From positions 4,232,501 through 4,296,500 of the forward strand of contig NZ_VFOV01000001.1 in NCBI RefSeq assembly GCF_006716315.1: a DNA stretch of 64,000 bases, read 5' to 3'. A program made the translations under genes and the position numbers. The notes beneath the pieces were generated by a model that ran no database searches, was not told the origin of the DNA, and saw only the letters and a program-made list of their open reading frames with translations. This DNA comes from Nocardioides albertanoniae. Lineage in GTDB: Bacteria; Actinomycetota; Actinomycetes; Propionibacteriales; Nocardioidaceae. Positions 1 to 64,000 of the stretch are shown here, one piece after another (the first letter of the stretch is position 1; every line of letters begins with the position of its first letter).

Positions 1-987
1 GCCGAGGCGGGCGCGTCCGCGTCGTGGCTCGACTTCCTCCAGGGCCTGATCCCGGGCAACTTCCTCGGCCTCGAGGCATCGACGAGCGTCGAGCAGGTCG
101 GCGGCAGCCCGCTGGCCGAGACCGCGCTGAGCTTCAACGTGCTCCAGGTGCTCGTCGTCGCGCTCGCCATCGGCATCGCCGCGCTCAAGACCGGTGACAA
201 GGCCGAGCCCTTCCTCGCGTTCAACCGCTCCTTCCTCGCGATCGTGCAGAAGGTGCTGTGGTGGATCATCCGGCTGGCACCGCTCGGCACGCTCGGCCTG
301 ATCGGCAACGCGGTCGCGTCCTACGGCTGGGACTCGCTGGGCTCGCTGGCCTGGTTCGTGGTCGCCGTCTACGTCGGTCTCGCGCTCGTGCTGTTCGTCG
401 TCTACCCGGTCGTGCTGCGCACCAACGGGCTCAACCCGCTCGCCTACTTCCGCGGCGCCTGGCCGGCCATCCAGCTCGGCTTCGTCTCGCGCTCCTCGGT
501 CGGCACCATGCCGGTCACCGAGCAGGTGACGGTCAAGAACCTCGGCGTCCCGCAGGAGTACGCCTCGTTCGCGGTCCCGCTGGGCTCCACCACCAAGATG
601 GACGGCTGCGCGTCGATCTACCCCGCGATCTCGGCGATCTTCGTCGCGCAGATCTTCGGCATCGACCTGGGCATCACCGACTACCTCCTGATCGCCTTCG
701 TCTCGGTCGTCGGCTCTGCCGCCACCGCCGGCCTCACCGGCGCCGTCGTGATGCTCACGCTCACGCTCTCGACGCTCGGCCTGCCGCTGGCCGGTGTCGG
801 TCTGCTGCTCGCGATCGACCCGATCCTCGACATGGGCCGCACCGCGGTCAACGTCGCCGGCCAGGCGCTGGTGCCGACGATCGTGGCCAAGCGGGAAGGC
901 ATCCTCGACCTCGACCGCTACAGCTCCGCCTCCGCAGCCGGGCTCCTCGAGGACGAGGAGCCGGCGAAGGAGCCCGTCGCGGCCTGA
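1..987 (+). CDS. Dicarboxylate/amino acid:cation symporter, 3' part
   Basis: Sodium- or proton-coupled symporter of the DAACS (SDF) family, importing C4-dicarboxylates or acidic amino acids across the plasma membrane. The reading frame is open from base 1, so the N-terminal part lies outside the window and about 328 residues are seen. Family signposts are a serine-rich re-entrant region (SRSSVGTMPVT), the segment STTKMDGCA where many members have a NMDGT-type substrate/cation motif, and the late helix DPILDMGRTAVNV. The N-to-K change in the first of these marks a subfamily, so substrate is uncertain. The acidic tail ends in EEPAKEPVAA. A strong hairpin follows the stop, and the next genes are convergent. 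Confidence 0.85.
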   Translation, partial: AEAGASASWLDFLQGLIPGNFLGLEASTSVEQVGGSPLAETALSFNVLQVLVVALAIGIAALKTGDKAEPFLAFNRSFLAIVQKVLWWIIRLAPLGTLGLIGNAVASYGWDSLGSLAWFVVAVYVGLALVLFVVYPVVLRTNGLNPLAYFRGAWPAIQLGFVSRSSVGTMPVTEQVTVKNLGVPQEYASFAVPLGSTTKMDGCASIYPAISAIFVAQIFGIDLGITDYLLIAFVSVVGSAATAGLTGAVVMLTLTLSTLGLPLAGVGLLLAIDPILDMGRTAVNVAGQALVPTIVAKREGILDLDRYSSASAAGLLEDEEPAKEPVAA

Positions 988-1057
988 GGTCGCGCTGATC
1001 ACACAGTCGAGAACGGGCGCGACATTCCCCGTACGCGCCCGGCTCTCGCCAGAGATA

Positions 1058-1096
1058 CGAAGTGCCCCGCGACCGAACCGGTCGCGGGGCACTTCG
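1058..1096. terminator. Bidirectional terminator hairpin
   Basis: A perfect 18-bp stem (1058-1075 with 1079-1096) has a 3-nt loop. It lies between the convergent symporter and sucD stop codons, with no long T-tract, as in many actinobacterial terminators. It can serve both strands. Confidence 0.85.
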
Positions 1097-1109
1097 TTGC
1101 TGACGTACG

Positions 1110-2006
1110 TCAGAGGGACTGCAGGATCTCGCGAGCGAGAGCAGCGGTCTCCGACGGGGTCTTGCCCACCTTGACGCCGGCGGCCTCGAGGGCCTCCTTC
1201 TTCGCCGAGGCGGTGCCGGCCGAGCCGGACACGATCGCGCCGGCGTGACCCATGGTCTTACCCTCCGGCGCGGTGAAGCCGGCGACGTAGCCGACGACGG
1301 GCTTGGTGATGTTCTCCTTGATGAAGGCCGCGGCGCGCTCCTCGGCGTCGCCACCGATCTCACCGATCATGACGATGACCTTGGTCTCGTCATCCTTCTC
1401 GAACGCCTCGAGGGCGTCGATGTGGGTGGTGCCGATGACCGGGTCACCCCCGATGCCGATGGCGGTGGAGAAGCCGAAGTCCTTCAGCTCGTACATCATC
1501 TGGTAGGTCAGCGTGCCCGACTTGGAGACGAGACCGACCGGACCCTTGCCCGTGATCGTGTGCGGGGTGATGCCGGCGAGCGACTCACCCGGCGTGATGA
1601 TGCCGGGGCAGTTGGGGCCGACCATGCGGGTGGACTTGCCCTGCAGGTAGGACCACACCTCGGCGGTGTCCTGAACCGGCACACCCTCGGTGATGATGAC
1701 GATCAGCGGCATCTCGGCGTCGATGGCCTCGATGGCGGCGTCCTTGGTGAACGCCGGCGGCACGAAGAGGACCGACACGTCAGCGCCGGTCTCCTTCATC
1801 GCCTCCGCCACGGTGCCGAACACCGGGAGCTCCACGTCGGCGCCGTTGGCGTCCTTGTGGGTCACGGTCGTGCCGGCCTTGCGGGCGTTGACGCCACCGA
1901 CGATCTGGGCACCCGAGTCGAGCATCAGGGCGGTGTGCTTCGCACCCATGCCGCCGGTGATGCCCTGGACGATGACCTTGCTGTCCTTGTTGAGGTAAAT
2001 GCTCAT
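1110..2006 (-). CDS. sucD: Succinyl-CoA synthetase alpha subunit
   Basis: Alpha subunit of the ADP/GDP-forming succinate-CoA ligase of the TCA cycle, carrying the phosphohistidine and CoA site. The 298-residue product starts [19 protein letters not shown] (start codon complement 2004-2006), typical of SucD; in-frame sequence further upstream overlaps sucC and is not SucD-like. Visible motifs are the N-terminal CoA-binding Rossmann segment, GPNCPGII, and [14 protein letters not shown], whose His is the phosphorylated residue. It lies 34 bp downstream of sucC on the same strand, so the two form the usual sucCD operon. Full length compared with the family. Confidence 0.97.
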
Positions 2007-2040
2007 TGTTAGTTTCTCTGCCGTTTCTCTGGGCCGGGCC

Positions 2041-3204
2041 TCAGGCGTTGGCCAGCTCGGCGGCCTTGTCGGCCCCGCCGTCCATGGTGTCGACAAGGTT
2101 GACCAACGGGTGGTTGAGCTCGGCGAGGATCGCGCGGCCCTCCTCCACGTTGTTGCCGTCGAGGCGCACGACCAGCGGCTTGCTCGCGGCGTCGCCGAGG
2201 ATCTCCAGGGCACCCTTGATGCCGTTGGCGACCTCGTCACAGGCGGTGATGCCGCCGAAGACGTTGACGAACACAGACTTGACCTGCTCGTCGTTGAGGA
2301 TCACGTCGAGCCCGTCAGCCATGACCTGCGCGTTGGCGCCGCCACCGATGTCGAGGAAGTTGGCGGGCTTCACGCTGCCGTGGTTCTCGCCGGCGTAGGC
2401 GACCACGTCGAGGGTCGACATGACCAGACCCGCGCCGTTGCCGATGATGCCGACCTGACCGTCGAGCTTGACGTAGTTGAGGCCCTTGTCCTTGGCCTTC
2501 GCCTCGAGCGGGTCCTCCTCGTCACGGATGACGAAGTCCTCGTGGTCGTCGTGGCGGATCTCGGAGGCGTTGTCGTCCAGGGAGACCTTGCCGTCCAGGG
2601 CCTCCAGCTTGTCGCCCTCGAGGCGAGCCAGCGGGTTGACCTCGACGAGGGTCGCGTCCTCCTCGGTGAACACCGTGTAGAGGCTCTGGATCATCGAGAC
2701 GGCCTGCTCGAAGACGGGCTCCGGGAAGCCGCACTCGGTGGCGATCTCACGTGCCTTGGCCTCGTCGACGCCCTTGCCGGGGTCGATGCCGATCTGCTTC
2801 ACGGCGTCGGGGTTGGTCTTGGCGACCTCCTCGATCTCCACACCACCCTCGACGGACGCGATGCAGAGGTACTGCCGGTTCGAACGGTCCAGCAGGAACG
2901 AGAAGTAGTACTCCTCCTGCGGCGGCGTCGCCGGGGTGATCAGCACGCGGTTGACCTTGAGACCCTTGATCTCCATACCGAGGATGTTCGAGGCGTGCTC
3001 GAACGCCTCATCCGCGGTCTTGGCCAGCTTCACGCCACCGGCCTTGCCTCGGCCACCGGCCTTGACCTGCGCCTTGACGACGCAGAAGCCGATCTCCTCA
3101 GCAGCCTTCTTGGCTTCCTCAGCCGTCTCGACGACGACACCTTCGGTCACGGCGACGCCGTGCTTGGCGAAGAGCTTCTTCGCCTGGTACTCCATGAGAT
3201 CCAC
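2041..3204 (-). CDS. sucC: Succinyl-CoA synthetase beta subunit
   Basis: Beta subunit of succinyl-CoA synthetase, with an ATP-grasp nucleotide-binding domain and the succinate-binding C-terminal ligase domain. The product is 387 residues, the family's normal size. The start is the GTG at 3204, giving [22 protein letters not shown] lies 4 nt before it, and the internal ATG nine bases on would lose the conserved MDL. Motifs include the early [16 protein letters not shown] lysine/glycine loop of ATP-grasp and the late [18 protein letters not shown] segment that contacts the alpha subunit. First gene of the sucCD operon; its promoter must lie in 3205-3500 but I could not assign one convincingly. 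Confidence 0.97.
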
Positions 3205-3572
3205 TGATCCACCTGGTCTGTGTGTTGCGGTACGGAGCGGCGTACCGCATGGATCAGCGGCCGACGCCCTCGTCTTCAGATGTGTCCGTCCAGCACCTTA
3301 GACCCCGGTATGGCCGGGATACGAGCCGAGGGGCTACGACGTGACCTACGCCACTAGCAGAACGGCAGGGCCGGACACACCGGACATATACCAACAAATC
3401 GGCAACCTCGGGTAACAGCCCCAGATCGCTACGCAGACGGCCCCGGCCACGTTCGTAGGGACGCTCCGGTCGTTCAGCGACTCGCGCGTTTCAATACCTC
3501 ATAGAGGCTCAAATCGGCCGAAGACACGCGTTTCGTGTGCCATAAAAGTGGCGCAATCCCGTTCCGAGTCTG

Positions 3573-3584
3573 GCGGATATCCGC
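3573..3584. repeat. 12-bp perfect palindrome upstream of M23 peptidase gene
   Basis: GCGGATATCCGC is a perfect inverted repeat about 65 bp upstream of the -35 of the peptidase promoter. It could be a regulator site; no known operator consensus is recognised. Confidence 0.35.
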
Positions 3585-3647
3585 AGATCAGCGACGGATT
3601 GCGAAGATGCCGAAGGTGAAATCACCGACACGGGCGTGCCACATTTC

Positions 3648-3675
3648 TTGACCGCACCCTCCGGTCCGTTACAGT
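3648..3675 (+). promoter_or_regulatory. Promoter of the M23 peptidase gene
   Basis: TTGACC (3648-3653) and TACAGT (3670-3675) are separated by 16 bp, close to the primary-sigma consensus. The predicted start of transcription, near 3682, lies after the GTG at 3677. That favours the ATG at 3719, which has GGAG ten bases before it. Confidence 0.65.
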
Positions 3676-3718
3676 CGTGGCTCGCCGTCTGACCCTCGAA
3701 CAGCGGAGATATGAACTG

Positions 3719-5725
3719 ATGGGCAACCACCGAGCCGACGTCACCAATGACAGTCCGCGTTCGGTCACCCCTTCCCCCGGAGCAAGCACGAGCAACGGCT
3801 ACGTCGGGAAGCGGCGCGCAGCGCCGGCGACCGACAGTCCAGCTTCCAGGCCTGCGCCGCGAGCGACCGGATCGACCTCCTACGTCGGGAAGCGCCGTGC
3901 GGCGCCCGCTCCCGCCGCAGCGACCCCGAATCCCCCCGCCATCTCCGAGACGCCCGAAGAGCCGGTCGCCAAGACCCGGCCCGACCGGGTGGTGCTGGAG
4001 CAGACCGGCGCCCAGCCGATCGTCGAGGCGCCTCGCGCCCTGAGCTCCACCGACGGCCGCATCTCGACCGGTGAGCTGCGCGCTCTCGTCGAGGGCGACA
4101 CCGGCTCCTCCCCCTTCCCCGCGACGTTCCCGACGTCGCCGCCCCAGCCGAAGCCGGCTGCGCGGCCGATCGTGCCCGTGCAGCGGCGCGCCAGCCAGGT
4201 CGACCCGGTGCTGGCCGACCTGCTCTCCTCGATGGGCATCGACCCCGACAAGGTGACCCCCGACGTCCTCGACGACCTCGGTGTCGGTGGCATGACCACC
4301 TCTGAGCTCACCAAGTTCCTCACCCAGCCGACCAAGGCCGCGCCGATGAAGCGCGCGACCAGCCGCTCGACGTCGCCGCAGACGCCGCCCCGCGGCATCC
4401 CGGCGGCCCCCGAGGCTGCTGCTCCCGAGGCTGCGCGCCCCGAGCCGGCCGCGCCCGTGGCGCCTGTCGTGCCGGAGCCCACCTTCAAGGCGCCCGAGCC
4501 GACCCACACGCCGAAGCCGCTGCGGATGGCCAACACCTTCGCCCCGCTGACCGGCAAGCTCCGGGCCGTCCGCCAGCCGCGCCAGGCGCCGGCTCCCACC
4601 TACCCGGCGCCGGCCCCCGCCGCCCAGGAGCCCCGCGGGTTCCAGGAGGCCTACGACGCGCCGCCGTCGTCGTTCCAGATCGACACCACCTCGTTCCCGG
4701 CGCCCCCGGTCTCCCTGCCGCAGCAGATCGACTTCGACTCGATGGCGATCGACCTCCCGGCCGAGACCTACGCAGCCGAGGTTCCCTACTACACGGAGCC
4801 GCAGGCCGAGGCGCCCTACCAGGGTTATGAGGATGGCTACGCGCAGCGGCAGCCCGAGTCCTACTTCCGCGCCGAGACCGGCAGCATCGACCTGCCGAGC
4901 ATCAGCGAGATCGCGACCTACGGATCCGACCTGCACGACCTCCCGGCGGTCGAGACCACCGGCACCATGGTCGGCATCGGCGGTCCCACCAAGCCGCGCA
5001 CGCGTCGTGTGAACGCCACGCCGTCCGGCGGCAGCCGGCCGACCGTCCCGATGACCGCCGGCGCCGCCGCCCTGGCCGCCGCGATCGGCGGCATCGCGCT
5101 CACCGGCGGCCCGACGATGGTCGCGGCCGACGACGTACGCCTCGTCGGAGCCACGGCGCTCGGCGGCGACAGCGACATGGTCGCGGTCGGCGACCGGTCG
5201 GCGACCGTGACGCGTAACGACGAGCGCTCGCAGACCGACACCGCGGCGAGCGACCGCGAGAAGGCGCTGCAGGGCATCGACGTGCAGGCCGACAAGCAGG
5301 ACAAGTTCCTCAAGTCCAACATGTGGGAGCTCCCGATCCCCACGGGCGTCTACCACATCACCGGCACCTTCGGCTCCTCCGGCGCCAACTGGTCCAGCAC
5401 CCACACGGGTCTCGACTTCGCGGCGCCCTACGGCACTCCGATCCACGCCATCGCCCGCGGCACGGTCACCGAGACCGCCTGGGGCGGCGCCTACGGCAAC
5501 CGCACGATCATCACGCTCGAAGACGGCACCGAGATGTGGTACTGCCACCAGAGCGACTACGGCGTCTCCGTCGGCCAGTCGGTCTCCCCCGGTGAGGTCA
5601 TCGGCTACGTCGGTTCGACCGGAAACTCCACCGGCGACCACCTCCATGTCGAGGTCCGCCCCGGTGGTGGTGACGCCGTCGACCCCGACGCCGCCCTCAA
5701 CGAGCACGGCGTAGACCCGAGCTGA
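3719..5725 (+). CDS. M23-family peptidoglycan endopeptidase
   Basis: Predicted cell-wall metallopeptidase of 668 residues. The C-terminal LytM/peptidase M23 domain (about residues 550-660) carries the zinc motifs HTGLD (near 562) and HLHVEV (near 641). The N-terminal two thirds is a low-complexity Pro/Ala-rich region, followed by one hydrophobic segment near 444-466 that could be a signal anchor. The nonapeptide VGKRRAAPA occurs twice, near residues 27 and 54; its role is unknown. The start is ATG 3719 because the GTG at 3677 overlaps the promoter and lacks a ribosome site. It is transcribed alone, diverges from sucCD and ends in a strong hairpin. Likely substrate is a peptide cross-bridge or stem, by family. 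Confidence 0.85.
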   Translation: MGNHRADVTNDSPRSVTPSPGASTSNGYVGKRRAAPATDSPASRPAPRATGSTSYVGKRRAAPAPAAATPNPPAISETPEEPVAKTRPDRVVLEQTGAQPIVEAPRALSSTDGRISTGELRALVEGDTGSSPFPATFPTSPPQPKPAARPIVPVQRRASQVDPVLADLLSSMGIDPDKVTPDVLDDLGVGGMTTSELTKFLTQPTKAAPMKRATSRSTSPQTPPRGIPAAPEAAAPEAARPEPAAPVAPVVPEPTFKAPEPTHTPKPLRMANTFAPLTGKLRAVRQPRQAPAPTYPAPAPAAQEPRGFQEAYDAPPSSFQIDTTSFPAPPVSLPQQIDFDSMAIDLPAETYAAEVPYYTEPQAEAPYQGYEDGYAQRQPESYFRAETGSIDLPSISEIATYGSDLHDLPAVETTGTMVGIGGPTKPRTRRVNATPSGGSRPTVPMTAGAAALAAAIGGIALTGGPTMVAADDVRLVGATALGGDSDMVAVGDRSATVTRNDERSQTDTAASDREKALQGIDVQADKQDKFLKSNMWELPIPTGVYHITGTFGSSGANWSSTHTGLDFAAPYGTPIHAIARGTVTETAWGGAYGNRTIITLEDGTEMWYCHQSDYGVSVGQSVSPGEVIGYVGSTGNSTGDHLHVEVRPGGGDAVDPDAALNEHGVDPS

Positions 5726-5747
5726 CGCGCGCAGCGCGTCAGCTCGG
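5717..5747 (+). terminator. Terminator hairpin overlapping the M23 gene stop
   Basis: A 14-bp perfect stem (5717-5730 with 5734-5747) around a 3-nt loop. The stop codon at 5723-5725 sits in the left arm. Confidence 0.75.
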
Positions 5748-5753
5748 CACAGA

Positions 5754-5824
5754 GCCGAGTCGGCGCAACTGCATGCCTTGGAGCGAAGCGAAGCGAGCGA
5801 GGCGTGCCGTTGCGCCGACTCGGC
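5754..5824. terminator. Long inverted repeat between convergent M23 and pcrA genes
   Basis: Outer arms 5754-5769 and 5809-5824 are perfectly complementary (16 bp, containing CCGAGTCGGCGC). An inner imperfect stem pairs 5771-5778 with 5800-5807, and the tip holds short GCGAAGCGAAGCGAGCG-type repeats. The place and shape fit a bidirectional terminator. The CCGAGTCGG core recurs elsewhere in the window. Confidence 0.7.
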
Positions 5825-5888
5825 GTCTCACGGGGAGACAGCCGCCTCCGAGCGGTCAGAAGCCCCGTGAGCCCTCACCCGCCCCGAA

Positions 5889-8348
5889 TCACAGCTTCTC
5901 GACCGGCGCGTAGCGCAGCAGCAACCGCTTGACCCCCGTCTCCCCGAAGTCGATGCTGGCGACCTGCTTGTCGGCCGCACCCTCGATGGTGACGACGGTG
6001 CCGAGGCCGAACGAGTCGTGGGTGACCCGGTCACCCGGCTCCAGCGACGGGACCTCGCGGGCGGGCTTCGACTTCGCGGCGGCGTCGGCGCGCAGCGCCG
6101 CCGAGGAGAAGTTGCGGCGGCCCGCGGCGGTGGGCTGGCCCAGGCGCTGTCCGTCGCTCCACCGCTCGGTGGCGAAGCTCGGGCGACCCCACGAGCTCAT
6201 CTCCTTCTCCGTACGCTTCCAGTCGACCAGGTCGATCGGGAGCTCGTCGAGGAAACGGCTGCCGGGGTTGTGCGACGGCGCGCCCCAGGCCGACCGGACC
6301 ACCGCCCGCGAGATGAAGAGTCGCTTCTCGGCGCGGGTGATCCCGACGTAGGCGAGGCGGCGCTCCTCCTCGAGCTCGGTGCTGTCGCCGAGGGCTCGTG
6401 AGTGGGGGAAGACGCCGTCCTCCATGCCGGTGAGGAAGACCGCGGGGAACTCCAGCCCCTTGGCGGTGTGCAGCGTCATCAGGGTGACCACGCCGTCTTC
6501 GTCGTCGGGGATCTGATCGGTGTCGGCGACCAGAGCGACCCGCTCGAGGAAGTCGGGGAGGCCGGGCGTGACCGTGCCCGCGTCGACGTCGGCCGGGTCG
6601 GCGCTCGGGGCGGCGACGGGGTCGTCGGCGAACTCGCGCGCCACCGCGACGAGCTCGGCGAGGTTCTCCACGCGGGTCTCGTCCTGCGGGTCGTCGGACT
6701 CCTCCAGCGAGAGGAGATAACCGGAGCGGTCGAGCACGGTCTCCAAGATGACGTCGGCACGCTCACCGGCCGCGACCATCTGCAGCAGCTCCTCGACCAT
6801 GGCCACGAAGGCCTTGATGTTGGTCAGGCTGCGGGTGGCCAGGCCCGGGGCGTCCTCGGCCTTCTGCAGCGCGTCCCAGAAGGTCAGACCGTCGCGCTCG
6901 GCCAGCGCGTTGACGCAGGCAACCGCCCGGTCACCGATGCCTCGCTTGGGTGTGTTGAGGATCCGACGCAGCGAGACCTGGTCGTCGGGGTTGGCCAGGA
7001 TGCGCAGATAGGCGAGAGCGTCACGCACCTCCTTGCGCTCGTAGAAGCGCACTCCGCCGACGACCTTGTAGGGCTGACCGGTGCGGATGAACACCTCCTC
7101 GAAGACGCGCGACTGAGCGTTGGTGCGGTAGAAGACGGCCACGTCGGCGGCCTTGAGCCCGGAGTCGACGAGCTTGTCGATCTCGTCGGAGACGAACCGC
7201 GCCTCGTCACGCTCGTCGTCGGCGACGTAACCGACGATCCGCTCGCCGTTGCCGGCATCGCTCCACAGGGCCTTCTCCTTGCGCCCCTTGTTGTTCTTGA
7301 TGACCGCGTTGGCCGCGGTGAGGATCGTCTGGCTGGAGCGATAGTTCTGCTCCAGCAGGATCGTCGCGGCGTCGGGGAAGTCCTGCTCGAAGTCGAGGAT
7401 GTTGCGGATGTTGGCGCCACGGAAGGCGTAGATGGACTGGTCGGCGTCACCGACCACCATCAGCTCGGCCGGCTCCGCCCGCGGGGTGTCCGGCTCGTAG
7501 GAGTCGGTCAGCGTCGTGTCGTCCATCCGGTCGGCACAGAGCTCGTGGACCAGGGCGTACTGCGCATGGTTGGTGTCTTGATACTCATCGACCAGCACGT
7601 GCCGGAACCGGCGACGGTAGACCTCCCGCACCTCCGGATAGGCCCGGAAGAGCTCGACGGTGGCCATGATCAGGTCGTCGAAGTCGAAGGCGTTCGCCTG
7701 CCGCAGACGCTTCTGATACTCCTTGTAGGCCGCCACATAGGTCTGCTCGAGATGGTTGCGGGCATCCTTCTCAGCGGCCTCGACGTCGCGTAGCTCGTTC
7801 TTCTGGTCGCTGACCCAGTTGAGCACCTGACCGGGCTGGTAGTGGCGCGGGTCGAGGTCGAGATCGCTCAGCACCAGCTGCATCAGCCGCTTCTGGTCCT
7901 GGGCGTCGTAGATCGAGAAGTTGGACTTGAGCCCCACCTTGTCGATCTCCTTGCGGAGGATGCGCACGCAGGCGCTGTGGAACGTGCTCACCCACATGAT
8001 CCGCGCCCGCTTGCCGACCAGATCCTCGACGCGCGCCTTCATCTCGGCGGCGGCCTTGTTGGTGAACGTGATCGCCAGGATGCTGCCCGGGTGGACGCCG
8101 CGCTGGGAGATCAGCCAGGCGATCCGCCGGGTCAGCACGCGAGTCTTGCCCGACCCCGCACCGGCGACCACCAGGAGCGGCGCCCCTCGGTGCTGCACCG
8201 CCGCCTTCTGGGGCTCGTTGAGCCCGTCGAGCAGCTCCTCCGTGGTCGGCCCGCCACGTTTCGTACGCGGCTCGTCGGCGGGCTGCGTCGAGGCGAAGGC
8301 CTCGAGGCCCGGGATGGATGCGAGTGGGGTCTGATCAGGCGTACTCAT
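5889..8348 (-). CDS. pcrA: ATP-dependent DNA helicase PcrA/UvrD1
   Basis: Superfamily 1A 3'-5' DNA helicase in repair and replication-fork maintenance. The 819-residue product has the Q-motif LNEPQKAAV (near 43), Walker A VAGAGSGKT (61-69), DEYQDTNHAQY (motif II), GDADQSIYAFRGA (III), a late TAKGLEFPAVFLTGMEDG block (V) and VGITRAEKRLF (VI). It ends in the Tudor-like domain (GDRVTHDSFGLGTVVTIEG) that actinobacterial and Bacillus PcrA use to bind RNA polymerase. The start ATG is preceded by GGAG at 5 nt and by TAGGCT at 8358-8363. It lies 88 bp downstream of the MFS gene and converges on the M23 gene. Confidence 0.96.
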   Translation of the reverse strand: MSTPDQTPLASIPGLEAFASTQPADEPRTKRGGPTTEELLDGLNEPQKAAVQHRGAPLLVVAGAGSGKTRVLTRRIAWLISQRGVHPGSILAITFTNKAAAEMKARVEDLVGKRARIMWVSTFHSACVRILRKEIDKVGLKSNFSIYDAQDQKRLMQLVLSDLDLDPRHYQPGQVLNWVSDQKNELRDVEAAEKDARNHLEQTYVAAYKEYQKRLRQANAFDFDDLIMATVELFRAYPEVREVYRRRFRHVLVDEYQDTNHAQYALVHELCADRMDDTTLTDSYEPDTPRAEPAELMVVGDADQSIYAFRGANIRNILDFEQDFPDAATILLEQNYRSSQTILTAANAVIKNNKGRKEKALWSDAGNGERIVGYVADDERDEARFVSDEIDKLVDSGLKAADVAVFYRTNAQSRVFEEVFIRTGQPYKVVGGVRFYERKEVRDALAYLRILANPDDQVSLRRILNTPKRGIGDRAVACVNALAERDGLTFWDALQKAEDAPGLATRSLTNIKAFVAMVEELLQMVAAGERADVILETVLDRSGYLLSLEESDDPQDETRVENLAELVAVAREFADDPVAAPSADPADVDAGTVTPGLPDFLERVALVADTDQIPDDEDGVVTLMTLHTAKGLEFPAVFLTGMEDGVFPHSRALGDSTELEEERRLAYVGITRAEKRLFISRAVVRSAWGAPSHNPGSRFLDELPIDLVDWKRTEKEMSSWGRPSFATERWSDGQRLGQPTAAGRRNFSSAALRADAAAKSKPAREVPSLEPGDRVTHDSFGLGTVVTIEGAADKQVASIDFGETGVKRLLLRYAPVEKL

Positions 8349-8357
8349 GCTGGCTCC

Positions 8358-8363
8358 AGCCTA
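8358..8363 (-). promoter_or_regulatory. -10 element of pcrA
   Basis: Minus-strand TAGGCT lies 9 nt before the pcrA ATG, giving a very short or absent leader. It is separate from the upstream MFS gene. Confidence 0.5.
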
Positions 8364-8370
8364 GGGCCCA

Positions 8371-8415
8371 GCACCGACAAGACCGGCACCGACCAGACCG
8401 GCATCGACAGGTCGC
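8371..8415. repeat. Three 15-bp tandem repeats upstream of pcrA
   Basis: Units GCACCGACAAGACCG (8371-8385), GCACCGACCAGACCG (8386-8400) and the diverged GCATCGACAGGTCGC (8401-8415). They are confined to the MFS-pcrA gap. Confidence 0.7.
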
Positions 8416-8436
8416 GCCCCGGCGGTCTCAGTGGCC

Positions 8437-9663
8437 TCAGGGAAGACGCTGGAGCACTCGTACGTCGCGAGAGAGCAGCGCGATCAGCGAGGAGCCGCCG
8501 ATCACCGCAGCCACCACGAGGAGCCAGGGGGCGAAGCCGACCGCCGCGGCGACCGGACCGGTCACCGCGAGCCCGACCGGGCGGGCGATGAAGGATCCGA
8601 CGATGTCGAAGGAGTAGACCCGGGAGAGCTTGTCCTCGGGGATCTGTTGCTGGATGGCGAGATCCCAGAAGACCGAGAAGATCGAGAGCCCCACACCGTG
8701 CAGGAACGCGCCGCCCCACACCACCGCAGGCGCCTCGGCCACGGCCATCGCGATCGGGAACAGCGCCGTCAGCGAGAGCAGTGCCGCGCCGACGTACAAC
8801 ATCCGCCTGGGGCGCCAGCGCAGGCAGATCAGGCCTCCGACGACGAAGCCGGCCATCATGACGGCCAGTGAGACGCCCCACGCCGAGCGGCTCATGCCCT
8901 CGCCGACGACGATCGGGCCGAGCACGCCCTGGGCGCCGCCGTAGAAGAGGTGGTAGAGCAGCGCCTGGATGATCAGCAGCCACAACCAGGTGTGACGCAG
9001 CACCTCCCGCGCGCCCTCGCCCAGATCGGCGAGCATCGACACCCGCGCGCCCTCGGGGCGCACGTGGGCGACCCGCATCAGCGCGAAGCACACGGCCGCG
9101 ACGGCGAAGGTCGCGGCGTCGATCATGATCGACCAGCCGGCACCGACCACCGAGACGAGTACGCCGCCGAGCGCATATCCCACGGTCATACCGACCTGGT
9201 TGGCCAGCGCCCGCGCGGGCACGGCATGGGCGACCTCCTCCGCGGGCACGGTGAACCGGGTCATCGCCTGCGAGGACGGTCGGTTGAGGGCTCCGAGCAC
9301 GCCGGTGACCACACCGGCGACTGTCAGCGCGGGGATGGAGGCGAACCCGCCGATCAACATGACCGCGAGCACCACCTGCACCACCGCGCTGGCCGCGGAG
9401 GTGCCCTCCATCATCACCTTGCGCGAGAACCGGTCGCCCAGCACTCCGCCGAGAAGGGTGGCCATCACCTCCGCGGTCGCGAACGAGGCCACCACGAGCC
9501 CGAGCTCGGCGGCACCTCCGCCGAGGTCGATCACCGCGAACGCCAACGCCACCGGGGTGATGCCGTTGCCGATCATGCTGATCGCGCCACCCGCGGCGAG
9601 CAGGCGGAAGTCGCGGTGCCGAAGCACCCCGCCGCGCGTGCGCACGGGATCGAGAGTCGTCAT
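8437..9663 (-). CDS. MFS transporter (MFS_3-like exporter)
   Basis: Twelve-helix major facilitator superfamily protein of 408 residues, most like MFS_3/enterobactin- and macrolide-exporter-type members. The loop between helices 2 and 3 has GGVLGDRFSRKVMMEG, the superfamily's G-x-x-x-D-R-x-x-R/K motif. The start codon, complement 9661-9663, gives MTTLDPVRTRGGVLRHRDFRL. It is divergent from a MarR regulator across a 60-bp gap holding two operator-like palindromes, so it is probably the efflux pump that regulator represses. The substrate cannot be read from sequence. Confidence 0.85.
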   Translation of the reverse strand: MTTLDPVRTRGGVLRHRDFRLLAAGGAISMIGNGITPVALAFAVIDLGGGAAELGLVVASFATAEVMATLLGGVLGDRFSRKVMMEGTSAASAVVQVVLAVMLIGGFASIPALTVAGVVTGVLGALNRPSSQAMTRFTVPAEEVAHAVPARALANQVGMTVGYALGGVLVSVVGAGWSIMIDAATFAVAAVCFALMRVAHVRPEGARVSMLADLGEGAREVLRHTWLWLLIIQALLYHLFYGGAQGVLGPIVVGEGMSRSAWGVSLAVMMAGFVVGGLICLRWRPRRMLYVGAALLSLTALFPIAMAVAEAPAVVWGGAFLHGVGLSIFSVFWDLAIQQQIPEDKLSRVYSFDIVGSFIARPVGLAVTGPVAAAVGFAPWLLVVAAVIGGSSLIALLSRDVRVLQRLP

Positions 9664-9676
9664 GGCGGAAGATTAA

Positions 9677-9703
9677 TTCGCTAGCGAAATATTCGCCAGA
9701 GAA
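9677..9703. promoter_or_regulatory. Paired MarR-type operator
   Basis: TTCGCTAGCGAA (9677-9688) is a perfect 12-bp palindrome. TTCGCCAGAGAA (9692-9703) is an imperfect copy exactly 15 bp on. Both lie in the divergent promoter region of the MFS and MarR genes, so one dimer per site could repress both. Confidence 0.65.
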
Positions 9704-9711
9704 TTACCCCG

Positions 9712-9717
9712 TACGAT
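9712..9717 (+). promoter_or_regulatory. -10 element of the MarR gene (leaderless)
   Basis: TACGAT ends 6 nt before the GTG at 9724 and there is no ribosome-binding site, so transcription probably begins at or next to the start codon. Confidence 0.55.
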
Positions 9718-9723
9718 CGAGGC

Positions 9724-10245
9724 GTGGAGAAAGACGACTGGGCCGACCGGCACGTCGCGCGCTGGCGCGACCACTGGATCGACGTGGAGTTCGACGACGA
9801 CATCGAGGCGATCACGGTGCGGATCGGCCGCATCATGAAGCACCTGCGTACGACCAAGCAGGAGGCGGTGAAAGAGGTCGGGCTCCACGACTTCGAGTAC
9901 GAGACGCTCCACGAGCTGATGATCCGCGACACCCCCGGCCAGGCCAGCCCCTCGGCCCTCGCCGACGACCTCGGGATCAGCCCCGCCGGGCTGACCGGCC
10001 GCCTCGACTCGCTCGAGAAGGCGGGGTGGATCCAGCGCCGGGCAGACCCCGACGACCGCCGCCGTGTGCACGTCGAGACCACCACCGCCGGCACCAAGAT
10101 CTGGCGGAAGGCGATGGCGCGTCGCGGCCGCTACGAGGACGACCTGCTCGCCGAGCTGAGCGCCACCGAGCGCAAGACCCTCGCCGGGCTCCTCAAGCGG
10201 CTCACTCTGGCTCTCGAGGACGAGAGTCGACGAGCAAGCCTCTGA
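9724..10245 (+). CDS. MarR-family transcriptional regulator
   Basis: Winged-helix repressor of 173 residues. The centre shows the MarR arrangement: recognition region ASPSALADDLGISPAGLTGRLDSLEKAGWIQRR and the wing residues DPDDRRRVHVETT (roughly 80-125). Helices at both ends form the dimer interface. The GTG start is set by the -10 hexamer 6 nt upstream. It is divergent from the MFS exporter, with paired palindromes between them, so autoregulation and control of the exporter are likely. The ligand is unknown. A hairpin overlaps the stop codon. Confidence 0.88.
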   Translation: MEKDDWADRHVARWRDHWIDVEFDDDIEAITVRIGRIMKHLRTTKQEAVKEVGLHDFEYETLHELMIRDTPGQASPSALADDLGISPAGLTGRLDSLEKAGWIQRRADPDDRRRVHVETTTAGTKIWRKAMARRGRYEDDLLAELSATERKTLAGLLKRLTLALEDESRRASL

Positions 10246-10265
10246 CCTGGACCTCGGTCCAGGTC
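10244..10265. terminator. Hairpin between MarR gene and convergent membrane-protein gene
   Basis: A 10-bp perfect stem (10244-10253 with 10256-10265) starts inside the MarR stop codon and ends 15 bp before the convergent gene's stop. Confidence 0.6.
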
Positions 10266-10279
10266 AAGCGCGGAACCTG

Positions 10280-10642
10280 CTACGCCGCGACGTGCGCGGA
10301 CGACCAGAAGACGGCGACGCAGACGTTGATGATCGTCAGGCCGAAGATGGTCCAGTAGAGACCGTCGGAGATCTTGGGCTTGCGCAGCTGCGACATCACC
10401 AGGCCGAGGACGACCAGGCCGATGACGAGCTTCACGCCGATCTTGGCGTGGTCGACCGGGCCGTCGCCCATCTCGAGCACGCCGACCAGCAGCAGACCGG
10501 CGACGAACGCGGTGCCCGAGCCGTCGCGCATGAGGCCGTTGGCGACCTTGTCGGGGGTCTTGATCTGCATCAACAGACCGCCGAAGAGCGCCGCGAAACC
10601 AAGCAGGTGGATGACGAGCAGGATCTGCCGCAGGATGTCCAT
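10280..10642 (-). CDS. Small four-helix integral membrane protein
   Basis: A 120-residue hydrophobic protein with about four transmembrane segments: near 5-25 (LLVIHLLGFAALFGGLLM), 45-58, 68-85 and 95-115. The short loops contain a charged KTPDKVANG segment. It resembles actinobacterial integral membrane proteins of unknown function; no catalytic or transport motif is visible. A -10 (TACGCT) stands 6 nt before the ATG, suggesting a leaderless mRNA. It stands alone, convergent with the MarR gene and divergent from the SulP fusion gene. Confidence 0.75.
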   Translation of the reverse strand: MDILRQILLVIHLLGFAALFGGLLMQIKTPDKVANGLMRDGSGTAFVAGLLLVGVLEMGDGPVDHAKIGVKLVIGLVVLGLVMSQLRKPKISDGLYWTIFGLTIINVCVAVFWSSAHVAA

Positions 10643-10648
10643 GCGCTC

Positions 10649-10654
10649 AGCGTA
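10649..10654 (-). promoter_or_regulatory. -10 element of the small membrane-protein gene (leaderless)
   Basis: Minus-strand TACGCT is separated by 6 nt from the ATG at 10642. No Shine-Dalgarno sequence is present. Confidence 0.5.
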
Positions 10655-10780
10655 GAACCCCCGGCCCCACCCTCATCAGGCGGCTCCCGCGCGGCGACCC
10701 CACCCCAGCGCTTTGGACACCTGTCTAGCCTGATTGACGACCGCCATTCTCGATCTCGGCTCCTCACGGAGGATTCTGAC

Positions 10781-13048
10781 GTGTCATCAACTGACCCGAC
10801 CCTACGTCCAGGCAGACCCCGACCTCGCGATCAGCTTCGACAGATCGTCCGCTTCGACGTTCCTGCCTCGCTCGTCGTCTTCCTCGTCGCGGTGCCGCTC
10901 TCGCTCGGCATCGCCGTCGCCTCCGGCGCGCCTGTCGCCGCGGGCCTGATCGCCGCCGCGGCGGGCGGCATCGTCGCCGGCCTGTTCGGCGGCTCACCGC
11001 TCCAGGTCAGCGGCCCGGCCGCAGGCCTCACCGTCGTCGTCGCCGAGATCGTCGCCGAGTTCGGCTGGGAGGCCACCTGTGCGATCACCCTGATGGCCGG
11101 CCTGCTCCAGGTCGTGCTCGGCGCCACCCGCCTGGGGCGCTACGCGCTGGCCATCTCCCCGACCGTCGTCAGCGCGATGCTCGCCGCGATCGGGATTTCG
11201 ATCGTCCTGGGCCAGCTCAACGTCGCCCTGGGCGGACGGTCGCAGTCGAGCGCGCTGGACAACCTCGAGCACATCCTCGTCAACGCCCGCGAGCCCAACA
11301 TCCACGCCATCCTGGCCGGGCTCGGCGTGATCGTCATCCTGCTCGCCTGGCCGCGTCTGCCACAGCGCGTCCGCGCGGTGCCGGGACAGCTGGTGGCCAT
11401 CGTCGCCCTCACCCTGCTCGCCGCGGCCTGGCTCCCCGGCGCCGAGCGCGTCCACCTCGGCGGCGACCTGCTCGACGAGATCGGGTCGGTCGCGCTGCCG
11501 GAGGGCACCCCGCTCGCCGTGGCCGGCGCGGTGCTCACCGTCGCGCTGATCGCCAGCGTCGAGAGCCTTCTCTCCGCCGTCGCGGTCGACAGGCTCCACG
11601 GCGGCCCGCGCAGCAACCTCGACCGCGAGCTCCTCGGCCAGGGCCTGGCCAACTCCGCGTCCGGGGCTCTCGGTGGCCTCCCCGTCACCGGCGTCATCGT
11701 CCGCAGCTCGACCAACGTCACGGCCGGGGCACGCACCCGGGCATCAGCGATCCTGCACGGGGTCTGGGTGCTCGTCTTCGCCCTCGTGCTGGTCGAGCTC
11801 GTGGAGCAGATCCCGCTCGCGGCCCTGGCCGGTCTGCTGATCATGATGGGCACCGGGCTGGTCAGGCCCGCCGACATCTCCCAGGCGCGTGCTCGCGGCG
11901 AGCTGTGGATCTACGCGCTCACCGTGGTCGGCGTGCTCGCCCTCAACCTCATCGAAGGCGTGCTCATCGGCCTGGTCGCCACCCTCGTGCTGGTGCTGTG
12001 GCGGCTGGTCCACGTGCGGATCGACGTACGCCTGGGCGGCCGAGCCGCTGACGGCCGCGAGAAGTGGCTGGTCGAGGTGCACGGCAGCCTGTCGTTCCTG
12101 GCGACGCCGACGCTGATGACCCGCCTCGACTCGATCCCCGAAGGCCAGGTGGTCGAGCTCGACCTCCTCGTCGACTACCTCGATCCCGCCGGACGCGACC
12201 AGCTCGACCAGTGGCGAGCACGCTACGTGGCCGGCGGCGGCAGCGTGCTCGTGGAGCACTCCGGCCTGCACGGCGCCGAGGCGCCGCGTCAGGAGCGTGC
12301 GCTCAAGGCACCCCCGATCAGCCCGCGCGCGCTGCTTCCGTGGAGCGCCTGGCAGGACGTACGTCCCGAGCGGAGCGACCCGCACCACCCGCTGGCCCTC
12401 GGGGTGCGGGAGTATCACCGTCGCCAGGTGGCTCCGTTGCGCGGTGTCTACGAGGGACTCCTCGACGGCCACGAGCCGCACGCGGTCTTCCTGACCTGCG
12501 TGGACTCGCAGGTCGTGCCGAACCTGATCACGTCCAGCGGCCCCGGCGACCTGCTGACGGTGCGCACCATGGGCAACCTCGTGCCCGAGCCCGGCAGCCC
12601 GGACAGCTCGGTCGCGGCGCCGGTGCTGTTCGGCGTCGACGACCTCGGCGTCAGCACCGTCGTCGTCTGCGGCCACTCCCACTGCGGTGCGATCACCTCG
12701 GCACTGGAGAGCACCCGCGCCGGGGCTGTGCCCGAAGGCCCCGTCGGTGACTGGCTGCGCCACGCCACGCCGGCGATCCAGGAGTGGCGGGCCGGGCACC
12801 CGGTAGGCGCCGCTGCCGCCGGGGCCGGGCGCAGCGAGGTCGACCAGGTCTCCCAGGTCAACGTCGCGGTGATGATCGACCGGCTCGGCGATCTCCTCGG
12901 CGACCGCGACGTACGCCTGGTCGGGCTGTTCCTCGACATCTCCGACGGAAAGCTGCAGATCCTGCGCGGCGACGCCTTCACGACGCTGACCGACGCGGAG
13001 ACCGACGAGCTCGCCCACCTCATGGAGACCCGCCCGGAGCCGGCCTGA
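10781..13048 (+). CDS. SulP anion permease fused to beta-carbonic anhydrase-like domain
   Basis: A 755-residue fusion. Residues about 20-425 are a SulP/SLC26 permease (PLSLGIAVASGAPVAAGLIAAAAGG, then SGPAAGLTVVVAEIV). Residues about 430-530 are STAS-like. Residues about 560-755 are a beta-class carbonic anhydrase. The carbonic anhydrase zinc ligands are present: C573 in CVDSQV, H632 and C635 in GHSHCGAI. The catalytic dyad Arg of the usual CxDxR motif is Gln577. The likely role is bicarbonate uptake coupled to CO2/bicarbonate interconversion, as proposed for similar actinobacterial fusions. The GTG start has GGAGGA 7 nt upstream; the longer in-frame reading is not protein-like. Confidence 0.9.
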   Translation: MSSTDPTLRPGRPRPRDQLRQIVRFDVPASLVVFLVAVPLSLGIAVASGAPVAAGLIAAAAGGIVAGLFGGSPLQVSGPAAGLTVVVAEIVAEFGWEATCAITLMAGLLQVVLGATRLGRYALAISPTVVSAMLAAIGISIVLGQLNVALGGRSQSSALDNLEHILVNAREPNIHAILAGLGVIVILLAWPRLPQRVRAVPGQLVAIVALTLLAAAWLPGAERVHLGGDLLDEIGSVALPEGTPLAVAGAVLTVALIASVESLLSAVAVDRLHGGPRSNLDRELLGQGLANSASGALGGLPVTGVIVRSSTNVTAGARTRASAILHGVWVLVFALVLVELVEQIPLAALAGLLIMMGTGLVRPADISQARARGELWIYALTVVGVLALNLIEGVLIGLVATLVLVLWRLVHVRIDVRLGGRAADGREKWLVEVHGSLSFLATPTLMTRLDSIPEGQVVELDLLVDYLDPAGRDQLDQWRARYVAGGGSVLVEHSGLHGAEAPRQERALKAPPISPRALLPWSAWQDVRPERSDPHHPLALGVREYHRRQVAPLRGVYEGLLDGHEPHAVFLTCVDSQVVPNLITSSGPGDLLTVRTMGNLVPEPGSPDSSVAAPVLFGVDDLGVSTVVVCGHSHCGAITSALESTRAGAVPEGPVGDWLRHATPAIQEWRAGHPVGAAAAGAGRSEVDQVSQVNVAVMIDRLGDLLGDRDVRLVGLFLDISDGKLQILRGDAFTTLTDAETDELAHLMETRPEPA

Positions 13049-13057
13049 GCCGTCACG

Positions 13058-13100
13058 GGCCGTCGCCGGCCCGACGGCCGCCGCCTAGAGCAGGCGGCGG
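13058..13100. terminator. Two hairpins between the convergent SulP and response-regulator genes
   Basis: A 7-bp stem (13058-13064 with 13073-13079) precedes a 9-bp stem (13078-13086 with 13092-13100, 5-nt loop). The second overlaps the response-regulator stop codon, so read-through in both directions could be limited. Confidence 0.6.
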
Positions 13101-13732
13101 TCGTTGGCCCAGCGGGTGAGCTCGTGGCGGCTCGAGAGCTGCAGCTTGCGCAGCACGTTGGACATGTGGGTCTCGACCGTCTTGATCGAGATGAACAGCT
13201 CACCGGCGACCTCCTTGTAGGAGTAGCCGCGGGCGATGAGGCGCATCACCTCGCGCTCGCGCTCGGTGAGACGGTCGAGGTCCTCGTCGATGTCGGCGAT
13301 CGCGATGGTGCCGGCGAAGGCGTCGAGCACGAACCCGGCCAGGCGCGGCGAGAAGACCGCGTCTCCCCCGGAGACCCGCTGGATGGCGGCGACCAGCTCG
13401 GCGCCGGTGATGGTCTTGGTGACGTAGCCCCGCGCACCGCCACGGATGGTGCCGATGACGTCCTCGGCGGCGTCGGAGACCGACAGCGCCAGATAGCGCG
13501 GCGAGCCGTCGACGGCGGGCGCCTTGCGCATCACCTCGACGCCGCCACCCCCAGGAAGATGTACGTCGAGCAGCACCACGTCGGGCCGGCCCTCGCCGAT
13601 CGCCTTGACCGCGGTGTCGACGTCTTCTGCCTCGCCGACGATCCGGATCACCGGCGACCTGCTCAGCTCCGCGCGCACGCCGGTGCGGAACATCGCGTGA
13701 TCGTCGACGATGACGACCTTGACCTCACTCAT
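13085..13732 (-). CDS. LuxR/NarL-family response regulator
   Basis: Two-domain response regulator of 215 residues. The receiver domain has acidic pocket D10-D11, phosphoacceptor D56 (VVLLDVHLP) and the conserved Lys in YVTKTIT. The C-terminal LuxR-type HTH is LTEREREVMRLIARGYSYKEVAGELFISIKTVETHMSNVL, shown here by its start LTERE and recognition helix SIKTVETHMSN. Its start overlaps the kinase stop by 4 bp (ATGA), so the two are translationally coupled. With its PspC-domain kinase and the divergent LiaF-like gene it forms an envelope-stress module. DNA targets are not visible. Confidence 0.93.
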   Translation of the reverse strand: MSEVKVVIVDDHAMFRTGVRAELSRSPVIRIVGEAEDVDTAVKAIGEGRPDVVLLDVHLPGGGGVEVMRKAPAVDGSPRYLALSVSDAAEDVIGTIRGGARGYVTKTITGAELVAAIQRVSGGDAVFSPRLAGFVLDAFAGTIAIADIDEDLDRLTEREREVMRLIARGYSYKEVAGELFISIKTVETHMSNVLRKLQLSSRHELTRWANDRRLL

Positions 13733-15042
13733 CGTTGCTCTCCCATGGAGTCGGTGGAGCGCGGCTGCTTCAGCCGCACCTCGGTGCCTTCACCTGGTGA
13801 CGATCTCACCACAGCGCTGCCACCGTGACGGGACATCCGGTCGATGATGCTGTCGCGCACACCGTGCCGGTCGGAGGAGACCTGGTCGACGTCGAAGCCC
13901 GCTCCGCGATCGCGGACGAAGACCTCGAACGCCTCATCGGTCGCCTCCGCGTAGACGTCGACGCGCCCGGTGCCGGCGTGCTTGGCCGCATTGGTCACGG
14001 CCTCGCGGGCGGCAGCGACGATGGGACGCACGGTCTCGTCGAAGGGGCCGTCACCGACCACCACCACGTCGACGGTCACACCGTGGGAGTCCTCGACCTC
14101 GGCGGCGGCCGCCTTCAACGAGGCGGCGAACGTCTCGTCGGCCTCGGCCGGGGTGGAGAAGAGCCACTCGCGCAGGTCGCGCTCCTGGGCACGGGCGAGC
14201 TTCTGCACCATCGCGGGCTCGGTCGAGTTGCGCTGGATCAGCGCGAGGGTCTGCAGGACCGAGTCGTGCAGGTGAGCCGCCATGTCGGCGCGCTCCTGGC
14301 TCCGGATCCGCTCTTCACGCTCGCTGCCCAGATCGCTGGCGAGCTGGTGCATCCAGGGCCCGACGACGAGGAAGCCCGCACCCAGCACGATCAGACCGGC
14401 GAGGATCAGCGCGGTGCCGTTGCCGAAGTTGAGCTGGCCGCCGGCGAGGATCACCGCGAAGAGCATCAGCCCGACGCCGACGCTGACCCGGAGATAGGCG
14501 CGCCAGCCACCCTTGCCGAAGACCATCCGCACCAGGTCGAGGCGCCCGCTGCCGTCGGTCCAGCGCTCGCGCTGGGCGGCGTCGGCCTGACGCCACAGCA
14601 GCGCGACGCCGACGACACCGAGCATCGCCGGCCAGACCAGCGCACCGGCACCGAGCATCGCGTCGAAGAGCACGACGGCTCCGAAGCCGAGCGCGAGCAG
14701 CGCGATCGAGGGACCCTTGTCGACCCCGCCCTGACGCGCTCCCGGGCGGCGGCCACCGCGGGTCGCGCTCTCCCCGCCCGGCGTGGACTGCTCGAGCAGC
14801 GGGGCGGCGGGCACGAAGATCCACAGCGCGGCGTAGAGCAGCACACCGAACCCGCTGAACACGGCGGTCACCACGAAGAACGCACGCACGGCCAGCACCG
14901 GCAGCCCCAGGTGATCGGCCAGGCCGGCGGCGACACCACCGATCACCGACGCGTCGGTGTTGCGGTAGGCGCGGCGTACCGAGCGCTCCGGGGGCGGTGG
15001 CGGCGGAGCGAGGGGCTCCGTCGACGCGTGGGTTGTCGTCAT
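13729..15042 (-). CDS. PspC-domain sensor histidine kinase
   Basis: Membrane histidine kinase of 437 residues. A PspC domain comes first (about 20-75: RNTDASVIGGVAAGLADHLG, then a long hydrophobic helix). Further transmembrane segments follow to about 230, then a HisKA_3 dimerisation helix with the phosphorylated His near residue 259 (HLHDSVLQTL). The HATPase domain shows EAVTNAAKHAG and DRGAGFD. Start chosen at ATG 15042 (MTTTHASTEP), since the in-frame upstream codons look non-coding and have no better ribosome site. It is coupled to the response regulator and divergent from another PspC gene. By family it probably senses envelope or cell-wall antibiotic stress. Confidence 0.9.
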   Translation of the reverse strand: MTTTHASTEPLAPPPPPPERSVRRAYRNTDASVIGGVAAGLADHLGLPVLAVRAFFVVTAVFSGFGVLLYAALWIFVPAAPLLEQSTPGGESATRGGRRPGARQGGVDKGPSIALLALGFGAVVLFDAMLGAGALVWPAMLGVVGVALLWRQADAAQRERWTDGSGRLDLVRMVFGKGGWRAYLRVSVGVGLMLFAVILAGGQLNFGNGTALILAGLIVLGAGFLVVGPWMHQLASDLGSEREERIRSQERADMAAHLHDSVLQTLALIQRNSTEPAMVQKLARAQERDLREWLFSTPAEADETFAASLKAAAAEVEDSHGVTVDVVVVGDGPFDETVRPIVAAAREAVTNAAKHAGTGRVDVYAEATDEAFEVFVRDRGAGFDVDQVSSDRHGVRDSIIDRMSRHGGSAVVRSSPGEGTEVRLKQPRSTDSMGEQR

Positions 15043-15165
15043 GATGCATCCATCGTCACACCTCGCGGGGGCGCGTGCCATGAGGATTCACCCTGATTCC
15101 GACTCGCTGGGAACTCAGGGCCGTCCCTGATGGTCTGCGGCGCACGGAGGGGTCAGAGTAGAGAC

Positions 15166-16494
15166 GTGACGATCCCGCCCGCGGCACCGCCGCCTCCGAC
15201 CCCGGAGCCACCTGCGCCAGCCGCCGAGGAGCGCCCTCGCCCCAGTGGCGAGCAGCTGCGCAACCTCAGTGGGCTGCGACGTACGACTCATGCCTCCGCG
15301 GAGGGACGGCACATCGCCGGCGTCGCGGGTGGGATCGCACGCCACTTCGACGTCGACCCGCTCCTGGTGCGGGTGCTGCTGGCCGTGTCGGTGGTCTTCG
15401 GTGGCGCCGGGGGCATCGTCTACGCCGCGGTCTGGCTGCTGGTGCCCGAGGACGGTCACGAGGACGGCGTGATCCCGGTCGGGCCTCCCGCGCGCAACCT
15501 CTTCCTCTGGATCGCCGGCGGAGTCGCGGCGATCTCCCTGCTCAGCGACGCCTTCGGCGACACCGGCGTGCCGTGGTTCTGGCTGGCGGTGGTCGCCGTG
15601 ATCGCGCTCTGGTACGCCCGGCGTGACAAGCGGGACCGCCGGCGCGGAGCGGCTCCGGCCGCTGCTTCGGCACCCGTCGGAGACCCGACCGGCCATCCGA
15701 GCAGCCACCCGAGCAACCACCCTGCCGCCGCCCAGCGCACCTCCTACCTGCCGGCCCCGTGGGCGCCCGGCTCCTACGACCCCCATGTCTCGCTCGCCCC
15801 GCCCAACCGTCGGCGCCGGCCCCCGCTGCTGTTCGGCCGTGCCGTCGCCGTCGCCGCCCTGGTGATGGGCGTGCTGGGGCTCCTCGACGTGCTCGACCGG
15901 GTGCCGGTGCCCAACAGCGCCTATCCGGCGGCGCTGCTGGTGGTCTTCGGCGGCTTCCTCGTGCTGGGCGCCTTCTGGGGGCGGGCCGGCGGGCTGATCT
16001 TCCTCGGGCTGATCGCCCTCGTCGCGCTCCCGCTCACGACGGTCGACCCCTCGACCCTGGAGACGGGCAGCAGCATCGAGGCCCACCCGCGCAGCGTCGC
16101 CGCCCTGGAGAGCTCCTACGAGTTCGGCGTCGGTGCCATCGTGCTCGACACCAGCGCGATCGATCCGAAGACGTTCGAGGGCCGCGATCTCGCGATCACC
16201 AGCTCCTTCGGGGAGATCACCGTGATCGTGCCCGACGACGCCACCGTCTCGGTGGAGGCCAAGGTCGGCGCCCTGGGCGAGGCGCAGATCTTCGACGAGA
16301 AACGCACCGACCTCGGCGGGTTCACCATGGAGCGCTCCCGCGTCGCCGGCGAGGAAGGCAGCCGGCCCGGTCTCGCCGACGCCGCCGATCTGCGGTTGAC
16401 CGCCACCTCCGACGTCGGCGCGATCAACGTCTACACCGAGAGCGACCCCCGAGCCGCACGGTTCACCGACTCGACCGAGGTGGTCACCCCATGA
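15166..16494 (+). CDS. PspC-domain membrane protein with LiaF-like C-terminal domain
   Basis: A 442-residue membrane protein. It has a Pro-rich cytoplasmic tail, a PspC domain near 45-100 (GRHIAGVAGGIARHFDVDPL then hydrophobic), a linker with HPSSHPSNHP repeats, a cluster of helices near 225-290, and a soluble C-terminal beta-rich domain resembling the LiaF/DUF2154 cell-wall stress domain (SSFGEITVIVPDDATVSVEAKVGALGEA). LiaF-type proteins restrain LiaS-type kinases. The divergent PspC kinase 123 bp away suggests the same here; this is inference. The GTG start has a weak -10-like CAGAGT 6 nt upstream. Its stop overlaps the next gene by 4 bp. Confidence 0.85.
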   Translation: MTIPPAAPPPPTPEPPAPAAEERPRPSGEQLRNLSGLRRTTHASAEGRHIAGVAGGIARHFDVDPLLVRVLLAVSVVFGGAGGIVYAAVWLLVPEDGHEDGVIPVGPPARNLFLWIAGGVAAISLLSDAFGDTGVPWFWLAVVAVIALWYARRDKRDRRRGAAPAAASAPVGDPTGHPSSHPSNHPAAAQRTSYLPAPWAPGSYDPHVSLAPPNRRRRPPLLFGRAVAVAALVMGVLGLLDVLDRVPVPNSAYPAALLVVFGGFLVLGAFWGRAGGLIFLGLIALVALPLTTVDPSTLETGSSIEAHPRSVAALESSYEFGVGAIVLDTSAIDPKTFEGRDLAITSSFGEITVIVPDDATVSVEAKVGALGEAQIFDEKRTDLGGFTMERSRVAGEEGSRPGLADAADLRLTATSDVGAINVYTESDPRAARFTDSTEVVTP

Positions 16495-16745
16495 GCTACG
16501 ACTACGCACCGCCGACCCGCTACGAGGACTCCCCCGAGCCCGAGAAGCGCTCCGGACGGCACCCCGTCAACATCGGCCATCTGGTCATGGGCATCGCGTT
16601 CCTGGTCTTCGCCGGCGCCTGGGCACTGATCATGAGCGGCGCGGTCGTCGTCAACGACGTCGAGGACCTCCGCTGGCTGCTCCCGCTGCCGTGGATCGTC
16701 GGCGGCTCGGTCGGGCTGCTCGCCGCGCTGCTCAGGAGGCAGTGA
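16491..16745 (+). CDS. Small two-helix membrane protein coupled to the PspC gene
   Basis: An 84-residue protein (MSYDYAPPTRYEDSPEPEK at the N-terminus) with a polar, proline-rich cytoplasmic head and two transmembrane segments (about 29-50 and 62-80) joined by a short acidic loop (NDVEDLRW). Its ATG lies inside the stop of the PspC/LiaF-like gene (ATGA), so it is translationally coupled. Function unknown; the position suggests an accessory membrane partner of the envelope-stress system. Only 7 bp separates it from the convergent phosphodiesterase gene. Confidence 0.8.
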   Translation: MSYDYAPPTRYEDSPEPEKRSGRHPVNIGHLVMGIAFLVFAGAWALIMSGAVVVNDVEDLRWLLPLPWIVGGSVGLLAALLRRQ

Positions 16746-16752
16746 GGCGACG

Positions 16753-17661
16753 TCAGGCGGTCTGCGCAGCGGCGATGTCCCGCAGCGCGGCGACCGGGCG
16801 GTCGGGATAGTCGCTGAAGACCCCGTCGACGCCGGCCTCGAAGAGGCGTACGGCCTGGTCGCGGCCGGCCTTCAGGGTCCACACGAAGACCTGGAGGCCG
16901 CTGCGGTGCGCCTCGTCCGCGAGGCCGGTCGGGAGCTGGCCCTTCTTGCGCACCATCGACTTCTTGGGGCCGATGGCCTGGGCGTACGTCGCGATCTCCG
17001 CGCAGTCGACCGCACCCCACTTCTTGTCCACCAGCTGCACCAGCGGCAGGTCGGTGCGGGTGCTCATCTCGCGCACCCACGCCTCGTCGAAGCTCTGCAG
17101 CCACAGCCGCTGGCTGGGCAGGCCCGGGAGGCTGCTCCAGCCCTCGACGCCGTGGTCGGCCAGGGTCTGCAGGAGGGCCTCGGTGATGGGCAGGCCGATG
17201 GAGGCGAAGTAGGTCGGGTGCTTGACCTCCACGTGGAGGCCGACGCGCCGGCCACGGCGCCGCGACTCGTCGGCGACGAGCAGCAGCAGCGTGTCGAGGG
17301 TGATGATCGGCTGGTCGGCGGTCGGCGCGCCGAGGCTGAGCAGCTCGGGGAAGGTGAAGTCCTCGGTGAACCATCCGGTCCACTTCTTGCCGCTGATCGT
17401 CTTCGTCGTACGCCGCTGCGCGAACTCCTCGTGGCTGGCCACGTCCGTCGTCCGGGAGAGCTCGTTCTCGTGGCGGAGCACCATGACGCCGTCCTTGGTC
17501 ATCACCACGTCGGTCTCGAGCGCATCCACCCCCAGCCGCAGCGCCAGGCGGTAGGACTCGAGGGAGTGCTCCGGCAGGTAGCCGGGCGCTCCGCGATGGC
17601 CGATCACAAGTGGGCGGTGGGCCGTTGCCATGACACCCAGCGTGCGTGCCGGCAGCGACAC
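16753..17661 (-). CDS. Glycerophosphodiester phosphodiesterase
   Basis: Hydrolyses glycerophosphodiesters to glycerol 3-phosphate and an alcohol. The TIM-barrel GDPD family is recognised from the N-terminal IGHRGAPGYLPEHSLESY (catalytic His-Arg and Glu), ALETDVVMTKDGVMVLRHE (metal and second His), EVKHP and the late FVWTLKAGRD and VDGVFSDYPD segments. The GTG at 17661 gives 302 residues; an ATG at 17631 (MATAHRPLVIGHRG) would give 292 and is equally plausible, as neither has a clear ribosome site. No export signal is evident, so it is probably cytosolic. It could feed the glpD pathway near 56-57 kb, though that gene is not linked. Confidence 0.92.
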   Translation of the reverse strand: MSLPARTLGVMATAHRPLVIGHRGAPGYLPEHSLESYRLALRLGVDALETDVVMTKDGVMVLRHENELSRTTDVASHEEFAQRRTTKTISGKKWTGWFTEDFTFPELLSLGAPTADQPIITLDTLLLLVADESRRRGRRVGLHVEVKHPTYFASIGLPITEALLQTLADHGVEGWSSLPGLPSQRLWLQSFDEAWVREMSTRTDLPLVQLVDKKWGAVDCAEIATYAQAIGPKKSMVRKKGQLPTGLADEAHRSGLQVFVWTLKAGRDQAVRLFEAGVDGVFSDYPDRPVAALRDIAAAQTA

Positions 17662-17732
17662 GGCGACGGGCGCAACGTGAATAGGACGTGACGAGCGTCA
17701 GACGGTTCGGTTTCGGGTGATCGAGCCGCTGA

Positions 17733-18458
17733 TCAGGGGGTGTCGTCGCCGGACCAGACGACGTTCTCGCGGATGAGCCGGGCGGGCACTCCGGCGACGG
17801 CGGTGCGCGGCTCGATCTTCTGGTTGCGCACCATCGCGCGCATGCCGACGACCGCGCCGTCGCCGACCTCGACGTTGCCGGTGACGATCGCGTCGCGGCC
17901 GAGCCAGACGTGCTCACCGAAGCGGATGTGGGCGCCGTAGGGGTTGATGCGCTCACCGGTCTCACCGTCCTCGAGGCGGTGCATGTCGTCGGTGGCGACG
18001 TAGACGTTGGCGGCCCAGAGCTGATCGCCCACAGCGACGATCGAGCCGCCGTTGCGGGCGTCTATCTGGGCGCGGGAGGTGGCGACGAGGCCGCCGGAGA
18101 GGATCACCGCCGAGCCGCCACCGCAGTAGACCTCACCCCAGACCATGCTCGTGTCGGGGCCGATGAAGATCGTCGGGGAGTCGCCACCGACCAGCAGCGC
18201 CTGCATCGAGGTGATGTCGGTGGCGACCACGATCAGGGCGTCGGAGAACGGGTAGAAACCGAGCAGCTCGATCAGCCGCTCGGCGAGCGGGAACCCGTCG
18301 CGTACGTAGATCGCGTTGCCACCCTCGTGCCACCACTCCGGCAGCGGCCCGGTGATCTCGCTCAGCTCGAGCCCGACGAGCACCTCCGGCGCCAGGCCGG
18401 CGGCGATCAGCCGCTCCCGGTGCTCTGCACGGAGGCCCTCGCCCCTGGTCCATGACAT
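17733..18458 (-). CDS. Hexapeptide-repeat (left-handed beta-helix) acyltransferase-like protein
   Basis: A 241-residue protein. The first 60 residues are helical (MSWTRGEGLRAEHRERLIAAG) and the rest is built of left-handed beta-helix repeats, ending with HVWLGRDAIVTGNVEVGDGAVVGMRAMVRNQ and AVAGVPARLIRENV. The tail resembles O-acetyltransferases such as those acting on sugars. The ATG at 18458 is preceded 7 nt upstream by TAAGGT, fixing the start and indicating a leaderless message; upstream in-frame codons overlap the relic on the other strand. Substrate unknown. Not clearly in an operon. Confidence 0.8.
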   Translation of the reverse strand: MSWTRGEGLRAEHRERLIAAGLAPEVLVGLELSEITGPLPEWWHEGGNAIYVRDGFPLAERLIELLGFYPFSDALIVVATDITSMQALLVGGDSPTIFIGPDTSMVWGEVYCGGGSAVILSGGLVATSRAQIDARNGGSIVAVGDQLWAANVYVATDDMHRLEDGETGERINPYGAHIRFGEHVWLGRDAIVTGNVEVGDGAVVGMRAMVRNQKIEPRTAVAGVPARLIRENVVWSGDDTP

Positions 18459-18465
18459 GCCGCGA

Positions 18466-18471
18466 ACCTTA
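18466..18471 (-). promoter_or_regulatory. -10 element of the hexapeptide protein gene (leaderless)
   Basis: Minus-strand TAAGGT ends 7 nt before the ATG at 18458. Confidence 0.5.
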
Positions 18472-18509
18472 TCCCGCGCGGCTGCGACGTCAGGAAAACC
18501 GTTCGCGGC

Positions 18510-18830
18510 CGCGGCCACGTCGCGCTGGTCACCCAGGAGCATCATGTCTTCGTGGGCACCGTGCGCGACAACGTGGTCCTGGCCCGCTCGGGAGCCTCCG
18601 ACGCCGAGGGGCTCGACGCGCTGGCCGCGGTGGATGCCCGCGAGTGGGTCGCGGCGCTCCCGGACGGCCTCGACACCGAGGTCGGCTCCGGGGGCCGCGC
18701 CCTGACCGCGCCACAGGCCCAGCAGGTCGCCGGGGTCGAGGACGGCCGGATCACCGAGTTCGGCCCCCACGACGAACTGGTCGCCGCTCGTGGGTCCTAC
18801 GCGCGGCTCTGGGACTCCTGGCGCACCTGA
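18510..18830 (+). pseudogene. Relic of an ABC transporter ATP-binding domain
   Basis: About 106 codons that can only be part of an exporter-type ABC subunit. The Q-loop region (HVALVTQEHHVFVGTVRDNV) is followed by the helical subdomain (LPDGLDTEVGSGGRALTAPQAQQVA) and then directly by the domain's C-terminal end (VEDGRITEFGPHDELVAARG, YARLWDSW). The membrane domain and Walker A are missing at the 5' side. An internal in-frame deletion has removed Walker B, the D-loop and the switch His between QQVA and GVEDG. It cannot bind or hydrolyse ATP, so I call it a pseudogene although the frame is open. Confidence 0.8.
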
Positions 18831-18848
18831 CCGGGCCCGGGTACTGGC

Positions 18849-19631
18849 TCAGCTCGGGTACATCCCGCTGCTCACGTTGAGCCAGGTGCCGGTGATGGCG
18901 CCGGCGCTGTCGGAGGCGAGGAAGGTGGCGGTGTCGGCGACCTCCCCCAGCCGCGGCGACCGCTTGGTCATCCGCATCCCGTCGAGGTTCTCCTTGATCC
19001 CCTCCAGAGCCTCCTCCGGGAGCCGCGTGCCGAGGGTGCGCTCGAACTTCTCCGCGGTGAAGGTCTCGGTGATCCCGGCGGTCCAGATCCCCACGACGCG
19101 TACGCCGGAGGGCCCGGCCTCCGCGGCCAGGTCGCGCACGAGTGCGTCGAGCGCGCCGTCGGCGGCGCTGGTGCCGCCCATGCCCGGCGCCGAGCCCCGC
19201 GCGGAGCCGGAGTCGAGGGCGAGGATGACGCCACGGCCCTGGGCCACCATCTGCCGGGCGGCAGCGCGGGCGGTGTGGAAGGAACCGGCGATGCCGCGTA
19301 CGACCGGCTGGGTGTAGTCGGCGGCCGAGATCTCCAGCAGCGCCTGGCCCTGGATGTCGCCGCGGTCGGCGACGTTGAACGAGATGTCGAGCGAGCCGGT
19401 CTCGGCGACGACCCGCTCCACGAAGGCGACCACGGCGTCCTCGTCGAGGACGTCGACCACGCCGTAGCCGGCGGCGCCGACCTCGGCGGCCTTCGCCTTC
19501 AGCGAGGCCTCGGTGCGGCCGGCGAGGTAGACCGTGGCGCCCGCCTCGGCGAAGGTCTCAGCGGTGGTCGAGCCGATGTCGCCCGCGCCGCCCCAGACGA
19601 TGGCGGTGCGGTCCTGAAGCTGTGCGTACAT
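18849..19631 (-). CDS. Atypical short-chain dehydrogenase/reductase family protein
   Basis: A 260-residue Rossmann protein of the SDR superfamily. The nucleotide motif near the N-terminus is WGGAGDIGS, in place of TGxxxGxG. The active-site region reads LALDSGSARGS followed by GTSAADGALDAL, where a normal SDR has YxxxK; aligned this way Tyr becomes Thr and Lys becomes Asp. The NAG motif is also altered (FNVADRGD). Cofactor binding may remain but classical redox chemistry is doubtful. The ATG at 19631 has AGGAG about 6 nt upstream. Function unknown. Confidence 0.8.
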   Translation of the reverse strand: MYAQLQDRTAIVWGGAGDIGSTTAETFAEAGATVYLAGRTEASLKAKAAEVGAAGYGVVDVLDEDAVVAFVERVVAETGSLDISFNVADRGDIQGQALLEISAADYTQPVVRGIAGSFHTARAAARQMVAQGRGVILALDSGSARGSAPGMGGTSAADGALDALVRDLAAEAGPSGVRVVGIWTAGITETFTAEKFERTLGTRLPEEALEGIKENLDGMRMTKRSPRLGEVADTATFLASDSAGAITGTWLNVSSGMYPS

Positions 19632-19727
19632 GATGTCTCCTGAGCTCTCCGCACGCACCCGTTGTGCGTGATCTGCTCGTTAGGACGTACGCCGCGCCGT
19701 CGACTCATCGGTCCCCGGAAAACTTTT

Positions 19728-20702
19728 TCAGGTCAGCGCCTGCGGAAGCCCGAAGGCCGGGAAGAGATGCGGCTCGAACGTGGTGATCTGAGCGACCCTG
19801 CCGTCCACGACCCGGAGCACGTCGAGCACCTGCGGACGGAAGACCGTGGTCCCCGGGCGGCGTACGTAGCCCGCGACCGCCGGCATCCGGTTGGCCCGTG
19901 CCGGGATGAACTTCCATTCGCCCAGGTAGGTCGGCGACGACGGATCCAGGTTGGGCAGCACGAACGACACCAGCGCGTCCCGGGTGGAGAACCAGAACGG
20001 GTTCGGCGGCATCGTCAGCACCGCGTCGCTGGTCAGCAGGTCGGCGATGCCCTCACGCCAGCTGCTCGCCCCCGCAGCGATGTAGGCGTCGATGACCTTG
20101 CGCTCCTCCTCGGTCGGCCCCTCGGTGCGCCAGCTCGACCGGTCCTCGGGCAGATGCCGGCGCAACGCCGGCTTGGCCCGCTGCAGCAGCGAGTTGACCG
20201 TGGCGACGCTGACGTCGAGAGCAGCCGCCGTATCCGCCGCCGACCAGCCGAGCACCTCGCGGAAGACGAAGACCGCCCGCTGCTGCGGGGTCAGGTGCTG
20301 GATCGCGGTCAGGAAGACCAGCTCGATCGTCTCCCGCGCGACCGCCTCCTCCTCCGGCCGCTCCGGCTCCAGCAGGGCGTCCGGGAAAGGCTGCAGCCAT
20401 TCCAGCAGCTCCGGGGGCTCACCGGTGCCGTGGTCGAACCCCAGCAGCGGGGCGTACGTCCTGGGCCGGCGCTCGTTGCGACGCAGGAAGTCGAGGCAGG
20501 TGTTGGTCGCGATCCGATACAGCCACGCGCGCAACGCCTCGGGGTCGGTGAGCTGGTCGCGCCGCTCCCATGCCTTGACCAGGGTCTCCTGCACCAGGTC
20601 CTCGGCTTCGTCGAAGCTCGCCACCATCCGGTAGCAGTGCACCCTCAGCTCGCGCCGGTGCTTCTCGGCCGCGTCGACGAACGGGTCGGTCATCTGGCTC
20701 AT
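19728..20702 (-). CDS. SigG/SigJ-like ECF sigma factor with SnoaL-like C-terminal domain
   Basis: A 324-residue sigma-70 family protein. Region 2 (HRRELRVHCYRMVASFDEAEDLVQETLVKAW) and region 4 (LTPQQRAVFVFREVLGWSAADTAAALDVSVATVNSLLQRA) are followed by about 130 residues of SnoaL/NTF2-like domain (TSDAVLTMPPNPFWFSTRDAL). This is the layout of actinobacterial SigG-type ECF sigmas, in which the C-terminal domain controls activity in place of an anti-sigma factor; none is encoded nearby. The start is ATG 20702, with TACGCT 8 nt before it; ATG 20693 (MTDPF) is the alternative. The recognised promoter cannot be predicted from this window. Confidence 0.9.
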   Translation of the reverse strand: MSQMTDPFVDAAEKHRRELRVHCYRMVASFDEAEDLVQETLVKAWERRDQLTDPEALRAWLYRIATNTCLDFLRRNERRPRTYAPLLGFDHGTGEPPELLEWLQPFPDALLEPERPEEEAVARETIELVFLTAIQHLTPQQRAVFVFREVLGWSAADTAAALDVSVATVNSLLQRAKPALRRHLPEDRSSWRTEGPTEEERKVIDAYIAAGASSWREGIADLLTSDAVLTMPPNPFWFSTRDALVSFVLPNLDPSSPTYLGEWKFIPARANRMPAVAGYVRRPGTTVFRPQVLDVLRVVDGRVAQITTFEPHLFPAFGLPQALT

Positions 20703-20899
20703 GCCTGGCGAGCGTAGAGGCGTTGCGGGCCAGGTCCGAGCGAATTTCTCAAGCAATCACAAACGAGTGCAACGCAATCGATCCAGGCGACGTAGGACGG
20801 GTGTGGGGCGGTCCTCCCAGGGCCCCGGCTGACGATTCCCGAGCCGGGGTCCTGGCTACTCTGCGGCCCTTGGTCCGTGCAACTGATCAACCCAGAAGG

Positions 20900-21904
20900 T
20901 CAGCCCAGCGCGCGGAGCTTGGGGAGGATCTCCTCACCATAGAGCTTGAGGAACTTCGCCTGGTCCGGCCCCGGGGCGTGGAAGACGAGGTGGGTGAAGC
21001 CCATGTCGAGATACTCCTTGATCCGGGCGACGTGCTCGTCGGGATCGGTGGAGACGATGAACCGCTTCGCGGTCGCCTCGGTCGGCAGCGCGTCGGCGAG
21101 ACGCTGCATCTCGACCGGGTCCTCGACGGAGTGCTTCTGCTCCGGGGTGAGCCCGAGGGCGCCCCAGAAGCGGGTCGCCTCCATGGCCTGCTCCAGGTCG
21201 TGGTCGAAGGAGACCTTGACCTCGATCATCATGTCGACGTCTTCGGGCTTGCGCTCGGAGAGCTCGATGCCGTTGCGTACGGCGGGGAGCAGCGTGTCGG
21301 TGTAGAGTTCGGCGCCCTTGCCGGAGGTGGTGATGTAGCCGTCACCGGCGCGGCCGGCGTACTTCGTGGCGGCCGGGCCCGAACCGGCCAGGTAGATCGG
21401 CACCGGGTTCTCGGGCTTGTCGTAGATGGTCGCCCGGTCGAGCTGGTAGTAGTCGCCCTCGAAGGTGACCCGGTCCTCGGACCAGAGCTTCTTGATGACG
21501 CGTACGGCCTCGCGGAACCGCGCGAACCGCACCTTGCCCTCCGGCCACTCGACACCCAGCGGCGCCTCGTTCATCGCCTCACCGGTGCCCATGCCGAGCA
21601 CGACGCGGTCGGGGAAGAGCGAGCCGAGGGTCGCGAACGACTGCGCCACGATCGCCGGGTGGTAGCGGAACGTCGGGGTGAGCACCGAGGTGCCCATCAC
21701 GATCCGCTCCGTGCGCGCGCCGAGCGCGCCCAGCCAGGTCATCGCGAACGGCGCGTGCCCACCGTCGTGTCGCCACGGCTGGAGATGGTCGGAGATGAAG
21801 ACCGAGTCGAAACCCTGCTCCTCCGCCATCACGCCGTAGTTCAGCAGCTCCGTGGGTGCGAACTGCTCGTTGGACGCCTTGTATCCGAACCTGATCTCCG
21901 TCAC
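20900..21904 (-). CDS. fgd: F420-dependent glucose-6-phosphate dehydrogenase
   Basis: Oxidises glucose 6-phosphate to 6-phosphogluconolactone with coenzyme F420, supplying F420H2 to the cell. The 334-residue protein follows mycobacterial Fgd1 along its length: GYKASNEQFAPTEL, SDHLQPWRHDGGHAPF and GTSVLTPTFRYHPAIVAQSFATLGSL. The catalytic residues known from Fgd1 are all at the expected positions: H40, W44 and E109 (GMGTGEA). The GTG start at 21904 is set by a -10 hexamer 6 nt upstream. It is divergent by 23 bp from an F420-type LLM oxidoreductase, a likely consumer of F420H2. Confidence 0.95.
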   Translation of the reverse strand: MTEIRFGYKASNEQFAPTELLNYGVMAEEQGFDSVFISDHLQPWRHDGGHAPFAMTWLGALGARTERIVMGTSVLTPTFRYHPAIVAQSFATLGSLFPDRVVLGMGTGEAMNEAPLGVEWPEGKVRFARFREAVRVIKKLWSEDRVTFEGDYYQLDRATIYDKPENPVPIYLAGSGPAATKYAGRAGDGYITTSGKGAELYTDTLLPAVRNGIELSERKPEDVDMMIEVKVSFDHDLEQAMEATRFWGALGLTPEQKHSVEDPVEMQRLADALPTEATAKRFIVSTDPDEHVARIKEYLDMGFTHLVFHAPGPDQAKFLKLYGEEILPKLRALG

Positions 21905-21910
21905 GCGCCC

Positions 21911-21920
21911 ACGGTAGCCT
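21911..21920. promoter_or_regulatory. Overlapping divergent -10 elements of fgd and the LLM oxidoreductase gene
   Basis: On the minus strand TACCGT (complement of 21911-21916) is 6 nt from the fgd GTG. On the plus strand TAGCCT (21915-21920) is 7 nt from the ATG at 21928. The two hexamers share the TA base pairs at 21915-21916, so the two polymerases could not be bound at once. Both mRNAs would be leaderless. Confidence 0.6.
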
Positions 21921-21927
21921 CCCCCTC

Positions 21928-22968
21928 ATGAAGCTTGCGATGCCCTTGACCTACTTCGGCAACCCACGCGAGACCGCCGACCAGGTCGTCGACCTGGAGA
22001 AGGCCGGACTCGACCAGCTCTGGGTCGCCGAGCCCTACGGCTTCGACGCGGTCTCCCTGCTCGGCTACCTGGCGGCGAAGACCGAGCGGGTCGAGCTCGG
22101 CTCGGGCATCCTCAACATCTACAGCCGTACGCCGGGGGCGCTGCTCCAGACCGCGGCCGGCCTCGACAACGTCTCCGAAGGTCGCGCGATCCTCGGCCTC
22201 GGCGCGAGCGGACCGCAGGTCATCGAGGGCTTCCACGGGGTGGCGTACGACAAGCCGTTGACGCGCACCCGCGAGATCATCGCGCTGCTGCGCGCCGGGC
22301 TGCGCGGCGAGCGCCTGCAGAGCGACGGGCTCTACAAGCTCCCGCTGCCGGCCGACCAGGGCACCGGGCTCGGCAAGCCGCTCAAGCTGCTCAACCGGCC
22401 GGAGCGTGCCGACACCCCGATCTGGGTGGCCGCGCTGGGCGACAAGAACGTCGCGATGACCGCCGAGGTCGCCGACGGCTGGCTGCCGTTCCAGTTCCTG
22501 CCCGACAAGGCTCGCGACGTGTGGGGCGAGGCGATCGACAAGGGGCTCGCCAAGCGCTCGGCCGACCTGAAGCCGCTGGAGATCTCCGCCGGCGGCCTGC
22601 TCGCGATCACCGACGACCCCGACGAGGCCAAGCGTCACCGAGACACGATGCGCGGCCTGCTGGCGCTGTACGTCGGTGGCATGGGGGCGCGTGGCAAGAA
22701 CTTCTACAACGACATGGCCGTGAAGTACGGCTTCGGCGACGCCGCCAAGAAGATCCAGGATCTCTACCTCGACGGCCACAAGCGCGACGCCGAGGCCGAG
22801 GTGCCCGAGGCCTGGCTCGAGGCCGGCAACCTGGTCGGGCCGGAGTCGTTCGTCAAGGAGCGGATCGCGGCCTTCAAGGAGGCCGGCGTCACCAGCCTGC
22901 AGGTCACCCCCGCCTTCGGCACCGACGCGCCCGCGGCGATCGGTCAGGTCAAGGAGTGGCTGGCCTGA
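21928..22968 (+). CDS. LLM-class F420-dependent oxidoreductase
   Basis: A 346-residue luciferase-like monooxygenase-fold enzyme. The start MKLAMPLTYFGNPRETADQV, the GSGILNIYSRTPGALLQTAAGLDNVSEGR strand-helix region and the ILGLGASGPQVIEGFHG loop are typical of the actinobacterial F420-binding subgroup, not the flavin-dependent monooxygenases. Divergence from fgd, which makes F420H2, supports the cofactor assignment. The substrate is unknown. The ATG at 21928 is fixed by the -10 element 7 nt away. Three 15-bp tandem repeats begin at its stop codon. Confidence 0.87.
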   Translation: MKLAMPLTYFGNPRETADQVVDLEKAGLDQLWVAEPYGFDAVSLLGYLAAKTERVELGSGILNIYSRTPGALLQTAAGLDNVSEGRAILGLGASGPQVIEGFHGVAYDKPLTRTREIIALLRAGLRGERLQSDGLYKLPLPADQGTGLGKPLKLLNRPERADTPIWVAALGDKNVAMTAEVADGWLPFQFLPDKARDVWGEAIDKGLAKRSADLKPLEISAGGLLAITDDPDEAKRHRDTMRGLLALYVGGMGARGKNFYNDMAVKYGFGDAAKKIQDLYLDGHKRDAEAEVPEAWLEAGNLVGPESFVKERIAAFKEAGVTSLQVTPAFGTDAPAAIGQVKEWLA

Positions 22969-23009
22969 TCACGACTGGCCTGATTCCGACTGACCTGATC
23001 ACCGCTGCG
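22965..23009. repeat. Three 15-bp tandem repeats after the LLM oxidoreductase gene
   Basis: Units CTGATCACGACTGGC (22965-22979), CTGATTCCGACTGAC (22980-22994) and the diverged CTGATCACCGCTGCG (22995-23009). The first unit contains the upstream gene's stop. Same unit length as the unrelated-looking array before pcrA. Confidence 0.65.
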
Positions 23010-23102
23010 CCGGCCGGCTCGGGCTGTGAGGTCACTAACACCAGAGCCGATTCGGGCCCTCCCGCTGTGACACTGCCCCCATGGGCATAGTTGCATTGAC
23101 GC

Positions 23103-25538
23103 ATGTCTGAGGGGATCGGCGCCAAGATCGTGGCTTTCATCACCGGACCCGTCACCAAATGGGTGGTGCTGGGATTCTGGCTGGTGATGCTGGTCCTGAT
23201 GGGCCCGCTGACCGGCAAGCTCAGCGACGTCGAGTCCCACGACAACTCCGACTGGCTCCCGGCCAACGCCGAGTCGACCCAGGCGATCGACGAGCTCGCC
23301 AAGGTGCAGGACCCCGACGACCTGACCACGACGATCGTCTACCACCGCGACGGTGGGCTGACGAAGTCCGACTACACCGACCTCGTGCTGCAGATCCCCG
23401 AGATCGCCTCGTTGGACGGCGTCGTCACCCAGGAGAGCAAGCCCGACCAGCCGGTGATGCCGGCGATCGCCTACCCGGTCGGGGAGAAGAAGGGCCAGAA
23501 ACAGGGCCTGGTCTCCCCCGACGGCGAGGTCGCCACGGTCTCGCTCGTCGTCAACTACGCCGACGAGGACCCGACCGCGCTGCTCGACCTGCGCGACGAC
23601 CTGGTCGAGATCACCAAGATGGACGGGGTCGACGTCTACATCGGCGGCCAGGGCGGATCGACCGCCGACCAGATGGAGGCCGGCGCCGGCATCGGCGGCG
23701 CGCTGCTCTACGCCGCCGCGGGCGTGGTCATCGTGATCCTGCTGATCACCTACCGAAGTCCGGTGCTGTGGTTCCTCCCGCTGGTCTCGGTGCTGGTCGC
23801 GCTGGTCGTGTCGATGGGCGTGGTCTATCTGTGCGCGATGTACGCCGGGCTCACCCTCAACCAGATGAACCGGGCGATCCTCGATGTGCTCGTCTTCGGC
23901 GCCGGCACCGACTACGCCCTGCTCCTCATCGCCAGATATCGCGAGGAGCTGGGTCGCCACCGGGACCGGCACAAGGCGATGGCCGCCGCGCTGCGCGGAT
24001 CGGCCCCCGCGATCATCGCCTCGGCCGGCACAGTCACCGTCGGCATGCTCGGCCTGATGGTCGCGACCATGGGCTCGACCGCCAGCCTCGGCCCCGTCTG
24101 CGCGATCGGCATCGTGGCCGGTCTCGTCGTCATGCTGACCCTGCTCCCGGCGCTGCTGGTGATCACCGGTCGTTGGGTGTTCTGGCCGGTCAAACCGGCG
24201 TACGGCACCTCCGGCGAGCGCCACGGCGGCATCTGGACCAGGCTCGGCAGCTGGATCCGTCGGCGCCCGCGCAAGGTCTGGATCGGCACCGCGGCGGCCC
24301 TGCTGGCCTGCTGCGCCGGACTCTCGATGCTCAACATCACCACGTTGGACAGCTCGGAGACCTACACCAAGGACTTCCCCTCGCTGGTCGGCGACCGGGT
24401 GCTCGAGAAGCACGACCTCAGCGACCCGTCCAACCCGATCCAGGTCGTCTCGAACAAGGGCACCGAGAAGGACGTCGTGACGGCTCTGACCAAGGCCGGC
24501 TACAAGGGTGTGCAGCCGGTCACCGACGGGTCGCACGAGGTCGCGGTGACCGCGGTGCCGCTGACCACCGACCCGATGTCCGACAAGTCCTTCGACACCG
24601 TCGAGGACGTACGCAGCGTCATCCACTCCGTCGACGGCGCCGACGCTCTCGCCGCCGGCACCGCGGCGATCCAGCTCGACATGGCCGCTGCCACCGACCG
24701 TGACACCAAGGTCGTGATGCCGTTGGTGCTGGGTCTGGTGCTGATCATCTTGATGATCCTGCTCCGCTCGATCCTCTCCCCGCTGCTGCTGATGGCCACG
24801 GTCGTGCTCAGCTTCGGTGCCGCGCTGGGGATCTCGGCGGTCATCTTCGATGCGATGGGGTTCGCCGGCGAGGGCCGGGAGTTCCCGCTGTTCGTCTTCG
24901 TGTTCCTGGTCGCGCTCGGCATCGACTACAACATCTTCTTGATGCACCGGGTGCGCGAGGAGACGGTCGAGCACGGCGACACCCGGCGTGCGTCCTTGGT
25001 GGCGCTCTCGGCCACCGGTGGCGTCATCACCAGCGCCGGCATCGTGCTGGCCTCCACGTTCGCCGTGCTCACCACGATGCCGCACGTGAGCTTCATCGAG
25101 ATCGGCCTCGCGATCGCCCTCGGCGTGCTCCTCGACACCCTGGTCGTACGTTCCATCCTGGTCACCGCCATCAATCTCGACCTCGGCGACATCATCTGGT
25201 GGCCCAGCGGTCTGGCGCGGCGGACGAACGTTCGTTCGCCGCGCCGCGGCGGGCCGGGCGACGTGGTCGGCGCCGGCCGTGCGGCTGCCCCGGGATATCC
25301 GGGTGCGCCGATGCCGCCGCGTCGGGCGCCGAACCGTCAGCTCCAGTCCCGTCCGACACAGCCCGGGCAGCCCCAGCCGCGCCCGATGCAGGGTCGTCCG
25401 ATGCCGCCGCGTTACTCGCGCCCCGGGCCGCCGCCGGGGCGCCCACCGCAGCCCGGCCGGCAGCCCTACCCTCGGCCGAACCCCCGGCCCTACCCACCGC
25501 AGGGCCGTCCGAGACCCCGCCGACCGGACGAATACTGA
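23103..25538 (+). CDS. MMPL/RND-family transporter
   Basis: An 811-residue RND-superfamily protein of the MMPL type, likely exporting a lipid or other envelope molecule using the proton gradient. There are two repeats, each with one transmembrane helix, a periplasmic porter domain and a five-helix bundle (from about 190 and 530). The helix-4 Asp-Tyr proton-relay pair occurs in both halves: FGAGTDYALLLIARYREE and ALGIDYNIFLMHRVREE. The C-terminus (about 720-811) is a Pro/Arg-rich cytoplasmic tail. Start ATG 23103, with no evident ribosome site and a short leader. It is followed by the first of the cysteine-rich extracellular proteins; no functional link is shown. Confidence 0.92.
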   Translation: MSEGIGAKIVAFITGPVTKWVVLGFWLVMLVLMGPLTGKLSDVESHDNSDWLPANAESTQAIDELAKVQDPDDLTTTIVYHRDGGLTKSDYTDLVLQIPEIASLDGVVTQESKPDQPVMPAIAYPVGEKKGQKQGLVSPDGEVATVSLVVNYADEDPTALLDLRDDLVEITKMDGVDVYIGGQGGSTADQMEAGAGIGGALLYAAAGVVIVILLITYRSPVLWFLPLVSVLVALVVSMGVVYLCAMYAGLTLNQMNRAILDVLVFGAGTDYALLLIARYREELGRHRDRHKAMAAALRGSAPAIIASAGTVTVGMLGLMVATMGSTASLGPVCAIGIVAGLVVMLTLLPALLVITGRWVFWPVKPAYGTSGERHGGIWTRLGSWIRRRPRKVWIGTAAALLACCAGLSMLNITTLDSSETYTKDFPSLVGDRVLEKHDLSDPSNPIQVVSNKGTEKDVVTALTKAGYKGVQPVTDGSHEVAVTAVPLTTDPMSDKSFDTVEDVRSVIHSVDGADALAAGTAAIQLDMAAATDRDTKVVMPLVLGLVLIILMILLRSILSPLLLMATVVLSFGAALGISAVIFDAMGFAGEGREFPLFVFVFLVALGIDYNIFLMHRVREETVEHGDTRRASLVALSATGGVITSAGIVLASTFAVLTTMPHVSFIEIGLAIALGVLLDTLVVRSILVTAINLDLGDIIWWPSGLARRTNVRSPRRGGPGDVVGAGRAAAPGYPGAPMPPRRAPNRQLQSRPTQPGQPQPRPMQGRPMPPRYSRPGPPPGRPPQPGRQPYPRPNPRPYPPQGRPRPRRPDEY

Positions 25539-25638
25539 TTTACGGTCTCCCGAAACCGCCGGGTGTCTTTACTATGTGCATACGACTCGGGTCGTTCGGC
25601 CCGGGCTGTCCACTTCACTGACATGCGGGGCACGCGAC

Positions 25639-27066
25639 ATGGGGCCAGACGACCAGGACAAGACCAGACCAGGCACGCCGCGGCCCACACCGCCTCCGGC
25701 CGACCCGGCGAACCCCGTGGATCCCGACGCGACACGGATCCCGGGGAACGGTCCCACCCCGCCGCCTCCCCCGCCCTCGGAGCAGCCGCCGGCCTCGTCA
25801 TCGCCCCCGCCGTCCTCGCCCCCGCCGTCCTCGCCCCCTCCCTCCTCACCGCCGCCGTCGACTCCGCCATCGTCGACACCGTCGTGGGCTCCGCCGCCCC
25901 CGCCTCCGCCGGCCACGACCGCGATGCCTGCGGCAACCGGTGGTGCGTACGGAACCGCCTACGGGCTTCCGCCGCACCACCAGCCGAAGAAGAAGAACCT
26001 GGGTCTGCTGATCGGGCTGGGTGCCGCCGGCGCGGTCGTGCTCGTCGCGCTGCTCGGCACCGGAGCCTGGGCGTTCTTCACCGGACGCCTCGGGTTCGGC
26101 CCGCTGAGCGCGGAGGACCAGAAGGCCGTGACCGCGATCGCCGCGGACGCGCCCAAGCCGGGCTGGGCGTCGGCCGGCGACTCCACCTGCGCCGCGGAAG
26201 AGCTGGTCAGGGACGAGCGCACCGACGGCTTGACCAAGGCCGGCCTGATCAAGACCTCCGGTGAGTCGGTGGCCTACACCGGCGACTGGAAGGGACAGCA
26301 GGCGACGACGTACGCCGCAGGGCTGCTCTCCTGCTCCGGCGACTGGAGCAAGGCCATCGGCAAGGAGTGGGCGCTCGACGACACCGGCTGCCTCGGCGAC
26401 GTCGACGAGGCGGCTATGGCCGGGCTGATCACCACCCGCGACATGAAGGTCGCCGACGCCAAGGCCGACAAGCAGGCCTCGAAGGCCGTCAAGGAGCTCG
26501 ACGAGTGCTACGTCAGCGACGAGCTCTCCGCGCCGTCGGCGACGGCGACGCCCGCCGTGCTGGGAGTGGACTTCGCCGTCAAGGCGCCGTCCGTCGACGG
26601 CAGCGAGGTGGCGCTGCGCGCGAGGTCGGCCGACAGCTCGGAGTGGAAGCCGGTCACCGACGGCAAGATCAACATCCCCGTCCGTGAAGGCGGCCAGGAA
26701 GGGTGCGCGACCTTCGAGGCCTCGATCAGCTATCCGTGGGGCACGACGAAGGCCAGCGAGAGCGAGTCCTGCGGGAAGGCGAAGGAGCGGCGACTGTGGT
26801 GGACGAAGGACAAGTCCTGTGCCCAGCCGAAGTTCGCCCCGTGCAGCTCCTGGACGCTCCACTACGAGGGCTACCAGCTCTTCTCCAGCGTCAAGGTCAA
26901 CCTCAAGCTCAAGGGCGGCAACTGCCGCTCGGCGTCGGGGTCGTGCTCGGACACCGCGGTCGTCACCCGGCCGAGCGGCACCTGGACGAGCTGGACCGCG
27001 CCCAAGGGCTGGCACGACCGGTTCACCGCCGAGGTCGACGGGCTGACGGCGGTGCTGCCGAACTGA
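25639..27066 (+). CDS. Membrane-anchored protein with cysteine-rich extracellular module (paralogue 1)
   Basis: A 475-residue single-pass protein. It has a Pro/Ser-rich cytoplasmic head (repeated SSPPP), a transmembrane helix near 118-145 (GLLIGLGAAGAVVLVALLG), then about 325 extracellular residues. These carry the two-part module seen in the adjacent kinase: part A with CAAEELV, YTGDW, a CLGDV turn and DECYV; part B with GCATFEASISYPWGTTKA, ESCGK, and paired cysteines in CAQPKFAPC and NCRSASGSC. There is no kinase domain. The start ATG 25639 replaces a longer frame antisense to nothing coding. Probably a ligand or peptidoglycan sensor, or a decoy for the kinase; function is unknown. Confidence 0.82.
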   Translation: MGPDDQDKTRPGTPRPTPPPADPANPVDPDATRIPGNGPTPPPPPPSEQPPASSSPPPSSPPPSSPPPSSPPPSTPPSSTPSWAPPPPPPPATTAMPAATGGAYGTAYGLPPHHQPKKKNLGLLIGLGAAGAVVLVALLGTGAWAFFTGRLGFGPLSAEDQKAVTAIAADAPKPGWASAGDSTCAAEELVRDERTDGLTKAGLIKTSGESVAYTGDWKGQQATTYAAGLLSCSGDWSKAIGKEWALDDTGCLGDVDEAAMAGLITTRDMKVADAKADKQASKAVKELDECYVSDELSAPSATATPAVLGVDFAVKAPSVDGSEVALRARSADSSEWKPVTDGKINIPVREGGQEGCATFEASISYPWGTTKASESESCGKAKERRLWWTKDKSCAQPKFAPCSSWTLHYEGYQLFSSVKVNLKLKGGNCRSASGSCSDTAVVTRPSGTWTSWTAPKGWHDRFTAEVDGLTAVLPN

Positions 27067-27095
27067 TCGGCGATCGGAGCATGAAGCGCCGATCA
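27064..27095 (+). terminator. Hairpin at the stop of paralogue 1
   Basis: A 9-bp stem (27064-27072 with 27087-27095) with a 14-nt loop begins at the stop codon. Confidence 0.55.
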
Positions 27096-27112
27096 AACCC
27101 AGCCAACTAAAA

Positions 27113-27149
27113 GGTCACGACCGTGGGTTGCCGCACACGGATCGTGACC
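27113..27149 (+). promoter_or_regulatory. Large hairpin in the leader region of the kinase gene
   Basis: Arms GGTCACGA-CCGTG and CACGG-A-TCGTGACC form a 13-bp stem with a single bulged A and a 10-nt loop, about 65 bp before the kinase start. No T-run follows. It could be a second terminator or a regulatory or operator element. Confidence 0.45.
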
Positions 27150-27212
27150 GGGAGGCTAGGGTTTCGGCAGAGATCTGGAAACGGGTAGTAGATCAGGGCG
27201 AGGTCAATAAAG

Positions 27213-29519
27213 ATGGTTGCGTTCCCCCAGGAAGGCGAGCAGTTCGGTCGCTACGTGATCGAGCGGGTCCTGGGTCAAGGTGGCATGGGTGTCGTCTACC
27301 AGGCCAAGGACCCAGCGCTGCGACGCAAGGTGGCGCTCAAGCTTGTGCTGCCCTCGCTCACCATCGACAAAGACTTCATCACCCGCTTCGAGCGGGAGGC
27401 CAACATCTTGGCCAAGCTCCGCTCGCGCAACATCGTCCAGATCATCGAGTACGGCGAGGTCGAGGGCACCGTCTACCTGGTGACCGAGTACGTCCCCGAC
27501 GGCGACCTGCACGGCTGGCTGAAGACCACCGGACCGCTGGAGACGGTGCAGGCGCTGCGGCTGGTCAGCGACGTCAGCGACGCTCTCTTCGACGCCCACC
27601 GCGCGGGCGTCGTCCACCGCGACGTGAAGCCGTCCAACGTGCTGATCTGGGAGCGCCAGGAGGGCGAGCTCGTCCCCTACCTGACCGACTTCGGCATCGC
27701 GACCGAGGGCGACTCCAACGTCACCCGGGCCGGCTCCGTGGTCGGCTCGCTGCCCTACATGTCGCCCGAGCGCCACCTGGGCGAGCAGGCCACCCCCTCC
27801 GGCGACATCTACGCCGCCGGCTGCCTGCTGTGGGCCGCGCTGACCGGCAAGGCCCCCTACACCGGCACCGACTTCGAGCTGATGAGCGCTCACATCAACA
27901 ACCCGGTGCCCCGGCTGCCGGCCTCGACACCGGGCGCCGACCTGATCAACCCGATCATCCAGAAGGCGCTCGCGAAGAAGCCGGAGAACCGCTTCCAGAC
28001 CGCCTCCCAGCTCGCCAAGGCGCTCGACAAGGCCGCAGACCGGCTCGAGGAGGCCGGCCTGGGCGGCGGCTTCGCCGCCGCAGCCGGCACAGGCGGCGCC
28101 GACCTCGGTTCACGTCCCGGTGTCGGCTACGACACCACCTCGGGCGGCACCTCGGGTGGAGACACCGGCGGAGGCACCTCGGGCGGGAACACCGGCGGCA
28201 GCGGTGTGCACGAGGCCGAGGCCCAGCCGACGATCGTCAAGCGCCCCGGCGAGAGCACTCCCAGCCCTGCCCCGGCCGCCAACGAGACCGACTCCACCGT
28301 CGTGCACAGCGGCAAGGGCATGCCCCTGGCAGGTGCCGCAGCCGGCGCAGGAGCGGCGGGAGCCGCGGGTGCTGCAGCCGGCGGTTCGGGCGGCGGCAAG
28401 CCCGAGTGGCTGCCGTCCCATCACACCGGCGACGGCCAGGGCGGCGACAAGAAGAAGCTCTACGCCATGATCGGCGGCGGCGTGGCCGCCGTCGTGCTCA
28501 TCGGCGCCGGCATCTTCACCCAGGGCTTCGGCATCTTCGGTCTCCACGGGGACGACGCCAAGGCGGCCGAGGCGATCGCCAGCGGCGTACCCAAGCCCGA
28601 CTGGGCCGGCGAAGACCAGATGACCTGTGCGGCGGAGAGCCTGGTCGAGAAGGTTCCGGCCTCCGAGCTGCGCTCCCACGGGGTCGTCGACTCGGGCGAC
28701 GAGTGGTCCTACACCGGCGACTGGCCCGCCGACGATGCGATGAACTTCTCCCAGGGCCTCCTCGACTGCACCGAGTCCTGGTCGACCGAGATCGGCGACA
28801 GCTGGAAGGTCGGCGACACCCGCTGCATGGAGAAGGAGGTCGACAAGACCTCCATGGCCGGCCTGATCGCGGTCAGCAACCTCCTCGAGAAGTCCGACCC
28901 CGGTGCCGCCGGGCCGGCCAAGGAGAAGGCCGTGAAGGCGCTCGACGCCTGCTACGTCAAGGCCGACGCCCTCGGCGCCGAGGTGACACCCAAGGCCTCC
29001 TACATGCAGGTCGACTTCGACGTGCAGGACCCGACCGCCCCGGGCGGCAAGTCCGACATCCAGATCGCCAAGAAGGGCAGCACGAGCTTCGAGAAGCTCA
29101 AGGGCACCTCCTACGAGCTCCCCGTCGCCGAGGGTGGCGTCGAGGGCTGCATCGCGGTCAACACCACGGTCACCTTCGCCTGGGGCACCGAGAAGGCCAC
29201 CAAGGGCGAGTCCTGCGGCAAGGCCGAGCCGAAGAAGCTCGAGTGGGTCAAGCAGGACAAGTGCACCGACAAGGCCTACATCTCGCAGAAGATCGACTGC
29301 AACACCTGGCAGCTCAACTTCGAGGGTTTCCAGCCGGGCAAGAAGTTCAACGTGAAGCTCACGATGAACGGCAAGGGCTGCGGTTCCAAGAAGTGCACCT
29401 GGCCGGGCACGCCCGACGGTGAGGGCAAGGGCGCGATCATCAACTGGTCGGGTCCGCAGGACTGGAACGCGAAGTTCGTCGCGACCGCGCCTGGAGCGAG
29501 CGCCCAGATCGACAACTAG
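27213..29519 (+). CDS. Transmembrane Ser/Thr protein kinase with cysteine-rich extracellular module (paralogue 2)
   Basis: A 768-residue PASTA-less Hanks-type kinase. The kinase domain (about 10-275) has [11 protein letters not shown] (P-loop), VALKLVLP (catalytic Lys), [12 protein letters not shown] (catalytic loop), TDFGIA and YMSPE; all catalytic residues are present. A Gly/Ala-rich linker leads to a transmembrane helix near 412-437. The extracellular 325 residues are the same module as in the two neighbouring proteins: [26 protein letters not shown], then [24 protein letters not shown] and several cysteine pairs. The ATG at 27213 has GAGG about 10 nt upstream. Its ligand is unknown. Confidence 0.93.
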
Positions 29520-29530
29520 CAGGCGCCTAC

Positions 29531-29536
29531 TAGGCT
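29531..29536 (+). promoter_or_regulatory. -10 element of fbiC
   Basis: TAGGCT lies 8 nt before ATG 29545, or 5 nt before the in-frame GTG at 29542, with no ribosome site. This allows fbiC to be transcribed independently of the kinase as a leaderless mRNA. Confidence 0.5.
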
Positions 29537-29544
29537 GCTTGGTG

Positions 29545-32070
29545 ATGAGCGAGCAGCCGACACCGCAGCAGATCCGCCGGGCGCTGGCCCGGGCCGAGCG
29601 TGGCGCAGCCCTGGACGTCGCGGAGGCTTCCGCCCTCCTCGCGGCCGGCGGCGACGACCTCGCACGCCTCACCGCCGCGGCGGCGAAGGTACGCGACGCC
29701 GGGCTGGTCGCGGCGCAGAGACCTGCGGCGGTGACGTACTCACCGAAGGTGTTCATCCCGGTCACCAAGCTGTGCCGCGACAGGTGCCACTACTGCACCT
29801 TCGTGGAGACGCCGGGGCAGGCCGCGCGTGATGGTCGCGAGCCCTTCCTGAGCCCCGACGAGATCGTCGAGATCGCCGCCGAGGGTGCGAAGCTGGGCTG
29901 CCTGGAGGCGCTGTTCACCCTCGGCGACCGGCCGGAGGACCGCTGGCCCGAGGCCCGCGACTGGCTGGAGAGCCGCGGCTACGGGTCGACGCTCGACTAC
30001 GTGCGCGCGATGGCGATCCGGGTGCTCGAGGAGACCGGCCTGCTCCCCCACCTCAACCCGGGGGTGATGTCGTGGGAGGAGATGAACCGGCTCAAGCCCG
30101 TCTCCCCCTCGATGGGGATGATGCTCGAGACCACGTCGCGTCGGCTCTTCGAGACGAAGGGCGAGGCTCACTACGGCTCCCCCGACAAGGACCCCGACCT
30201 GCGCCTGCGCGTGCTCGAGGACGCCGGCCGACTCTCGATCCCGTTCACCAGCGGGCTCCTCGTCGGCATCGGCGAGACGCTCACCGAGCGCGCGGAGACG
30301 ATCTTCGCGCTGCGCAAGGTGCACAAGGCGTACGCCGGGCTGCAGGAGATCATCGTGCAGAACTTCCGGGCGAAGCCGTCGACGGCGATGCGCCACGCCG
30401 ACGACCTCGGGCTCGACGAATACCTGGCCGCGATCGCGGTGACCCGGATCGTGCTCGGCCCCAAGGCGCGCGTGCAGGCGCCGCCCAACCTGGTCGACCT
30501 CGACGAGTGTCGTGCCCTGCTCGGCGCCGGCATCGACGACTGGGGCGGTGTCTCGCCGCTCACTCCCGACCACGTCAACCCCGAGCGCCCCTGGCCCTCG
30601 CTGGACGCGCTGCGTCAGGTGACCGCGGAGGCCGGCTTCACGCTGCGGCCGCGGCTGACCGTCCACCCCGAGTACGTCGCCGGCACCCTGCGCGACGGCC
30701 AGGCCTGGATCGACCCGCGGGTGCTCTCGCACGTCGAGGCGCTCGCCGACGAGGACGGGCTGGCCCGTGACGGCGTACGCCCCGAGGGCCGCCCGTGGCA
30801 GGAGCCCGACGGTGGCTTCACCGCCGCCGGCCGGACCGACCTGCACGCCTCCGTCGACACCGAGGGCCGCACCCACGACCGACGTGACGACTTCGAGACG
30901 GTCTACGGCGACTGGGACGCCGTGCGCGAGGCGGCCAGTGCGACCGGTGCTCCCGCCGTGCTCCACGCGGAGGGTGGCGCCGCTCTCGCCGCCGCCGAGA
31001 AGGACCCCGGCAACCTCTCCGACGAGCACGCGCTGACGCTGATGACCGCCGAGGGCGACCTCCTGCGCCAGGTCACCAAACTTGCCGATGAACTGCGCAA
31101 AGAGGTCAACGGCGACACCGTGACCTACGTCGTCAACCGCAACATCAACTTCACCAACGTCTGCTACGTCGGCTGCCGGTTCTGCGCCTTCGCCCAGCGA
31201 CGCACCGACGCCGATGCGTACTCACTCGATCTCGACCAGGTCGCCGACCGCGCCGAGGAGGCATGGGACCTGGGTGCCACGGAGGTGTGCATGCAGGGCG
31301 GGATCGACCCCGAGCTGCCGTCGACGGCCTACTTCGATCTCGTGCAGGCCGTGAAGCAGCGCGTGCCGGAGATGCACGTGCACGCGTTCAGCCCGATGGA
31401 GATCGTCAACGGCACCTCGCGCACCGGCCTCTCGATCGAGGACTTCCTGATCAAGGTGCGCGAGTCCGGTCTCGGCTCGCTCCCGGGCACGGCCGCGGAG
31501 ATCCTCGACGACGAGGTGCGCTGGGTGCTGACCAAGGGCAAGCTGCCCGCGAAGACCTGGATCGAGATCATCTCCACCGCCCACCGGGTCGGCATCCCGA
31601 CGACGTCGACGATGATGTACGGCCACGTCGACAACCCGCGCCACTGGGTCGGTCACCTGCGCGTGCTCGCCGGGATCCAGGACCAGGCGCGCGAGCACGG
31701 CAACGCCGGCCTCACCGAGTTCGTGCCGCTGCCGTTCGTGCACACCAGCGCCCCGATCTACCTGGCCGGCGCCGCCCGCCCCGGTCCGACCATGCGCGAC
31801 AACCTCGCCGTGCACGCCCTCGCGCGGATCATGCTCCACGGCCGCATCGACAACATCCAGACGAGCTGGGTCAAGCTCGGCATCGACGGCACCCGAGCGA
31901 TGCTCCGAGCCGGCGCCAACGACCTCGGCGGCACCCTGATGGAGGAGACCATCTCCCGCATGGCCGGCTCCGAGCACGGCTCCGCCAAGACCGTCGCCGA
32001 GCTCGAGGAGATCGGCGCGGGCATCGGCCGGGACGTACGTGAGCGCACGACGTTGTACGGAGATCGGTGA
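29545..32070 (+). CDS. fbiC: 7,8-didemethyl-8-hydroxy-5-deazariboflavin (FO) synthase
   Basis: Bifunctional radical-SAM enzyme making the deazaflavin chromophore of coenzyme F420 from tyrosine and the flavin precursor 5-amino-6-ribitylaminouracil. At 841 residues it has the actinobacterial fused form: the N-terminal CofG half has CRDRCHYC (C77, C81, C84) and the C-terminal CofH half has CYVGCRFC (C540, C544, C547). Both CxxxCxxC clusters are intact. It supplies the cofactor used by Fgd and by LLM oxidoreductases such as those encoded at 20.9-23 kb. The ATG at 29545 is chosen because upstream codons belong to the kinase gene and a -10 element stands just before it. Confidence 0.96.
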
Positions 32071-32078
32071 GAGCCCGG

Positions 32079-32480
32079 TCAGCGGCCGAGTCGAACGATC
32101 GAGACTGCGAGGTCGACCAGCAGGCGCGCACGGCGCACGAGGGTTTCAGCTTTGGGCGCGCTGACGAGTCCGACGCCGTACTCGACGTCGCCTCTGGCGG
32201 CGACAAGCTCGCGCAAGGCACGGTCGGCGGATTTCGCTTCAGCCCGCGCGCCCAGTGCCTCGGCGAGCTCTTTGGCGGCTCTCGCGTGATCCTTCGTCTT
32301 GCCCGTAGCGCCTGACAACGAGGTGGCGATCGCGTCCTTGGCGCTGATTCCGGCATGGATCGCGTCACCTGCGGCAGGTGTGAAGCGCTCGAGGTCGACG
32401 TTGTCCTCGGCTGACTCGACGTACTCTTCGGCCTTCTGCAGGAACGCTTTGGCGTGGTTGCGCTGCTCGGCGGTGACCAT
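32079..32480 (-). CDS. HEPN-domain toxin of an HEPN/MNT pair
   Basis: A 133-residue, all-helical HEPN protein, the probable toxin (RNase) of a HepT/MntA-type system. The C-terminal part holds an R-x4-Y motif (R96 to Y101, ARGDVEYG), the form expected in HepT proteins; the Tyr is the residue that MNT antitoxins AMPylate. Its ATG overlaps the stop of the nucleotidyltransferase gene by one base (TGATG), so both are made from one mRNA. It is convergent with fbiC, 8 bp apart. Toxic activity is inferred from the family; no test of the RNA target is possible here. Confidence 0.78.
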   Translation of the reverse strand: MVTAEQRNHAKAFLQKAEEYVESAEDNVDLERFTPAAGDAIHAGISAKDAIATSLSGATGKTKDHARAAKELAEALGARAEAKSADRALRELVAARGDVEYGVGLVSAPKAETLVRRARLLVDLAVSIVRLGR

Positions 32481-33070
32481 CAGGAAACCTTCTTGTAGCG
32501 CCGTCGCGGCTTGCTGCCGACGAGGGCGACCCCGTCCCTGACGATGTCCGCAGCGACCGATTCACCAGTGGCGAGCGCGTCGGCGAAGGCGTCGGGCGTG
32601 AAGACCAGCACGTCGCAGTCGTTGCCGAGCGCCGCCGTGACCGCCTCCTGCAGGTCCGCGCGCTGGTCCCAGCACCCTCCGGCGATCACGGCGAGGTCGA
32701 TGTCGCTCTCAACGGTTGCCTCGCCTCGCGCGACCGAACCGAAGAGGATCACCGACTCGACGTCGTCGGTCACCGACGCGTTCACGATCTCCGTCAGTGC
32801 TGAGAGCGGGTCGAGCAGCGCGCGCAGCGGCGCGATGGCGGCATGCGACTCCACGACTCGATACACGTACGCACGGCCGACGGCCCGCGACTCGATGACA
32901 CCGAGCCGCTCCCACGCCCTGAGCGCCTCCTGGACCGAGCCCAAGCTGTGACCCTCAAGGACGCCGTGCACCTGGCGACCCGTCATCGGCTCGCCGGTGC
33001 GGAGAAGCGCTGCCAGCGCAGCGCCCCTGGCACCAGGGATGACACCGCCGAATGGCTGTCCCAGGTTCAT
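32480..33070 (-). CDS. MNT nucleotidyltransferase antitoxin with N-terminal winged helix
   Basis: A 196-residue protein with two domains. Residues about 12-75 form a winged helix (RTGEPMTGRQVHGVLEGHS, then SVQEALRAWERLGVIESRAVG). Residues about 85-180 form a minimal nucleotidyltransferase with the exact GS-x10-D-x-D motif of MntA-type antitoxins (G111-S112, D123, D125; LFGSVARGE and SDIDLAV). It probably inactivates the HEPN toxin by adding AMP, while the winged helix represses the operon. The ATG at 33070 lies within one arm of an inverted repeat, with a -10 between the arms. The local promoter DNA is AT-rich compared with the neighbours. Confidence 0.82.
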   Translation of the reverse strand: MNLGQPFGGVIPGARGAALAALLRTGEPMTGRQVHGVLEGHSLGSVQEALRAWERLGVIESRAVGRAYVYRVVESHAAIAPLRALLDPLSALTEIVNASVTDDVESVILFGSVARGEATVESDIDLAVIAGGCWDQRADLQEAVTAALGNDCDVLVFTPDAFADALATGESVAADIVRDGVALVGSKPRRRYKKVS

Positions 33071-33095
33071 ATGACCAGATTATCGCTCATATGAA
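33066..33095 (-). promoter_or_regulatory. Promoter/operator of the MNT-HEPN operon
   Basis: TTCATATGA (33066-33074) and TCATATGAA (33087-33095) are a perfect 9-bp inverted repeat separated by 12 bp. The spacer contains minus-strand GATAAT, 8 nt before the ATG at 33070. Occupancy by a dimer would cover the -10 and the start codon, as expected for self-repression by the winged-helix MNT protein. Confidence 0.65.
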
Positions 33096-33202
33096 CATAT
33101 TTCTCGTCATAGCTCTCATCTCCACCTTTCCAGGAGCGGCCGAGCGCGCCGGAGCGGTCACCCTCTACGATCCTCGCTGAACCTGTCTCGAGGAAGAGTG
33201 AG

Positions 33203-34420
33203 ATGTCCGATCCCGGAAACACCGCTCAGCAGCAGCCCACGCCCACCGAGCTCGCCTACGTGGCGGCCGAGGAGGCCCGTCGCCGCCGGCTCGGGCTACC
33301 GCCGTTGCCGCGTCGGCGGCGTGGCCGGGCTCGGTTCGTACGCACGGTGCTGCGCTGGCTGCTGATCCTCTGCGTCGTAGCGCTGGTGGCCGTGGCCGCG
33401 GTCGGGGCGTGGGCGTACGCCACCGGCCAGGTCGGGCCGCTGCGTGGTGACGAGAAGGCGATGGCACGCACGCTCACGCTCGCCGGTGACACCCCGACCT
33501 GGGCCGACCCCGAGCAGCTGCGCTGCGCGTCCGAGTCGCTCGTGCGCGACCAGGGGAGCACCGGGCTCCTCGACGCCGGGGTCGTCACCCGCACGGGCAG
33601 CGGCTTCAGCTACACCGGCGAGTGGCCCTCGGCACTGGCGAAGCAGTGGTACACCGAGGTGCTCGACTGCGCCGACGGCGTCGGAGCGAGCAGCTGGGCC
33701 GGCCAGGTCGCCGGGGCCTGGACGCTCGAGGACTCCGCATGTCTGGCGGAGGTCGGCCGGCCGGCGATCGCCGGGGTGCTCGCGGTCACCAGCCTCCGTC
33801 TGACCGACGAGGACGTCGCCGCGGAGAACACCACCGCCACCACCGCCCTCGACGGCTGCTACGCCCGCACGCCCGAGGCACCCACCGGCAGGGCCTCGTC
33901 CGGCTATCGCGAGGTCACCGTGGCCGTCACCGCGCCCGTGGTCACCGCCGGGGTCGCCTCGATCGACGACGGCGGCGCCGAGCCGACCTCCGGCGAGGAC
34001 CCCGAGCTCACCTACACGCTGCCGGTCGCCAAGGGCGACGCCGAGGCCTGCGTGCAGGCGACCACCAAGGTGACGTACGCCTGGGGCACCGTCCGCACCG
34101 GCGAGCCGGCCAAGCTCTGTGGCCGGTCGGCCGCGCCCCGGATGGAGTGGCGCAAGGTCGAGCACAGTTGCCCGAAGGGCACCCCGAAGTGCACCTACAT
34201 CGCCGCTTACGTCGACGGGCTGTCGGCCAACCAGAGCCTGACCGTCACCTACAAGCCGTCGGGCGACTTCAAGTGCCCCGCCAAGAAGCCCACCTGCAAG
34301 GTCAAGATCAAGGCCGGCGTCCAGGGCCGAGCCCAGACCGACGGCATCCTGGCCACCGGCAAGGACGGCCGGATCCAGGCCTCGGCGGGCAGCCTGAAGG
34401 CGACCTACCCGTCCTCGTAG
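33203..34420 (+). CDS. Membrane-anchored protein with cysteine-rich extracellular module (paralogue 3)
   Basis: A 405-residue single-pass protein. It has a basic cytoplasmic head (PPLPRRRRGRARF), a transmembrane helix near 52-75 (LLILCVVALVAVAAVGAWAY), then the same two-part extracellular module found at 25639-27066 and in the kinase. Part A has CASESLVRD, YTGEW, DSACLAEV and LDGCYA; part B has VTYAWGTVR, KLCGRS, HSCPKGTPKC and FKCPAKKPTC. Overall divergence is greater than between the other two, but cysteines and the AWGT box align. No enzymatic domain is seen. Located after the toxin-antitoxin pair; only 9 bp precede the FGE gene, whose -10 overlaps this gene's TAG stop. Confidence 0.8.
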   Translation: MSDPGNTAQQQPTPTELAYVAAEEARRRRLGLPPLPRRRRGRARFVRTVLRWLLILCVVALVAVAAVGAWAYATGQVGPLRGDEKAMARTLTLAGDTPTWADPEQLRCASESLVRDQGSTGLLDAGVVTRTGSGFSYTGEWPSALAKQWYTEVLDCADGVGASSWAGQVAGAWTLEDSACLAEVGRPAIAGVLAVTSLRLTDEDVAAENTTATTALDGCYARTPEAPTGRASSGYREVTVAVTAPVVTAGVASIDDGGAEPTSGEDPELTYTLPVAKGDAEACVQATTKVTYAWGTVRTGEPAKLCGRSAAPRMEWRKVEHSCPKGTPKCTYIAAYVDGLSANQSLTVTYKPSGDFKCPAKKPTCKVKIKAGVQGRAQTDGILATGKDGRIQASAGSLKATYPSS

Positions 34421-34423
34421 GCT
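34418..34423 (+). promoter_or_regulatory. -10 element of the FGE gene, overlapping the upstream stop codon
   Basis: TAGGCT begins with the TAG stop of paralogue 3 and ends 6 nt before the GTG at 34430. There is no ribosome site, so the FGE mRNA is predicted to be leaderless. Confidence 0.55.
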
Positions 34424-34429
34424 GGACCC

Positions 34430-35404
34430 GTGCCCTCCGACCTGACCTTCGGCGCGACCCGCGGGCCCAGCCCCGACCCGTCGCAGCGTCCGCCTGCCCT
34501 GCCGCGCAAGCGCCGCCGCACCCTCGTCGACCTCCCCGGCGGGACGTACGCGGCCGGCGACTCGTTCGGTGAGGGCTATCAGGGCGACGGCGAAGGGCCG
34601 GTGCACCAGGTCGCGCTGCCCGCCTTCCGGCTCGACGCGACCTCGGTGACCAACGAGGAGTTCGCGCGCTTCGTGAAGGCCACCGGCCACGTCACCACCG
34701 CCGAGCGGGAGGGCTTCTCGGCCGTCTTCCACCTGGCCTTCGACGGGTCGCCGCGCGACATCCTCGGCCGCTCCCCGGAAGCACCGTGGTGGCTCGGTGT
34801 GCGCGGCGCGTCGTGGCGCACGCCGGAAGGCGCCGGCTCCAACGTCGGCCGCCGCGGCAACCACCCCGTCGTGCACGTCTCCTACGACGACGCGCTCGCC
34901 TACTGCGCCTGGGCCGGCACCCGGCTGCCCACCGAGGCCGAGTGGGAGTACGCCGCCCGCGGCGGTCGTGCCGGCTCCCGGTTCCCATGGGGCGACGACC
35001 TGGAGCAGGACGGCACCCACCACGCCAACGTCTGGCAGGGCGACTTCCCCGACACCAACACCGCCGACGACGGGTTCGTCACGACCGCGCCGGTGCGGGC
35101 GTACGACCCGAACGGGTTCGGCCTCCACCAGATGATCGGCAACGTCTGGGAGTGGTGCGCCGACTGGTTCTCACCGACCTACTACGCCGACCTCGTCTCA
35201 GGCAGCGACGGGGCTGCCGACCGCCCGACCGACGACCCACGCGGCCCGGCCGAAGGTCTGACCCGGGTGATGCGCGGCGGCTCCTACCTCTGCCACGAGT
35301 CCTACTGCCACCGCTATCGGCTCTCGGCACGCTCCAGCAGCCCCACCGACTCGACGGCGGGGAATCTGGGCTTCCGGTGCGCCGCTGATCAGCCGGCCGG
35401 GTAG
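34430..35404 (+). CDS. Formylglycine-generating enzyme (sulfatase modifier)
   Basis: Copper-dependent oxidase converting the Cys of sulfatase C-x-P-x-R motifs to formylglycine in the cytoplasm. The 324-residue FGE-sulfatase domain is complete: ATSVTNEEFARFVKATGH early, the SWRTPEG and HVSYDDALAYCAWAG segments, GNVWEWCADW, and the active-site pair in RGGSYLCHESYCHRYR (C288 and C293). The GTG start is set by the -10 at 34418. Its target is encoded directly opposite: the convergent sulfatase, whose coding region overlaps its last 16 bp. Confidence 0.94.
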   Translation: MPSDLTFGATRGPSPDPSQRPPALPRKRRRTLVDLPGGTYAAGDSFGEGYQGDGEGPVHQVALPAFRLDATSVTNEEFARFVKATGHVTTAEREGFSAVFHLAFDGSPRDILGRSPEAPWWLGVRGASWRTPEGAGSNVGRRGNHPVVHVSYDDALAYCAWAGTRLPTEAEWEYAARGGRAGSRFPWGDDLEQDGTHHANVWQGDFPDTNTADDGFVTTAPVRAYDPNGFGLHQMIGNVWEWCADWFSPTYYADLVSGSDGAADRPTDDPRGPAEGLTRVMRGGSYLCHESYCHRYRLSARSSSPTDSTAGNLGFRCAADQPAG

Positions 35405-36975
35405 AACTTCTTCGGGCAGCTCTCGCCCGCGCAGTCTCGATACTTCTCGTTCAGGCCGCGCATCTCGGCGAGCTCGTCGGCGTAGTCGGGGGTCAGCGCG
35501 AGCGAGCGGATCTGATAGGGATCCTCGCTGCGGTCGTAGAGCTCCTCGCTCCCGTCGGAGTAGCGCGCGTAGGTCCAGTCACCGAAACGGATCCCGGAGT
35601 AGATCTGCTTGGTGCCGTCGTGGACCCGCCAGGCGGAGATCGGGATCACCCGGTTCTGTGACGGCGCCCCGATCCACGGCATGAAGTTGACGCCGTCCTG
35701 CGCCCTCCCGGGCCGGGCGCCCGCCACGGCCATGATCGTGGTGGCGATGTCGGGGTTGCCGACCGCCGTGGCCGACGTACGTCCGGCGGGGATGCCGGGC
35801 CCTCGCAGGATCAGTGGGATCCGCAGGGTCTCGCGGTAGTGCATCAGCTTGCCGTTGATGTTGTGGCCGCCGGTGGTGTAGCCGTTGTCGGAGGAGAAGA
35901 TGATGATGGTGTTGTCGAGCTGACCCGTCTCCCGCAGTCGCAGCACGTTGCTGGCCACCGCGCGGTCGAGCGCCTGCACCGCCTCGACCCGCTGCTGGTG
36001 AGCGATCCGCAGCTCCTCGCGCCCCTCGGCGTCGAACGTCTTGCGCGAGGCCGAGATCGGCGGCGCGTCGGTCGGGGTGCGGAACATGTTGGGTGTGTCC
36101 GGCAGCTCGAGGCCGTCGTAGGAGTGCTTGTCCTCGGGCGCCGGCATCGTCGTGCTGGTGCCCTTCGGGTCGTCCTTCTCCCCCGGGCCGCCGTGGTGCG
36201 GGGCGACGTAGTTGACCCACATGTACCACGGCTTCTCGGCACGCTCGGGCGCCGAGATCATCGCGTTGGCCTGGTCGCGCATCAGATAGGTCGTGTAGCG
36301 GTGGTAGGCCTCGAGCTTGCCGTTGTGGTTGATCCGCGGCCGCATGAAGTTGTAGGTCGACATGTCGGTGGTCGCCCGCCAGTCGGTCCACCCCGGCGGA
36401 ACATCCTTGGCGGTGCCGCGGGTGCCGTAGCCGTTGAGATACTTGCCGGTGAAGAGGGTGTCGTAGCCCGCGGCCTGCATCGACTGGGGCAGCGTGCCGG
36501 CGTGCGACATCGCCTGATAGCCACCGCGCTCGCCGTTGATCGTCACGGTGTGATGGTTCTCGGCGTACTGCCCGGTCAGCAGCGAGGCCCGAGCCGGCAC
36601 GCAGATCGGGGTCGGCGCGATCGCCTCGGTCATCGAGGTGCCCTGCTCGGCGAGCAGGCTGCGCACGTGCGGCATGTAGTCGAGGTCGTCGTAGGCCAGG
36701 TCGTCGGCGGTGACCATGAGGATGTTGGGCTTCGACGCGGACGCCTCCCAGTCGGGGGTCGGCGTGGCCTTCGAGGGCACCAGGCCGTCGTCGACAGACC
36801 CGACGGCGTGCGCGAAAGCGCTCTCGGCCTTGGTGCCGATCGAACCAGAGTGCGGCAGCGCGCCCATGAGCATCGACGAGCCGGCGAGCGCGGCAACACC
36901 AGCCACCGCCAGTCGGGCGCGAGGCGCCATCTGAGTACGCTCCCTCGATCGAGTCCCCGCGTCATCCACGCTCAT
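35389..36975 (-). CDS. Secreted Cys-type sulfatase
   Basis: A 528-residue arylsulfatase-family hydrolase. After an N-terminal signal-like segment (ARLAVAGVAALAGSSML) come the metal-binding VTADDLAYDDLDYMP (D91, D92) and the activation motif CVPARASLLTGQ, with C125 to be turned into formylglycine, P127 and R129. Later come VNYVAPHHGG and FSSDNGYTTGGHNING. The natural substrate is unknown; glycosaminoglycan or aryl sulfates are possible. ATG 36975 has GAGGGG 6 nt upstream; ATG 36930 is an alternative starting right at the signal peptide. The folded Cys must be modified before export, by the FGE encoded opposite. Confidence 0.92.
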   Translation of the reverse strand: MSVDDAGTRSRERTQMAPRARLAVAGVAALAGSSMLMGALPHSGSIGTKAESAFAHAVGSVDDGLVPSKATPTPDWEASASKPNILMVTADDLAYDDLDYMPHVRSLLAEQGTSMTEAIAPTPICVPARASLLTGQYAENHHTVTINGERGGYQAMSHAGTLPQSMQAAGYDTLFTGKYLNGYGTRGTAKDVPPGWTDWRATTDMSTYNFMRPRINHNGKLEAYHRYTTYLMRDQANAMISAPERAEKPWYMWVNYVAPHHGGPGEKDDPKGTSTTMPAPEDKHSYDGLELPDTPNMFRTPTDAPPISASRKTFDAEGREELRIAHQQRVEAVQALDRAVASNVLRLRETGQLDNTIIIFSSDNGYTTGGHNINGKLMHYRETLRIPLILRGPGIPAGRTSATAVGNPDIATTIMAVAGARPGRAQDGVNFMPWIGAPSQNRVIPISAWRVHDGTKQIYSGIRFGDWTYARYSDGSEELYDRSEDPYQIRSLALTPDYADELAEMRGLNEKYRDCAGESCPKKFYPAG

Positions 36976-37059
36976 CCGGTTCCCCTCGAAACCGGACCGG
37001 GTTAACGTTACAGAAGGGGCCCGCCAGGTCCCCAATGCCGGCCGGATGAGGAGACTCAG

Positions 37060-37497
37060 GTGAGCGAATCGCGCGGAAGCTACGGGGACTACAGCGTCGA
37101 CGACGAGGACCAGATCAGCGGTGAGGACGCGCTCTCCGGCCAGGTGCTCGAAGGTGAGGTGCGCGACGAGCTCGACCACGGCATCGTCACCGCCGACCAC
37201 TACACCACCGACTACGGCAACACACCGTGGGAGGAGGAGCACCGCGAGTGCATCGACCAGCGCCAGCTCCAGGAGGTGCCCGACCCGGACCCCTACGAGG
37301 CTGAATACGACGATGCCGAGGAGTCGGACGACCCCGACGGCCGCGAGGTCGGCGGCGAGCGCGCCGGACGGCTGGTCGACCCCGACTCGGAGGTCTACGG
37401 GCCCGATGCCGGCATCGACGGCGCCGGTGCCTCGGCCGAGGAGGCCGCGATCCACATCATCGACGACAACGACAACGACGGCGCGGCCGAGCGCTAG
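37060..37497 (+). CDS. DUF5709-like acidic protein
   Basis: A 145-residue very acidic protein, with about one third Asp plus Glu. The pattern matches actinobacterial DUF5709: GNTPWEEEHRECIDQRQLQEVPDPDP, then GGERAGRLVDPDSEV and the conserved end GIDGAGASAEEAAIHI. The GTG start has GGAG 7 nt upstream. No membrane segment, signal or enzyme motif is present. Function unknown. Divergent from the sulfatase gene and convergent with the VOC gene 6 bp away. Confidence 0.83.
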   Translation: MSESRGSYGDYSVDDEDQISGEDALSGQVLEGEVRDELDHGIVTADHYTTDYGNTPWEEEHRECIDQRQLQEVPDPDPYEAEYDDAEESDDPDGREVGGERAGRLVDPDSEVYGPDAGIDGAGASAEEAAIHIIDDNDNDGAAER

Positions 37498-37503
37498 GTA
37501 CGG

Positions 37504-37902
37504 CTAGGCGGTGAGGTCTTCGACCTCCAGCACGATCTCGACCTCGAACCCCTCGGAGCTCTCCAGGTAGAGCGCCGTGTGCTCATCGCCTCCGGCGTGC
37601 GGGTAGCGGTCGGCGTACATCTCGTGCCAGCCGTGCTCGGTCGACTCCGCCCGGATCCTGTCGAGCAGGTCGCGCTCACCCTCGAGGGCGAACGCGATGT
37701 GGTTCACGCCCGGCCGGAGCCGGTCCTGCGAACCGTGCTGGTCCTCGGAGTGCTCCATGAAGACGTACGTCCCGTCCGGCGCCTCCCAGTAGTGACCCTT
37801 CTCCCCGGCCGCCCAGCCCAGCTCACCGAAGAGCCAGCCCCACTGGCCCGAGGCGGTCTCGAAGTCGTCGACCCAGAGGTCCCAGTGGTGGATCGCTCTC
37901 AT
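37504..37902 (-). CDS. VOC-family (glyoxalase/dioxygenase fold) protein
   Basis: A 132-residue protein with one pair of beta-alpha-beta-beta-beta units. It begins AIHHWDLWVDDFETASGQW; metal-ligand candidates are the early His, the His in NHIAFALEG, and the late Glu in EGFEVEIVLEV. This suits the vicinal oxygen chelate superfamily, but the reaction cannot be told. ATG 37902 has GAGGAG 6 nt upstream. Monocistronic as far as can be seen. Confidence 0.85.
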   Translation of the reverse strand: MRAIHHWDLWVDDFETASGQWGWLFGELGWAAGEKGHYWEAPDGTYVFMEHSEDQHGSQDRLRPGVNHIAFALEGERDLLDRIRAESTEHGWHEMYADRYPHAGGDEHTALYLESSEGFEVEIVLEVEDLTA

Positions 37903-38040
37903 GGTCGACTCCTCGGTTCAGGCGATCATCCGACGACCGCGACGTTCTTGACCTCGATATCGTGCGCCTCTTCACCGTAGTTGTGCACGGCGGTCGCCAT
38001 CGTCTCCAACACGGCCGCCGCCCTCCCCGAGGCGTCGATC

Positions 38041-38127
38041 ATGCCGAGCAACAAGATCATGCCCGAGTACGAAGTCGACGGCCAGATCCTCAAGAATGTG
38101 CGTGTGCTGGAGTTGAAGGAGCGATGA
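38041..38127 (+). CDS. Tiny coupled open reading frame
   Basis: A 28-codon frame (begins MPSNKIMPEYEVDGQILKN) has GAGG 8 nt before its ATG and high GC at third positions. Its TGA overlaps the next gene's ATG by four bases (ATGA). These are signs of a translated leader or small protein coupled to the next gene. No homologue is recognised. In-frame sequence continues upstream to a TTG at 37981, so it could instead be the 3' end of an eroded gene. Confidence 0.4.
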   Translation: MPSNKIMPEYEVDGQILKNVRVLELKER

Positions 38128-38513
38128 CCGACAACGAAGAGCCCTTCGTGGCCAGCGAGGCCAAGAGGCGGGCCAACGCGAACTGGCCACAGACCAACTG
38201 GGCCTCTCCCCTTCTCAAGGGTGCGTGGGTCCGCATCCGCAACGAGGGCAGCGTTCGAGATGGGCGTGTGCTGGGGAGCCGAAAACTGGAGGGTGAAGAC
38301 GCGATGATCCCAGTCGCCATCATCTCCGGGGCCGGCCTTCATGCGTTGCGTGCTGCTGAAGGCATTCGCCGTCTCAGCGACCCCGATGACAGCACGAAGG
38401 AGTACGTCCCGATGATCCTCTGGCCCATCGATGACAACGAAGAGATTCCACCGCCCGGCCGCGGAGCAGCCGAATGGTGGGTCCGCGCAGCGTGGAAGCG
38501 AGAGCATCTGTGA
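38124..38513 (+). CDS. Conserved-looking hypothetical protein
   Basis: A 129-residue protein, MTDNEEPFVASEAKRRANAN to AAEWWVRAAWKREHL, rich in Trp and charged residues. No signal peptide, membrane segment or known motif is seen. Third-position GC is lower than in the neighbouring genes, which may indicate acquisition. It is coupled to the tiny upstream frame by an ATGA overlap. An antisense open frame of similar size exists, but its composition is less protein-like. Confidence 0.5.
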   Translation: MTDNEEPFVASEAKRRANANWPQTNWASPLLKGAWVRIRNEGSVRDGRVLGSRKLEGEDAMIPVAIISGAGLHALRAAEGIRRLSDPDDSTKEYVPMILWPIDDNEEIPPPGRGAAEWWVRAAWKREHL

Positions 38514-38623
38514 ACGACCCGGATCCTGACGCTTGGTGAACGGATTCGCAAGGCGTCATCGGCATGTGCAGTCGTGAGAAACGAAGTCGCGGCGGCGGGA
38601 GCGGGCGTGTGAGGATCTGGAAC

Positions 38624-39691
38624 GTGAGTGAGCTGAAGACCTTCATCGCCGGGCTGCCCAAGGCCGAGCTGCACGTCCACCACGTCGGGTCGGCGTCGCC
38701 GCGGATCGTGGCGGAGCTGGCGGCGCGGCATCCGGGGAAGGTGCCGGCCGATGTCGAGCTGCTGAAGGACTACTTCACGTTCAGCGACTTCGCGCACTTC
38801 ATCGAGGTCTACCTCTCGGTCGTCGACCTGGTGCGTACGCCGGAGGACATCCGATACCTCACCTACGAGATCGCGCGCGACCTGGCGCAGACACAGCAGG
38901 TCCGTTACGCCGAGCTGACCTGCACCCCCTACACCTCCGTACGTCCCGACCTGGCCGTTCGTGCGCCAGGGACCCAGCGCGCGGAGGGCCACGCCGGGAT
39001 GCCGATCGAGGCCTACACCGAGGCGCTCGAGGACGCCCGGGGGGCGGCGGAGCGCGACTTCGGCCTCACGCTGCGCTGGATCTACGACATCCCGGGCGAG
39101 GATGGGCAGCCGGCGGCCGACGCCACCCTGGCGTACGCCGTCGACCATGGCCCCGAGGCACTGGTCGGGTTCGGGCTCGGCGGGCCCGAGGTGGGGGTGC
39201 CGCGGCCGCAGTTCGAGAGGCACTTCGAGGCAGCCCGGGCCGCCGGGCTCCACTCGGTGCCGCACGCCGGGGAGACCACCGGCCCGCAGACCGTGTGGGA
39301 CGCGCTGACGGTGCTGAAGGCCGAGCGGATCGGCCACGGCACCTCGGCGGCCCAGGATCCCGCACTGCTCGCCCATCTCGCCGAGCACCGGATCCCGCTC
39401 GAGGTCTGCCCCTCCTCCAACGTCGCCACCGGTGCGGTGGCGAGGCTGGAGGAGCACCCGCTCAAGACCTTCGTCGGCGCGGGCGTGCCGGTCACGATCA
39501 ACTCCGACGACCCGCCGATGTTCGCGACCACGCTCAACCGGGAGTACGAGATCGCGGCCGACCTCCTCGGTCTCGACCGCGCCGGCCTCGCCGACCTCGC
39601 GAGAGCGGCCGTGGACCACTCCTACGCGCCCACCGACGTGAAGACCCGGCTGCGCGACGAGATCGACGGCTACCTCATCAGCGACGATTAG
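38624..39691 (+). CDS. Adenosine-deaminase-family enzyme, possibly 6-aminodeoxyfutalosine deaminase
   Basis: A 355-residue metal-dependent amidohydrolase of COG1816. Metal and catalytic residues are visible: ELHVHHVGS (HxH), the mid VPHAGETTGP (His and catalytic Glu), RIGHGTSA, and INSDDPPMF (Asp). The N-terminal motif is HVHHVGSASP where true adenosine deaminases have HVHLDGS. That variant is familiar from streptomycete relatives shown to deaminate 6-aminodeoxyfutalosine in the alternative menaquinone pathway, so plain adenosine deaminase should not be assumed. The GTG start has GAGG 9 nt upstream. No other futalosine-pathway gene is in the window. Confidence 0.85.
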   Translation: MSELKTFIAGLPKAELHVHHVGSASPRIVAELAARHPGKVPADVELLKDYFTFSDFAHFIEVYLSVVDLVRTPEDIRYLTYEIARDLAQTQQVRYAELTCTPYTSVRPDLAVRAPGTQRAEGHAGMPIEAYTEALEDARGAAERDFGLTLRWIYDIPGEDGQPAADATLAYAVDHGPEALVGFGLGGPEVGVPRPQFERHFEAARAAGLHSVPHAGETTGPQTVWDALTVLKAERIGHGTSAAQDPALLAHLAEHRIPLEVCPSSNVATGAVARLEEHPLKTFVGAGVPVTINSDDPPMFATTLNREYEIAADLLGLDRAGLADLARAAVDHSYAPTDVKTRLRDEIDGYLISDD

Positions 39692-39730
39692 CCCTTGACG
39701 CGCACCGTCGAGGGCGCTCTGCTGGTCAGC

Positions 39731-40600
39731 ATGGAGCAGATGCTGGCGGTCAACGGGGTCGATCTGTGCGTCGAGACCTTCGGAGCCCCCGAGGGTCCAC
39801 CGATCCTGCTGATCGGCGGGATGAGCGCCTCGATGGACTACTGGGAGGACGACTTCTGCGAGGCCCTCGCCGCGGGCGGGAGGTTCGTGATCCGCTACGA
39901 CCACCGCGACACCGGTCGTTCGACCAGCTGGCCTCCGGGCGAGCCGGGCTACACCGGGCGCGACATGGTCGCCGACATCCCGGCGCTGCTCGACGCCGTC
40001 GGCCTCGACAGGGCCCACCTCTTCGGCATCTCGATGGGCGGCGCGCTGGCCCAGTGCGTCGCGGTGCTGCACCCGGAGCGGGTCGAGACGCTGATCCTCG
40101 ACGAGACCTCACCGGCCTTCGAGGGCGTGCCCGGCGTGCCGCCCATCGGTGAGGAGCTGGCCGACTTCTTCGAGAAGGCCTCGCAGAGCACGATGCCCGA
40201 CCCCGACGACCACGAAGCCCTGGTGACGATGCTGGTCGAGGACCAGCGCGCGTTCGTACCCGAGCGGTTCGACGAAGGCAGGATGCGAGCGGTGGTCACC
40301 CAGGCCGTACGCCGCACGCCCGACATGCGTCCGAGCCTGGCCAACCACCACGTGATGGGCGACGGCGAGCCGATCACCGCCACCCTGGCCGACATCACCG
40401 CTCCGACCCTGGTCATCCACGGCACCCGCGACCCGCTCTTCCCGACAGGTCACGGCGAGGTGCTCGCCGAGGGCATCCCCGACGCCACCCTGCTCATGCT
40501 CGACGGCGTCGGCCACGAGCCTCCGCCGATCTACACCTGGGAGACGGTCGTGCCCGCGATCCTCGACCACACCACCGCGCGACCAGACCCTAGGCGCTGA
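39731..40600 (+). CDS. Alpha/beta hydrolase
   Basis: A 289-residue alpha/beta-hydrolase-fold protein. The oxyanion region is LLIGGMSASMDYW, followed by RFVIRYDHRDTGRS, the nucleophile elbow GISMGG, the acid in HGTRDPLFP and the late His in GVGHEPPP. The substrate is not predictable; aclacinomycin-esterase-like or lactone hydrolases are similar. The ATG at 39731 gives a conventional N-terminus (MEQMLAVNGVDLC); the TTG at 39695 is an alternative start. The last 11 bp overlap the end of the convergent carboxylase gene. Confidence 0.85.
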   Translation: MEQMLAVNGVDLCVETFGAPEGPPILLIGGMSASMDYWEDDFCEALAAGGRFVIRYDHRDTGRSTSWPPGEPGYTGRDMVADIPALLDAVGLDRAHLFGISMGGALAQCVAVLHPERVETLILDETSPAFEGVPGVPPIGEELADFFEKASQSTMPDPDDHEALVTMLVEDQRAFVPERFDEGRMRAVVTQAVRRTPDMRPSLANHHVMGDGEPITATLADITAPTLVIHGTRDPLFPTGHGEVLAEGIPDATLLMLDGVGHEPPPIYTWETVVPAILDHTTARPDPRR

Positions 40601-42323
40601 TCTTCCCGAGCGGATCCCCCATCGCGACGGCCCCACCGACATCGGTGCCGTGCGCGAGCACCCCCGCGCGGTGGGCGGCGACGCGCGTCTCCATCTTCAT
40701 GGCGTCGATCGCCGCGACGTCCTGGCCCTCGGTGACCTGCTCCCCGTCGCCGACGAGCCAGCTGACCAGCACCCCGGGCACGGGAGCCTCGATCACGCCG
40801 GGGTCAGCCTCCACGCCGGCTTCGGCGTCAGCATCGGTCTCCCCCACGGTTCCGCCCGCTGCGAGCGCTCGCAGCAGATCCTCCGGCAGCCCGAGCACCA
40901 TCCGGCGTCCGTCGACCTCGATCGGCACCCGCCGCAGCGACAGGTCCGGTGCCGGCTCCGACCTCGGCTGCGCCTCCAGCCGCGGCATCAGCTCGGTCTC
41001 GATCCACTGCGTGTGCACCGCGAAACCGGTCGTCGAGAACGCCGGATCCTCGAGCAGCAGGCGGGCGAATGGCACGACGGTCGCGACCCCCTCGACCGAG
41101 AGCTCACGCAGCGCACGGCGCGCACGTACGACGGCGGTGTCTCGGTCGGGCGCGTGCACGATCAGCTTGGCGATCAGCGAGTCGAAGGCGCCCTGCACGG
41201 TGTCGCCCGCCTCGATCCCGGCATCCCAGCGGATGCCCGGGCCGGCAGGCACCCGCAGCCCCGTGACGACGCCGGGGCTCGGCAGGAAGCCGCGACCGGA
41301 GTCCTCCGCGTTGATGCGCAGCTCGACGGCGTGGCCCGAGGGCGTCGGCGTCTCGTCGATCGAGAGGCCGGCGCCGGCCGCGATCCGCAGCTGCTCGGCG
41401 ACCAGGTCGACGCCCGTGACGGCCTCGGTGATCGGGTGCTCGACCTGGAGCCGGGTGTTGACCTCGAGGAACGAGATCACGCCGTCCTCCCCCATCAGGA
41501 ACTCCACGGTGCCGGCCCCTCGATAGGAGACGGCGGCGCAGATGTCTCGCGAGGCCTCATGGATGCGGCGACGCTGCTCGTCGCTCAGCCCCGGAGCAGG
41601 CGCCTCCTCGACGAGCTTCTGGTTGCGGCGCTGCAGCGAGCAGTCGCGGTCACCGACGACCACGACCCGGCCGGCACCGTCGCCGACGACCTGCGCCTCG
41701 ATGTGGCGCGGCCGCTCCAGGAACCGCTCCACGAAGCACTCGCCGCGGCCGAACGCGGCCTCCGCCTCGCGCGAGGCGGACTCGAAGGCGTCGGCGACGT
41801 CGTCGAGCCGCCGGGCGACCTTCAGCCCGCGGCCGCCGCCCCCGAAGGCCGCCTTGATCGCGATCGGCAGGCCGTGCTCGCGCGCGAACGCGACCGCCTC
41901 GTCGGCCGACTCGAGCGGACGATCGGTGCCCGCGACCAGCGGCGCGCCGACGCTCTGCGCGATCCGGCGGGCGGTGATCTTGTCGCCGAGGGCCTCGATG
42001 TTGTCCGGGGTCGGGCCGATCCAGATCATCCCCGCGCGCTCGACCGCGCGCGCGAGCTCGGCGCTCTCGGAGAGGAACCCGTAGCCCGGATGGACGGCGT
42101 CGGCACCGGCGGCGTGCGCGGCGGCCATGATCCACTCGATGCTGAGATAGGAGTCGGCGGCGGTGGCGCCGCCGAGCGCGAAGGCCTCGTCGGCCAGACG
42201 CACGTGCAACGCGTCGGCGTCCTGGTCGGCATAGACGGCGATCGACACGAGGTCGGCCTCCGCAACCGCCCGCACCACGCGGACGGCGATCTCTCCCCTG
42301 TTGGCGATGAGCACCCTGCGCAT
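40590..42323 (-). CDS. Biotin carboxylase-BCCP subunit of a putative lactam/amide carboxylase
   Basis: A 577-residue protein with an N-terminal biotin carboxylase (RRVLIANRGEIAVRVVRA, ATP-grasp loop AAFGGGGRGLKV, EVNTRLQVEHPITEAVTG) and a C-terminal biotinyl domain. The biotin Lys is near 543 in DAMKMETRV. No carboxyltransferase of the AccD type lies nearby. Instead, one base upstream is the fused PxpB-PxpC gene, and KipI/KipA-type domains form the carboxyltransferase of urea carboxylase. I therefore infer a split carboxylase acting on a lactam, urea-like or amide substrate. An ordinary acyl-CoA carboxylase alpha subunit is the alternative. GAGGAG lies before the ATG; last gene of the operon. 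Confidence 0.9.
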   Translation of the reverse strand: MRRVLIANRGEIAVRVVRAVAEADLVSIAVYADQDADALHVRLADEAFALGGATAADSYLSIEWIMAAAHAAGADAVHPGYGFLSESAELARAVERAGMIWIGPTPDNIEALGDKITARRIAQSVGAPLVAGTDRPLESADEAVAFAREHGLPIAIKAAFGGGGRGLKVARRLDDVADAFESASREAEAAFGRGECFVERFLERPRHIEAQVVGDGAGRVVVVGDRDCSLQRRNQKLVEEAPAPGLSDEQRRRIHEASRDICAAVSYRGAGTVEFLMGEDGVISFLEVNTRLQVEHPITEAVTGVDLVAEQLRIAAGAGLSIDETPTPSGHAVELRINAEDSGRGFLPSPGVVTGLRVPAGPGIRWDAGIEAGDTVQGAFDSLIAKLIVHAPDRDTAVVRARRALRELSVEGVATVVPFARLLLEDPAFSTTGFAVHTQWIETELMPRLEAQPRSEPAPDLSLRRVPIEVDGRRMVLGLPEDLLRALAAGGTVGETDADAEAGVEADPGVIEAPVPGVLVSWLVGDGEQVTEGQDVAAIDAMKMETRVAAHRAGVLAHGTDVGGAVAMGDPLGKISA

Positions 42324-42324
42324 G

Positions 42325-43944
42325 TCAGTCTCCTCGGATCTCGGCCGCCGACGCGACGGTTCTGAAGCGGATATGGACTCCGGGCGGCAGCTGCCCGGCG
42401 AGGTCGAGGTCGCGGTCGATGACCGCGCCGATGATCGGATAGCCGCCGGTGAGCGGGTGGTCCGGGAGGAACAGCACCGGCTGGCCGTCGGGCGGCACCT
42501 GGATGGCGCCGGTCACCGCGCCCTCGCTCGGCAGCTCGCCGGTCACGGCTCGCTCGAGTGGCACGGCCCCTTCGAGGCGTACGCCGACGCGGTCGGAGCG
42601 CGGCGTGATGGTCCAGTCCTGCTCCAGCAGGGTGCGTACGCCGGCGTCGGTGAACCAGTCCTCACGCGGACCGAGCACGATGCGCAGCTCGACGGTCTCA
42701 CCGGCCGCCGGCAGCGGCTCGGCGGGCGCCGGGCAGGGGTCGACGGCGTACGGTGCCGCGGCCGGGCCGTGCAGCGGCACCAGGTCACCCGGGCGCAGGG
42801 GCCGCCCGCCGAGGTCACCGGGGCCGAGGCCCGCGAGGGTGTCGCTCGAGAGGCTGCCGAGGGCCGGTGGCAGGTCGAGCCCGCCACGCACCGCGAGCAC
42901 CGTACGCAGCCCGGTGCTCAGCGGGCCGAGCCACAGCTCGTCGCCGTGCTCGACCGCGGTCGCCGCACCGTGCTCCACGAGGAGCTCCGGGCCGTCGCTG
43001 CGCTCGATCGTCGTCTCGGCCGGCGCCCCCGTCACCGCGACGACGGCTGCGCCGGTGAAGCGCAGCACCGCGCCGCCGCCCGCGATCTCGAAGGCCGCGG
43101 CATCAGGTGCGTTGCCGACCGCGCGGTTCGCGGCGCGCAGCGCACGCCGGTCGGCCGCTCCCGACGCCGAGACACCGAGCGCGGCGTGGCCGGGGCGGCC
43201 GAGGTCCTGGAGCACGAGCTGCAGGCCGGGGCGTACGACCTCGACGGCGAAGGGATGCTCGTGCTCGGCAGGCGCGGCGGGTCCGGAACGTTCGGAGGAC
43301 ACGGCCGACGGCTCGACCGTGACCGACTCACGCTCGAGCTGCTCGAAGTGCACCGTCGTGCCGGGCACGAGCAGCGCAGGCGGGTCGCGGTCGAGATCCC
43401 ACATCGCCGCATCCGTACGCCCGATCAGCTGCCACCCGCCGGGGCTCTCCCGCGGATAGATGCCGGAGAACGTGCCTGCCAGGCCCACGGATCCGGCGGG
43501 GATGCGCGTGCGCGGCGACGATCGCCGCGGCACGTCGAAGATCGGGTCGTCACCGACCAGGTAGCCGAAGCCGGGCGCGTAGCCGGTGAACGCCACCTGC
43601 CAGGTCGCTGCGGTGTGCCGCGCGGCGACCTGCTCCGCGGTGATCCCGAGGAGGCTCGCGACGTCGTCGAGATCCTGCCCGTCGTAGCGCACCCCGATCC
43701 TCACCGAGCCGGCCTCCTCGGGGCCGCCGTGGACCGGTTCGACGGCATGCAGCTGCCGGGTGAGGGTCGCGGCGTCGACAAGGGTGCGGTCGAACCGCAC
43801 GAGCACCGTGCGTGCGGCCGGCACCAGCTCGACGACCCCGGCCAGGGGATCCGCCACCAGCGCCGCGTGCAGGCGCATCGACGCATCGAGGTCGGCCTCC
43901 TCCACCAGGAGCGAGGTCTCCGATGCGGTCAGCACGCGCCTCAT
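42325..43944 (-). CDS. Fused PxpB-PxpC (KipI-KipA, AHS1-AHS2 domains)
   Basis: A 539-residue fusion of the two 5-oxoprolinase subunits that are usually separate. Residues about 1-215 are PxpB/KipI ([42 protein letters not shown]). Residues about 235-539 are PxpC/KipA ([46 protein letters not shown]). In Bacillus, PxpB and PxpC with PxpA open 5-oxoproline with ATP, and the same folds form the carboxyltransferase of urea carboxylase. It overlaps the hydro-lyase gene by 4 bp and ends one base before the biotin carboxylase start, so equal expression is likely. Confidence 0.92.
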
Positions 43945-44735
43945 GCGAGGTGGTCCGCATCCGGCACGTTGGTGACGAACATGTGGCCGGGCGCGTGGGT
44001 CAGCGCGAACGGCGGGCGCGAGGCCATGATCGCCGCCTGCGGGGTGACGCCGCAGGCCCAGAAGACCGGCACCTCCCCCTCGCGCACCTCGGACGCGTCG
44101 CCGAACTCGGGGGCGTCGAGGTCGGTGATACCGAGCCCGCTCGGGTCACCGACGTGCACCGGCGCGCCGTGCACCGCAGGGTAGCGCCCGGAGATGCGTA
44201 CGGCGTCGGCGACGCGGTCGCCGGGGATCGGGCGCATGGAGACGACCAGGTCACCGCTCAGGCGTCCGGCCGGCGCACAGGCTCGCGACGTACGGAACAT
44301 GGGTACGTTGCGGCCCAGCTCCTGGTGGCGGATCGGGATGCCCGCCTCGGCCAGGCCCGCCTCGAAGGTGAAGCTGCAGCCGATCAGGAACGAGACCAGG
44401 TCGGGGTGCTCCTCCCAGGCGCTGCTCGCATCCGAGACCTCCTCGGCGAGCTCGCCGTCGCGCCAGACGCGGTAGGCGGGGAGGTCGGTGCGCAGGTCCG
44501 ACCCGGGGGCCATCGTCGACTCGCAGGCGCCCGGGTCGAGCACCTCGAGCACCGGGCAGGGTTTCGGGTTGCGCTGCGCGAACAGCAGCACGTCGAAGGC
44601 CCAGTCGGCCGGCACGGCGATCAGGTTCGCCTGCACCAGCCCGTGGGCGACGCCGCTGGTGGGCGCGACGGCGCCCGCTCGGTAGGACGAGCGGGCGGCG
44701 CGGGCCTCAGCGACCTGGGCGATGGTTGCGGTCAT
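43941..44735 (-). CDS. DUF1445 putative hydro-lyase (D-glutamate cyclase-like)
   Basis: A 264-residue protein of the DUF1445/YcsI family, which includes the domain of D-glutamate cyclases that interconvert D-glutamate and 5-oxo-D-proline. Recognisable segments are [58 protein letters not shown] and the late [13 protein letters not shown] with [10 protein letters not shown] near the C-terminus. It overlaps both neighbours by 4 bp. Its position between pxpA and pxpBC matches the Bacillus ycsFGI-kip arrangement. It may feed or drain the pathway's ring compound. Confidence 0.9.
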
Positions 44736-45502
44736 GCCACCCTTCCCGCGAACGGAGCGATCTCGATGCCCTCGGCCTCCAGCAGGGCACGCGTAGCCGC
44801 GGCCATCTCGATGGCCCCGGCGCTGTCGCCGTGCACGCAGATCGAGTCGGCACGTACGGCCACGTCGCTGCCGTCGATCGCCTCGATCACACCCTCGCGC
44901 GCGAGCCGCAGCATGCGGGTCGCGACGGCGTCGGCGTCGTGGAGCACCGCACCCTCCTCGCTGCGCGAGACGAGCTCGCCACCAGGGGTGTAGGCGCGGT
45001 CGGCGAAGGCCTCCGCGGCCGTCGCGAGGCCGGCGGCCTCGGCCACGTCGAGCACCACGCCGCCGGCGAGCCCGAGGAGCACCAGCGACGGGTCGATCGC
45101 CCTGACGGCGGCCACGACGTCACGCGCCTGCCGCTCGTCGCGGGCGATGGTGTTGTAGAGCGCACCGTGCGGCTTCACGTAGCGGACCGCGCCGTCGACC
45201 GACGCGGTCAGGCCGAGCAGCGCACCGAGCTGATACTCCACATGAGCCTGCAGGGTCGCGGAGTCGACATCCATCGCGCGACGGCCGAAGCCCTCGTAGT
45301 CGCGGTAGCTGGGATGTGCGCCGATGGTGACCCCGTGGGCGACGGCATCGGCGAGGGTCGTACGGATGCCTTCGGGGCTGCCGGCGTGGAACCCGCAGGC
45401 GACGTTGGCGCTGGAGACGATGCCCAGCATGGCGCCGTCGTCGGCGACGACGCGCTCGGGCACGTTCTCGCCGAGGTCGGAATTGAGATCGATGGTGGTC
45501 AT
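44732..45502 (-). CDS. pxpA: 5-oxoprolinase subunit A (LamB/YcsF family)
   Basis: A 256-residue member of the LamB/YcsF family. Signature features are the start [53 protein letters not shown] and SICVHGDS, all with conserved Asp/His residues. In the Bacillus and Escherichia enzyme, PxpA hydrolyses the activated 5-oxoproline made by PxpBC. It overlaps the hydro-lyase gene by 4 bp and lies one base after the transporter gene. The extra carboxylase in this operon leaves open whether the substrate is 5-oxoproline or another lactam. Confidence 0.94.
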
Positions 45503-45503
45503 A

Positions 45504-46760
45504 TCAGCCTCCGATGCCGATGAACGCGAAGATCGGGCCGACCGAGACGCTGCCCATGTACCAGGTGAGCAGGGTCGCGAGCGTGCCCAGGATGAGCAAC
45601 CACTTCGGGTAGCGGTACCCGCCGAGCACGTCGCTCTGACGGAACCAGCCGATGTACATGAAGATCGTCATGCCGATCGGCAGGATCAGGCCGTTGAAGC
45701 CTCCGACGAAGACCAGGATCGCCGCCGGCGCGGCACCGATCAGCAGGTAGAGCACCAGCGAGACCATGATGAACGCGACGGTCGCCAGCTGCAGCGGCCG
45801 GCCGACGCCGAGCTTCTTCGAGAAGGTCGAGATGAACGTCGCCGAGGTGTAGGCGGCGCCGATGACCGAGGTGATCGCGGCGGCCCAGAAGATCGCGCCG
45901 AAGATGCGGATGCCGGCGTCGCCGAGCACGACGCCGAACGCCTGGCCGGCCGGGTTGGCGGCTGCCGAGGAGAAGTCGAGGGCCACGCCCGAGGCCACCA
46001 CGCCGAGGATCGCGAGGAAGAGTACGTAGCGCATGAGGCCGGTCACGAGGATGCCGCTCAGCGAGGCGCGGTGCACGGCTCCGACGTGCTCGGGGCCGGT
46101 GAGGCCGGAGTCGAGGTAGCGGTGGGCGCCCGCGTAGGTGATGTAACCGCCGACGGTGCCACCGACGATCGTGGTGATCGTGGCGAAGTTGAGGGTGTCG
46201 GGCGCGAAGGTCTGGCGCAGTGCGTCGCCGACAGGAGGCTGGGACGCGACCGCGACGATCAGCGTCAGCACGATCATCAGCATGCCGAGCCCGAGCACGA
46301 CCATGTCGACCACGCGGCCCGCCCGCTTGTAGAGGAAGATCCCGATCGCGAGCAGTGCCGACAGCAGGCCACCGAGCTTCGGATCGATGCCGAGGAGGGC
46401 GTTGAGGCCGAGACCGGCACCGGCGATGTTGCCGATGTTGAACGCCAGGCCGCCGATCACGATCAGCACCGCGAGCACGTGGCCCGAGAACGGCACCGCC
46501 TCGTTGGCGAGGTCACCTGCTCGTTTGCCCGAGACGGTGATGATCCGCCACACGTTCATCTGCAGCGCGAAGTCGATCGCGATCGAGGCCAGGATCGCGA
46601 AGGCGAACGCCGCGCCGAGCTGGGCGGTGAACGTCGCGGTCTGCGTGATGAACCCGGGGCCGATGGCCGAGGTGGCCATCAGGAAGATCGCGCCGAGGAT
46701 GGGGCCTCGGCGTGAGCTGGCAAAGCTCTTCGCGCGTTCTGCGCTGGTCGTCTCGGACAT
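45504..46760 (-). CDS. NRAMP-like transporter lacking canonical metal motifs
   Basis: A 418-residue, 11-helix protein of the NRAMP superfamily, YcsG group. At the places where manganese/iron NRAMPs have DPGN (helix 1) and A/CxxMPH (helix 6), this protein reads [11 protein letters not shown] and [13 protein letters not shown]; neither motif is kept. With its position at the head of the pxp operon it more likely imports the operon's organic substrate (5-oxoproline, lactam or amide) than a metal. This is inference. Its start codon (complement 46758-46760) faces the GntR gene over 147 bp that contain paired operators. Confidence 0.88.
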
Positions 46761-46808
46761 GGGGGACTCCTGCTGTCAGCGGCCGGTGTGGCTGGCACCA
46801 CATCTTTT

Positions 46809-46841
46809 ATGTAGTACAAGATGACACAGATTGTTCTACAA
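46809..46841. promoter_or_regulatory. Paired GntR (FCD-type) operators
   Basis: ATGTAGTACAA (46809-46819) and TTGTTCTACAA (46831-46841) match a TTGT-N3-ACAA half-site pattern; the second is a perfect 4-3-4 palindrome and the first has one mismatch. Their centres are 22 bp apart, two helical turns, on one face of the DNA. They lie between the transporter and GntR genes. The surrounding DNA is AT-rich. Confidence 0.65.
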
Positions 46842-46873
46842 TGACACCCTGGCTTGTTAAAATGGCGTTTCGA

Positions 46874-46901
46874 TTGTCTACGGATGCGATTCCCCTAGGA
46901 T
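46874..46901 (+). promoter_or_regulatory. Promoter of the GntR gene (leaderless)
   Basis: TTGTCT (46874-46879) and TAGGAT (46896-46901) are spaced by 16 bp. The -10 ends 6 nt before the ATG at 46908 and there is no Shine-Dalgarno sequence. Confidence 0.65.
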
Positions 46902-46907
46902 GCGGTC

Positions 46908-47549
46908 ATGCCCGAGGTCGAGGACACCCTGACGAACGCCCTGCGTCGGCGGATCATCGACGGTGAGTTCGCCCCCGGCACCCGGCTCTCGGAGATCTCC
47001 CTCGCCGAGAGGCTCGGGGTCTCCCGCAACACGCTGCGCGAGGCGTTCCGGGTGCTCTCCGAGCAGGGCCTCGTCGAGCATGTGCCTCACCGCGGCGTCT
47101 CGGTGGCGTCACCGACCGTGGCCGATGTCGTCGACATCTACCGAGCACGCCGCTACGTCGAGCCTGCCGCCCTGGCCGCGGGATCTCCGCTCCACCCCGC
47201 CGTGGCCGGGATGCGGGAGGCGGTGGAGCAGAGCGAGCTCAGCCTCGAGGCCCGCGACTGGCGTACGGTCGGCACCGCCAACATGGCCTTCCACGACGGG
47301 ATCGTCGCCCTGGCGGACAGCCCCCGCCTGGAGCGCCTCTTCCGCGACATCGCCGCCGAGCTGCGGCTCGCGTTCCTCGAGATCGACAACCCCGAGGCCC
47401 TGCACGCCCCGTTCGTCACCCGCAACCGCGCTCTGCTCGAGACCTTCCTCGGCCAGGGCGGACCGGCCGCCGCCGCCGAGCTGCAGGACTACCTGGTGCT
47501 CTCCGAGCAGACCGTGCTCGGCGCGTTCACACGCCTGCGACGCACCTGA
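46908..47549 (+). CDS. GntR-family regulator, FCD type
   Basis: A 213-residue transcription factor. The N-terminal winged helix (RRRIIDGEFAPGTRLSEISL, then AERLGVSRNTLREAFRVLSEQGLV) is followed by an all-helical FCD ligand-binding domain (about 80-205) whose metal-binding His candidates include FHDGIVALA. Divergence from the pxp-type operon and the paired TTGT-N3-ACAA sites in between make it the operon's regulator, probably released by the substrate or product. Its own promoter overlaps no operator; the sites are 55-90 bp upstream. Confidence 0.92.
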   Translation: MPEVEDTLTNALRRRIIDGEFAPGTRLSEISLAERLGVSRNTLREAFRVLSEQGLVEHVPHRGVSVASPTVADVVDIYRARRYVEPAALAAGSPLHPAVAGMREAVEQSELSLEARDWRTVGTANMAFHDGIVALADSPRLERLFRDIAAELRLAFLEIDNPEALHAPFVTRNRALLETFLGQGGPAAAAELQDYLVLSEQTVLGAFTRLRRT

Positions 47550-47566
47550 ACACTGACCCATATCTC

Positions 47567-47662
47567 GCCGAGTCGACTCGTCCTGACGAAATTCCGTGCC
47601 GAGTCGGCTCGTTATAACGAGCCGACTCGGCACGGTTTGTGGTCAGGATGAGCCGACTCGGC
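47567..47662. terminator. Very long nested inverted repeat after the GntR gene
   Basis: The core 47594-47635 is a perfect 42-bp palindrome with no spacer. Outside a 6-nt internal loop, arms 47567-47587 and 47642-47662 match at 19 of 21 positions, both differences allowing G-U pairs. All arms contain GAGTCGGC/GAGTCGAC motifs. It fills the gap between the convergent GntR and DoxX-like genes and can act as a strong bidirectional terminator. Confidence 0.75.
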
Positions 47663-47666
47663 GGGC

Positions 47667-48038
47667 TCAGGCGGTGACCAGGGCGCGCAGACGCTCGTCG
47701 CGCGGCCAGGCGCCGGCCCAGACGAGCGCCGCGGTGACGATCGCGAAGACGGTGTTGAACGCCGGCTGCGCGAAGACCAGGTTCACCGTGACCGCTCCGC
47801 CGAGATAGGCGGTGATCAAGATCGTGGCCATCGCCCGGGTCGACGGCACGTGGTAGGCGACCAGGCACAGACCGAGGACGGCGCCGCATACGACGGGGAA
47901 CCAGCCCGGCGCACCGATCATGTCGTTGAAGTCCATCGCGGCCTCGACGCGGAGCACGTGGGTGACGACGTCGAAGGCGAGGAACAGGGTGACCAGGGCG
48001 GTGATGACCCAGCCGGCTCGTTGTGCGGTGATGCTCAT
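47667..48038 (-). CDS. DoxX-like small membrane protein
   Basis: A 123-residue protein with four predicted transmembrane helices (about 10-30, 48-63, 70-88, 95-110), the size and layout of DoxX/DUF-type four-helix proteins. The first loop carries THVLRVEAAMDFNDMIGAPG. The start ATG 48038 has GAGGAG 6 nt upstream. No catalytic motif. Function unknown. Its 3' end abuts the long palindrome. Confidence 0.75.
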   Translation of the reverse strand: MSITAQRAGWVITALVTLFLAFDVVTHVLRVEAAMDFNDMIGAPGWFPVVCGAVLGLCLVAYHVPSTRAMATILITAYLGGAVTVNLVFAQPAFNTVFAIVTAALVWAGAWPRDERLRALVTA

Positions 48039-48118
48039 CTCGATCTCCTCAGGAGGTGGGTGGTGATGCTCTTACCCACGCGTCGAGCGAGCTGCGGCGA
48101 TCTCGACATCGCCGTTCG

Positions 48119-48751
48119 CTATTTCTTCAGAGCCTCGGCAGCGACCCGCAGATCCGCGACCAGACCGTCGTACGTCGCCTGCCTCTCGTCCTCGGCCCGC
48201 AGGACCGCCGAGGGGTGCGTCGTCGCGAGGACCCATGGATCGAGGGTCGGGGTGGCGATGGCCTCGGGCCACTCGAGGAGGTGGCCACGGGACTCGCCGA
48301 CACGGAAGGACGAACCGAACAACGCCTTGCCGGCGGTGCCGCCGAGCAGGACGACACCCGTGGGACGGACCAGAGCCAGCTCTGCCGCCAGCCACGGCGC
48401 ACAGGCGCCGACCTGCTTGCTCGTCGGCGCCTGATGGATGCGGCGCTTGCCGGAGATCCGGTGACGGAAGTGCTTGACCACGTTCGTCGTGTACGCCGCC
48501 TCCGGGTCGATCCCGGCATCCGCGAGCGCCTCGTGCAAGATCCCGCCGGCAGGGCCGACGAACGGCTCGCCCTCGCGATCCTCCCGGTCCCCCGGCTGCT
48601 CACCGAGCAGCATCAGCGGGGCCGGCGTACGGCCATCGCCCATCACGCCCTGGGTCGCGTCGCGATAGAGGTCGCAGCCGCGACACTCCTGCACGGCGCT
48701 GCGCAGGTCCGACAGCGTCGGCGACGCCGGCACCCACTCCGCTGCACTCAC
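48119..48751 (-). CDS. udgX: UdgX, uracil-DNA-crosslinking glycosylase
   Basis: A 210-residue family-4-like uracil-DNA glycosylase of the UdgX type, which forms a covalent bond with the DNA after removing uracil. Diagnostic features are motif A GEQPGDREDREGEPFVGPAGG, the UdgX-specific insertion GKRRIHQAP with the bond-forming His at residue 106, and motif B THPSAVLR. Iron-sulfur ligand candidates are C23, C26, C117 and H94 in the VVKHF segment. The GTG at 48751 starts MSAAEWVPAS. Neighbours are the DoxX-like gene and an uncharacterised gene; no operon partner is clear. Confidence 0.92.
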   Translation of the reverse strand: MSAAEWVPASPTLSDLRSAVQECRGCDLYRDATQGVMGDGRTPAPLMLLGEQPGDREDREGEPFVGPAGGILHEALADAGIDPEAAYTTNVVKHFRHRISGKRRIHQAPTSKQVGACAPWLAAELALVRPTGVVLLGGTAGKALFGSSFRVGESRGHLLEWPEAIATPTLDPWVLATTHPSAVLRAEDERQATYDGLVADLRVAAEALKK

Positions 48752-48850
48752 GCGACCACATCCGTAGCGCCGTGTCGTCCCATGTCGTGCCTCCTGCCCG
48801 ATCGATCGCTCGTCGTCCGGTACCCGCTCCGGCGGCCGGGCACGCGGCCG

Positions 48851-49882
48851 TCACCCCAGGAGAGCCCGTGCCTCCGGAGAGTCGTAGAAGCTCGACAGCC
48901 GGCGCCGCACCAGCCGCTCGAGCACACCCGCCTCGGCGAGCGCCTCGATGACCGGCGGCCCGAAGCGGAGCGCTTCCTCGACGAGATCGTCGCGACCGAG
49001 ACCCCATTCCTCCAGCAGCGCCACGAGGGTGAAGGAGCCGTAGGTGTCGAAGAAGTAGTCGACGCCTGTGTCGATCAGGGCGGCCAGGTAGGCAGAGTCA
49101 CGGACGTCGAGCCAGACCTGGTAGAGGCCGACGAAGACCGCCACCAGCTGCTCGTCGTCGATCAGGTCGACGATCTCGCTCAACGGCCGGGTCGCCAGCG
49201 TGTCCCAGGCCTCCAGCAGAGCGTCCCGCACCTCGTGGTCGCTGACCGAGGTCGCAGCGGTGTCGGAGAGGTAGCCGAGCAGCGCGCCCGCGCCTCGCTC
49301 GGCGAGCTCGCGGGCGCTCTGGTCGACCGCCGCACCGACCTGGGTGCCCTTCACCGAGCCGGCCATCCGGCCGGCGACGCGCTCTGCGACCGAGAAGCCG
49401 AAGGCCCCGCCGGGGAGGTTGTCGGCGAACCTGCGCCCGGAGTCCACGGCACCCTTGGCGGTGCCGCGCACCAAGGTGCCGACGCCGGCCTGGACCCCCG
49501 AGTTGTCGGCCAGGCTCCGCAGGACCTGCTCGCGCAGCGTACGCATCTCGACGAGGGCCTCGATCAGCTCGGTCGCCCGCGGCCGGCTGACGACCTTGCC
49601 GAGCGGGGTGCGGTTCGCGGGATGGGCCTTCAGCCGCGTCGCGATCGCCGCCACCACCTCCGGGATCGCGCCGGGCAGCCGGAAGGTGCTGACGTACTTC
49701 AGCGCCACGTCCTTGATCAGGTCACGAGGCATCACCTGGTCGAGCGTCAGCTCGCGGCCGTTGCTCAGCGCGAAGTCGATCTCGCCGGTGACGAGATCGA
49801 GGAAGCGTACGCCGCGCAGTGCTGCCACCTCGTGGGCGACATGTGCATCGAGGAGGCGCTGGGCGAGATCAGACTCGGTCAT
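48851..49882 (-). CDS. Conserved actinobacterial protein of unknown function
   Basis: A 343-residue soluble, mainly helical protein. The N-terminal half (AQRLLDAHVAHEVAALRG, VSTFRLPGAIPEVVAAIA) leads to a glycine-rich central part (GVGTLVRGTAKGAVDSGRRF) and a helical C-terminal half with paired aromatic motifs (YQVWLDVRD, DYFFDTYGSF). No signal peptide or enzyme motif is recognised. ATG 49882 is chosen over GTG 49897 because the codons between form one arm of a 15-bp palindrome. It lies downstream of guaA on the same strand, 70 bp apart. Confidence 0.7.
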   Translation of the reverse strand: MTESDLAQRLLDAHVAHEVAALRGVRFLDLVTGEIDFALSNGRELTLDQVMPRDLIKDVALKYVSTFRLPGAIPEVVAAIATRLKAHPANRTPLGKVVSRPRATELIEALVEMRTLREQVLRSLADNSGVQAGVGTLVRGTAKGAVDSGRRFADNLPGGAFGFSVAERVAGRMAGSVKGTQVGAAVDQSARELAERGAGALLGYLSDTAATSVSDHEVRDALLEAWDTLATRPLSEIVDLIDDEQLVAVFVGLYQVWLDVRDSAYLAALIDTGVDYFFDTYGSFTLVALLEEWGLGRDDLVEEALRFGPPVIEALAEAGVLERLVRRRLSSFYDSPEARALLG

Positions 49883-49897
49883 GTGGACATTGTCCAC
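49883..49897. promoter_or_regulatory. 15-bp palindrome touching the start codon
   Basis: GTGGACATTGTCCAC is a perfect 7-1-7 inverted repeat immediately before the ATG at 49882. It could be a repressor site or a structure masking translation initiation. Confidence 0.45.
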
Positions 49898-49952
49898 GGC
49901 CGAGCCACGTCACTCGCTCATTCCCAGGCGACGCTTCGCGATTCCGGCTCGC

Positions 49953-51527
49953 TCACTCCCACTCAATCGTGCCCGGAGGCTTGGATGTGATGTCGACGGT
50001 GACGCGGTTGATCTCGCTGACCTCGTTGGTGATCCGGGTGGAGATGCGCTCCATCACCTCGTAGGGCAGCCGGGCCCAGTCGGCGGTCATCGCGTCCTCG
50101 GAGGTGACCGGGCGGAGCACGACGGGGTGGCCGTAGGTGCGGCCGTCGCCCTGGACGCCGACGGATCGGACGTCGGCGAGCAGCACCACCGGCATCTGCC
50201 AGATGTCGCGGTCGAGACCGGCGCGGGTCATCTCCTCGCGGGCGATGGCGTCGGCCTCGCGCAGGATGTCGAGGCGCTCCTTGGTGACCTCGCCGATGAT
50301 GCGGATACCCAGGCCGGGGCCGGGGAACGGCTGGCGCTGGACGATCTCGTCGGGCAGGCCGAGCTGGGAGCCGACGGCGCGCACCTCGTCCTTGAACAGC
50401 TCGCGCAGCGGCTCGACCAGGTCGAACTCGAGGTCTTCGGGGAGACCGCCCACGTTGTGGTGAGACTTGATGTTGGAGGTGCCGGAGCCGCCACCGGACT
50501 CGACGACGTCGGGGTAGAGCGTGCCCTGCACGAGGAAGGCGACCTTCTCGTCGGAGTCACCGAGGATCTCCACCTCGGCACGCTCGAAGCAGCGGATGAA
50601 CTCGCGCCCGATGATCTTGCGCTTCTCCTCGGGGTCGGTGACCCCGGCGAGCGCGTCGAGGAACTCCTTCTCGGCGTCGACGATCTTCAGCTCGGCGCCG
50701 GTCGACTCGCGGAAGGCCTTCTCGATCGCGACCGACTCGTTCTTGCGCATCAGGCCATGGTCGACGTAGACGCAGGTCAGCCGGTCACCGATCGCCCGGG
50801 CAACGATCGCGCCCGCGACCGCGGAGTCGACGCCGCCGGAGAGCGCGCAGATGGCGCGGTGGTCGCCGATCTGCTCGCGAACCCGCTCGATCTGCTCCTC
50901 GGCGATGTTGCCGATCGTCCAGGTGGGTCGCGCGCCGGCGATGTCCCACAGGAAGTGCTCGAGCACCTTCTGGCCGTGCTCGGAGTGGAGCACCTCGGGG
51001 TGCCACTGCACGCCGGCCATCTGGGTCTCGACGTTCTCGAAGGCCGCCACCGGCGTGCCCGCCGTGCTGGCGAGCACGGTGAAGCCCTCGGGCGCCTCGG
51101 AGACCGAGTCACCGTGCGACATCCACACGTTGTGCGCCGGCGGGATGTCCTTGAGCAGCGTGCCGGAGACACCGACGGTCACCGGCGTACGTCCGTATTC
51201 ACGGGCGCCGTTGTTGTCGACGGTGCCGCCGAGGCCCTGGGCCATCAGCTGGAACCCGTAGCACATCCCGAAGACCGGGGTGCCCGCGGTGAACAGGCCG
51301 TTGTCGATGGCCGGGGCGCCGTCGGCGTAGACGCTCGAGGGGCCGCCGGAGAGGATGATCGCCTTCGGGTTCTTGGCGAGCATGTCGGCGACCGGCATCG
51401 AGTGGGGCACGATCTCGGAATAGACCCGAGCCTCACGCACCCGGCGGGCGATCAGCTGCGCATACTGCGCGCCGAAGTCCACCACGAGAACCAGATCGTG
51501 CTCTTCCGCCCCAGGAGCCTGCGTCAT
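49953..51527 (-). CDS. guaA: GMP synthase (glutamine-hydrolysing)
   Basis: Converts XMP to GMP with glutamine and ATP. The 524-residue enzyme has an N-terminal class I glutamine amidotransferase ([13 protein letters not shown], catalytic Cys in FGMCYGFQL, His in GVQWHPEV), a PP-loop ATPase ([14 protein letters not shown]) and the C-terminal dimerisation domain ending KPPGTIEWE. Full length. The start ATG lies at 51527, separated by about 250 bp, with a candidate small RNA, from the upstream oxidoreductase operon. A GMC oxidoreductase next to guaA recalls the mycobacterial chromosome. Confidence 0.97.
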
Positions 51528-51558
51528 GCACGAATCCTAACGAGAGCCCCGGCGATAC

Positions 51559-51569
51559 GCCGAGTCGGC
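51559..51569. repeat. GCCGAGTCGGC motif copy
   Basis: One more copy of the near-palindromic GCCGAGTCGGC seen in the hairpins at 5755-5823 and 47567-47662. Here it lies upstream of guaA without a long partner arm. Confidence 0.5.
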
Positions 51570-51584
51570 GTGGCCACCCATGAA

Positions 51585-51700
51585 ATGCACCAGGGCCCGA
51601 CCGGGGAGGGAGGTGGTCGGGCCCTGATTGCCCGGGACAAAGCTGGCCCGGACGTAAGACCCGGCATGTATTAGGGAGGGAGCAATCCCGGGTCTGATCA
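51585..51700 (-). ncRNA. Candidate 6C small RNA
   Basis: Read on the minus strand, two hairpins stand in series. Hairpin 1 has an 8-bp stem (51695-51688 with 51664-51657) and a 23-nt loop containing CTCCCTCCC. Hairpin 2 has a perfect 12-bp stem (51626-51615 with 51602-51591) and the loop ACCTCCCTCCCC, followed by a T-containing tail (GTGCATTTC). Two hairpins with C-rich loops are the defining trait of the actinobacterial 6C RNA, which pairs with G-rich ribosome sites. The alternative is a plain terminator for the oxidoreductase operon. No promoter was securely identified; the 251-bp region 51528-51778 holds no gene. Confidence 0.55.
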
Positions 51701-51778
51701 CTCAACGAGTCCTCTTAACCTCGGTTACGGGGCCAAGAGAAACTTCCTCAAATAATCGTCACCACGACAACCAACCTG

Positions 51779-53509
51779 TCAGCGAACGTCGACGATCGGC
51801 AGCCGCAGCGCTGCCGGCGCGCTCGCGGGCACAGCGGGCGAGGCCGGCGTGACGGGCTGGATCCGCGCGTAGGCGTCACCCAGCCCCGGTCGCGGGTCGG
51901 CCTGGTCCTTGTTGGGCCAGAAGGCCATCGCCCGCTCGGCCTGGGCGGTGATCGTCAGCGACGGGTTCACCCCGAGGTTGGCGGAGATGGCCGAGCCGTC
52001 GACGACGTGGAGCCCCTCGTAGCCGTAGAGCCGCTGGTAGGGGTCGATCACGCCGGTGGCCGAGGAGTCGCCGATCGTGCAGCCACCGATGAAGTGGGCC
52101 GTCATCGGCTTGTTGAACGGCTCGCCGATGGTGCCGCCGGCATAGCCCGGCTTCTCGGCCGAACCCATCACGCCGGCCATCTTCCGCACCGCGTCCAGAC
52201 CGGCGGGGATCCAGGTCGGGTTGGGCTTGCCGTGACCCTGCTTCGACGACATCCGCCACCCGAGCAGCGTGCGCTTCGGGTAGGTGGTGATCGAGTTGTC
52301 CAGCGCCTGCATGACCAGCGCGATGACGGTGCGCTCCGACCAGTGCTTGAAGTCGTAGAACGTACGCAGCGAGCGCCGTTGCAGCCACATCTCCTTGAGC
52401 CACCGGCGGATCCGGTGGGGGCCACCTTCGGTGAGCACCGTCTGCATCGCCGCGATCGCGTTGCTGCCGTGGCCGTAGCGGACCGGCTCGATGTGGGTGT
52501 GCTCGTCGGGGTGCCACGACGAGGTGATCGCGACGCCCTCGGAGTAGTCGATCGAGCGGTCGGGGGCGATCGCGCCGAGGATCGACTCGGAGTTGGTGCG
52601 GGTCAGCTCGCCCAGGCGCGAGGAGATCTGCGGAAGGTCACCGGTGCGCTTGAGCTTGTGGAGCAGCTTCTGGGTGCCGAGCGAGGCCGCGGAGAAGACC
52701 ACCTGGTCGGCGGTGAACCGGCGCGTACGGCCGATCCCGAGCCGTGCCTTCGTGGAGCGGGTCTCGATGACGTAGCCCTTGCCGGTCTTCGCCGGGTAGA
52801 CCCGCGTGACGGTGGTCAGCGGGTGCACGTCGGCGCCGAGCCGCTCGGCCAGGTAGAGGTAGTTCTTGACCAGGGTGTTCTTCGAGTTGTGGCGGCAGCC
52901 GGTCATGCACTCGCCGCAGTTGACGCAGGCACGCCGGTCAGGGCCCGCGCCGCCGAAGTAGGGGTCGGGCACCTCCTGCCCGGGCATGTGCTCGGGGCCG
53001 CCGAAGAAGACCCCGACGGGCGCCTTGTGGAACGTGTCGCCGCGACCGGCCTCGGCCGCCACCTTCTGCATGACGTCGTCGGCCGGGGTCAGGTGCGGGT
53101 AGAGGGTGACTCCGAGCATCCGCTTGGCCTGCTCGTAGTAGGGCTCGAGCTCGGTCTTCCAGTCGGTGATGTGGCTCCAGGACGGGTCCTCGTAGAACGG
53201 GTCGAGAGGCTCGTAGAGCGTGTTGGCGTAGACCAGCGAGCCGCCGCCGACTCCTGCACCGGCCATGATCACGCAGTCCTTGACCACGTCGATGCGCTGG
53301 ATGCCGTAGCACCCGATCGCCGGGGCCCAGAGGTATTTGCGCAGGTCGAAGGAGGTGTTGGGCAGCTCGTCGTCGGCGAACCGACGCCCGGCCTCGACCA
53401 CTCCTACCGAGTAGCCCTTCTCGCTCAGGCGCAGCGCGCTGACCGATCCGCCGAAGCCGGACCCGATGACGAGGACGTCGTAGTGGCTCTTGCCCGTCGG
53501 GGTGCTCAT
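51779..53509 (-). CDS. GMC-family oxidoreductase (cholesterol-oxidase-like)
   Basis: A 576-residue FAD enzyme. The Rossmann motif VLVIGSGFGGSVSALRLSEKG is near the N-terminus, GAGVGGGSLVYANTL follows, and the cysteine-rich segment CVNCGECMTGC (about 205) is typical of the ChoD-like group. The C-terminal GMC motif includes THFIGGCTIG-type sequence (MTAHFIGGCTIGD) and LHVVDGSAISANLGVNPSLTI. The substrate may be a sterol or other alcohol; cholesterol activity of close relatives is doubtful. ATG 53509 overlaps the aldehyde dehydrogenase stop by 4 bp, so alcohol and aldehyde oxidation may be sequential. Confidence 0.9.
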   Translation of the reverse strand: MSTPTGKSHYDVLVIGSGFGGSVSALRLSEKGYSVGVVEAGRRFADDELPNTSFDLRKYLWAPAIGCYGIQRIDVVKDCVIMAGAGVGGGSLVYANTLYEPLDPFYEDPSWSHITDWKTELEPYYEQAKRMLGVTLYPHLTPADDVMQKVAAEAGRGDTFHKAPVGVFFGGPEHMPGQEVPDPYFGGAGPDRRACVNCGECMTGCRHNSKNTLVKNYLYLAERLGADVHPLTTVTRVYPAKTGKGYVIETRSTKARLGIGRTRRFTADQVVFSAASLGTQKLLHKLKRTGDLPQISSRLGELTRTNSESILGAIAPDRSIDYSEGVAITSSWHPDEHTHIEPVRYGHGSNAIAAMQTVLTEGGPHRIRRWLKEMWLQRRSLRTFYDFKHWSERTVIALVMQALDNSITTYPKRTLLGWRMSSKQGHGKPNPTWIPAGLDAVRKMAGVMGSAEKPGYAGGTIGEPFNKPMTAHFIGGCTIGDSSATGVIDPYQRLYGYEGLHVVDGSAISANLGVNPSLTITAQAERAMAFWPNKDQADPRPGLGDAYARIQPVTPASPAVPASAPAALRLPIVDVR

Positions 53510-55128
53510 GCGCGGCCCAGCGACTTGAGCACGCGCAGCGAGGCGGTCATGAACTTGGCGTACGTCTGCTCGCTCATCCCGAACTGGGGCGCGAAGCGGA
53601 GGACCGCCTGGGAGGCGACCGACTGGGTCTCGGTGTAGCGCAGGATGCCCTCGGCGCCCTGGCGACGGCCCTGGCCGGACTCGCGCATGCCGCCCATCGG
53701 GGCGTCGATGCTGGCGAACGTGGCACCGAACGCCTCGTTGATGTTGATCGTGCCGCACTTGATCTGGCGGGCGATGCGACGGGCGCGGGCGGTGTCGCGG
53801 CTGTAGATCGAGCCGTTGAGGCCGTACTCGCCGTCGTTGGCGCGCTCGATCGCCTCCTCCTCGCCGTGGAAGCGGTAGAGCGAGACGACCGGGCCGAAGG
53901 TCTCGTTGCCGAAGCAGGTCATCTCGGGCGTGACGCCCTCGAGGATGGTCGGCTCGAAGAAGAACGGTGCGAGGTCGGGTCGGGCCTTGCCGCCGGCGAG
54001 CACGCGGGCGCCCTTGGCGACGGCGTCCTCGACGTGGGCGACGGCGGCGTCGACCTGGGCCTGCGAGATCAGGGTGCCCATGTCGTTCTCCCACCCGAGG
54101 GTGGCGCCGAGGGTCATCGCCTGGGTGCGGGCCACGAAGCGCTCGACGAACCGGTCGTAGACCTGGTCGTCGACGAAGAGCCGCTCGACGCTCACGCACA
54201 GCTGGCCGGCGTTGGAGAAGACGGCACGGGTGGCACCCTCGGCGGCCTTCTCGATGTCGGCGTCGCGCAGCACCAGCATCGGGTTCTTCCCACCGAGCTC
54301 GAGGCTGGCGCCGATCAGACGGTCGGCGGCCTGCTTGGCGACGATCTTGCCGGTGTTGGTCGAGCCGGTGAAGCAGACGTAGTCGGCACGCTGGATGATG
54401 CTCGTGCCGACCTTCGAGCCCGGGCCGGCCACGACCGTCCACAGGTCGGCCGGGAGCCCGGCCTCCTCGAGCAGCTCGGCGCCGAGGAGCGCGCTCAGCA
54501 TCGTCTGCGAGTCGGGCTTGATGACCACCGCGTTGCCGGCGGCGATCGCGGCCAGGCCGTCGCACAGCGCCATCGTGAACGGGTAGTTCCACGGGCTGAT
54601 GATGCCGACGACGCCCTTCGGCACGTGGTTGAGGTCGACGCGGGTCAGCACCGGGATGACGCCGAGCTTGCGCTCGGAGTCGAGGATCTTGCTGCTCCTG
54701 CGGCCGTAGTAGCGAGCGGTGAGCGCGATGTGGAGCGGCTCGTCGAAGGCGTGCTTGCGGGCCTTGCCCGACTCGAGCACGATCAGGTCGAGGATCTCGT
54801 CCTGCCGGGCGAGCACCAGGTCGTGGAGCTCGAGCAGGATGCGCTCGCGCTCGGCGACGGGGGTCGCCGCCCACTTCTCCTGCGCCACCCGGGCCTTGGC
54901 GAACGCCTCGGCGACGTCGTCGTCGCTCGACTGCGGGATGTGCGCCAGCGGGCCGCCGTTGAGCGGGCTGGTGACCTCGCGGGTCTCTCCCGAGGTCGAC
55001 AGGATGCGGCCGGTCAGGCGGGAGACGTAGTCAGGCTCCAGCGCCAGCGAGGCCGAGGCGTTGTGCTCGGGATCGAGCGGGCCCTCGACGATCGGGCCGC
55101 CGGGAGGGGTGGGGTTCGATGCGCTCAT
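53506..55128 (-). CDS. Aldehyde dehydrogenase (succinate-semialdehyde dehydrogenase-like)
   Basis: A 540-residue NAD(P)-dependent aldehyde dehydrogenase. Catalytic residues are visible in SLELGGKNPMLVL (general base Glu) and SNAGQLCVSVERLF (nucleophile Cys); GIISPWNYPFTMAL and FTGSTNTGKIV bind the cofactor. It most resembles the GabD2 branch of succinate-semialdehyde dehydrogenases, but linkage to a GMC oxidoreductase suggests other aldehydes are possible. The ATG has a -10 element 6 nt upstream and is predicted leaderless. First gene of a two-gene operon. Confidence 0.92.
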   Translation of the reverse strand: MSASNPTPPGGPIVEGPLDPEHNASASLALEPDYVSRLTGRILSTSGETREVTSPLNGGPLAHIPQSSDDDVAEAFAKARVAQEKWAATPVAERERILLELHDLVLARQDEILDLIVLESGKARKHAFDEPLHIALTARYYGRRSSKILDSERKLGVIPVLTRVDLNHVPKGVVGIISPWNYPFTMALCDGLAAIAAGNAVVIKPDSQTMLSALLGAELLEEAGLPADLWTVVAGPGSKVGTSIIQRADYVCFTGSTNTGKIVAKQAADRLIGASLELGGKNPMLVLRDADIEKAAEGATRAVFSNAGQLCVSVERLFVDDQVYDRFVERFVARTQAMTLGATLGWENDMGTLISQAQVDAAVAHVEDAVAKGARVLAGGKARPDLAPFFFEPTILEGVTPEMTCFGNETFGPVVSLYRFHGEEEAIERANDGEYGLNGSIYSRDTARARRIARQIKCGTININEAFGATFASIDAPMGGMRESGQGRRQGAEGILRYTETQSVASQAVLRFAPQFGMSEQTYAKFMTASLRVLKSLGRA

Positions 55129-55134
55129 GTACCG

Positions 55135-55140
55135 AGGGTA
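55135..55140 (-). promoter_or_regulatory. -10 element of the aldehyde dehydrogenase/GMC operon (leaderless)
   Basis: Minus-strand TACCCT ends 6 nt before the ATG at 55128. Confidence 0.5.
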
Positions 55141-55176
55141 TGTGACGAGCGTCTCCGAAGCCAGACACGCGTCCCA

Positions 55177-55791
55177 CTAACTGACCATTCGAGTGGTCCC
55201 ACCGCGCACCTGGGCGCTCCACCACAGGTAGCTGTGGGGCTCGGCAGGAAGGTCGATGACCACGCGATCCAGCGGCAGCCGGTCGAGCGAGCTCACCGTG
55301 AACTCCTCCTCGGGCGTGGCCCGATAGAGATAGGAGTCGAGCGGCCAGCTCGTACGCAGCCACTCGTCGACCCGCTCGGCGACCGACGCCGCCAGCTCGG
55401 GGCCGCTGTCCTGGCGGAGCCAGTAGGAGACCCTGGCCGTTGCTCCACCGGCGTACCTCAGCAGCGTCTGGGCGTCGGCTCCCATCGACTCCAGGTAGGG
55501 GAACAGCGGCTGCACGTAGAGACAGCCCAGCGACGAGGTGCCCTCCGGGTCGAGGAAGAGATAGGTGAACGCACGTCGCGCCTGATGGTCGGACCAGTGC
55601 CGGATGACCAGCGGCAGGTTGTCCTCGCGCCCGAAACCCACCACCGGCCATCTGCCGCAGCTGTGCTCGCGGATCACGTCGGGGCTGGTCAGATAGGCCT
55701 CGGTGTCCAGGTCGATCAGGTCGGGCCGCAACGGCTCGAGCACGAACGCGTCAGTGGCCGGCGGCTCGGGGGGATCTGTGACCAAGAACAT
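55177..55791 (-). CDS. GNAT-fold acetyltransferase-like protein
   Basis: A 204-residue protein. The middle (AFTYLFLDPEGTSSLGCLYVQPLFP) looks like the central strands of a GNAT acetyltransferase; the following SYWLRQDSGPELAASVAERVDEWL fits the acetyl-CoA-binding helix region, although the classic Q/RxxGxG/A loop is not clear. Function unknown. The ATG is at 55791; a terminator hairpin lies just upstream, separating it from glpD. Confidence 0.7.
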   Translation of the reverse strand: MFLVTDPPEPPATDAFVLEPLRPDLIDLDTEAYLTSPDVIREHSCGRWPVVGFGREDNLPLVIRHWSDHQARRAFTYLFLDPEGTSSLGCLYVQPLFPYLESMGADAQTLLRYAGGATARVSYWLRQDSGPELAASVAERVDEWLRTSWPLDSYLYRATPEEEFTVSSLDRLPLDRVVIDLPAEPHSYLWWSAQVRGGTTRMVS

Positions 55792-55796
55792 ATCGA

Positions 55797-55819
55797 CAGG
55801 GTGCTACGTGAGCACCCTG
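55797..55819 (-). terminator. Terminator hairpin downstream of glpD
   Basis: A 9-bp perfect stem (55797-55805 with 55811-55819) with a 5-nt loop lies between the glpD stop and the GNAT start. Confidence 0.65.
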
Positions 55820-55873
55820 CTCCGCCACGGCAATTCGGCTGATCTGGTCGACCGGCCCGGCGTGCCCCGGCGG

Positions 55874-57613
55874 TCAGACGAGGTCTTGGACCTCGAGCCG
55901 CACCCGGTCGGCCTCCTCGTCGGTGTCCTGCAGCTGGGAGCGGCGCTCGGCCTCGATGCGGCGCAGGTAGTGGTCGACCTCCTCCTGCGTACGCTCCTGG
56001 TCCCAGCCGAGCTCCTCGGCCATGATCTTGGCGACCCCCGGAGCAGCGCGTACGCCGCGGTCGAAGGTCTCCATCGCGATCCTGGTGCGCCGCTCCAGCA
56101 CGTCGTCGAGGTGGCGGGCGCCCTCGTTGTTGACGGCGTAGACGACCTCGGCGGCGAGATAGTCCTCGGCGCCCTCGAGCTGCAGCGCGAGCGGACGGCG
56201 CTGCGAGATGAGGTCGAGCACGTCGTCGATGAGACCGCCGTGACGGCCGAGGAGGTGGTCGATGCGGCCCACGTGGAGACCGGAGCGTCGGGCGAGCAGG
56301 ACCCGCTGGTTGGAGCGGGTCTCGAAGCCCTCCGCGCCGACGAGGCGCACCTTGTCGGTGATCGACTCGCGCAGGGTCATGTTGGTGGTCGTGCCCAGCG
56401 AGTGGGCCGCGGCGTCGACGGCATCCTTCGCCATCACCCGGTAGGTCGTCAGCTTGCCGCCGGCGATCAGCACCAGACCCGGCAGCGGGGTGACCACGGT
56501 GTGCTCGCGGCTCAGCGCAGCGGTCTGGTCGGACTCACCGGTCAGCAGCGGGCGCAGACCGGCGTAGACGCCCTCGACGTCTTCGAGGTCGAGCGGCTCA
56601 CGCAGGATCGCGTTGACGTGCTCGAGGACGTACTCGATGTCGTTCTTGGTGGCTGCCGGGTGGGCCAGATCGTAGGTCCACGGGGTGTCGGTGGTGCCGA
56701 TGATCCAGTGGCGGCCCCACGGGATGACGAAGAGCACCGACTTCTCCGTGCGCACGATGAAGCCCGACTCGGAGCGGATCCGGTCGCGCGGCACGACGAG
56801 GTGGATGCCCTTGGACGCCTTGACATGCAGGGCGCCGCGGCCGCCGACCTTGTCCTGGATCTCGTCGGTCCACACACCGGCCGCGTTGACGACCGTCTTC
56901 GCGCGGATGACCAGGTCCTGGTCGTGCTCGAGGTCTCGAGCGTGTACGCCGACGACCCGCTCCCCCTCGCGGAGGAACCCGGTCACCTGCACCCGGGTCG
57001 CGATCTGCGCCCCGTGCGAGGCGGCCGTGCGGGCGATCGTCATCACCAGGCGGGCGTCGTCGACCTGGGCGTCGTAGTACTTGATCGCGCCGGTGATCGT
57101 GTCGGTGCGGAAGTCGGGGGCGATCCTGGCGACGCCCTTGCGGGTGAGGTGGCGGTGGCGCGGGAGCCCGGAGTTGCCCATGCCCGACAGCGGCCCGAAG
57201 GAGGCCATCGTGTCGTAGAGCGCGAGCCCGGAGCCGACGTAGAACCGCTCCCACACCGGGTTGGTCAGCGGGTAGAGGAACGGCACCGGTCGCACCAGGT
57301 GCGGGGCCAGCACGTTGAGCAGCAGCCCGCGCTCCTGCAGCGCCTCGCGGACCAGCTCGAAGTCCATCATCTCGAGGTAGCGCAGACCGCCGTGGACCAG
57401 CTTCGAGCTGCGCGAGCTCGTGCCCGAGGCCAGGTCGCGCTGCTCGATCAGCCCCGTGCTCAGGCCTCTGGTGACGGCGTCCAGCGCCACGCCCGCGCCG
57501 GTCACACCCCCTCCGACGACGAGCACGTCGAGCTCGGCCTCCCCGGCCGCGCCGACCATCGTGCTGATCGCCTGGTCGCGGCTCTGGGGACTCAGTGCAC
57601 CTGTGCGAGTCAT
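55874..57613 (-). CDS. glpD: Aerobic glycerol-3-phosphate dehydrogenase
   Basis: FAD-dependent, membrane-associated enzyme oxidising glycerol 3-phosphate to dihydroxyacetone phosphate and passing electrons to quinone. The 579-residue product has the dinucleotide motif VLVVGGGVTGAGVALDAVTRG, the LAS-GTSSRSSKLVHGGLRYLEM signature, TVVNAAGVWTD and IGTTDTPW, and a C-terminal helical domain (YAVNNEGARHLDDVLERRTRI). ATG 57613 lies 7 nt after TAACTT, hence leaderless. Monocistronic with its own terminator. It could use glycerol 3-phosphate released by the diesterase encoded at 16.8-17.7 kb. Confidence 0.96.
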   Translation of the reverse strand: MTRTGALSPQSRDQAISTMVGAAGEAELDVLVVGGGVTGAGVALDAVTRGLSTGLIEQRDLASGTSSRSSKLVHGGLRYLEMMDFELVREALQERGLLLNVLAPHLVRPVPFLYPLTNPVWERFYVGSGLALYDTMASFGPLSGMGNSGLPRHRHLTRKGVARIAPDFRTDTITGAIKYYDAQVDDARLVMTIARTAASHGAQIATRVQVTGFLREGERVVGVHARDLEHDQDLVIRAKTVVNAAGVWTDEIQDKVGGRGALHVKASKGIHLVVPRDRIRSESGFIVRTEKSVLFVIPWGRHWIIGTTDTPWTYDLAHPAATKNDIEYVLEHVNAILREPLDLEDVEGVYAGLRPLLTGESDQTAALSREHTVVTPLPGLVLIAGGKLTTYRVMAKDAVDAAAHSLGTTTNMTLRESITDKVRLVGAEGFETRSNQRVLLARRSGLHVGRIDHLLGRHGGLIDDVLDLISQRRPLALQLEGAEDYLAAEVVYAVNNEGARHLDDVLERRTRIAMETFDRGVRAAPGVAKIMAEELGWDQERTQEEVDHYLRRIEAERRSQLQDTDEEADRVRLEVQDLV

Positions 57614-57620
57614 AGGTTCG

Positions 57621-57648
57621 AAGTTAACTCACCGTGCCGAATTGTCAC
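57621..57648 (-). promoter_or_regulatory. Promoter of glpD
   Basis: On the minus strand GTGACA (57648-57643) and TAACTT (57626-57621) are spaced by 16 bp, with the -10 ending 7 nt before the ATG. Confidence 0.55.
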
Positions 57649-57729
57649 CTCTGGCGCGCGACGAGCCCGTTCCCAACCGCCGAGAAGTCACTCCCGCAGG
57701 CCGAGAGGTCACTCTTGCAGGCCGAGCGG

Positions 57730-58314
57730 TCACAGTCGGGCGGCGCTGATCAGGTCGGCGACGCGGCCGGCGGGCATCGACTCCTCGATGACACCCATCG
57801 TCTCCCCGTCGGCGTGGATCATCGGACGGGAGCCGTCGGGTGCGGGAGCCGCCGTCGCGATCGCGACGTGGAAGACCCGGCCACCGGCGGCTTTCGCAAA
57901 GAAGTAGAGATCCCCGGAGCGTACGTCGTCGAGGTCGATCGCGGTGAGCGCAGCTGCCTGGTCGTGGGCGTCACGCGGGAGACGTACGCCGACGGCCTCC
58001 GCCGCGCGCAGCACCAGGCCGGAGCAGTCGATGCCGGCCCCGGTGGTGCCGCCCCAGACGTAGGGGACGCCCAGGAAGCTGCGCGCCTTGCTCAGCAGCA
58101 TCGAGACGGAGTCGGTGAGGGCTTCGGCCGGCAGCCAGCCCGGGTAGCCGCGCTCGTCCTTCGCGGTGGCATGGGCCGGGACGACGACGTGCGCCCACTC
58201 CCCCTGCGTCTCGAGCACGACGACCTCCTCGCCGGGCACGACCTCGGTCTCGTGCTCGGCGTCGGCGGCCGGCGAGGCCACCACGAAGGTGGGGCGGTGG
58301 ACGGTGGTGGTCAT
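57730..58314 (-). CDS. Cytosolic NlpC/P60 peptidase (YkfC-like)
   Basis: A 194-residue cysteine peptidase. An N-terminal SH3-like part (about 10-60) is followed by the NlpC/P60 domain with catalytic C97 (GIDCSGLVLRAAE), H149 (GRVFHVAIA) and a third polar residue near H167. There is no signal peptide, unlike cell-separating NlpC enzymes. Coupled to a dipeptide epimerase gene by a one-base overlap (TGATG), it corresponds to Bacillus YkfC, which cuts gamma-D-Glu-diamino-acid bonds of imported murein peptides. In that family the SH3b units help limit specificity to free N-terminal L-Ala. Confidence 0.88.
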   Translation of the reverse strand: MTTTVHRPTFVVASPAADAEHETEVVPGEEVVVLETQGEWAHVVVPAHATAKDERGYPGWLPAEALTDSVSMLLSKARSFLGVPYVWGGTTGAGIDCSGLVLRAAEAVGVRLPRDAHDQAAALTAIDLDDVRSGDLYFFAKAAGGRVFHVAIATAAPAPDGSRPMIHADGETMGVIEESMPAGRVADLISAARL

Positions 58315-59408
58315 CAGAGCACTCCTTCGATGCCGAGACCCGGGCCGTCCGAGCGCTCGATCCGTGGGCCGGCGTAGGTGATGCCGCCGGCGTACGGGCT
58401 CGACCTCGCCCACCAGCCGGCATCGAGATCCTGCTCGCCGCGGATGCCGAGGGCGGTGACCAGGGCGGAGGCCGCGCCGATGCCGAGGTGGGACTCCATC
58501 ATGCAGCCGACGAGACGGTCGAGGCCGTGACCCTTGGCGATCTCGAGGAGCTCGATCGCGGGGGTGAGACCGCCACACTTGGCCAGCTTCACGTTGACCG
58601 CGTCGGCTGCGCCGGCGCGGATGACGTCGACCAGGTCCTCGAGGTCGAAGACCGACTCGTCGGCCAGGATCTTGTAGGGCTGGTTGCGGCGCACATGGGC
58701 CATCGCCTCCAGATCGCGGCGGGCGACCGGCTGCTCGACGAACTCGAGCTCGACCCCGGCATCGGCCAGCACCGAGAGCACCGCGAGCGCCTCGTCGGCG
58801 CGCCAGCCGGTGTTGGCATCGAGACGGAGCCGACAGCCGGGTGCTGCCTCTCGGACGGCCAGCACCCTGGCGGCGTCACCGCCGGGGTCGGTGCCGACCT
58901 TGACCTTGAGGGTGCCGAACCCGTCGGCCGCCCGAGCGGCCGCCGCCTCGGCGAGCTCGTCGGGAGTGCCGACCGAGAGGGTGACGTCGGTGAGCACGGT
59001 CGGCTGGAGGGACGGCCGCGAGCCGACGAGACCGCTGAGGTAGTCGGTCAGAGGCAGGCCCGCGCGACGGGCCACGAGGTCGTAGAGGGCGATGTCGGCT
59101 GCCATCTTCGCCGAGCGGTTGCCGAAGACGGCGCCCTGCACGACCCGCGTCGAGGACAGGTCGGCCGGCGCGCCGACCAGCGCGTCGGAGATGGGGCCCT
59201 CCAACGCGGCCGCGGCCCCGGCGAGCGACTCTCCGGTGACCTTCCAGACCTGCGGGGCCTCGCCCCAGCCGACGCATCCCTCGGAGTCCTCGACGGTGAC
59301 CACCACCGTCTCCGCAAAGTCGGTGCGGCGCAGGGCCGTCACGAACGGCGTGTGCAACGGCACGCGCACCCGCTGGGTGCGGACCGCCGCGACCAGCGGC
59401 ACCGTCAC
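58314..59408 (-). CDS. Dipeptide epimerase (L-Ala-D/L-Glu epimerase-like)
   Basis: A 364-residue enolase-superfamily protein of the muconate lactonizing subgroup. The active-site set is visible: catalytic Lys in LKVKVG, metal ligands in RLDANTGW, EFVEQP and LADES, then the second Lys in NVKLAKCGG, and CMMESHLG at the end of the barrel. Linkage to NlpC/P60 and a SxxK hydrolase points to L-Ala-D-Glu epimerisation in murein peptide use, as for Bacillus YkfB. The GTG start has AAGGGG 8 nt upstream, 25 bp after the hydrolase gene. Other dipeptide specificities are possible. Confidence 0.9.
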   Translation of the reverse strand: MTVPLVAAVRTQRVRVPLHTPFVTALRRTDFAETVVVTVEDSEGCVGWGEAPQVWKVTGESLAGAAAALEGPISDALVGAPADLSSTRVVQGAVFGNRSAKMAADIALYDLVARRAGLPLTDYLSGLVGSRPSLQPTVLTDVTLSVGTPDELAEAAAARAADGFGTLKVKVGTDPGGDAARVLAVREAAPGCRLRLDANTGWRADEALAVLSVLADAGVELEFVEQPVARRDLEAMAHVRRNQPYKILADESVFDLEDLVDVIRAGAADAVNVKLAKCGGLTPAIELLEIAKGHGLDRLVGCMMESHLGIGAASALVTALGIRGEQDLDAGWWARSSPYAGGITYAGPRIERSDGPGLGIEGVL

Positions 59409-59433
59409 TGTTCCGGCCCCTTGGGCGCCGACC

Positions 59434-60204
59434 TCACAGGGTCGACCACAGGTAGCGCGCGACCTCGCTGATCCGGAACTCCGACTCGTCGTCGTCCAGG
59501 CCGGTGGTGAGCACGACCATCACCTGCGGGTCGCCCTCGGACGGGTGGATGATCGCCATGTCGTGGCGCACCCCGTCGACCCAGCCGGTCTTGTTGCCGA
59601 CCACCGCATCCTCCGGTACGCCGAGCGGGATCGCGTCGCGGTAGTGCTGGTCGACCAAGGCGCCGGTCAGCTCGGCGGTCGACTCGGGCGAGAGGAGCCG
59701 GCCGGAGGCGAGCTTGGTGAGCACCTTGCCCATGTCGTTGGCGGTCACCAGGTTCTGCAGGCCGGCCTCGCGCGCCGGCGCGTCCTCGATCCCGCGGGAG
59801 ACGGTCGTCATCGGTGTCACCTCGGCCTCTTCGAGCACGTCAGCGACCTGGTCGAGCCCGACCCGCTCGAGCACCAGGTTGGCGGCCAGGTTGCCCGACA
59901 CGATCAGGGAGCGGCGTACGAGATCACCCAGGGGCAGCGAGGACCCGACCGCTGCCCAGGTCTCCGGGTCCTGATCCTCGGCCTGGTCCATCTCGAACCG
60001 CTCGCCCTCGACGGCGGAGTCGAAGTCGGGGTGCACCGGGGTCGGCTCGTCGAGCGAGAGCAGACCGCGATCACGCAGCCGGTAGGCAGCGATCGCCACC
60101 GGCACCTTCATCAGGCTCGCCGCATAATGCTGCTGGTTGACGTTCTGTGCCTGCGTCGGGATGCCGTCGAGGCCACTGAGCCAGGTCGAGACCAAAGGTT
60201 CCAC
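59434..60204 (-). CDS. SxxK serine hydrolase (class A beta-lactamase-like)
   Basis: A 256-residue protein of the beta-lactamase/transpeptidase-like fold, class A related. Motifs present are AASLMK (S30, K33), SGN in place of SDN (IVSGNLAAN) and KTG (NKTGWVDG). There is no signal peptide, so the protein appears cytosolic and a role in peptide metabolism is more likely than beta-lactam defence; in B. subtilis-like systems an LD-carboxypeptidase occupies this place. GTG 60204 is chosen because TAGTCT stands 7 nt before it; longer in-frame readings cross that promoter. First gene of the three-gene operon. Confidence 0.85.
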   Translation of the reverse strand: MEPLVSTWLSGLDGIPTQAQNVNQQHYAASLMKVPVAIAAYRLRDRGLLSLDEPTPVHPDFDSAVEGERFEMDQAEDQDPETWAAVGSSLPLGDLVRRSLIVSGNLAANLVLERVGLDQVADVLEEAEVTPMTTVSRGIEDAPAREAGLQNLVTANDMGKVLTKLASGRLLSPESTAELTGALVDQHYRDAIPLGVPEDAVVGNKTGWVDGVRHDMAIIHPSEGDPQVMVVLTTGLDDDESEFRISEVARYLWSTL

Positions 60205-60211
60205 GTCGGCG

Positions 60212-60217
60212 AGACTA
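60212..60217 (-). promoter_or_regulatory. -10 element of the murein-peptide operon (leaderless)
   Basis: Minus-strand TAGTCT ends 7 nt before the GTG at 60204. Confidence 0.5.
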
Positions 60218-60245
60218 GTAGAAACCACCCAGCCGCACAGGCCGT

Positions 60246-60344
60246 TCAGGCTCCGCTCTCGTCGGCGGGCGGCGCGGCGACGTCGGCCAGGTCGCCGAGG
60301 GCTCCCATGAGGGCACCGACGCACATGTTCATCATCTCGTCGCG
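60246..60344 (-). pseudogene. C-terminal tail of a regulator-like gene (possible TetR relic)
   Basis: About 32 codons (DEMMNMCVGALMGALGDLAD and a short polar end to a TGA) look like the last helix of a TetR-type C-terminal domain. Upstream codons in frame are not protein-like, so the rest of the gene is gone. It faces the DUF4345 tail; together they look like the two ends of a divergent pair whose middle has been deleted near 60340. Confidence 0.4.
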
Positions 60345-60533
60345 ACCGCGGTGAACTGGCCGGCCGCCGTGTTCCTGCTGGGCGGTGTCGGCCGCGTCGT
60401 CTCGGTGGTGGCGTACGGCTGGCCGCACTGGTTCCAGATCCCGCTGACCGTCCTCGAGCTGGTGATCCCGCCGATCCTCTTCGCGCTCACGGCGGCAGCG
60501 CGCCGCACGGAGGCGACGACAACAGCTCCCTGA
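60333..60533 (+). pseudogene. C-terminal tail of a DUF4345-like membrane protein
   Basis: About 66 codons in frame, with a possible GTG at 60351 (VNWPAAVFLLGGVGRVVSVV, then WPHWFQIPLTVLELVIPP). They correspond to the last two helices of DUF4345 proteins, which are normally about 120-130 residues. The N-terminal half is missing and no ribosome site precedes the GTG. A real 60-residue small membrane protein cannot be excluded. Confidence 0.45.
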
Positions 60534-60541
60534 TCAGACCC

Positions 60542-61330
60542 TCAGGCCGGCTCCGAGGACCCGTCGAGCTCCTGCCGGGTGCGGTTCACATCGTCGAGCC
60601 AGGCGTCGGTGTCGGCGGCACGAGCGGCGTACTCCTCGGCCACATCCGGCTGCAGGAGCACCCAGAACTGCGAGGTCTGAGCCGCCTCCCAGGCCGCGTC
60701 GGCGACCTCCTCGGCGCTCACGGCACCGTCGGCGGAGAGGAACCCGGGCAGCCCGGCCGAGCGCTCCAGCATCTGCGTCTTCACGCTGCGCGGCACGATC
60801 GCCTGGGCGACGACGCCCTCGTGGCGGTAGGTCGCGGCGAGCCACTCGGCGAAGGAGATCTCGGCATGCTCGGAGGCCGCGTAGGAGGGCGAGCCGAGCA
60901 TCGTCAGCAGGCCGGCGGCCGAGGAGGTCACCACGAACCGGCCGGCACCGCTGGAGATCCACTCGGGCAGCAGCAGACGAGCGGCCCGTACGTGAGCGAG
61001 CACGTTGACCTCGTAGGAGGTCAGCCACGCGTGGTCGGAGGCCTCGAGGCCGCGGCCACGGTCGACACCGGCGTTGCCATACCAGGCGTCGATCGTGCCC
61101 AGGTGCTCCCGGGCGGCCTCCACGAGCGCGGCGGCGCCGTGGGCCGAGGCAGCGTCACCCGCGACCGCGAAGGCACCGATCTCGTGGGCCACCTTCGAGA
61201 GCTCGTCCTCGTCGATGTCGGCCACGACGACGCGGCACCCTTCCGCGGCGAACCTAGCGGCCAGCGCCTTCCCGATGCCTCTGGCGGCTCCGGTCACAAC
61301 CACTCCGCTGCCGGGTGCGAGCACGTTCAC
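60542..61330 (-). CDS. SDR-family oxidoreductase with altered active site
   Basis: A 262-residue short-chain dehydrogenase. The cofactor loop is VVTGAARGIGKALAARFAAEG, followed by VADIDED, YGNAGVDRG and the catalytic Ser in VVTSSAAG. The Tyr is present in PSYAASEHAEISF, but the Lys of YxxxK is Glu. GTG 61330 has GGAGG about 10 nt upstream and TACAGT (61369-61374) as a likely -10. It follows the ABC importer genes on the same strand, with a 14-bp palindrome at 61405-61418 between. Substrate unknown. Confidence 0.85.
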   Translation of the reverse strand: MNVLAPGSGVVVTGAARGIGKALAARFAAEGCRVVVADIDEDELSKVAHEIGAFAVAGDAASAHGAAALVEAAREHLGTIDAWYGNAGVDRGRGLEASDHAWLTSYEVNVLAHVRAARLLLPEWISSGAGRFVVTSSAAGLLTMLGSPSYAASEHAEISFAEWLAATYRHEGVVAQAIVPRSVKTQMLERSAGLPGFLSADGAVSAEEVADAAWEAAQTSQFWVLLQPDVAEEYAARAADTDAWLDDVNRTRQELDGSSEPA

Positions 61331-61368
61331 GGACCGACCACCTCCAGTGGCGTTTGCGATGGCTCATC

Positions 61369-61374
61369 ACTGTA
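61369..61374 (-). promoter_or_regulatory. -10 element of the SDR gene
   Basis: Minus-strand TACAGT lies about 39 nt before the GTG at 61330, leaving a short leader with a GGAGG ribosome site. No good -35 is seen. Confidence 0.4.
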
Positions 61375-61404
61375 ACGGAGGCCGGTCCGCGAGCGCTCAG
61401 CAAC

Positions 61405-61418
61405 CTACTGATCAGTAG
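61405..61418. repeat. 14-bp palindrome between SDR and importer genes
   Basis: CTACTGATCAGTAG is a perfect inverted repeat upstream of the SDR promoter. It may be an operator for a dimeric regulator, possibly TetR-like; no regulator is adjacent except the relic at 60.3 kb. Confidence 0.4.
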
Positions 61419-61445
61419 TGGTCGCCATGGTGGTCACCGCAGCGA

Positions 61446-62774
61446 TCACTCCGGCAGCCCGGACGACGGCGGTGCGTCGGAGGCGGCGCTGTCGTCCTCC
61501 TCGATCGGTGCGTCGCCGATGTCGGTGACGAGCACCGGCGTGAGCGGCTCGGAGGCGCCGTTCTTGATCTCGACGACGCTGGTGCCGGAGATGCCCATGT
61601 GGGAGTCGCCGGAGTAGCGGAACGGTGCCAGCCCTGGCCCCTCGAACGAGGCACCCTCCTCCTCGATCGTCTTGACGATCGACTCGCGGGTCAGGTCCTT
61701 GCCGTTGGCCTGCAGCGCCTGCACGAACGTCCAGGCCTGCGACATCCCGTAGATGCGGTAGTTGGTGAGCTTGTCGGAGCCCTTCTTCGAATACTCGTCC
61801 CAGACCTTCTGCCACAGCTTGACCCACTCGTCGTCGGGTGCGTCGACGCCGCCGAGATACTCGGTGGTCAGCATCCCGTCCATCAGCTTCACGCCCTGCT
61901 CTGCCGGGATCTTGCCCTTCGTCATCGAGGCCAGCAGCCCGCCGACGAGCGACGGGTCGGAGCCGACGTTCGAGTAGAACCACTTCGACTTGAACCCGAC
62001 ACCCTGCGCGGCGATCTGGCTCAGCGCCGTGAAGGAGGGCGTGTTGAAGCCGAGCACGATGTCGACGCCCTTGGACTTGAACGACGACATCTGGGGAGCG
62101 AAGTCGGTCGACCCACCCGGGGTGTACTTCTGCACGTCGACGATCTGGTCGTCGAGGAACTGCCGCGCGCCCTTCTCGCCGTCCTCGCCGAAGTCGTCGT
62201 CCTGCAGGAAGAGACCGACCTTGGCGTCGGGCATGTTCTCCTTGACGTACTGGCCGATGATCTTGCCCTCGATCTCGTAGTCGGGCTGCCATCCGAACGT
62301 CATCGGCGAGCTCGAGGGGTCGTCGCCCCACTGCAGCGAGCCGCTGGAGACGAACAGGTCGGGGATGCCGTCGTCGTTGAGCCGCTGCACGACCGCACGG
62401 TGGGTCGGGGTGCCGAGGCCGGCGACCATCGCGAAGATCTCGTCCTGCAGGATCATGTCGTTGGTGACGGCGCTGGTGTTCGTCGGGTTGTAGGCGTCGT
62501 CCTTGACGACCATCTCGATCTTGCGTCCGTGGATGCCACCGTGGTCGTTGACGTACTCGTAGAGGGCCTGATGGCCCGACGGGATCTCGGAGTAGCCGGG
62601 CGCGGCCGGCCCGGTCAGCGGGAAGTGGGCGCCGACCTTGATGGTGGTGTCGGTGACGCCGACGGCGCTCCCGCCCTCGGAGGGTCGCTCCTTCCCCGCG
62701 CCACAGGCCGCGAGGAGGGAGGCAGTGGTGAGGACACAGACGACCTGGGCGGCCCTGCGTGCGGTTGTTCTCAT
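61446..62774 (-). CDS. Branched-chain amino-acid-type ABC importer substrate-binding lipoprotein
   Basis: A 442-residue periplasmic-binding-fold (LivK/Peripla_BP_6) protein. The signal peptide (RRAAQVVCVLTTASLL) ends in the lipobox LAAC, so it is anchored as a lipoprotein. IKVGAHFPLTGPAAPGYSEI and VVKDDAYNPTNTSAV are typical of family type I. ATG 62774 lies inside the stop of the permease gene (4-bp overlap). The ligand could be a branched-chain amino acid, amide or aromatic compound; sequence alone does not decide. Confidence 0.92.
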   Translation of the reverse strand: MRTTARRAAQVVCVLTTASLLAACGAGKERPSEGGSAVGVTDTTIKVGAHFPLTGPAAPGYSEIPSGHQALYEYVNDHGGIHGRKIEMVVKDDAYNPTNTSAVTNDMILQDEIFAMVAGLGTPTHRAVVQRLNDDGIPDLFVSSGSLQWGDDPSSSPMTFGWQPDYEIEGKIIGQYVKENMPDAKVGLFLQDDDFGEDGEKGARQFLDDQIVDVQKYTPGGSTDFAPQMSSFKSKGVDIVLGFNTPSFTALSQIAAQGVGFKSKWFYSNVGSDPSLVGGLLASMTKGKIPAEQGVKLMDGMLTTEYLGGVDAPDDEWVKLWQKVWDEYSKKGSDKLTNYRIYGMSQAWTFVQALQANGKDLTRESIVKTIEEEGASFEGPGLAPFRYSGDSHMGISGTSVVEIKNGASEPLTPVLVTDIGDAPIEEDDSAASDAPPSSGLPE

Positions 62775-63868
62775 GGTGTCTTCTCCTTGGTTGACCCGAG
62801 AGGTGATGATCGCGAGGTGAGGCGCGCCCACCACGGCCGCAGGCTGCCGACGATCCCCGTCGGGGCGAGAAGGATGACGAGCATCAGCACCAGCCCGTAG
62901 ACCACCGGCGTGACCTCCGCGGCCCGGGCGGCGCTGAGCCCGGCCGACTCCCCCAGATCGGTGGCGAAGTGAGGAAGGAAGGCGAGTACGCCGGCGCCGA
63001 TGAGCGCTCCGGTCAGGCTGCCGAGCCCGCCCAGCACGACCGCTGCCAGCAGCGTGAGCGAGAGGGTGATCGTGAACGCGCCCGGCGCGGTGAGGCGTAC
63101 GTTCATGGCCATCAGGCCGCCGGCGAGACCTGCACACATGGCGCTGACGGTGAAGGCGACCACGCGGGCGCGGCCGAGGTGGATGCCGGCCAGCTCGGCC
63201 GAGACGTCGTCGTCGCGCACCGCACGCCAGCGGCGCCCGACCCGGGAGCGGCTCAGGTTGGCGAGCGCGACGAAGGTGAGGGCGAGCAGGAGCCAGCCGA
63301 GGTAGGCGAGGAAGGAGTACTGGTCGATCTCGACGGCGGTGAAGAACCAGACCAGGTCCTGGATCCAGCCCGGGAGCTCGGCGGCGCGCGGCACCGGCAC
63401 CTGGAGGCCCTGCTCGCCGCCGAGGAAGTCCCACTGGTTGGCCAGCCGGGGCACGGCGACGGCCAGGGTCAGGGTCGCGCCGGCGATGTAGGGCCCGTGC
63501 AGCCGCGCCGCCGGCACACCGACCAAGACCCCGACGACGGCGCAGACGGCGATCGCGGTGAGCAGGGCGAGGAAGACATCTGCCAGGGTCTCGCCACCGG
63601 TGCGGTCGAGCACGAGGGTGGCGGTGTAGGCGCCCACCGCCATCAGCGCGCCATGGCCGAGCGAGAGCTGACCGGAGAGACCGGTGAGCAGGGTGAGGCC
63701 GCCGGCGGCGATGGCGAAGTAGGCCATCTCGGCGTAGCGGGTCTGCAGGTATTGGCTGGAGCTGCCGATGACCAGCGCGATCACGACGAACGCGACCACG
63801 GCGAGGATCGCATGGCGAGCCAGCGGCACTCGCCAGACCGGACGGGTCAGTGAACGCAGACGCTCCAT
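62771..63868 (-). CDS. Branched-chain amino-acid-type ABC importer permease (LivM family)
   Basis: A 365-residue inner-membrane permease with about ten helices. LivM features are GLSGQLSLGHGALMAVGAYT near residue 65-85 and, later, SRVGRRWRAVRDDDVSAELAG, the cytoplasmic loop that contacts the ATPase, and LGGLGSLTGALIGAGVLAFLP. Its stop overlaps the binding-protein start by 4 bp, and the preceding LivH-type gene ends 3 bp upstream of its start. The ATPase genes must be outside the window. Confidence 0.92.
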   Translation of the reverse strand: MERLRSLTRPVWRVPLARHAILAVVAFVVIALVIGSSSQYLQTRYAEMAYFAIAAGGLTLLTGLSGQLSLGHGALMAVGAYTATLVLDRTGGETLADVFLALLTAIAVCAVVGVLVGVPAARLHGPYIAGATLTLAVAVPRLANQWDFLGGEQGLQVPVPRAAELPGWIQDLVWFFTAVEIDQYSFLAYLGWLLLALTFVALANLSRSRVGRRWRAVRDDDVSAELAGIHLGRARVVAFTVSAMCAGLAGGLMAMNVRLTAPGAFTITLSLTLLAAVVLGGLGSLTGALIGAGVLAFLPHFATDLGESAGLSAARAAEVTPVVYGLVLMLVILLAPTGIVGSLRPWWARLTSRSSPLGSTKEKTP

Positions 63869-63871
63869 GTC

Positions 63872-64000
63872 TCAGACCCTCCTGGCCGCAGCCGCCGCGA
63901 ACAGACCGCTGGGACGCACCAGCAGCACCACCATCAAGATCCCGAGCGCGACCAGCGGCGCCAGGTGCTCGCCGACGTAGCCGGTGACGTAGGAGAGCGA
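63872..64000 (-). CDS. Branched-chain amino-acid-type ABC importer permease (LivH family), 3' end
   Basis: The last 42 codons of a LivH-type permease, truncated by the window edge. The sequence VALGILMVVLLVRPSGLF is the characteristic final helix and exit motif. It is 3 bp upstream of the LivM start, so the operon order is LivH, LivM, then binding protein. Confidence 0.85.
   Translation of the reverse strand, partial: SLSYVTGYVGEHLAPLVALGILMVVLLVRPSGLFAAAAARRV

Follow-up and report, generated by a model that had tools for sequence, protein, structure and literature searches.

The window, by which we mean the whole 64-kb stretch of DNA analysed, contains five confirmed open reading frames on the minus strand, with 1-bp gaps or 4-bp overlaps between neighbours, and in gene set, spacing and strand the ORF call agreed with the preliminary description of this locus. 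Gaps of 1 bp separate the NRAMP-like gene from the PxpA gene and the PxpB-PxpC fusion from the gene of the BC-BCCP protein (BC, biotin carboxylase), and overlaps of 4 bp join the DUF1445 gene to the PxpA gene on one side and to the fusion on the other. The features of the locus were as follows:

46908..47549, plus strand: divergent GntR/FCD regulator, PxpR-like (Pfam GntR and FCD)
46828..46844, plus strand: PxpR-type operator-like site AGATTGTTCTACAATGA (14/17 bases as in the C. glutamicum site)
45504..46760, minus strand: NRAMP-like transporter of the PxpT/YcsG type, probable 5-oxoproline importer (Pfam Nramp, 66.8 bits)
44732..45502, minus strand: PxpA, LamB/YcsF family, probable ring-opening hydrolase (Pfam LamB_YcsF, 302.8 bits)
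43941..44735, minus strand: D-glutamate cyclase family protein (DUF1445, PRK05463 "putative hydro-lyase"; Pfam D-Glu_cyclase, 218 bits)
42325..43944, minus strand: fused PxpB-PxpC (PxpBC), proposed carboxyltransferase (CT_C_D, 204 bits, and CT_A_B, 280 bits)
43330..43944, minus strand: PxpB (KipI-like, CT_C_D) part, residues 1-205, with Arg140, Arg141 and Arg145
42325..43254, minus strand: PxpC (KipA-like, CT_A_B) part, residues 231-539
40590..42323, minus strand: BC-BCCP protein of the AccA3 type (Pfam and match to AccA3 of 9yx5)
40974..42323, minus strand: biotin carboxylase part, catalytic residues kept (alignment with E. coli BC)
40593..40823, minus strand: BCCP part with the biotinylation motif AMKM, Lys543 (codon 40695-40697; Pfam Biotin_lipoyl)

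The end first assigned to the locus, 46841, lies 81 bp past the start of the NRAMP-like gene (46760), in a divergent promoter stretch that holds most of the site at 46828-46844. Taken in the order GntR regulator, PxpR-type operator, NRAMP-like transporter, PxpA, D-glutamate cyclase family protein, PxpB-PxpC and BC-BCCP, these features probably form a catabolic operon for 5-oxoproline, the ring form of glutamate; the arrangement was found again across two phyla and is thus not due to chance. The gene set corresponds to the Bacillus ycs/kip arrangement, as had been suggested, but the gene order is nearer to that of C. glutamicum, with pxpR next to pxpT-A-B-C (PMC13274462, excerpts).

When the window was searched with the site bound by PxpR, the 5-oxoproline sensor of C. 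glutamicum (PMC13274462, excerpts), a single match of 13/17 or more was obtained, at 14/17, a value reached in one of 2000 dinucleotide shuffles of the window's intergenic region. The regulatory features predicted from the sequence are this operator-like site and the GntR/FCD gene, whose divergent layout is the same as that of C. glutamicum pxpR in the excerpts of that report. Among 80 named loci used for comparison (the top-scoring ones out of 560 confirmed, hereafter the best 80), 63 had a divergent GntR match upstream of pxp. Sites of at least 14/17 were present in 45 of 56 intergenic regions vs. 4 of 2240 shuffles, the regions being those of the window and of 55 of the best 80 loci, after leaving out 17 without a divergent GntR match in range and eight whose gap was at least 600 bp. 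On account of the operator, 5-oxoproline, already among the substrates proposed for this locus, is well supported as the most likely one.

The remaining genes of the operon differed in their distribution. PxpA, which belongs to the LamB/YcsF family and scored 328 bits against the NCBIfam PxpA subfamily (cut-off 226), was present in all of the best 80 loci, and the NRAMP-like gene in 42 of them; use of 5-oxoproline needs PxpT in C. glutamicum and YcsG in B. subtilis (PMC13274462, excerpts). The DUF1445 protein (NCBIfam, 394 bits; cut-off 324) occurred in 36 of the best 80. Since its family name is D-glutamate cyclase, we suggest as its role the formation of 5-oxo-D-proline, instead of the action on the product first proposed, with which its presence in only 36 loci also agrees poorly.

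The predicted model of PxpBC, a single chain with mean pLDDT of 75.7 built from 20 close sequences and therefore used for fold-level claims only, matched MSMEG_0435, TTHA0988, YbgJK and K. lactis urea amidolyase/carboxylase, so that its two parts are predicted homologues of PxpB and PxpC with the YbgJK/MSMEG_0435-0436 fold. The NCBIfam equivalog cut-offs for PxpB and PxpC (145.55 and 500) were missed, with 126.4 and 181.2 bits, for which reason the fused protein is termed a relative of the PxpABC 5-oxoprolinase and not an equivalog; it probably works like PxpABC. With the known systems of B. subtilis, E. coli and C. glutamicum (pxpTABC plus PxpR) the locus shares the PxpA, PxpB and PxpC domains, the NRAMP-like transporter, the divergent GntR gene and a similar operator, and it differs in these missed cut-offs, in the fusion of PxpB with PxpC and in the BC-BCCP gene added to the operon.

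In the sequence alignment, Arg140 occupied the column of KlUC Lys1605, the general base of urea carboxylase, where Lys was found in 3/3 urea carboxylases and Arg in all of the 29 chosen BC-linked PxpB rows. Among eight other BC-linked sets this column held Lys in five (L017 included) and Arg in three, and hence several substrates are probable for the wider family. The same variation would fit an enzyme in which PxpBC and BC-BCCP carboxylate another lactam, amide or carbon acid, with 5-oxoproline merely the inducer; we regard this as improbable for the operon studied here, in view of the PxpR-type site, the PxpT and PxpA homologues within the operon, the pyroglutamyl peptidase gene adjoining pxpA in four of the best 80 loci, and the fact that 5 of 59 Nocardioides genomes carry the fused operon instead of the split one.

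The BC-BCCP protein comprised the Pfam domains Biotin_carb_N, CPSase_L_D2, Biotin_carb_C and Biotin_lipoyl, and a close PDB relative was the AccA3 of 9yx5, with 662.1 bits over nearly the full length. Its BC part was identical to E. coli BC at K116, K159, E201, H209, K238, E276, E288, N290, R292, E296 and R338, which we take to be the catalytic residues, and the biotin motif was intact, with MKM at residues 542-544. By sequence, then, the protein has the intact BC active site and biotinylated-Lys motif expected of a biotin-dependent carboxylase. In the BC trees, for which thinning at 80% identity had reduced the 78 fused-type BC rows to 29, AccA3 and pxp BCs formed one 41-row clade (support 100/100), and the three urea-carboxylase BCs a separate one (support 100). 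With mycobacterial AccA3, the acyl-CoA carboxylase alpha subunit, the protein also shares the BC-linker-BCCP architecture, but here there is no linked gene for an acyl-CoA carboxyltransferase subunit. Urea carboxylase (K. lactis 3va7/5i8i; in the same genome, L018:5093-8773) has comparable BC, BCCP and KipA/KipI-type carboxyltransferase parts, whereas the present system consists of two chains, with an AccA3-like BC, Arg for the general-base Lys, and PxpA instead of an allophanate hydrolase adjoining; a single BC-carboxyltransferase-BCCP chain was not found, the two ORFs scoring 524.1 and 188.9 bits with TIGR02712 (cut-off 1303.85). The proposal of a split urea carboxylase was consequently ruled out as a matter of descent, because BC-BCCP groups with AccA3 and not with the urea-carboxylase BCs.

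BC-BCCP lay directly downstream of fused PxpBC, in the same orientation, in 72 of the best 80 loci (52/52 in Pseudomonadota and 20/28 in Actinomycetota), at a median distance of 41 nt between the PxpC and BC-BCCP matches; co-occurrence of the two, on which the first proposal depended, was thus not rare. BC was absent from eight of the best 80, one of them at a contig end, and with this locus left out the supported branches forced at least five BC changes, in a tree from which L128 was dropped (no ORF of sufficient length) and with L088 dropped from the branch-support count. Such losses could mean that BC is dispensable. AccA3 was encoded elsewhere in six of the seven genomes with a BC-less fused operon that were searched (L142 left out); in L088, whose pxp contig stops right after PxpBC, the search yielded no AccA3 and nothing beyond a 1255-aa match. 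In Nocardioides, where the check covered 4/4 other fused-type genomes and 16 of 54 others, BC was absent from all 16 split-type loci fetched. Of the 31 loci of the phylum survey, 21 had no BC within the fetched stretch. Alignment with the 29 BC-linked rows revealed no residues separating BC-linked from BC-less PxpBC, the conserved columns being nearly identical, which makes biotin use by the BC-linked forms alone less likely: either both groups use it or neither does.

Six AccD-type proteins from this genome, used as tblastn queries, detected no homologue in the window, as the preliminary description had stated, and no AccD-type gene was found near 100 related loci, so that PxpBC is the only carboxyltransferase candidate found in the operon. 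The six PF01039 matches that the genome holds outside the window would suit a BC-BCCP protein whose AccD-type partner is encoded elsewhere and which sits in the operon for metabolic convenience. Ten genomes were checked, of which six carried more BC, CT_A_B or PF01039 genes and were uninformative. In the other four (Photorhabdus thracensis, Providencia rettgeri, Gilliamella apis and Kushneria phyllosphaerae, the Gilliamella and Kushneria genomes being drafts) there were two BC and one CT_A_B genes each, one BC being separate and AccC-sized, and no full-length PF01039 (AccD/PccB) gene; PF01039 appeared only as AccA/AccD-like halves of about 300 aa, apart from which PxpBC is again the sole candidate. 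An AccD partner was accordingly rejected for the 100 loci and these four genomes, where the BC-BCCP protein may at most feed housekeeping AccA/AccD, and for the operon as such we find this explanation scarcely credible.

By its title and chain names, PDB 9yx5 contains MSMEG_0435-0436 bound to a long-chain acyl-CoA carboxylase complex that includes AccA3, and thus homologues of PxpBC and BC-BCCP in one solved complex; there, BC-BCCP is the AccA3 common to acyl-CoA carboxylases, whereas here it is encoded inside the operon. This complex, the frequency of the gene pair (72 of the best 80 loci) and the finding that four of the ten genomes checked have no PccB-type alternative agree with the earlier view that PxpBC and BC-BCCP belong together, and we consider their partnership well supported. 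Binding in 9yx5 could nevertheless be inhibitory or incidental. PxpBC might have a regulatory role, binding AccA3-type carboxylases and restraining acyl-CoA carboxylation at low nitrogen, rather than being their enzyme partner: MSMEG_0435-0436 rose about twofold under nitrogen limitation (PMC4617892, excerpts) and KipI bears the name of a kinase inhibitor. We judge this highly improbable, given that the Pseudomonadota examined have the operon BC-BCCP plus a separate AccC-sized BC, and that the four genomes without a PccB-type enzyme therefore offer no such target to inhibit.

We consider it rather probable that the operon encodes a biotin-dependent 5-oxoprolinase, in which carboxybiotin allows PxpBC to N-carboxylate 5-oxoproline and PxpA opens the ring; the chemistry, that is, the N-carboxylation and the step of PxpA, is what we infer. 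The GntR protein would detect 5-oxoproline and the NRAMP-like transporter would bring it in. The BC part would use ATP and bicarbonate to carboxylate the biotin on its own BCCP, and the carboxybiotin would pass to the carboxyltransferase PxpBC, related to that of urea carboxylase, which would add CO2 to the lactam nitrogen. The ring carbonyl would thereby become electrophilic, as in the conversion of urea to allophanate, PxpA would hydrolyse the activated ring, and the resulting glutamate carbamate would shed CO2. The net reaction (5-oxoproline + ATP + 2 H2O -> Glu + ADP + Pi) would equal that of the accepted scheme, so that a need for bicarbonate and biotin could have escaped notice.

Several facts speak against the biotin route, namely the Arg in place of urea-carboxylase Lys1605, the BC-less loci and the case of L088 without AccA3, to which the phosphorylation that published work assumes is added. 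E. coli pxpABC presumably has no adjoining BC gene, and B. subtilis 5-oxoprolinase activity has reportedly been rebuilt from recombinant PxpA, PxpB and PxpC alone. PxpABC could then phosphorylate 5-oxoproline without biotin, as is assumed in print for PxpB/PxpC (PMC13274462, excerpts), with BC-BCCP an accessory off the catalytic path that might, e.g., supply carboxyphosphate locally or act as a carrier pool; the nearly identical conserved columns and the BC losses, at least five, are in line with this. It appears unlikely all the same, as BC was kept in 52/52 Pseudomonadota fused loci among the best 80, the residues of its active site and the biotin Lys are preserved, the predicted PxpBC fold matches the urea-carboxylase carboxyltransferase, and AccA3 of the same clade was present in 6/7 of the BC-less genomes searched. 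A tentative extension of the biotin-dependent reading is that all or most prokaryotic PxpABC enzymes depend on biotin and bicarbonate, with PxpBC a carboxyltransferase everywhere, BC-less enzymes (M. smegmatis, C. glutamicum, split-type Nocardioides) borrowing AccA3, or AccB/AccC elsewhere, and CO2 acting as a recycled activator that cancels in the net reaction.

A biotin route through CO2 attachment is not the mechanism that published work assumes. In the excerpts of PMC13274462, 5-oxoproline is formed in every cell by spontaneous conversion of glutamine and glutamate, PxpABC is the system for its removal in most prokaryote genomes of an earlier study, and the way in which it spends ATP is only assumed. 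In the present analysis, PxpB/PxpC matched carboxyltransferase-type structures. If BC carried out the ATP step, the chemistry, cofactor needs and origin of PxpABC would change; the short list of biotin-dependent carboxylases would gain a new substrate and mycobacterial AccA3 a role in nitrogen salvage. Were all or most PxpABC biotin-dependent, disposal of 5-oxoproline would be tied to the fatty-acid machinery as well as to biotin and bicarbonate. No link between PxpABC and a biotin carboxylase appeared in the titles and abstract openings consulted, nor in the excerpts of PMC8453981, PMC13274462 and PMC7642360. Split UCT genes were noted by Lombard and Moreira (2011, PMC3199775), with no function given in the portion consulted. 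The nearest literature is PMC12427679, in excerpts of which Lactiplantibacillus pentosus has an extra BCCP and BC copy and, treated apart from these, pxpB/pxpC genes absent from Lp. plantarum.

The five minus-strand genes of the operon, separated by 1-bp gaps or joined by 4-bp overlaps in the preliminary description, were borne out by ORF calls and domain profile searches; a regulator gene diverges from them.

45504-46760, minus strand, NRAMP-like transporter
44732-45502, minus strand, PxpA
43941-44735, minus strand, D-Glu cyclase/DUF1445 protein
42325-43944, minus strand, fused PxpB-PxpC (PxpBC)
40590-42323, minus strand, biotin carboxylase-biotin carrier protein (BC-BCCP)
46908-47549, divergent from the operon, GntR/FCD regulator

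An alpha/beta hydrolase gene (39695-40600), kin of macrolide-esterase models with scores under their cut-offs, is convergent with the BC-BCCP gene and overlaps its 3' end by 11 bp.

In the set of named fused-PxpBC loci (best 80 of 560, covering 43 named genera), PxpA was present in 80/80, BC plus BCCP in 72/80, the NRAMP-like transporter in 42/80 and D-Glu cyclase in 36/80. The BC gene had the same orientation as PxpC in all 72 BC-containing loci of this set, with a median spacing of 41 nt between the two matches, and occurred in 52/52 loci of Pseudomonadota and 20/28 of Actinomycetota. No AccD-type gene (acyl-CoA-type carboxyltransferase, CT) was found in 100 loci (these 80 plus 20 from Nocardioides) by a search that did detect one in L017, another locus of the same genome. 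Ten genomes with the linked operon were surveyed for BC, CT_A_B and PF01039 genes. Since Photorhabdus thracensis, Providencia rettgeri, Gilliamella apis and Kushneria phyllosphaerae contained two BC genes and no more (an AccC-sized one, about 450 aa, and the pxp BC-BCCP), one CT_A_B gene each, and PF01039 only as two or three halves of about 300 aa, PxpBC is, among the families searched, the sole non-housekeeping CT candidate there. Six of the ten genomes had additional genes of these families. In BC-BCCP, the residues matching E. coli BC K116, K159, H209, K238, E276, E288, N290, R292 and R338 were all identical, and the biotin motif lies at residues 542-544. We consider it highly probable that PxpBC and BC-BCCP are partners.

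The best PDB sequence for BC-BCCP was 5mlk_A (669.7 bits), which we take to be M. tuberculosis AccA3, the acyl-CoA carboxylase alpha subunit; AccA3 in seven entries, including 9yx5, came second (662.1 bits), both matches being nearly full length. Entry 9yx5, released 2025-11-26 and titled 'Structure of the long chain acyl-CoA carboxylase complex from Mycobacterium smegmatis with MSMEG_0435-MSMEG_0436 bound', also contains, by its chain names, homologues of PxpC (MSMEG_0435) and PxpB (MSMEG_0436). Nitrogen limitation is reported to raise MSMEG_0435-0436 about twofold (PMC4617892). Pxp-linked BC from two phyla grouped with the AccA3 of the window's class in a single clade of the BC tree (33 rows, support 100), with urea-carboxylase BC outside it; in a larger tree this clade comprised 41 rows (100/100), AccA3 being a supported subclade (100/98). 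Branching within the clade was weak, the pxp group falling on one side of a branch in 19% of bootstrap trees.

The closest named proteins come from Nocardioides. A PxpB/C-type match was found in all 59 Nocardioides genomes and the fused form in five, the window's own genome among them, the other four showing 79-86% identity and all carrying BC-BCCP (4/4). Two of the five, the window's own genome and G038, had one further PxpC-type match each (39%; the L017 set in the own genome), and none beyond these appeared among the matches listed for the five. BC-BCCP was present in 0/16 loci examined from the 54 other genomes, where PxpA was found in 15/16 and transporter, regulator and D-Glu cyclase in 9/16 each. 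Fused operons without BC accounted for 8 of the 80 named loci (best 80 of 560), all from Actinomycetota, one of them, L088, where the contig ends. The tree required six changes for six BC-less rows, at least five forced by supported branches, when L088 and L128 were left out, and seven changes, again at least five of them forced, when L088 was kept. Seven of these eight genomes were searched for an unlinked BC-BCCP, and six kept one of about 600 aa, placed in the AccA3 subclade; no AccA3-type protein was found in the L088 genome. These unlinked proteins agree with a borrowing of AccA3, as in 9yx5. A BC that is dispensable for the pxp system fits as well, and also agrees with the pattern of BC absence and loss in fused operons.

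CT_A_B was detected in 28/108 genomes of the window's phylum. The 31 gene places examined from these comprised eight with a separate BC nearby, in at least three gene orders, two urea carboxylases and 21 without BC in the stretch examined. Three loci of a distant family (L151, L154, L156) had the order PxpB-PxpC-BC-D-Glu cyclase-PxpA, and their BC formed a clade of its own (support 100). BC may have joined the pxp system more than once, although supported branches do not require it. In four loci of one family (L152, L155, L157, L163) the BC gene lay on the strand opposite PxpB-PxpC-PxpA.

In C. glutamicum, pxpTABC is reported to be required for growth on 5-oxoproline (5-OP), and its GntR-type repressor PxpR to bind 5-OP (KD 726 nM) and the site agattgttcaacaatct (PMC13274462). 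One operator-like site of this type lies between the regulator and transporter genes:

46828-46844, PxpR-type operator-like site, AGATTGTTCTACAATGA

It was the sole place in the 64-kb window matching the C. glutamicum site at 13/17 bases or more, and 14/17 was reached by 1/2000 shuffles of the window's intergenic stretch. Sites of at least 14/17 occurred in 45/56 intergenic regions (the window plus 55 of the 80 named loci, best 80 of 560) vs. 4/2240 dinucleotide shuffles. Operator-like sites also occurred in 9/9 split-type Nocardioides loci in which a GntR and an NRAMP gene had both been detected (14-16/17) and in the 4/4 other fused-type Nocardioides loci (13-14/17). The site is strong yet not final evidence for 5-OP as substrate, because GntR-family regulators can share similar half-sites. 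Pyroglutamyl peptidase, which frees 5-OP from peptides, was encoded directly before pxpA in 4 of the 80 named loci (best 80 of 560). Site and peptidase together thus make 5-OP the most likely substrate, and we hold this with good confidence.

Where the NRAMP-like transporter was absent, DUF969-DUF979 genes stood upstream of pxpA (L099:5326-7073, L097:4458-7113). They matched in 6/80 named loci (best 80 of 560), one further off, and adjoined the peptidase gene in L097 and L102; the pair is a candidate 5-OP transporter. An MFS gene (L083) and a TctC gene (L115) occupied this place in other such loci.

The own genome contained three CT_C_D genes, one of them that of PxpBC; the other two belong to the following sets.

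L017:7255-11541 (about 2629-2634 kb of the genome), second BC-linked set: PxpA, small BCCP, BC, PxpB, PxpC
L018:5093-8773, full-length urea carboxylase, 1226 aa

The L017 BCCP is a separate small gene with an EVMKM motif; this locus also has a LysR gene on the opposite strand and its AccD-type gene at 4710-6233. Since L018 encodes a full-length urea carboxylase, urea carboxylation is already catered for elsewhere. The likely CT general base of K. lactis urea carboxylase is reported to be Lys1605 (PMC5770610), corresponding to Lys995 of L018 as counted along an alignment that stops near that point. The same column holds Arg140 in the window PxpB, in a loop aligned by sequence only; it was Arg in 29/29 BC-linked, 8/8 fused BC-less and 30/30 split PxpB rows, and Lys in 3/3 urea carboxylases and 5/8 other BC-linked sets, including the PxpB of L017. 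Arg140 would be a poor base, yet suited to a carboxylate-bearing substrate such as 5-OP.

In the proposed mechanism, BC-BCCP would form carboxybiotin, PxpBC would move CO2 to the lactam nitrogen of 5-OP, and PxpA would open the ring, CO2 then being released. We regard this N-carboxylation route as moderately likely. Its parts are already known; their combination and its chemistry are apparently new, no report of either having been met in a literature search. A biotin and bicarbonate requirement could be overlooked, because the net reaction is that of the known 5-oxoprolinase. The reported reconstitution of the B. subtilis enzyme from three proteins speaks against a biotin requirement there. 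The C. glutamicum operon pxpTABC as published contains no BC gene, and strain ATCC 13032 of that species is a biotin auxotroph. Published accounts assume PxpBC to act by phosphorylation (PMC13274462). In Lp. pentosus, both pxpB/pxpC and an additional BC plus BCCP copy are reported (PMC12427679), a comparison that bears on the biotin question, though not so intended by its authors.
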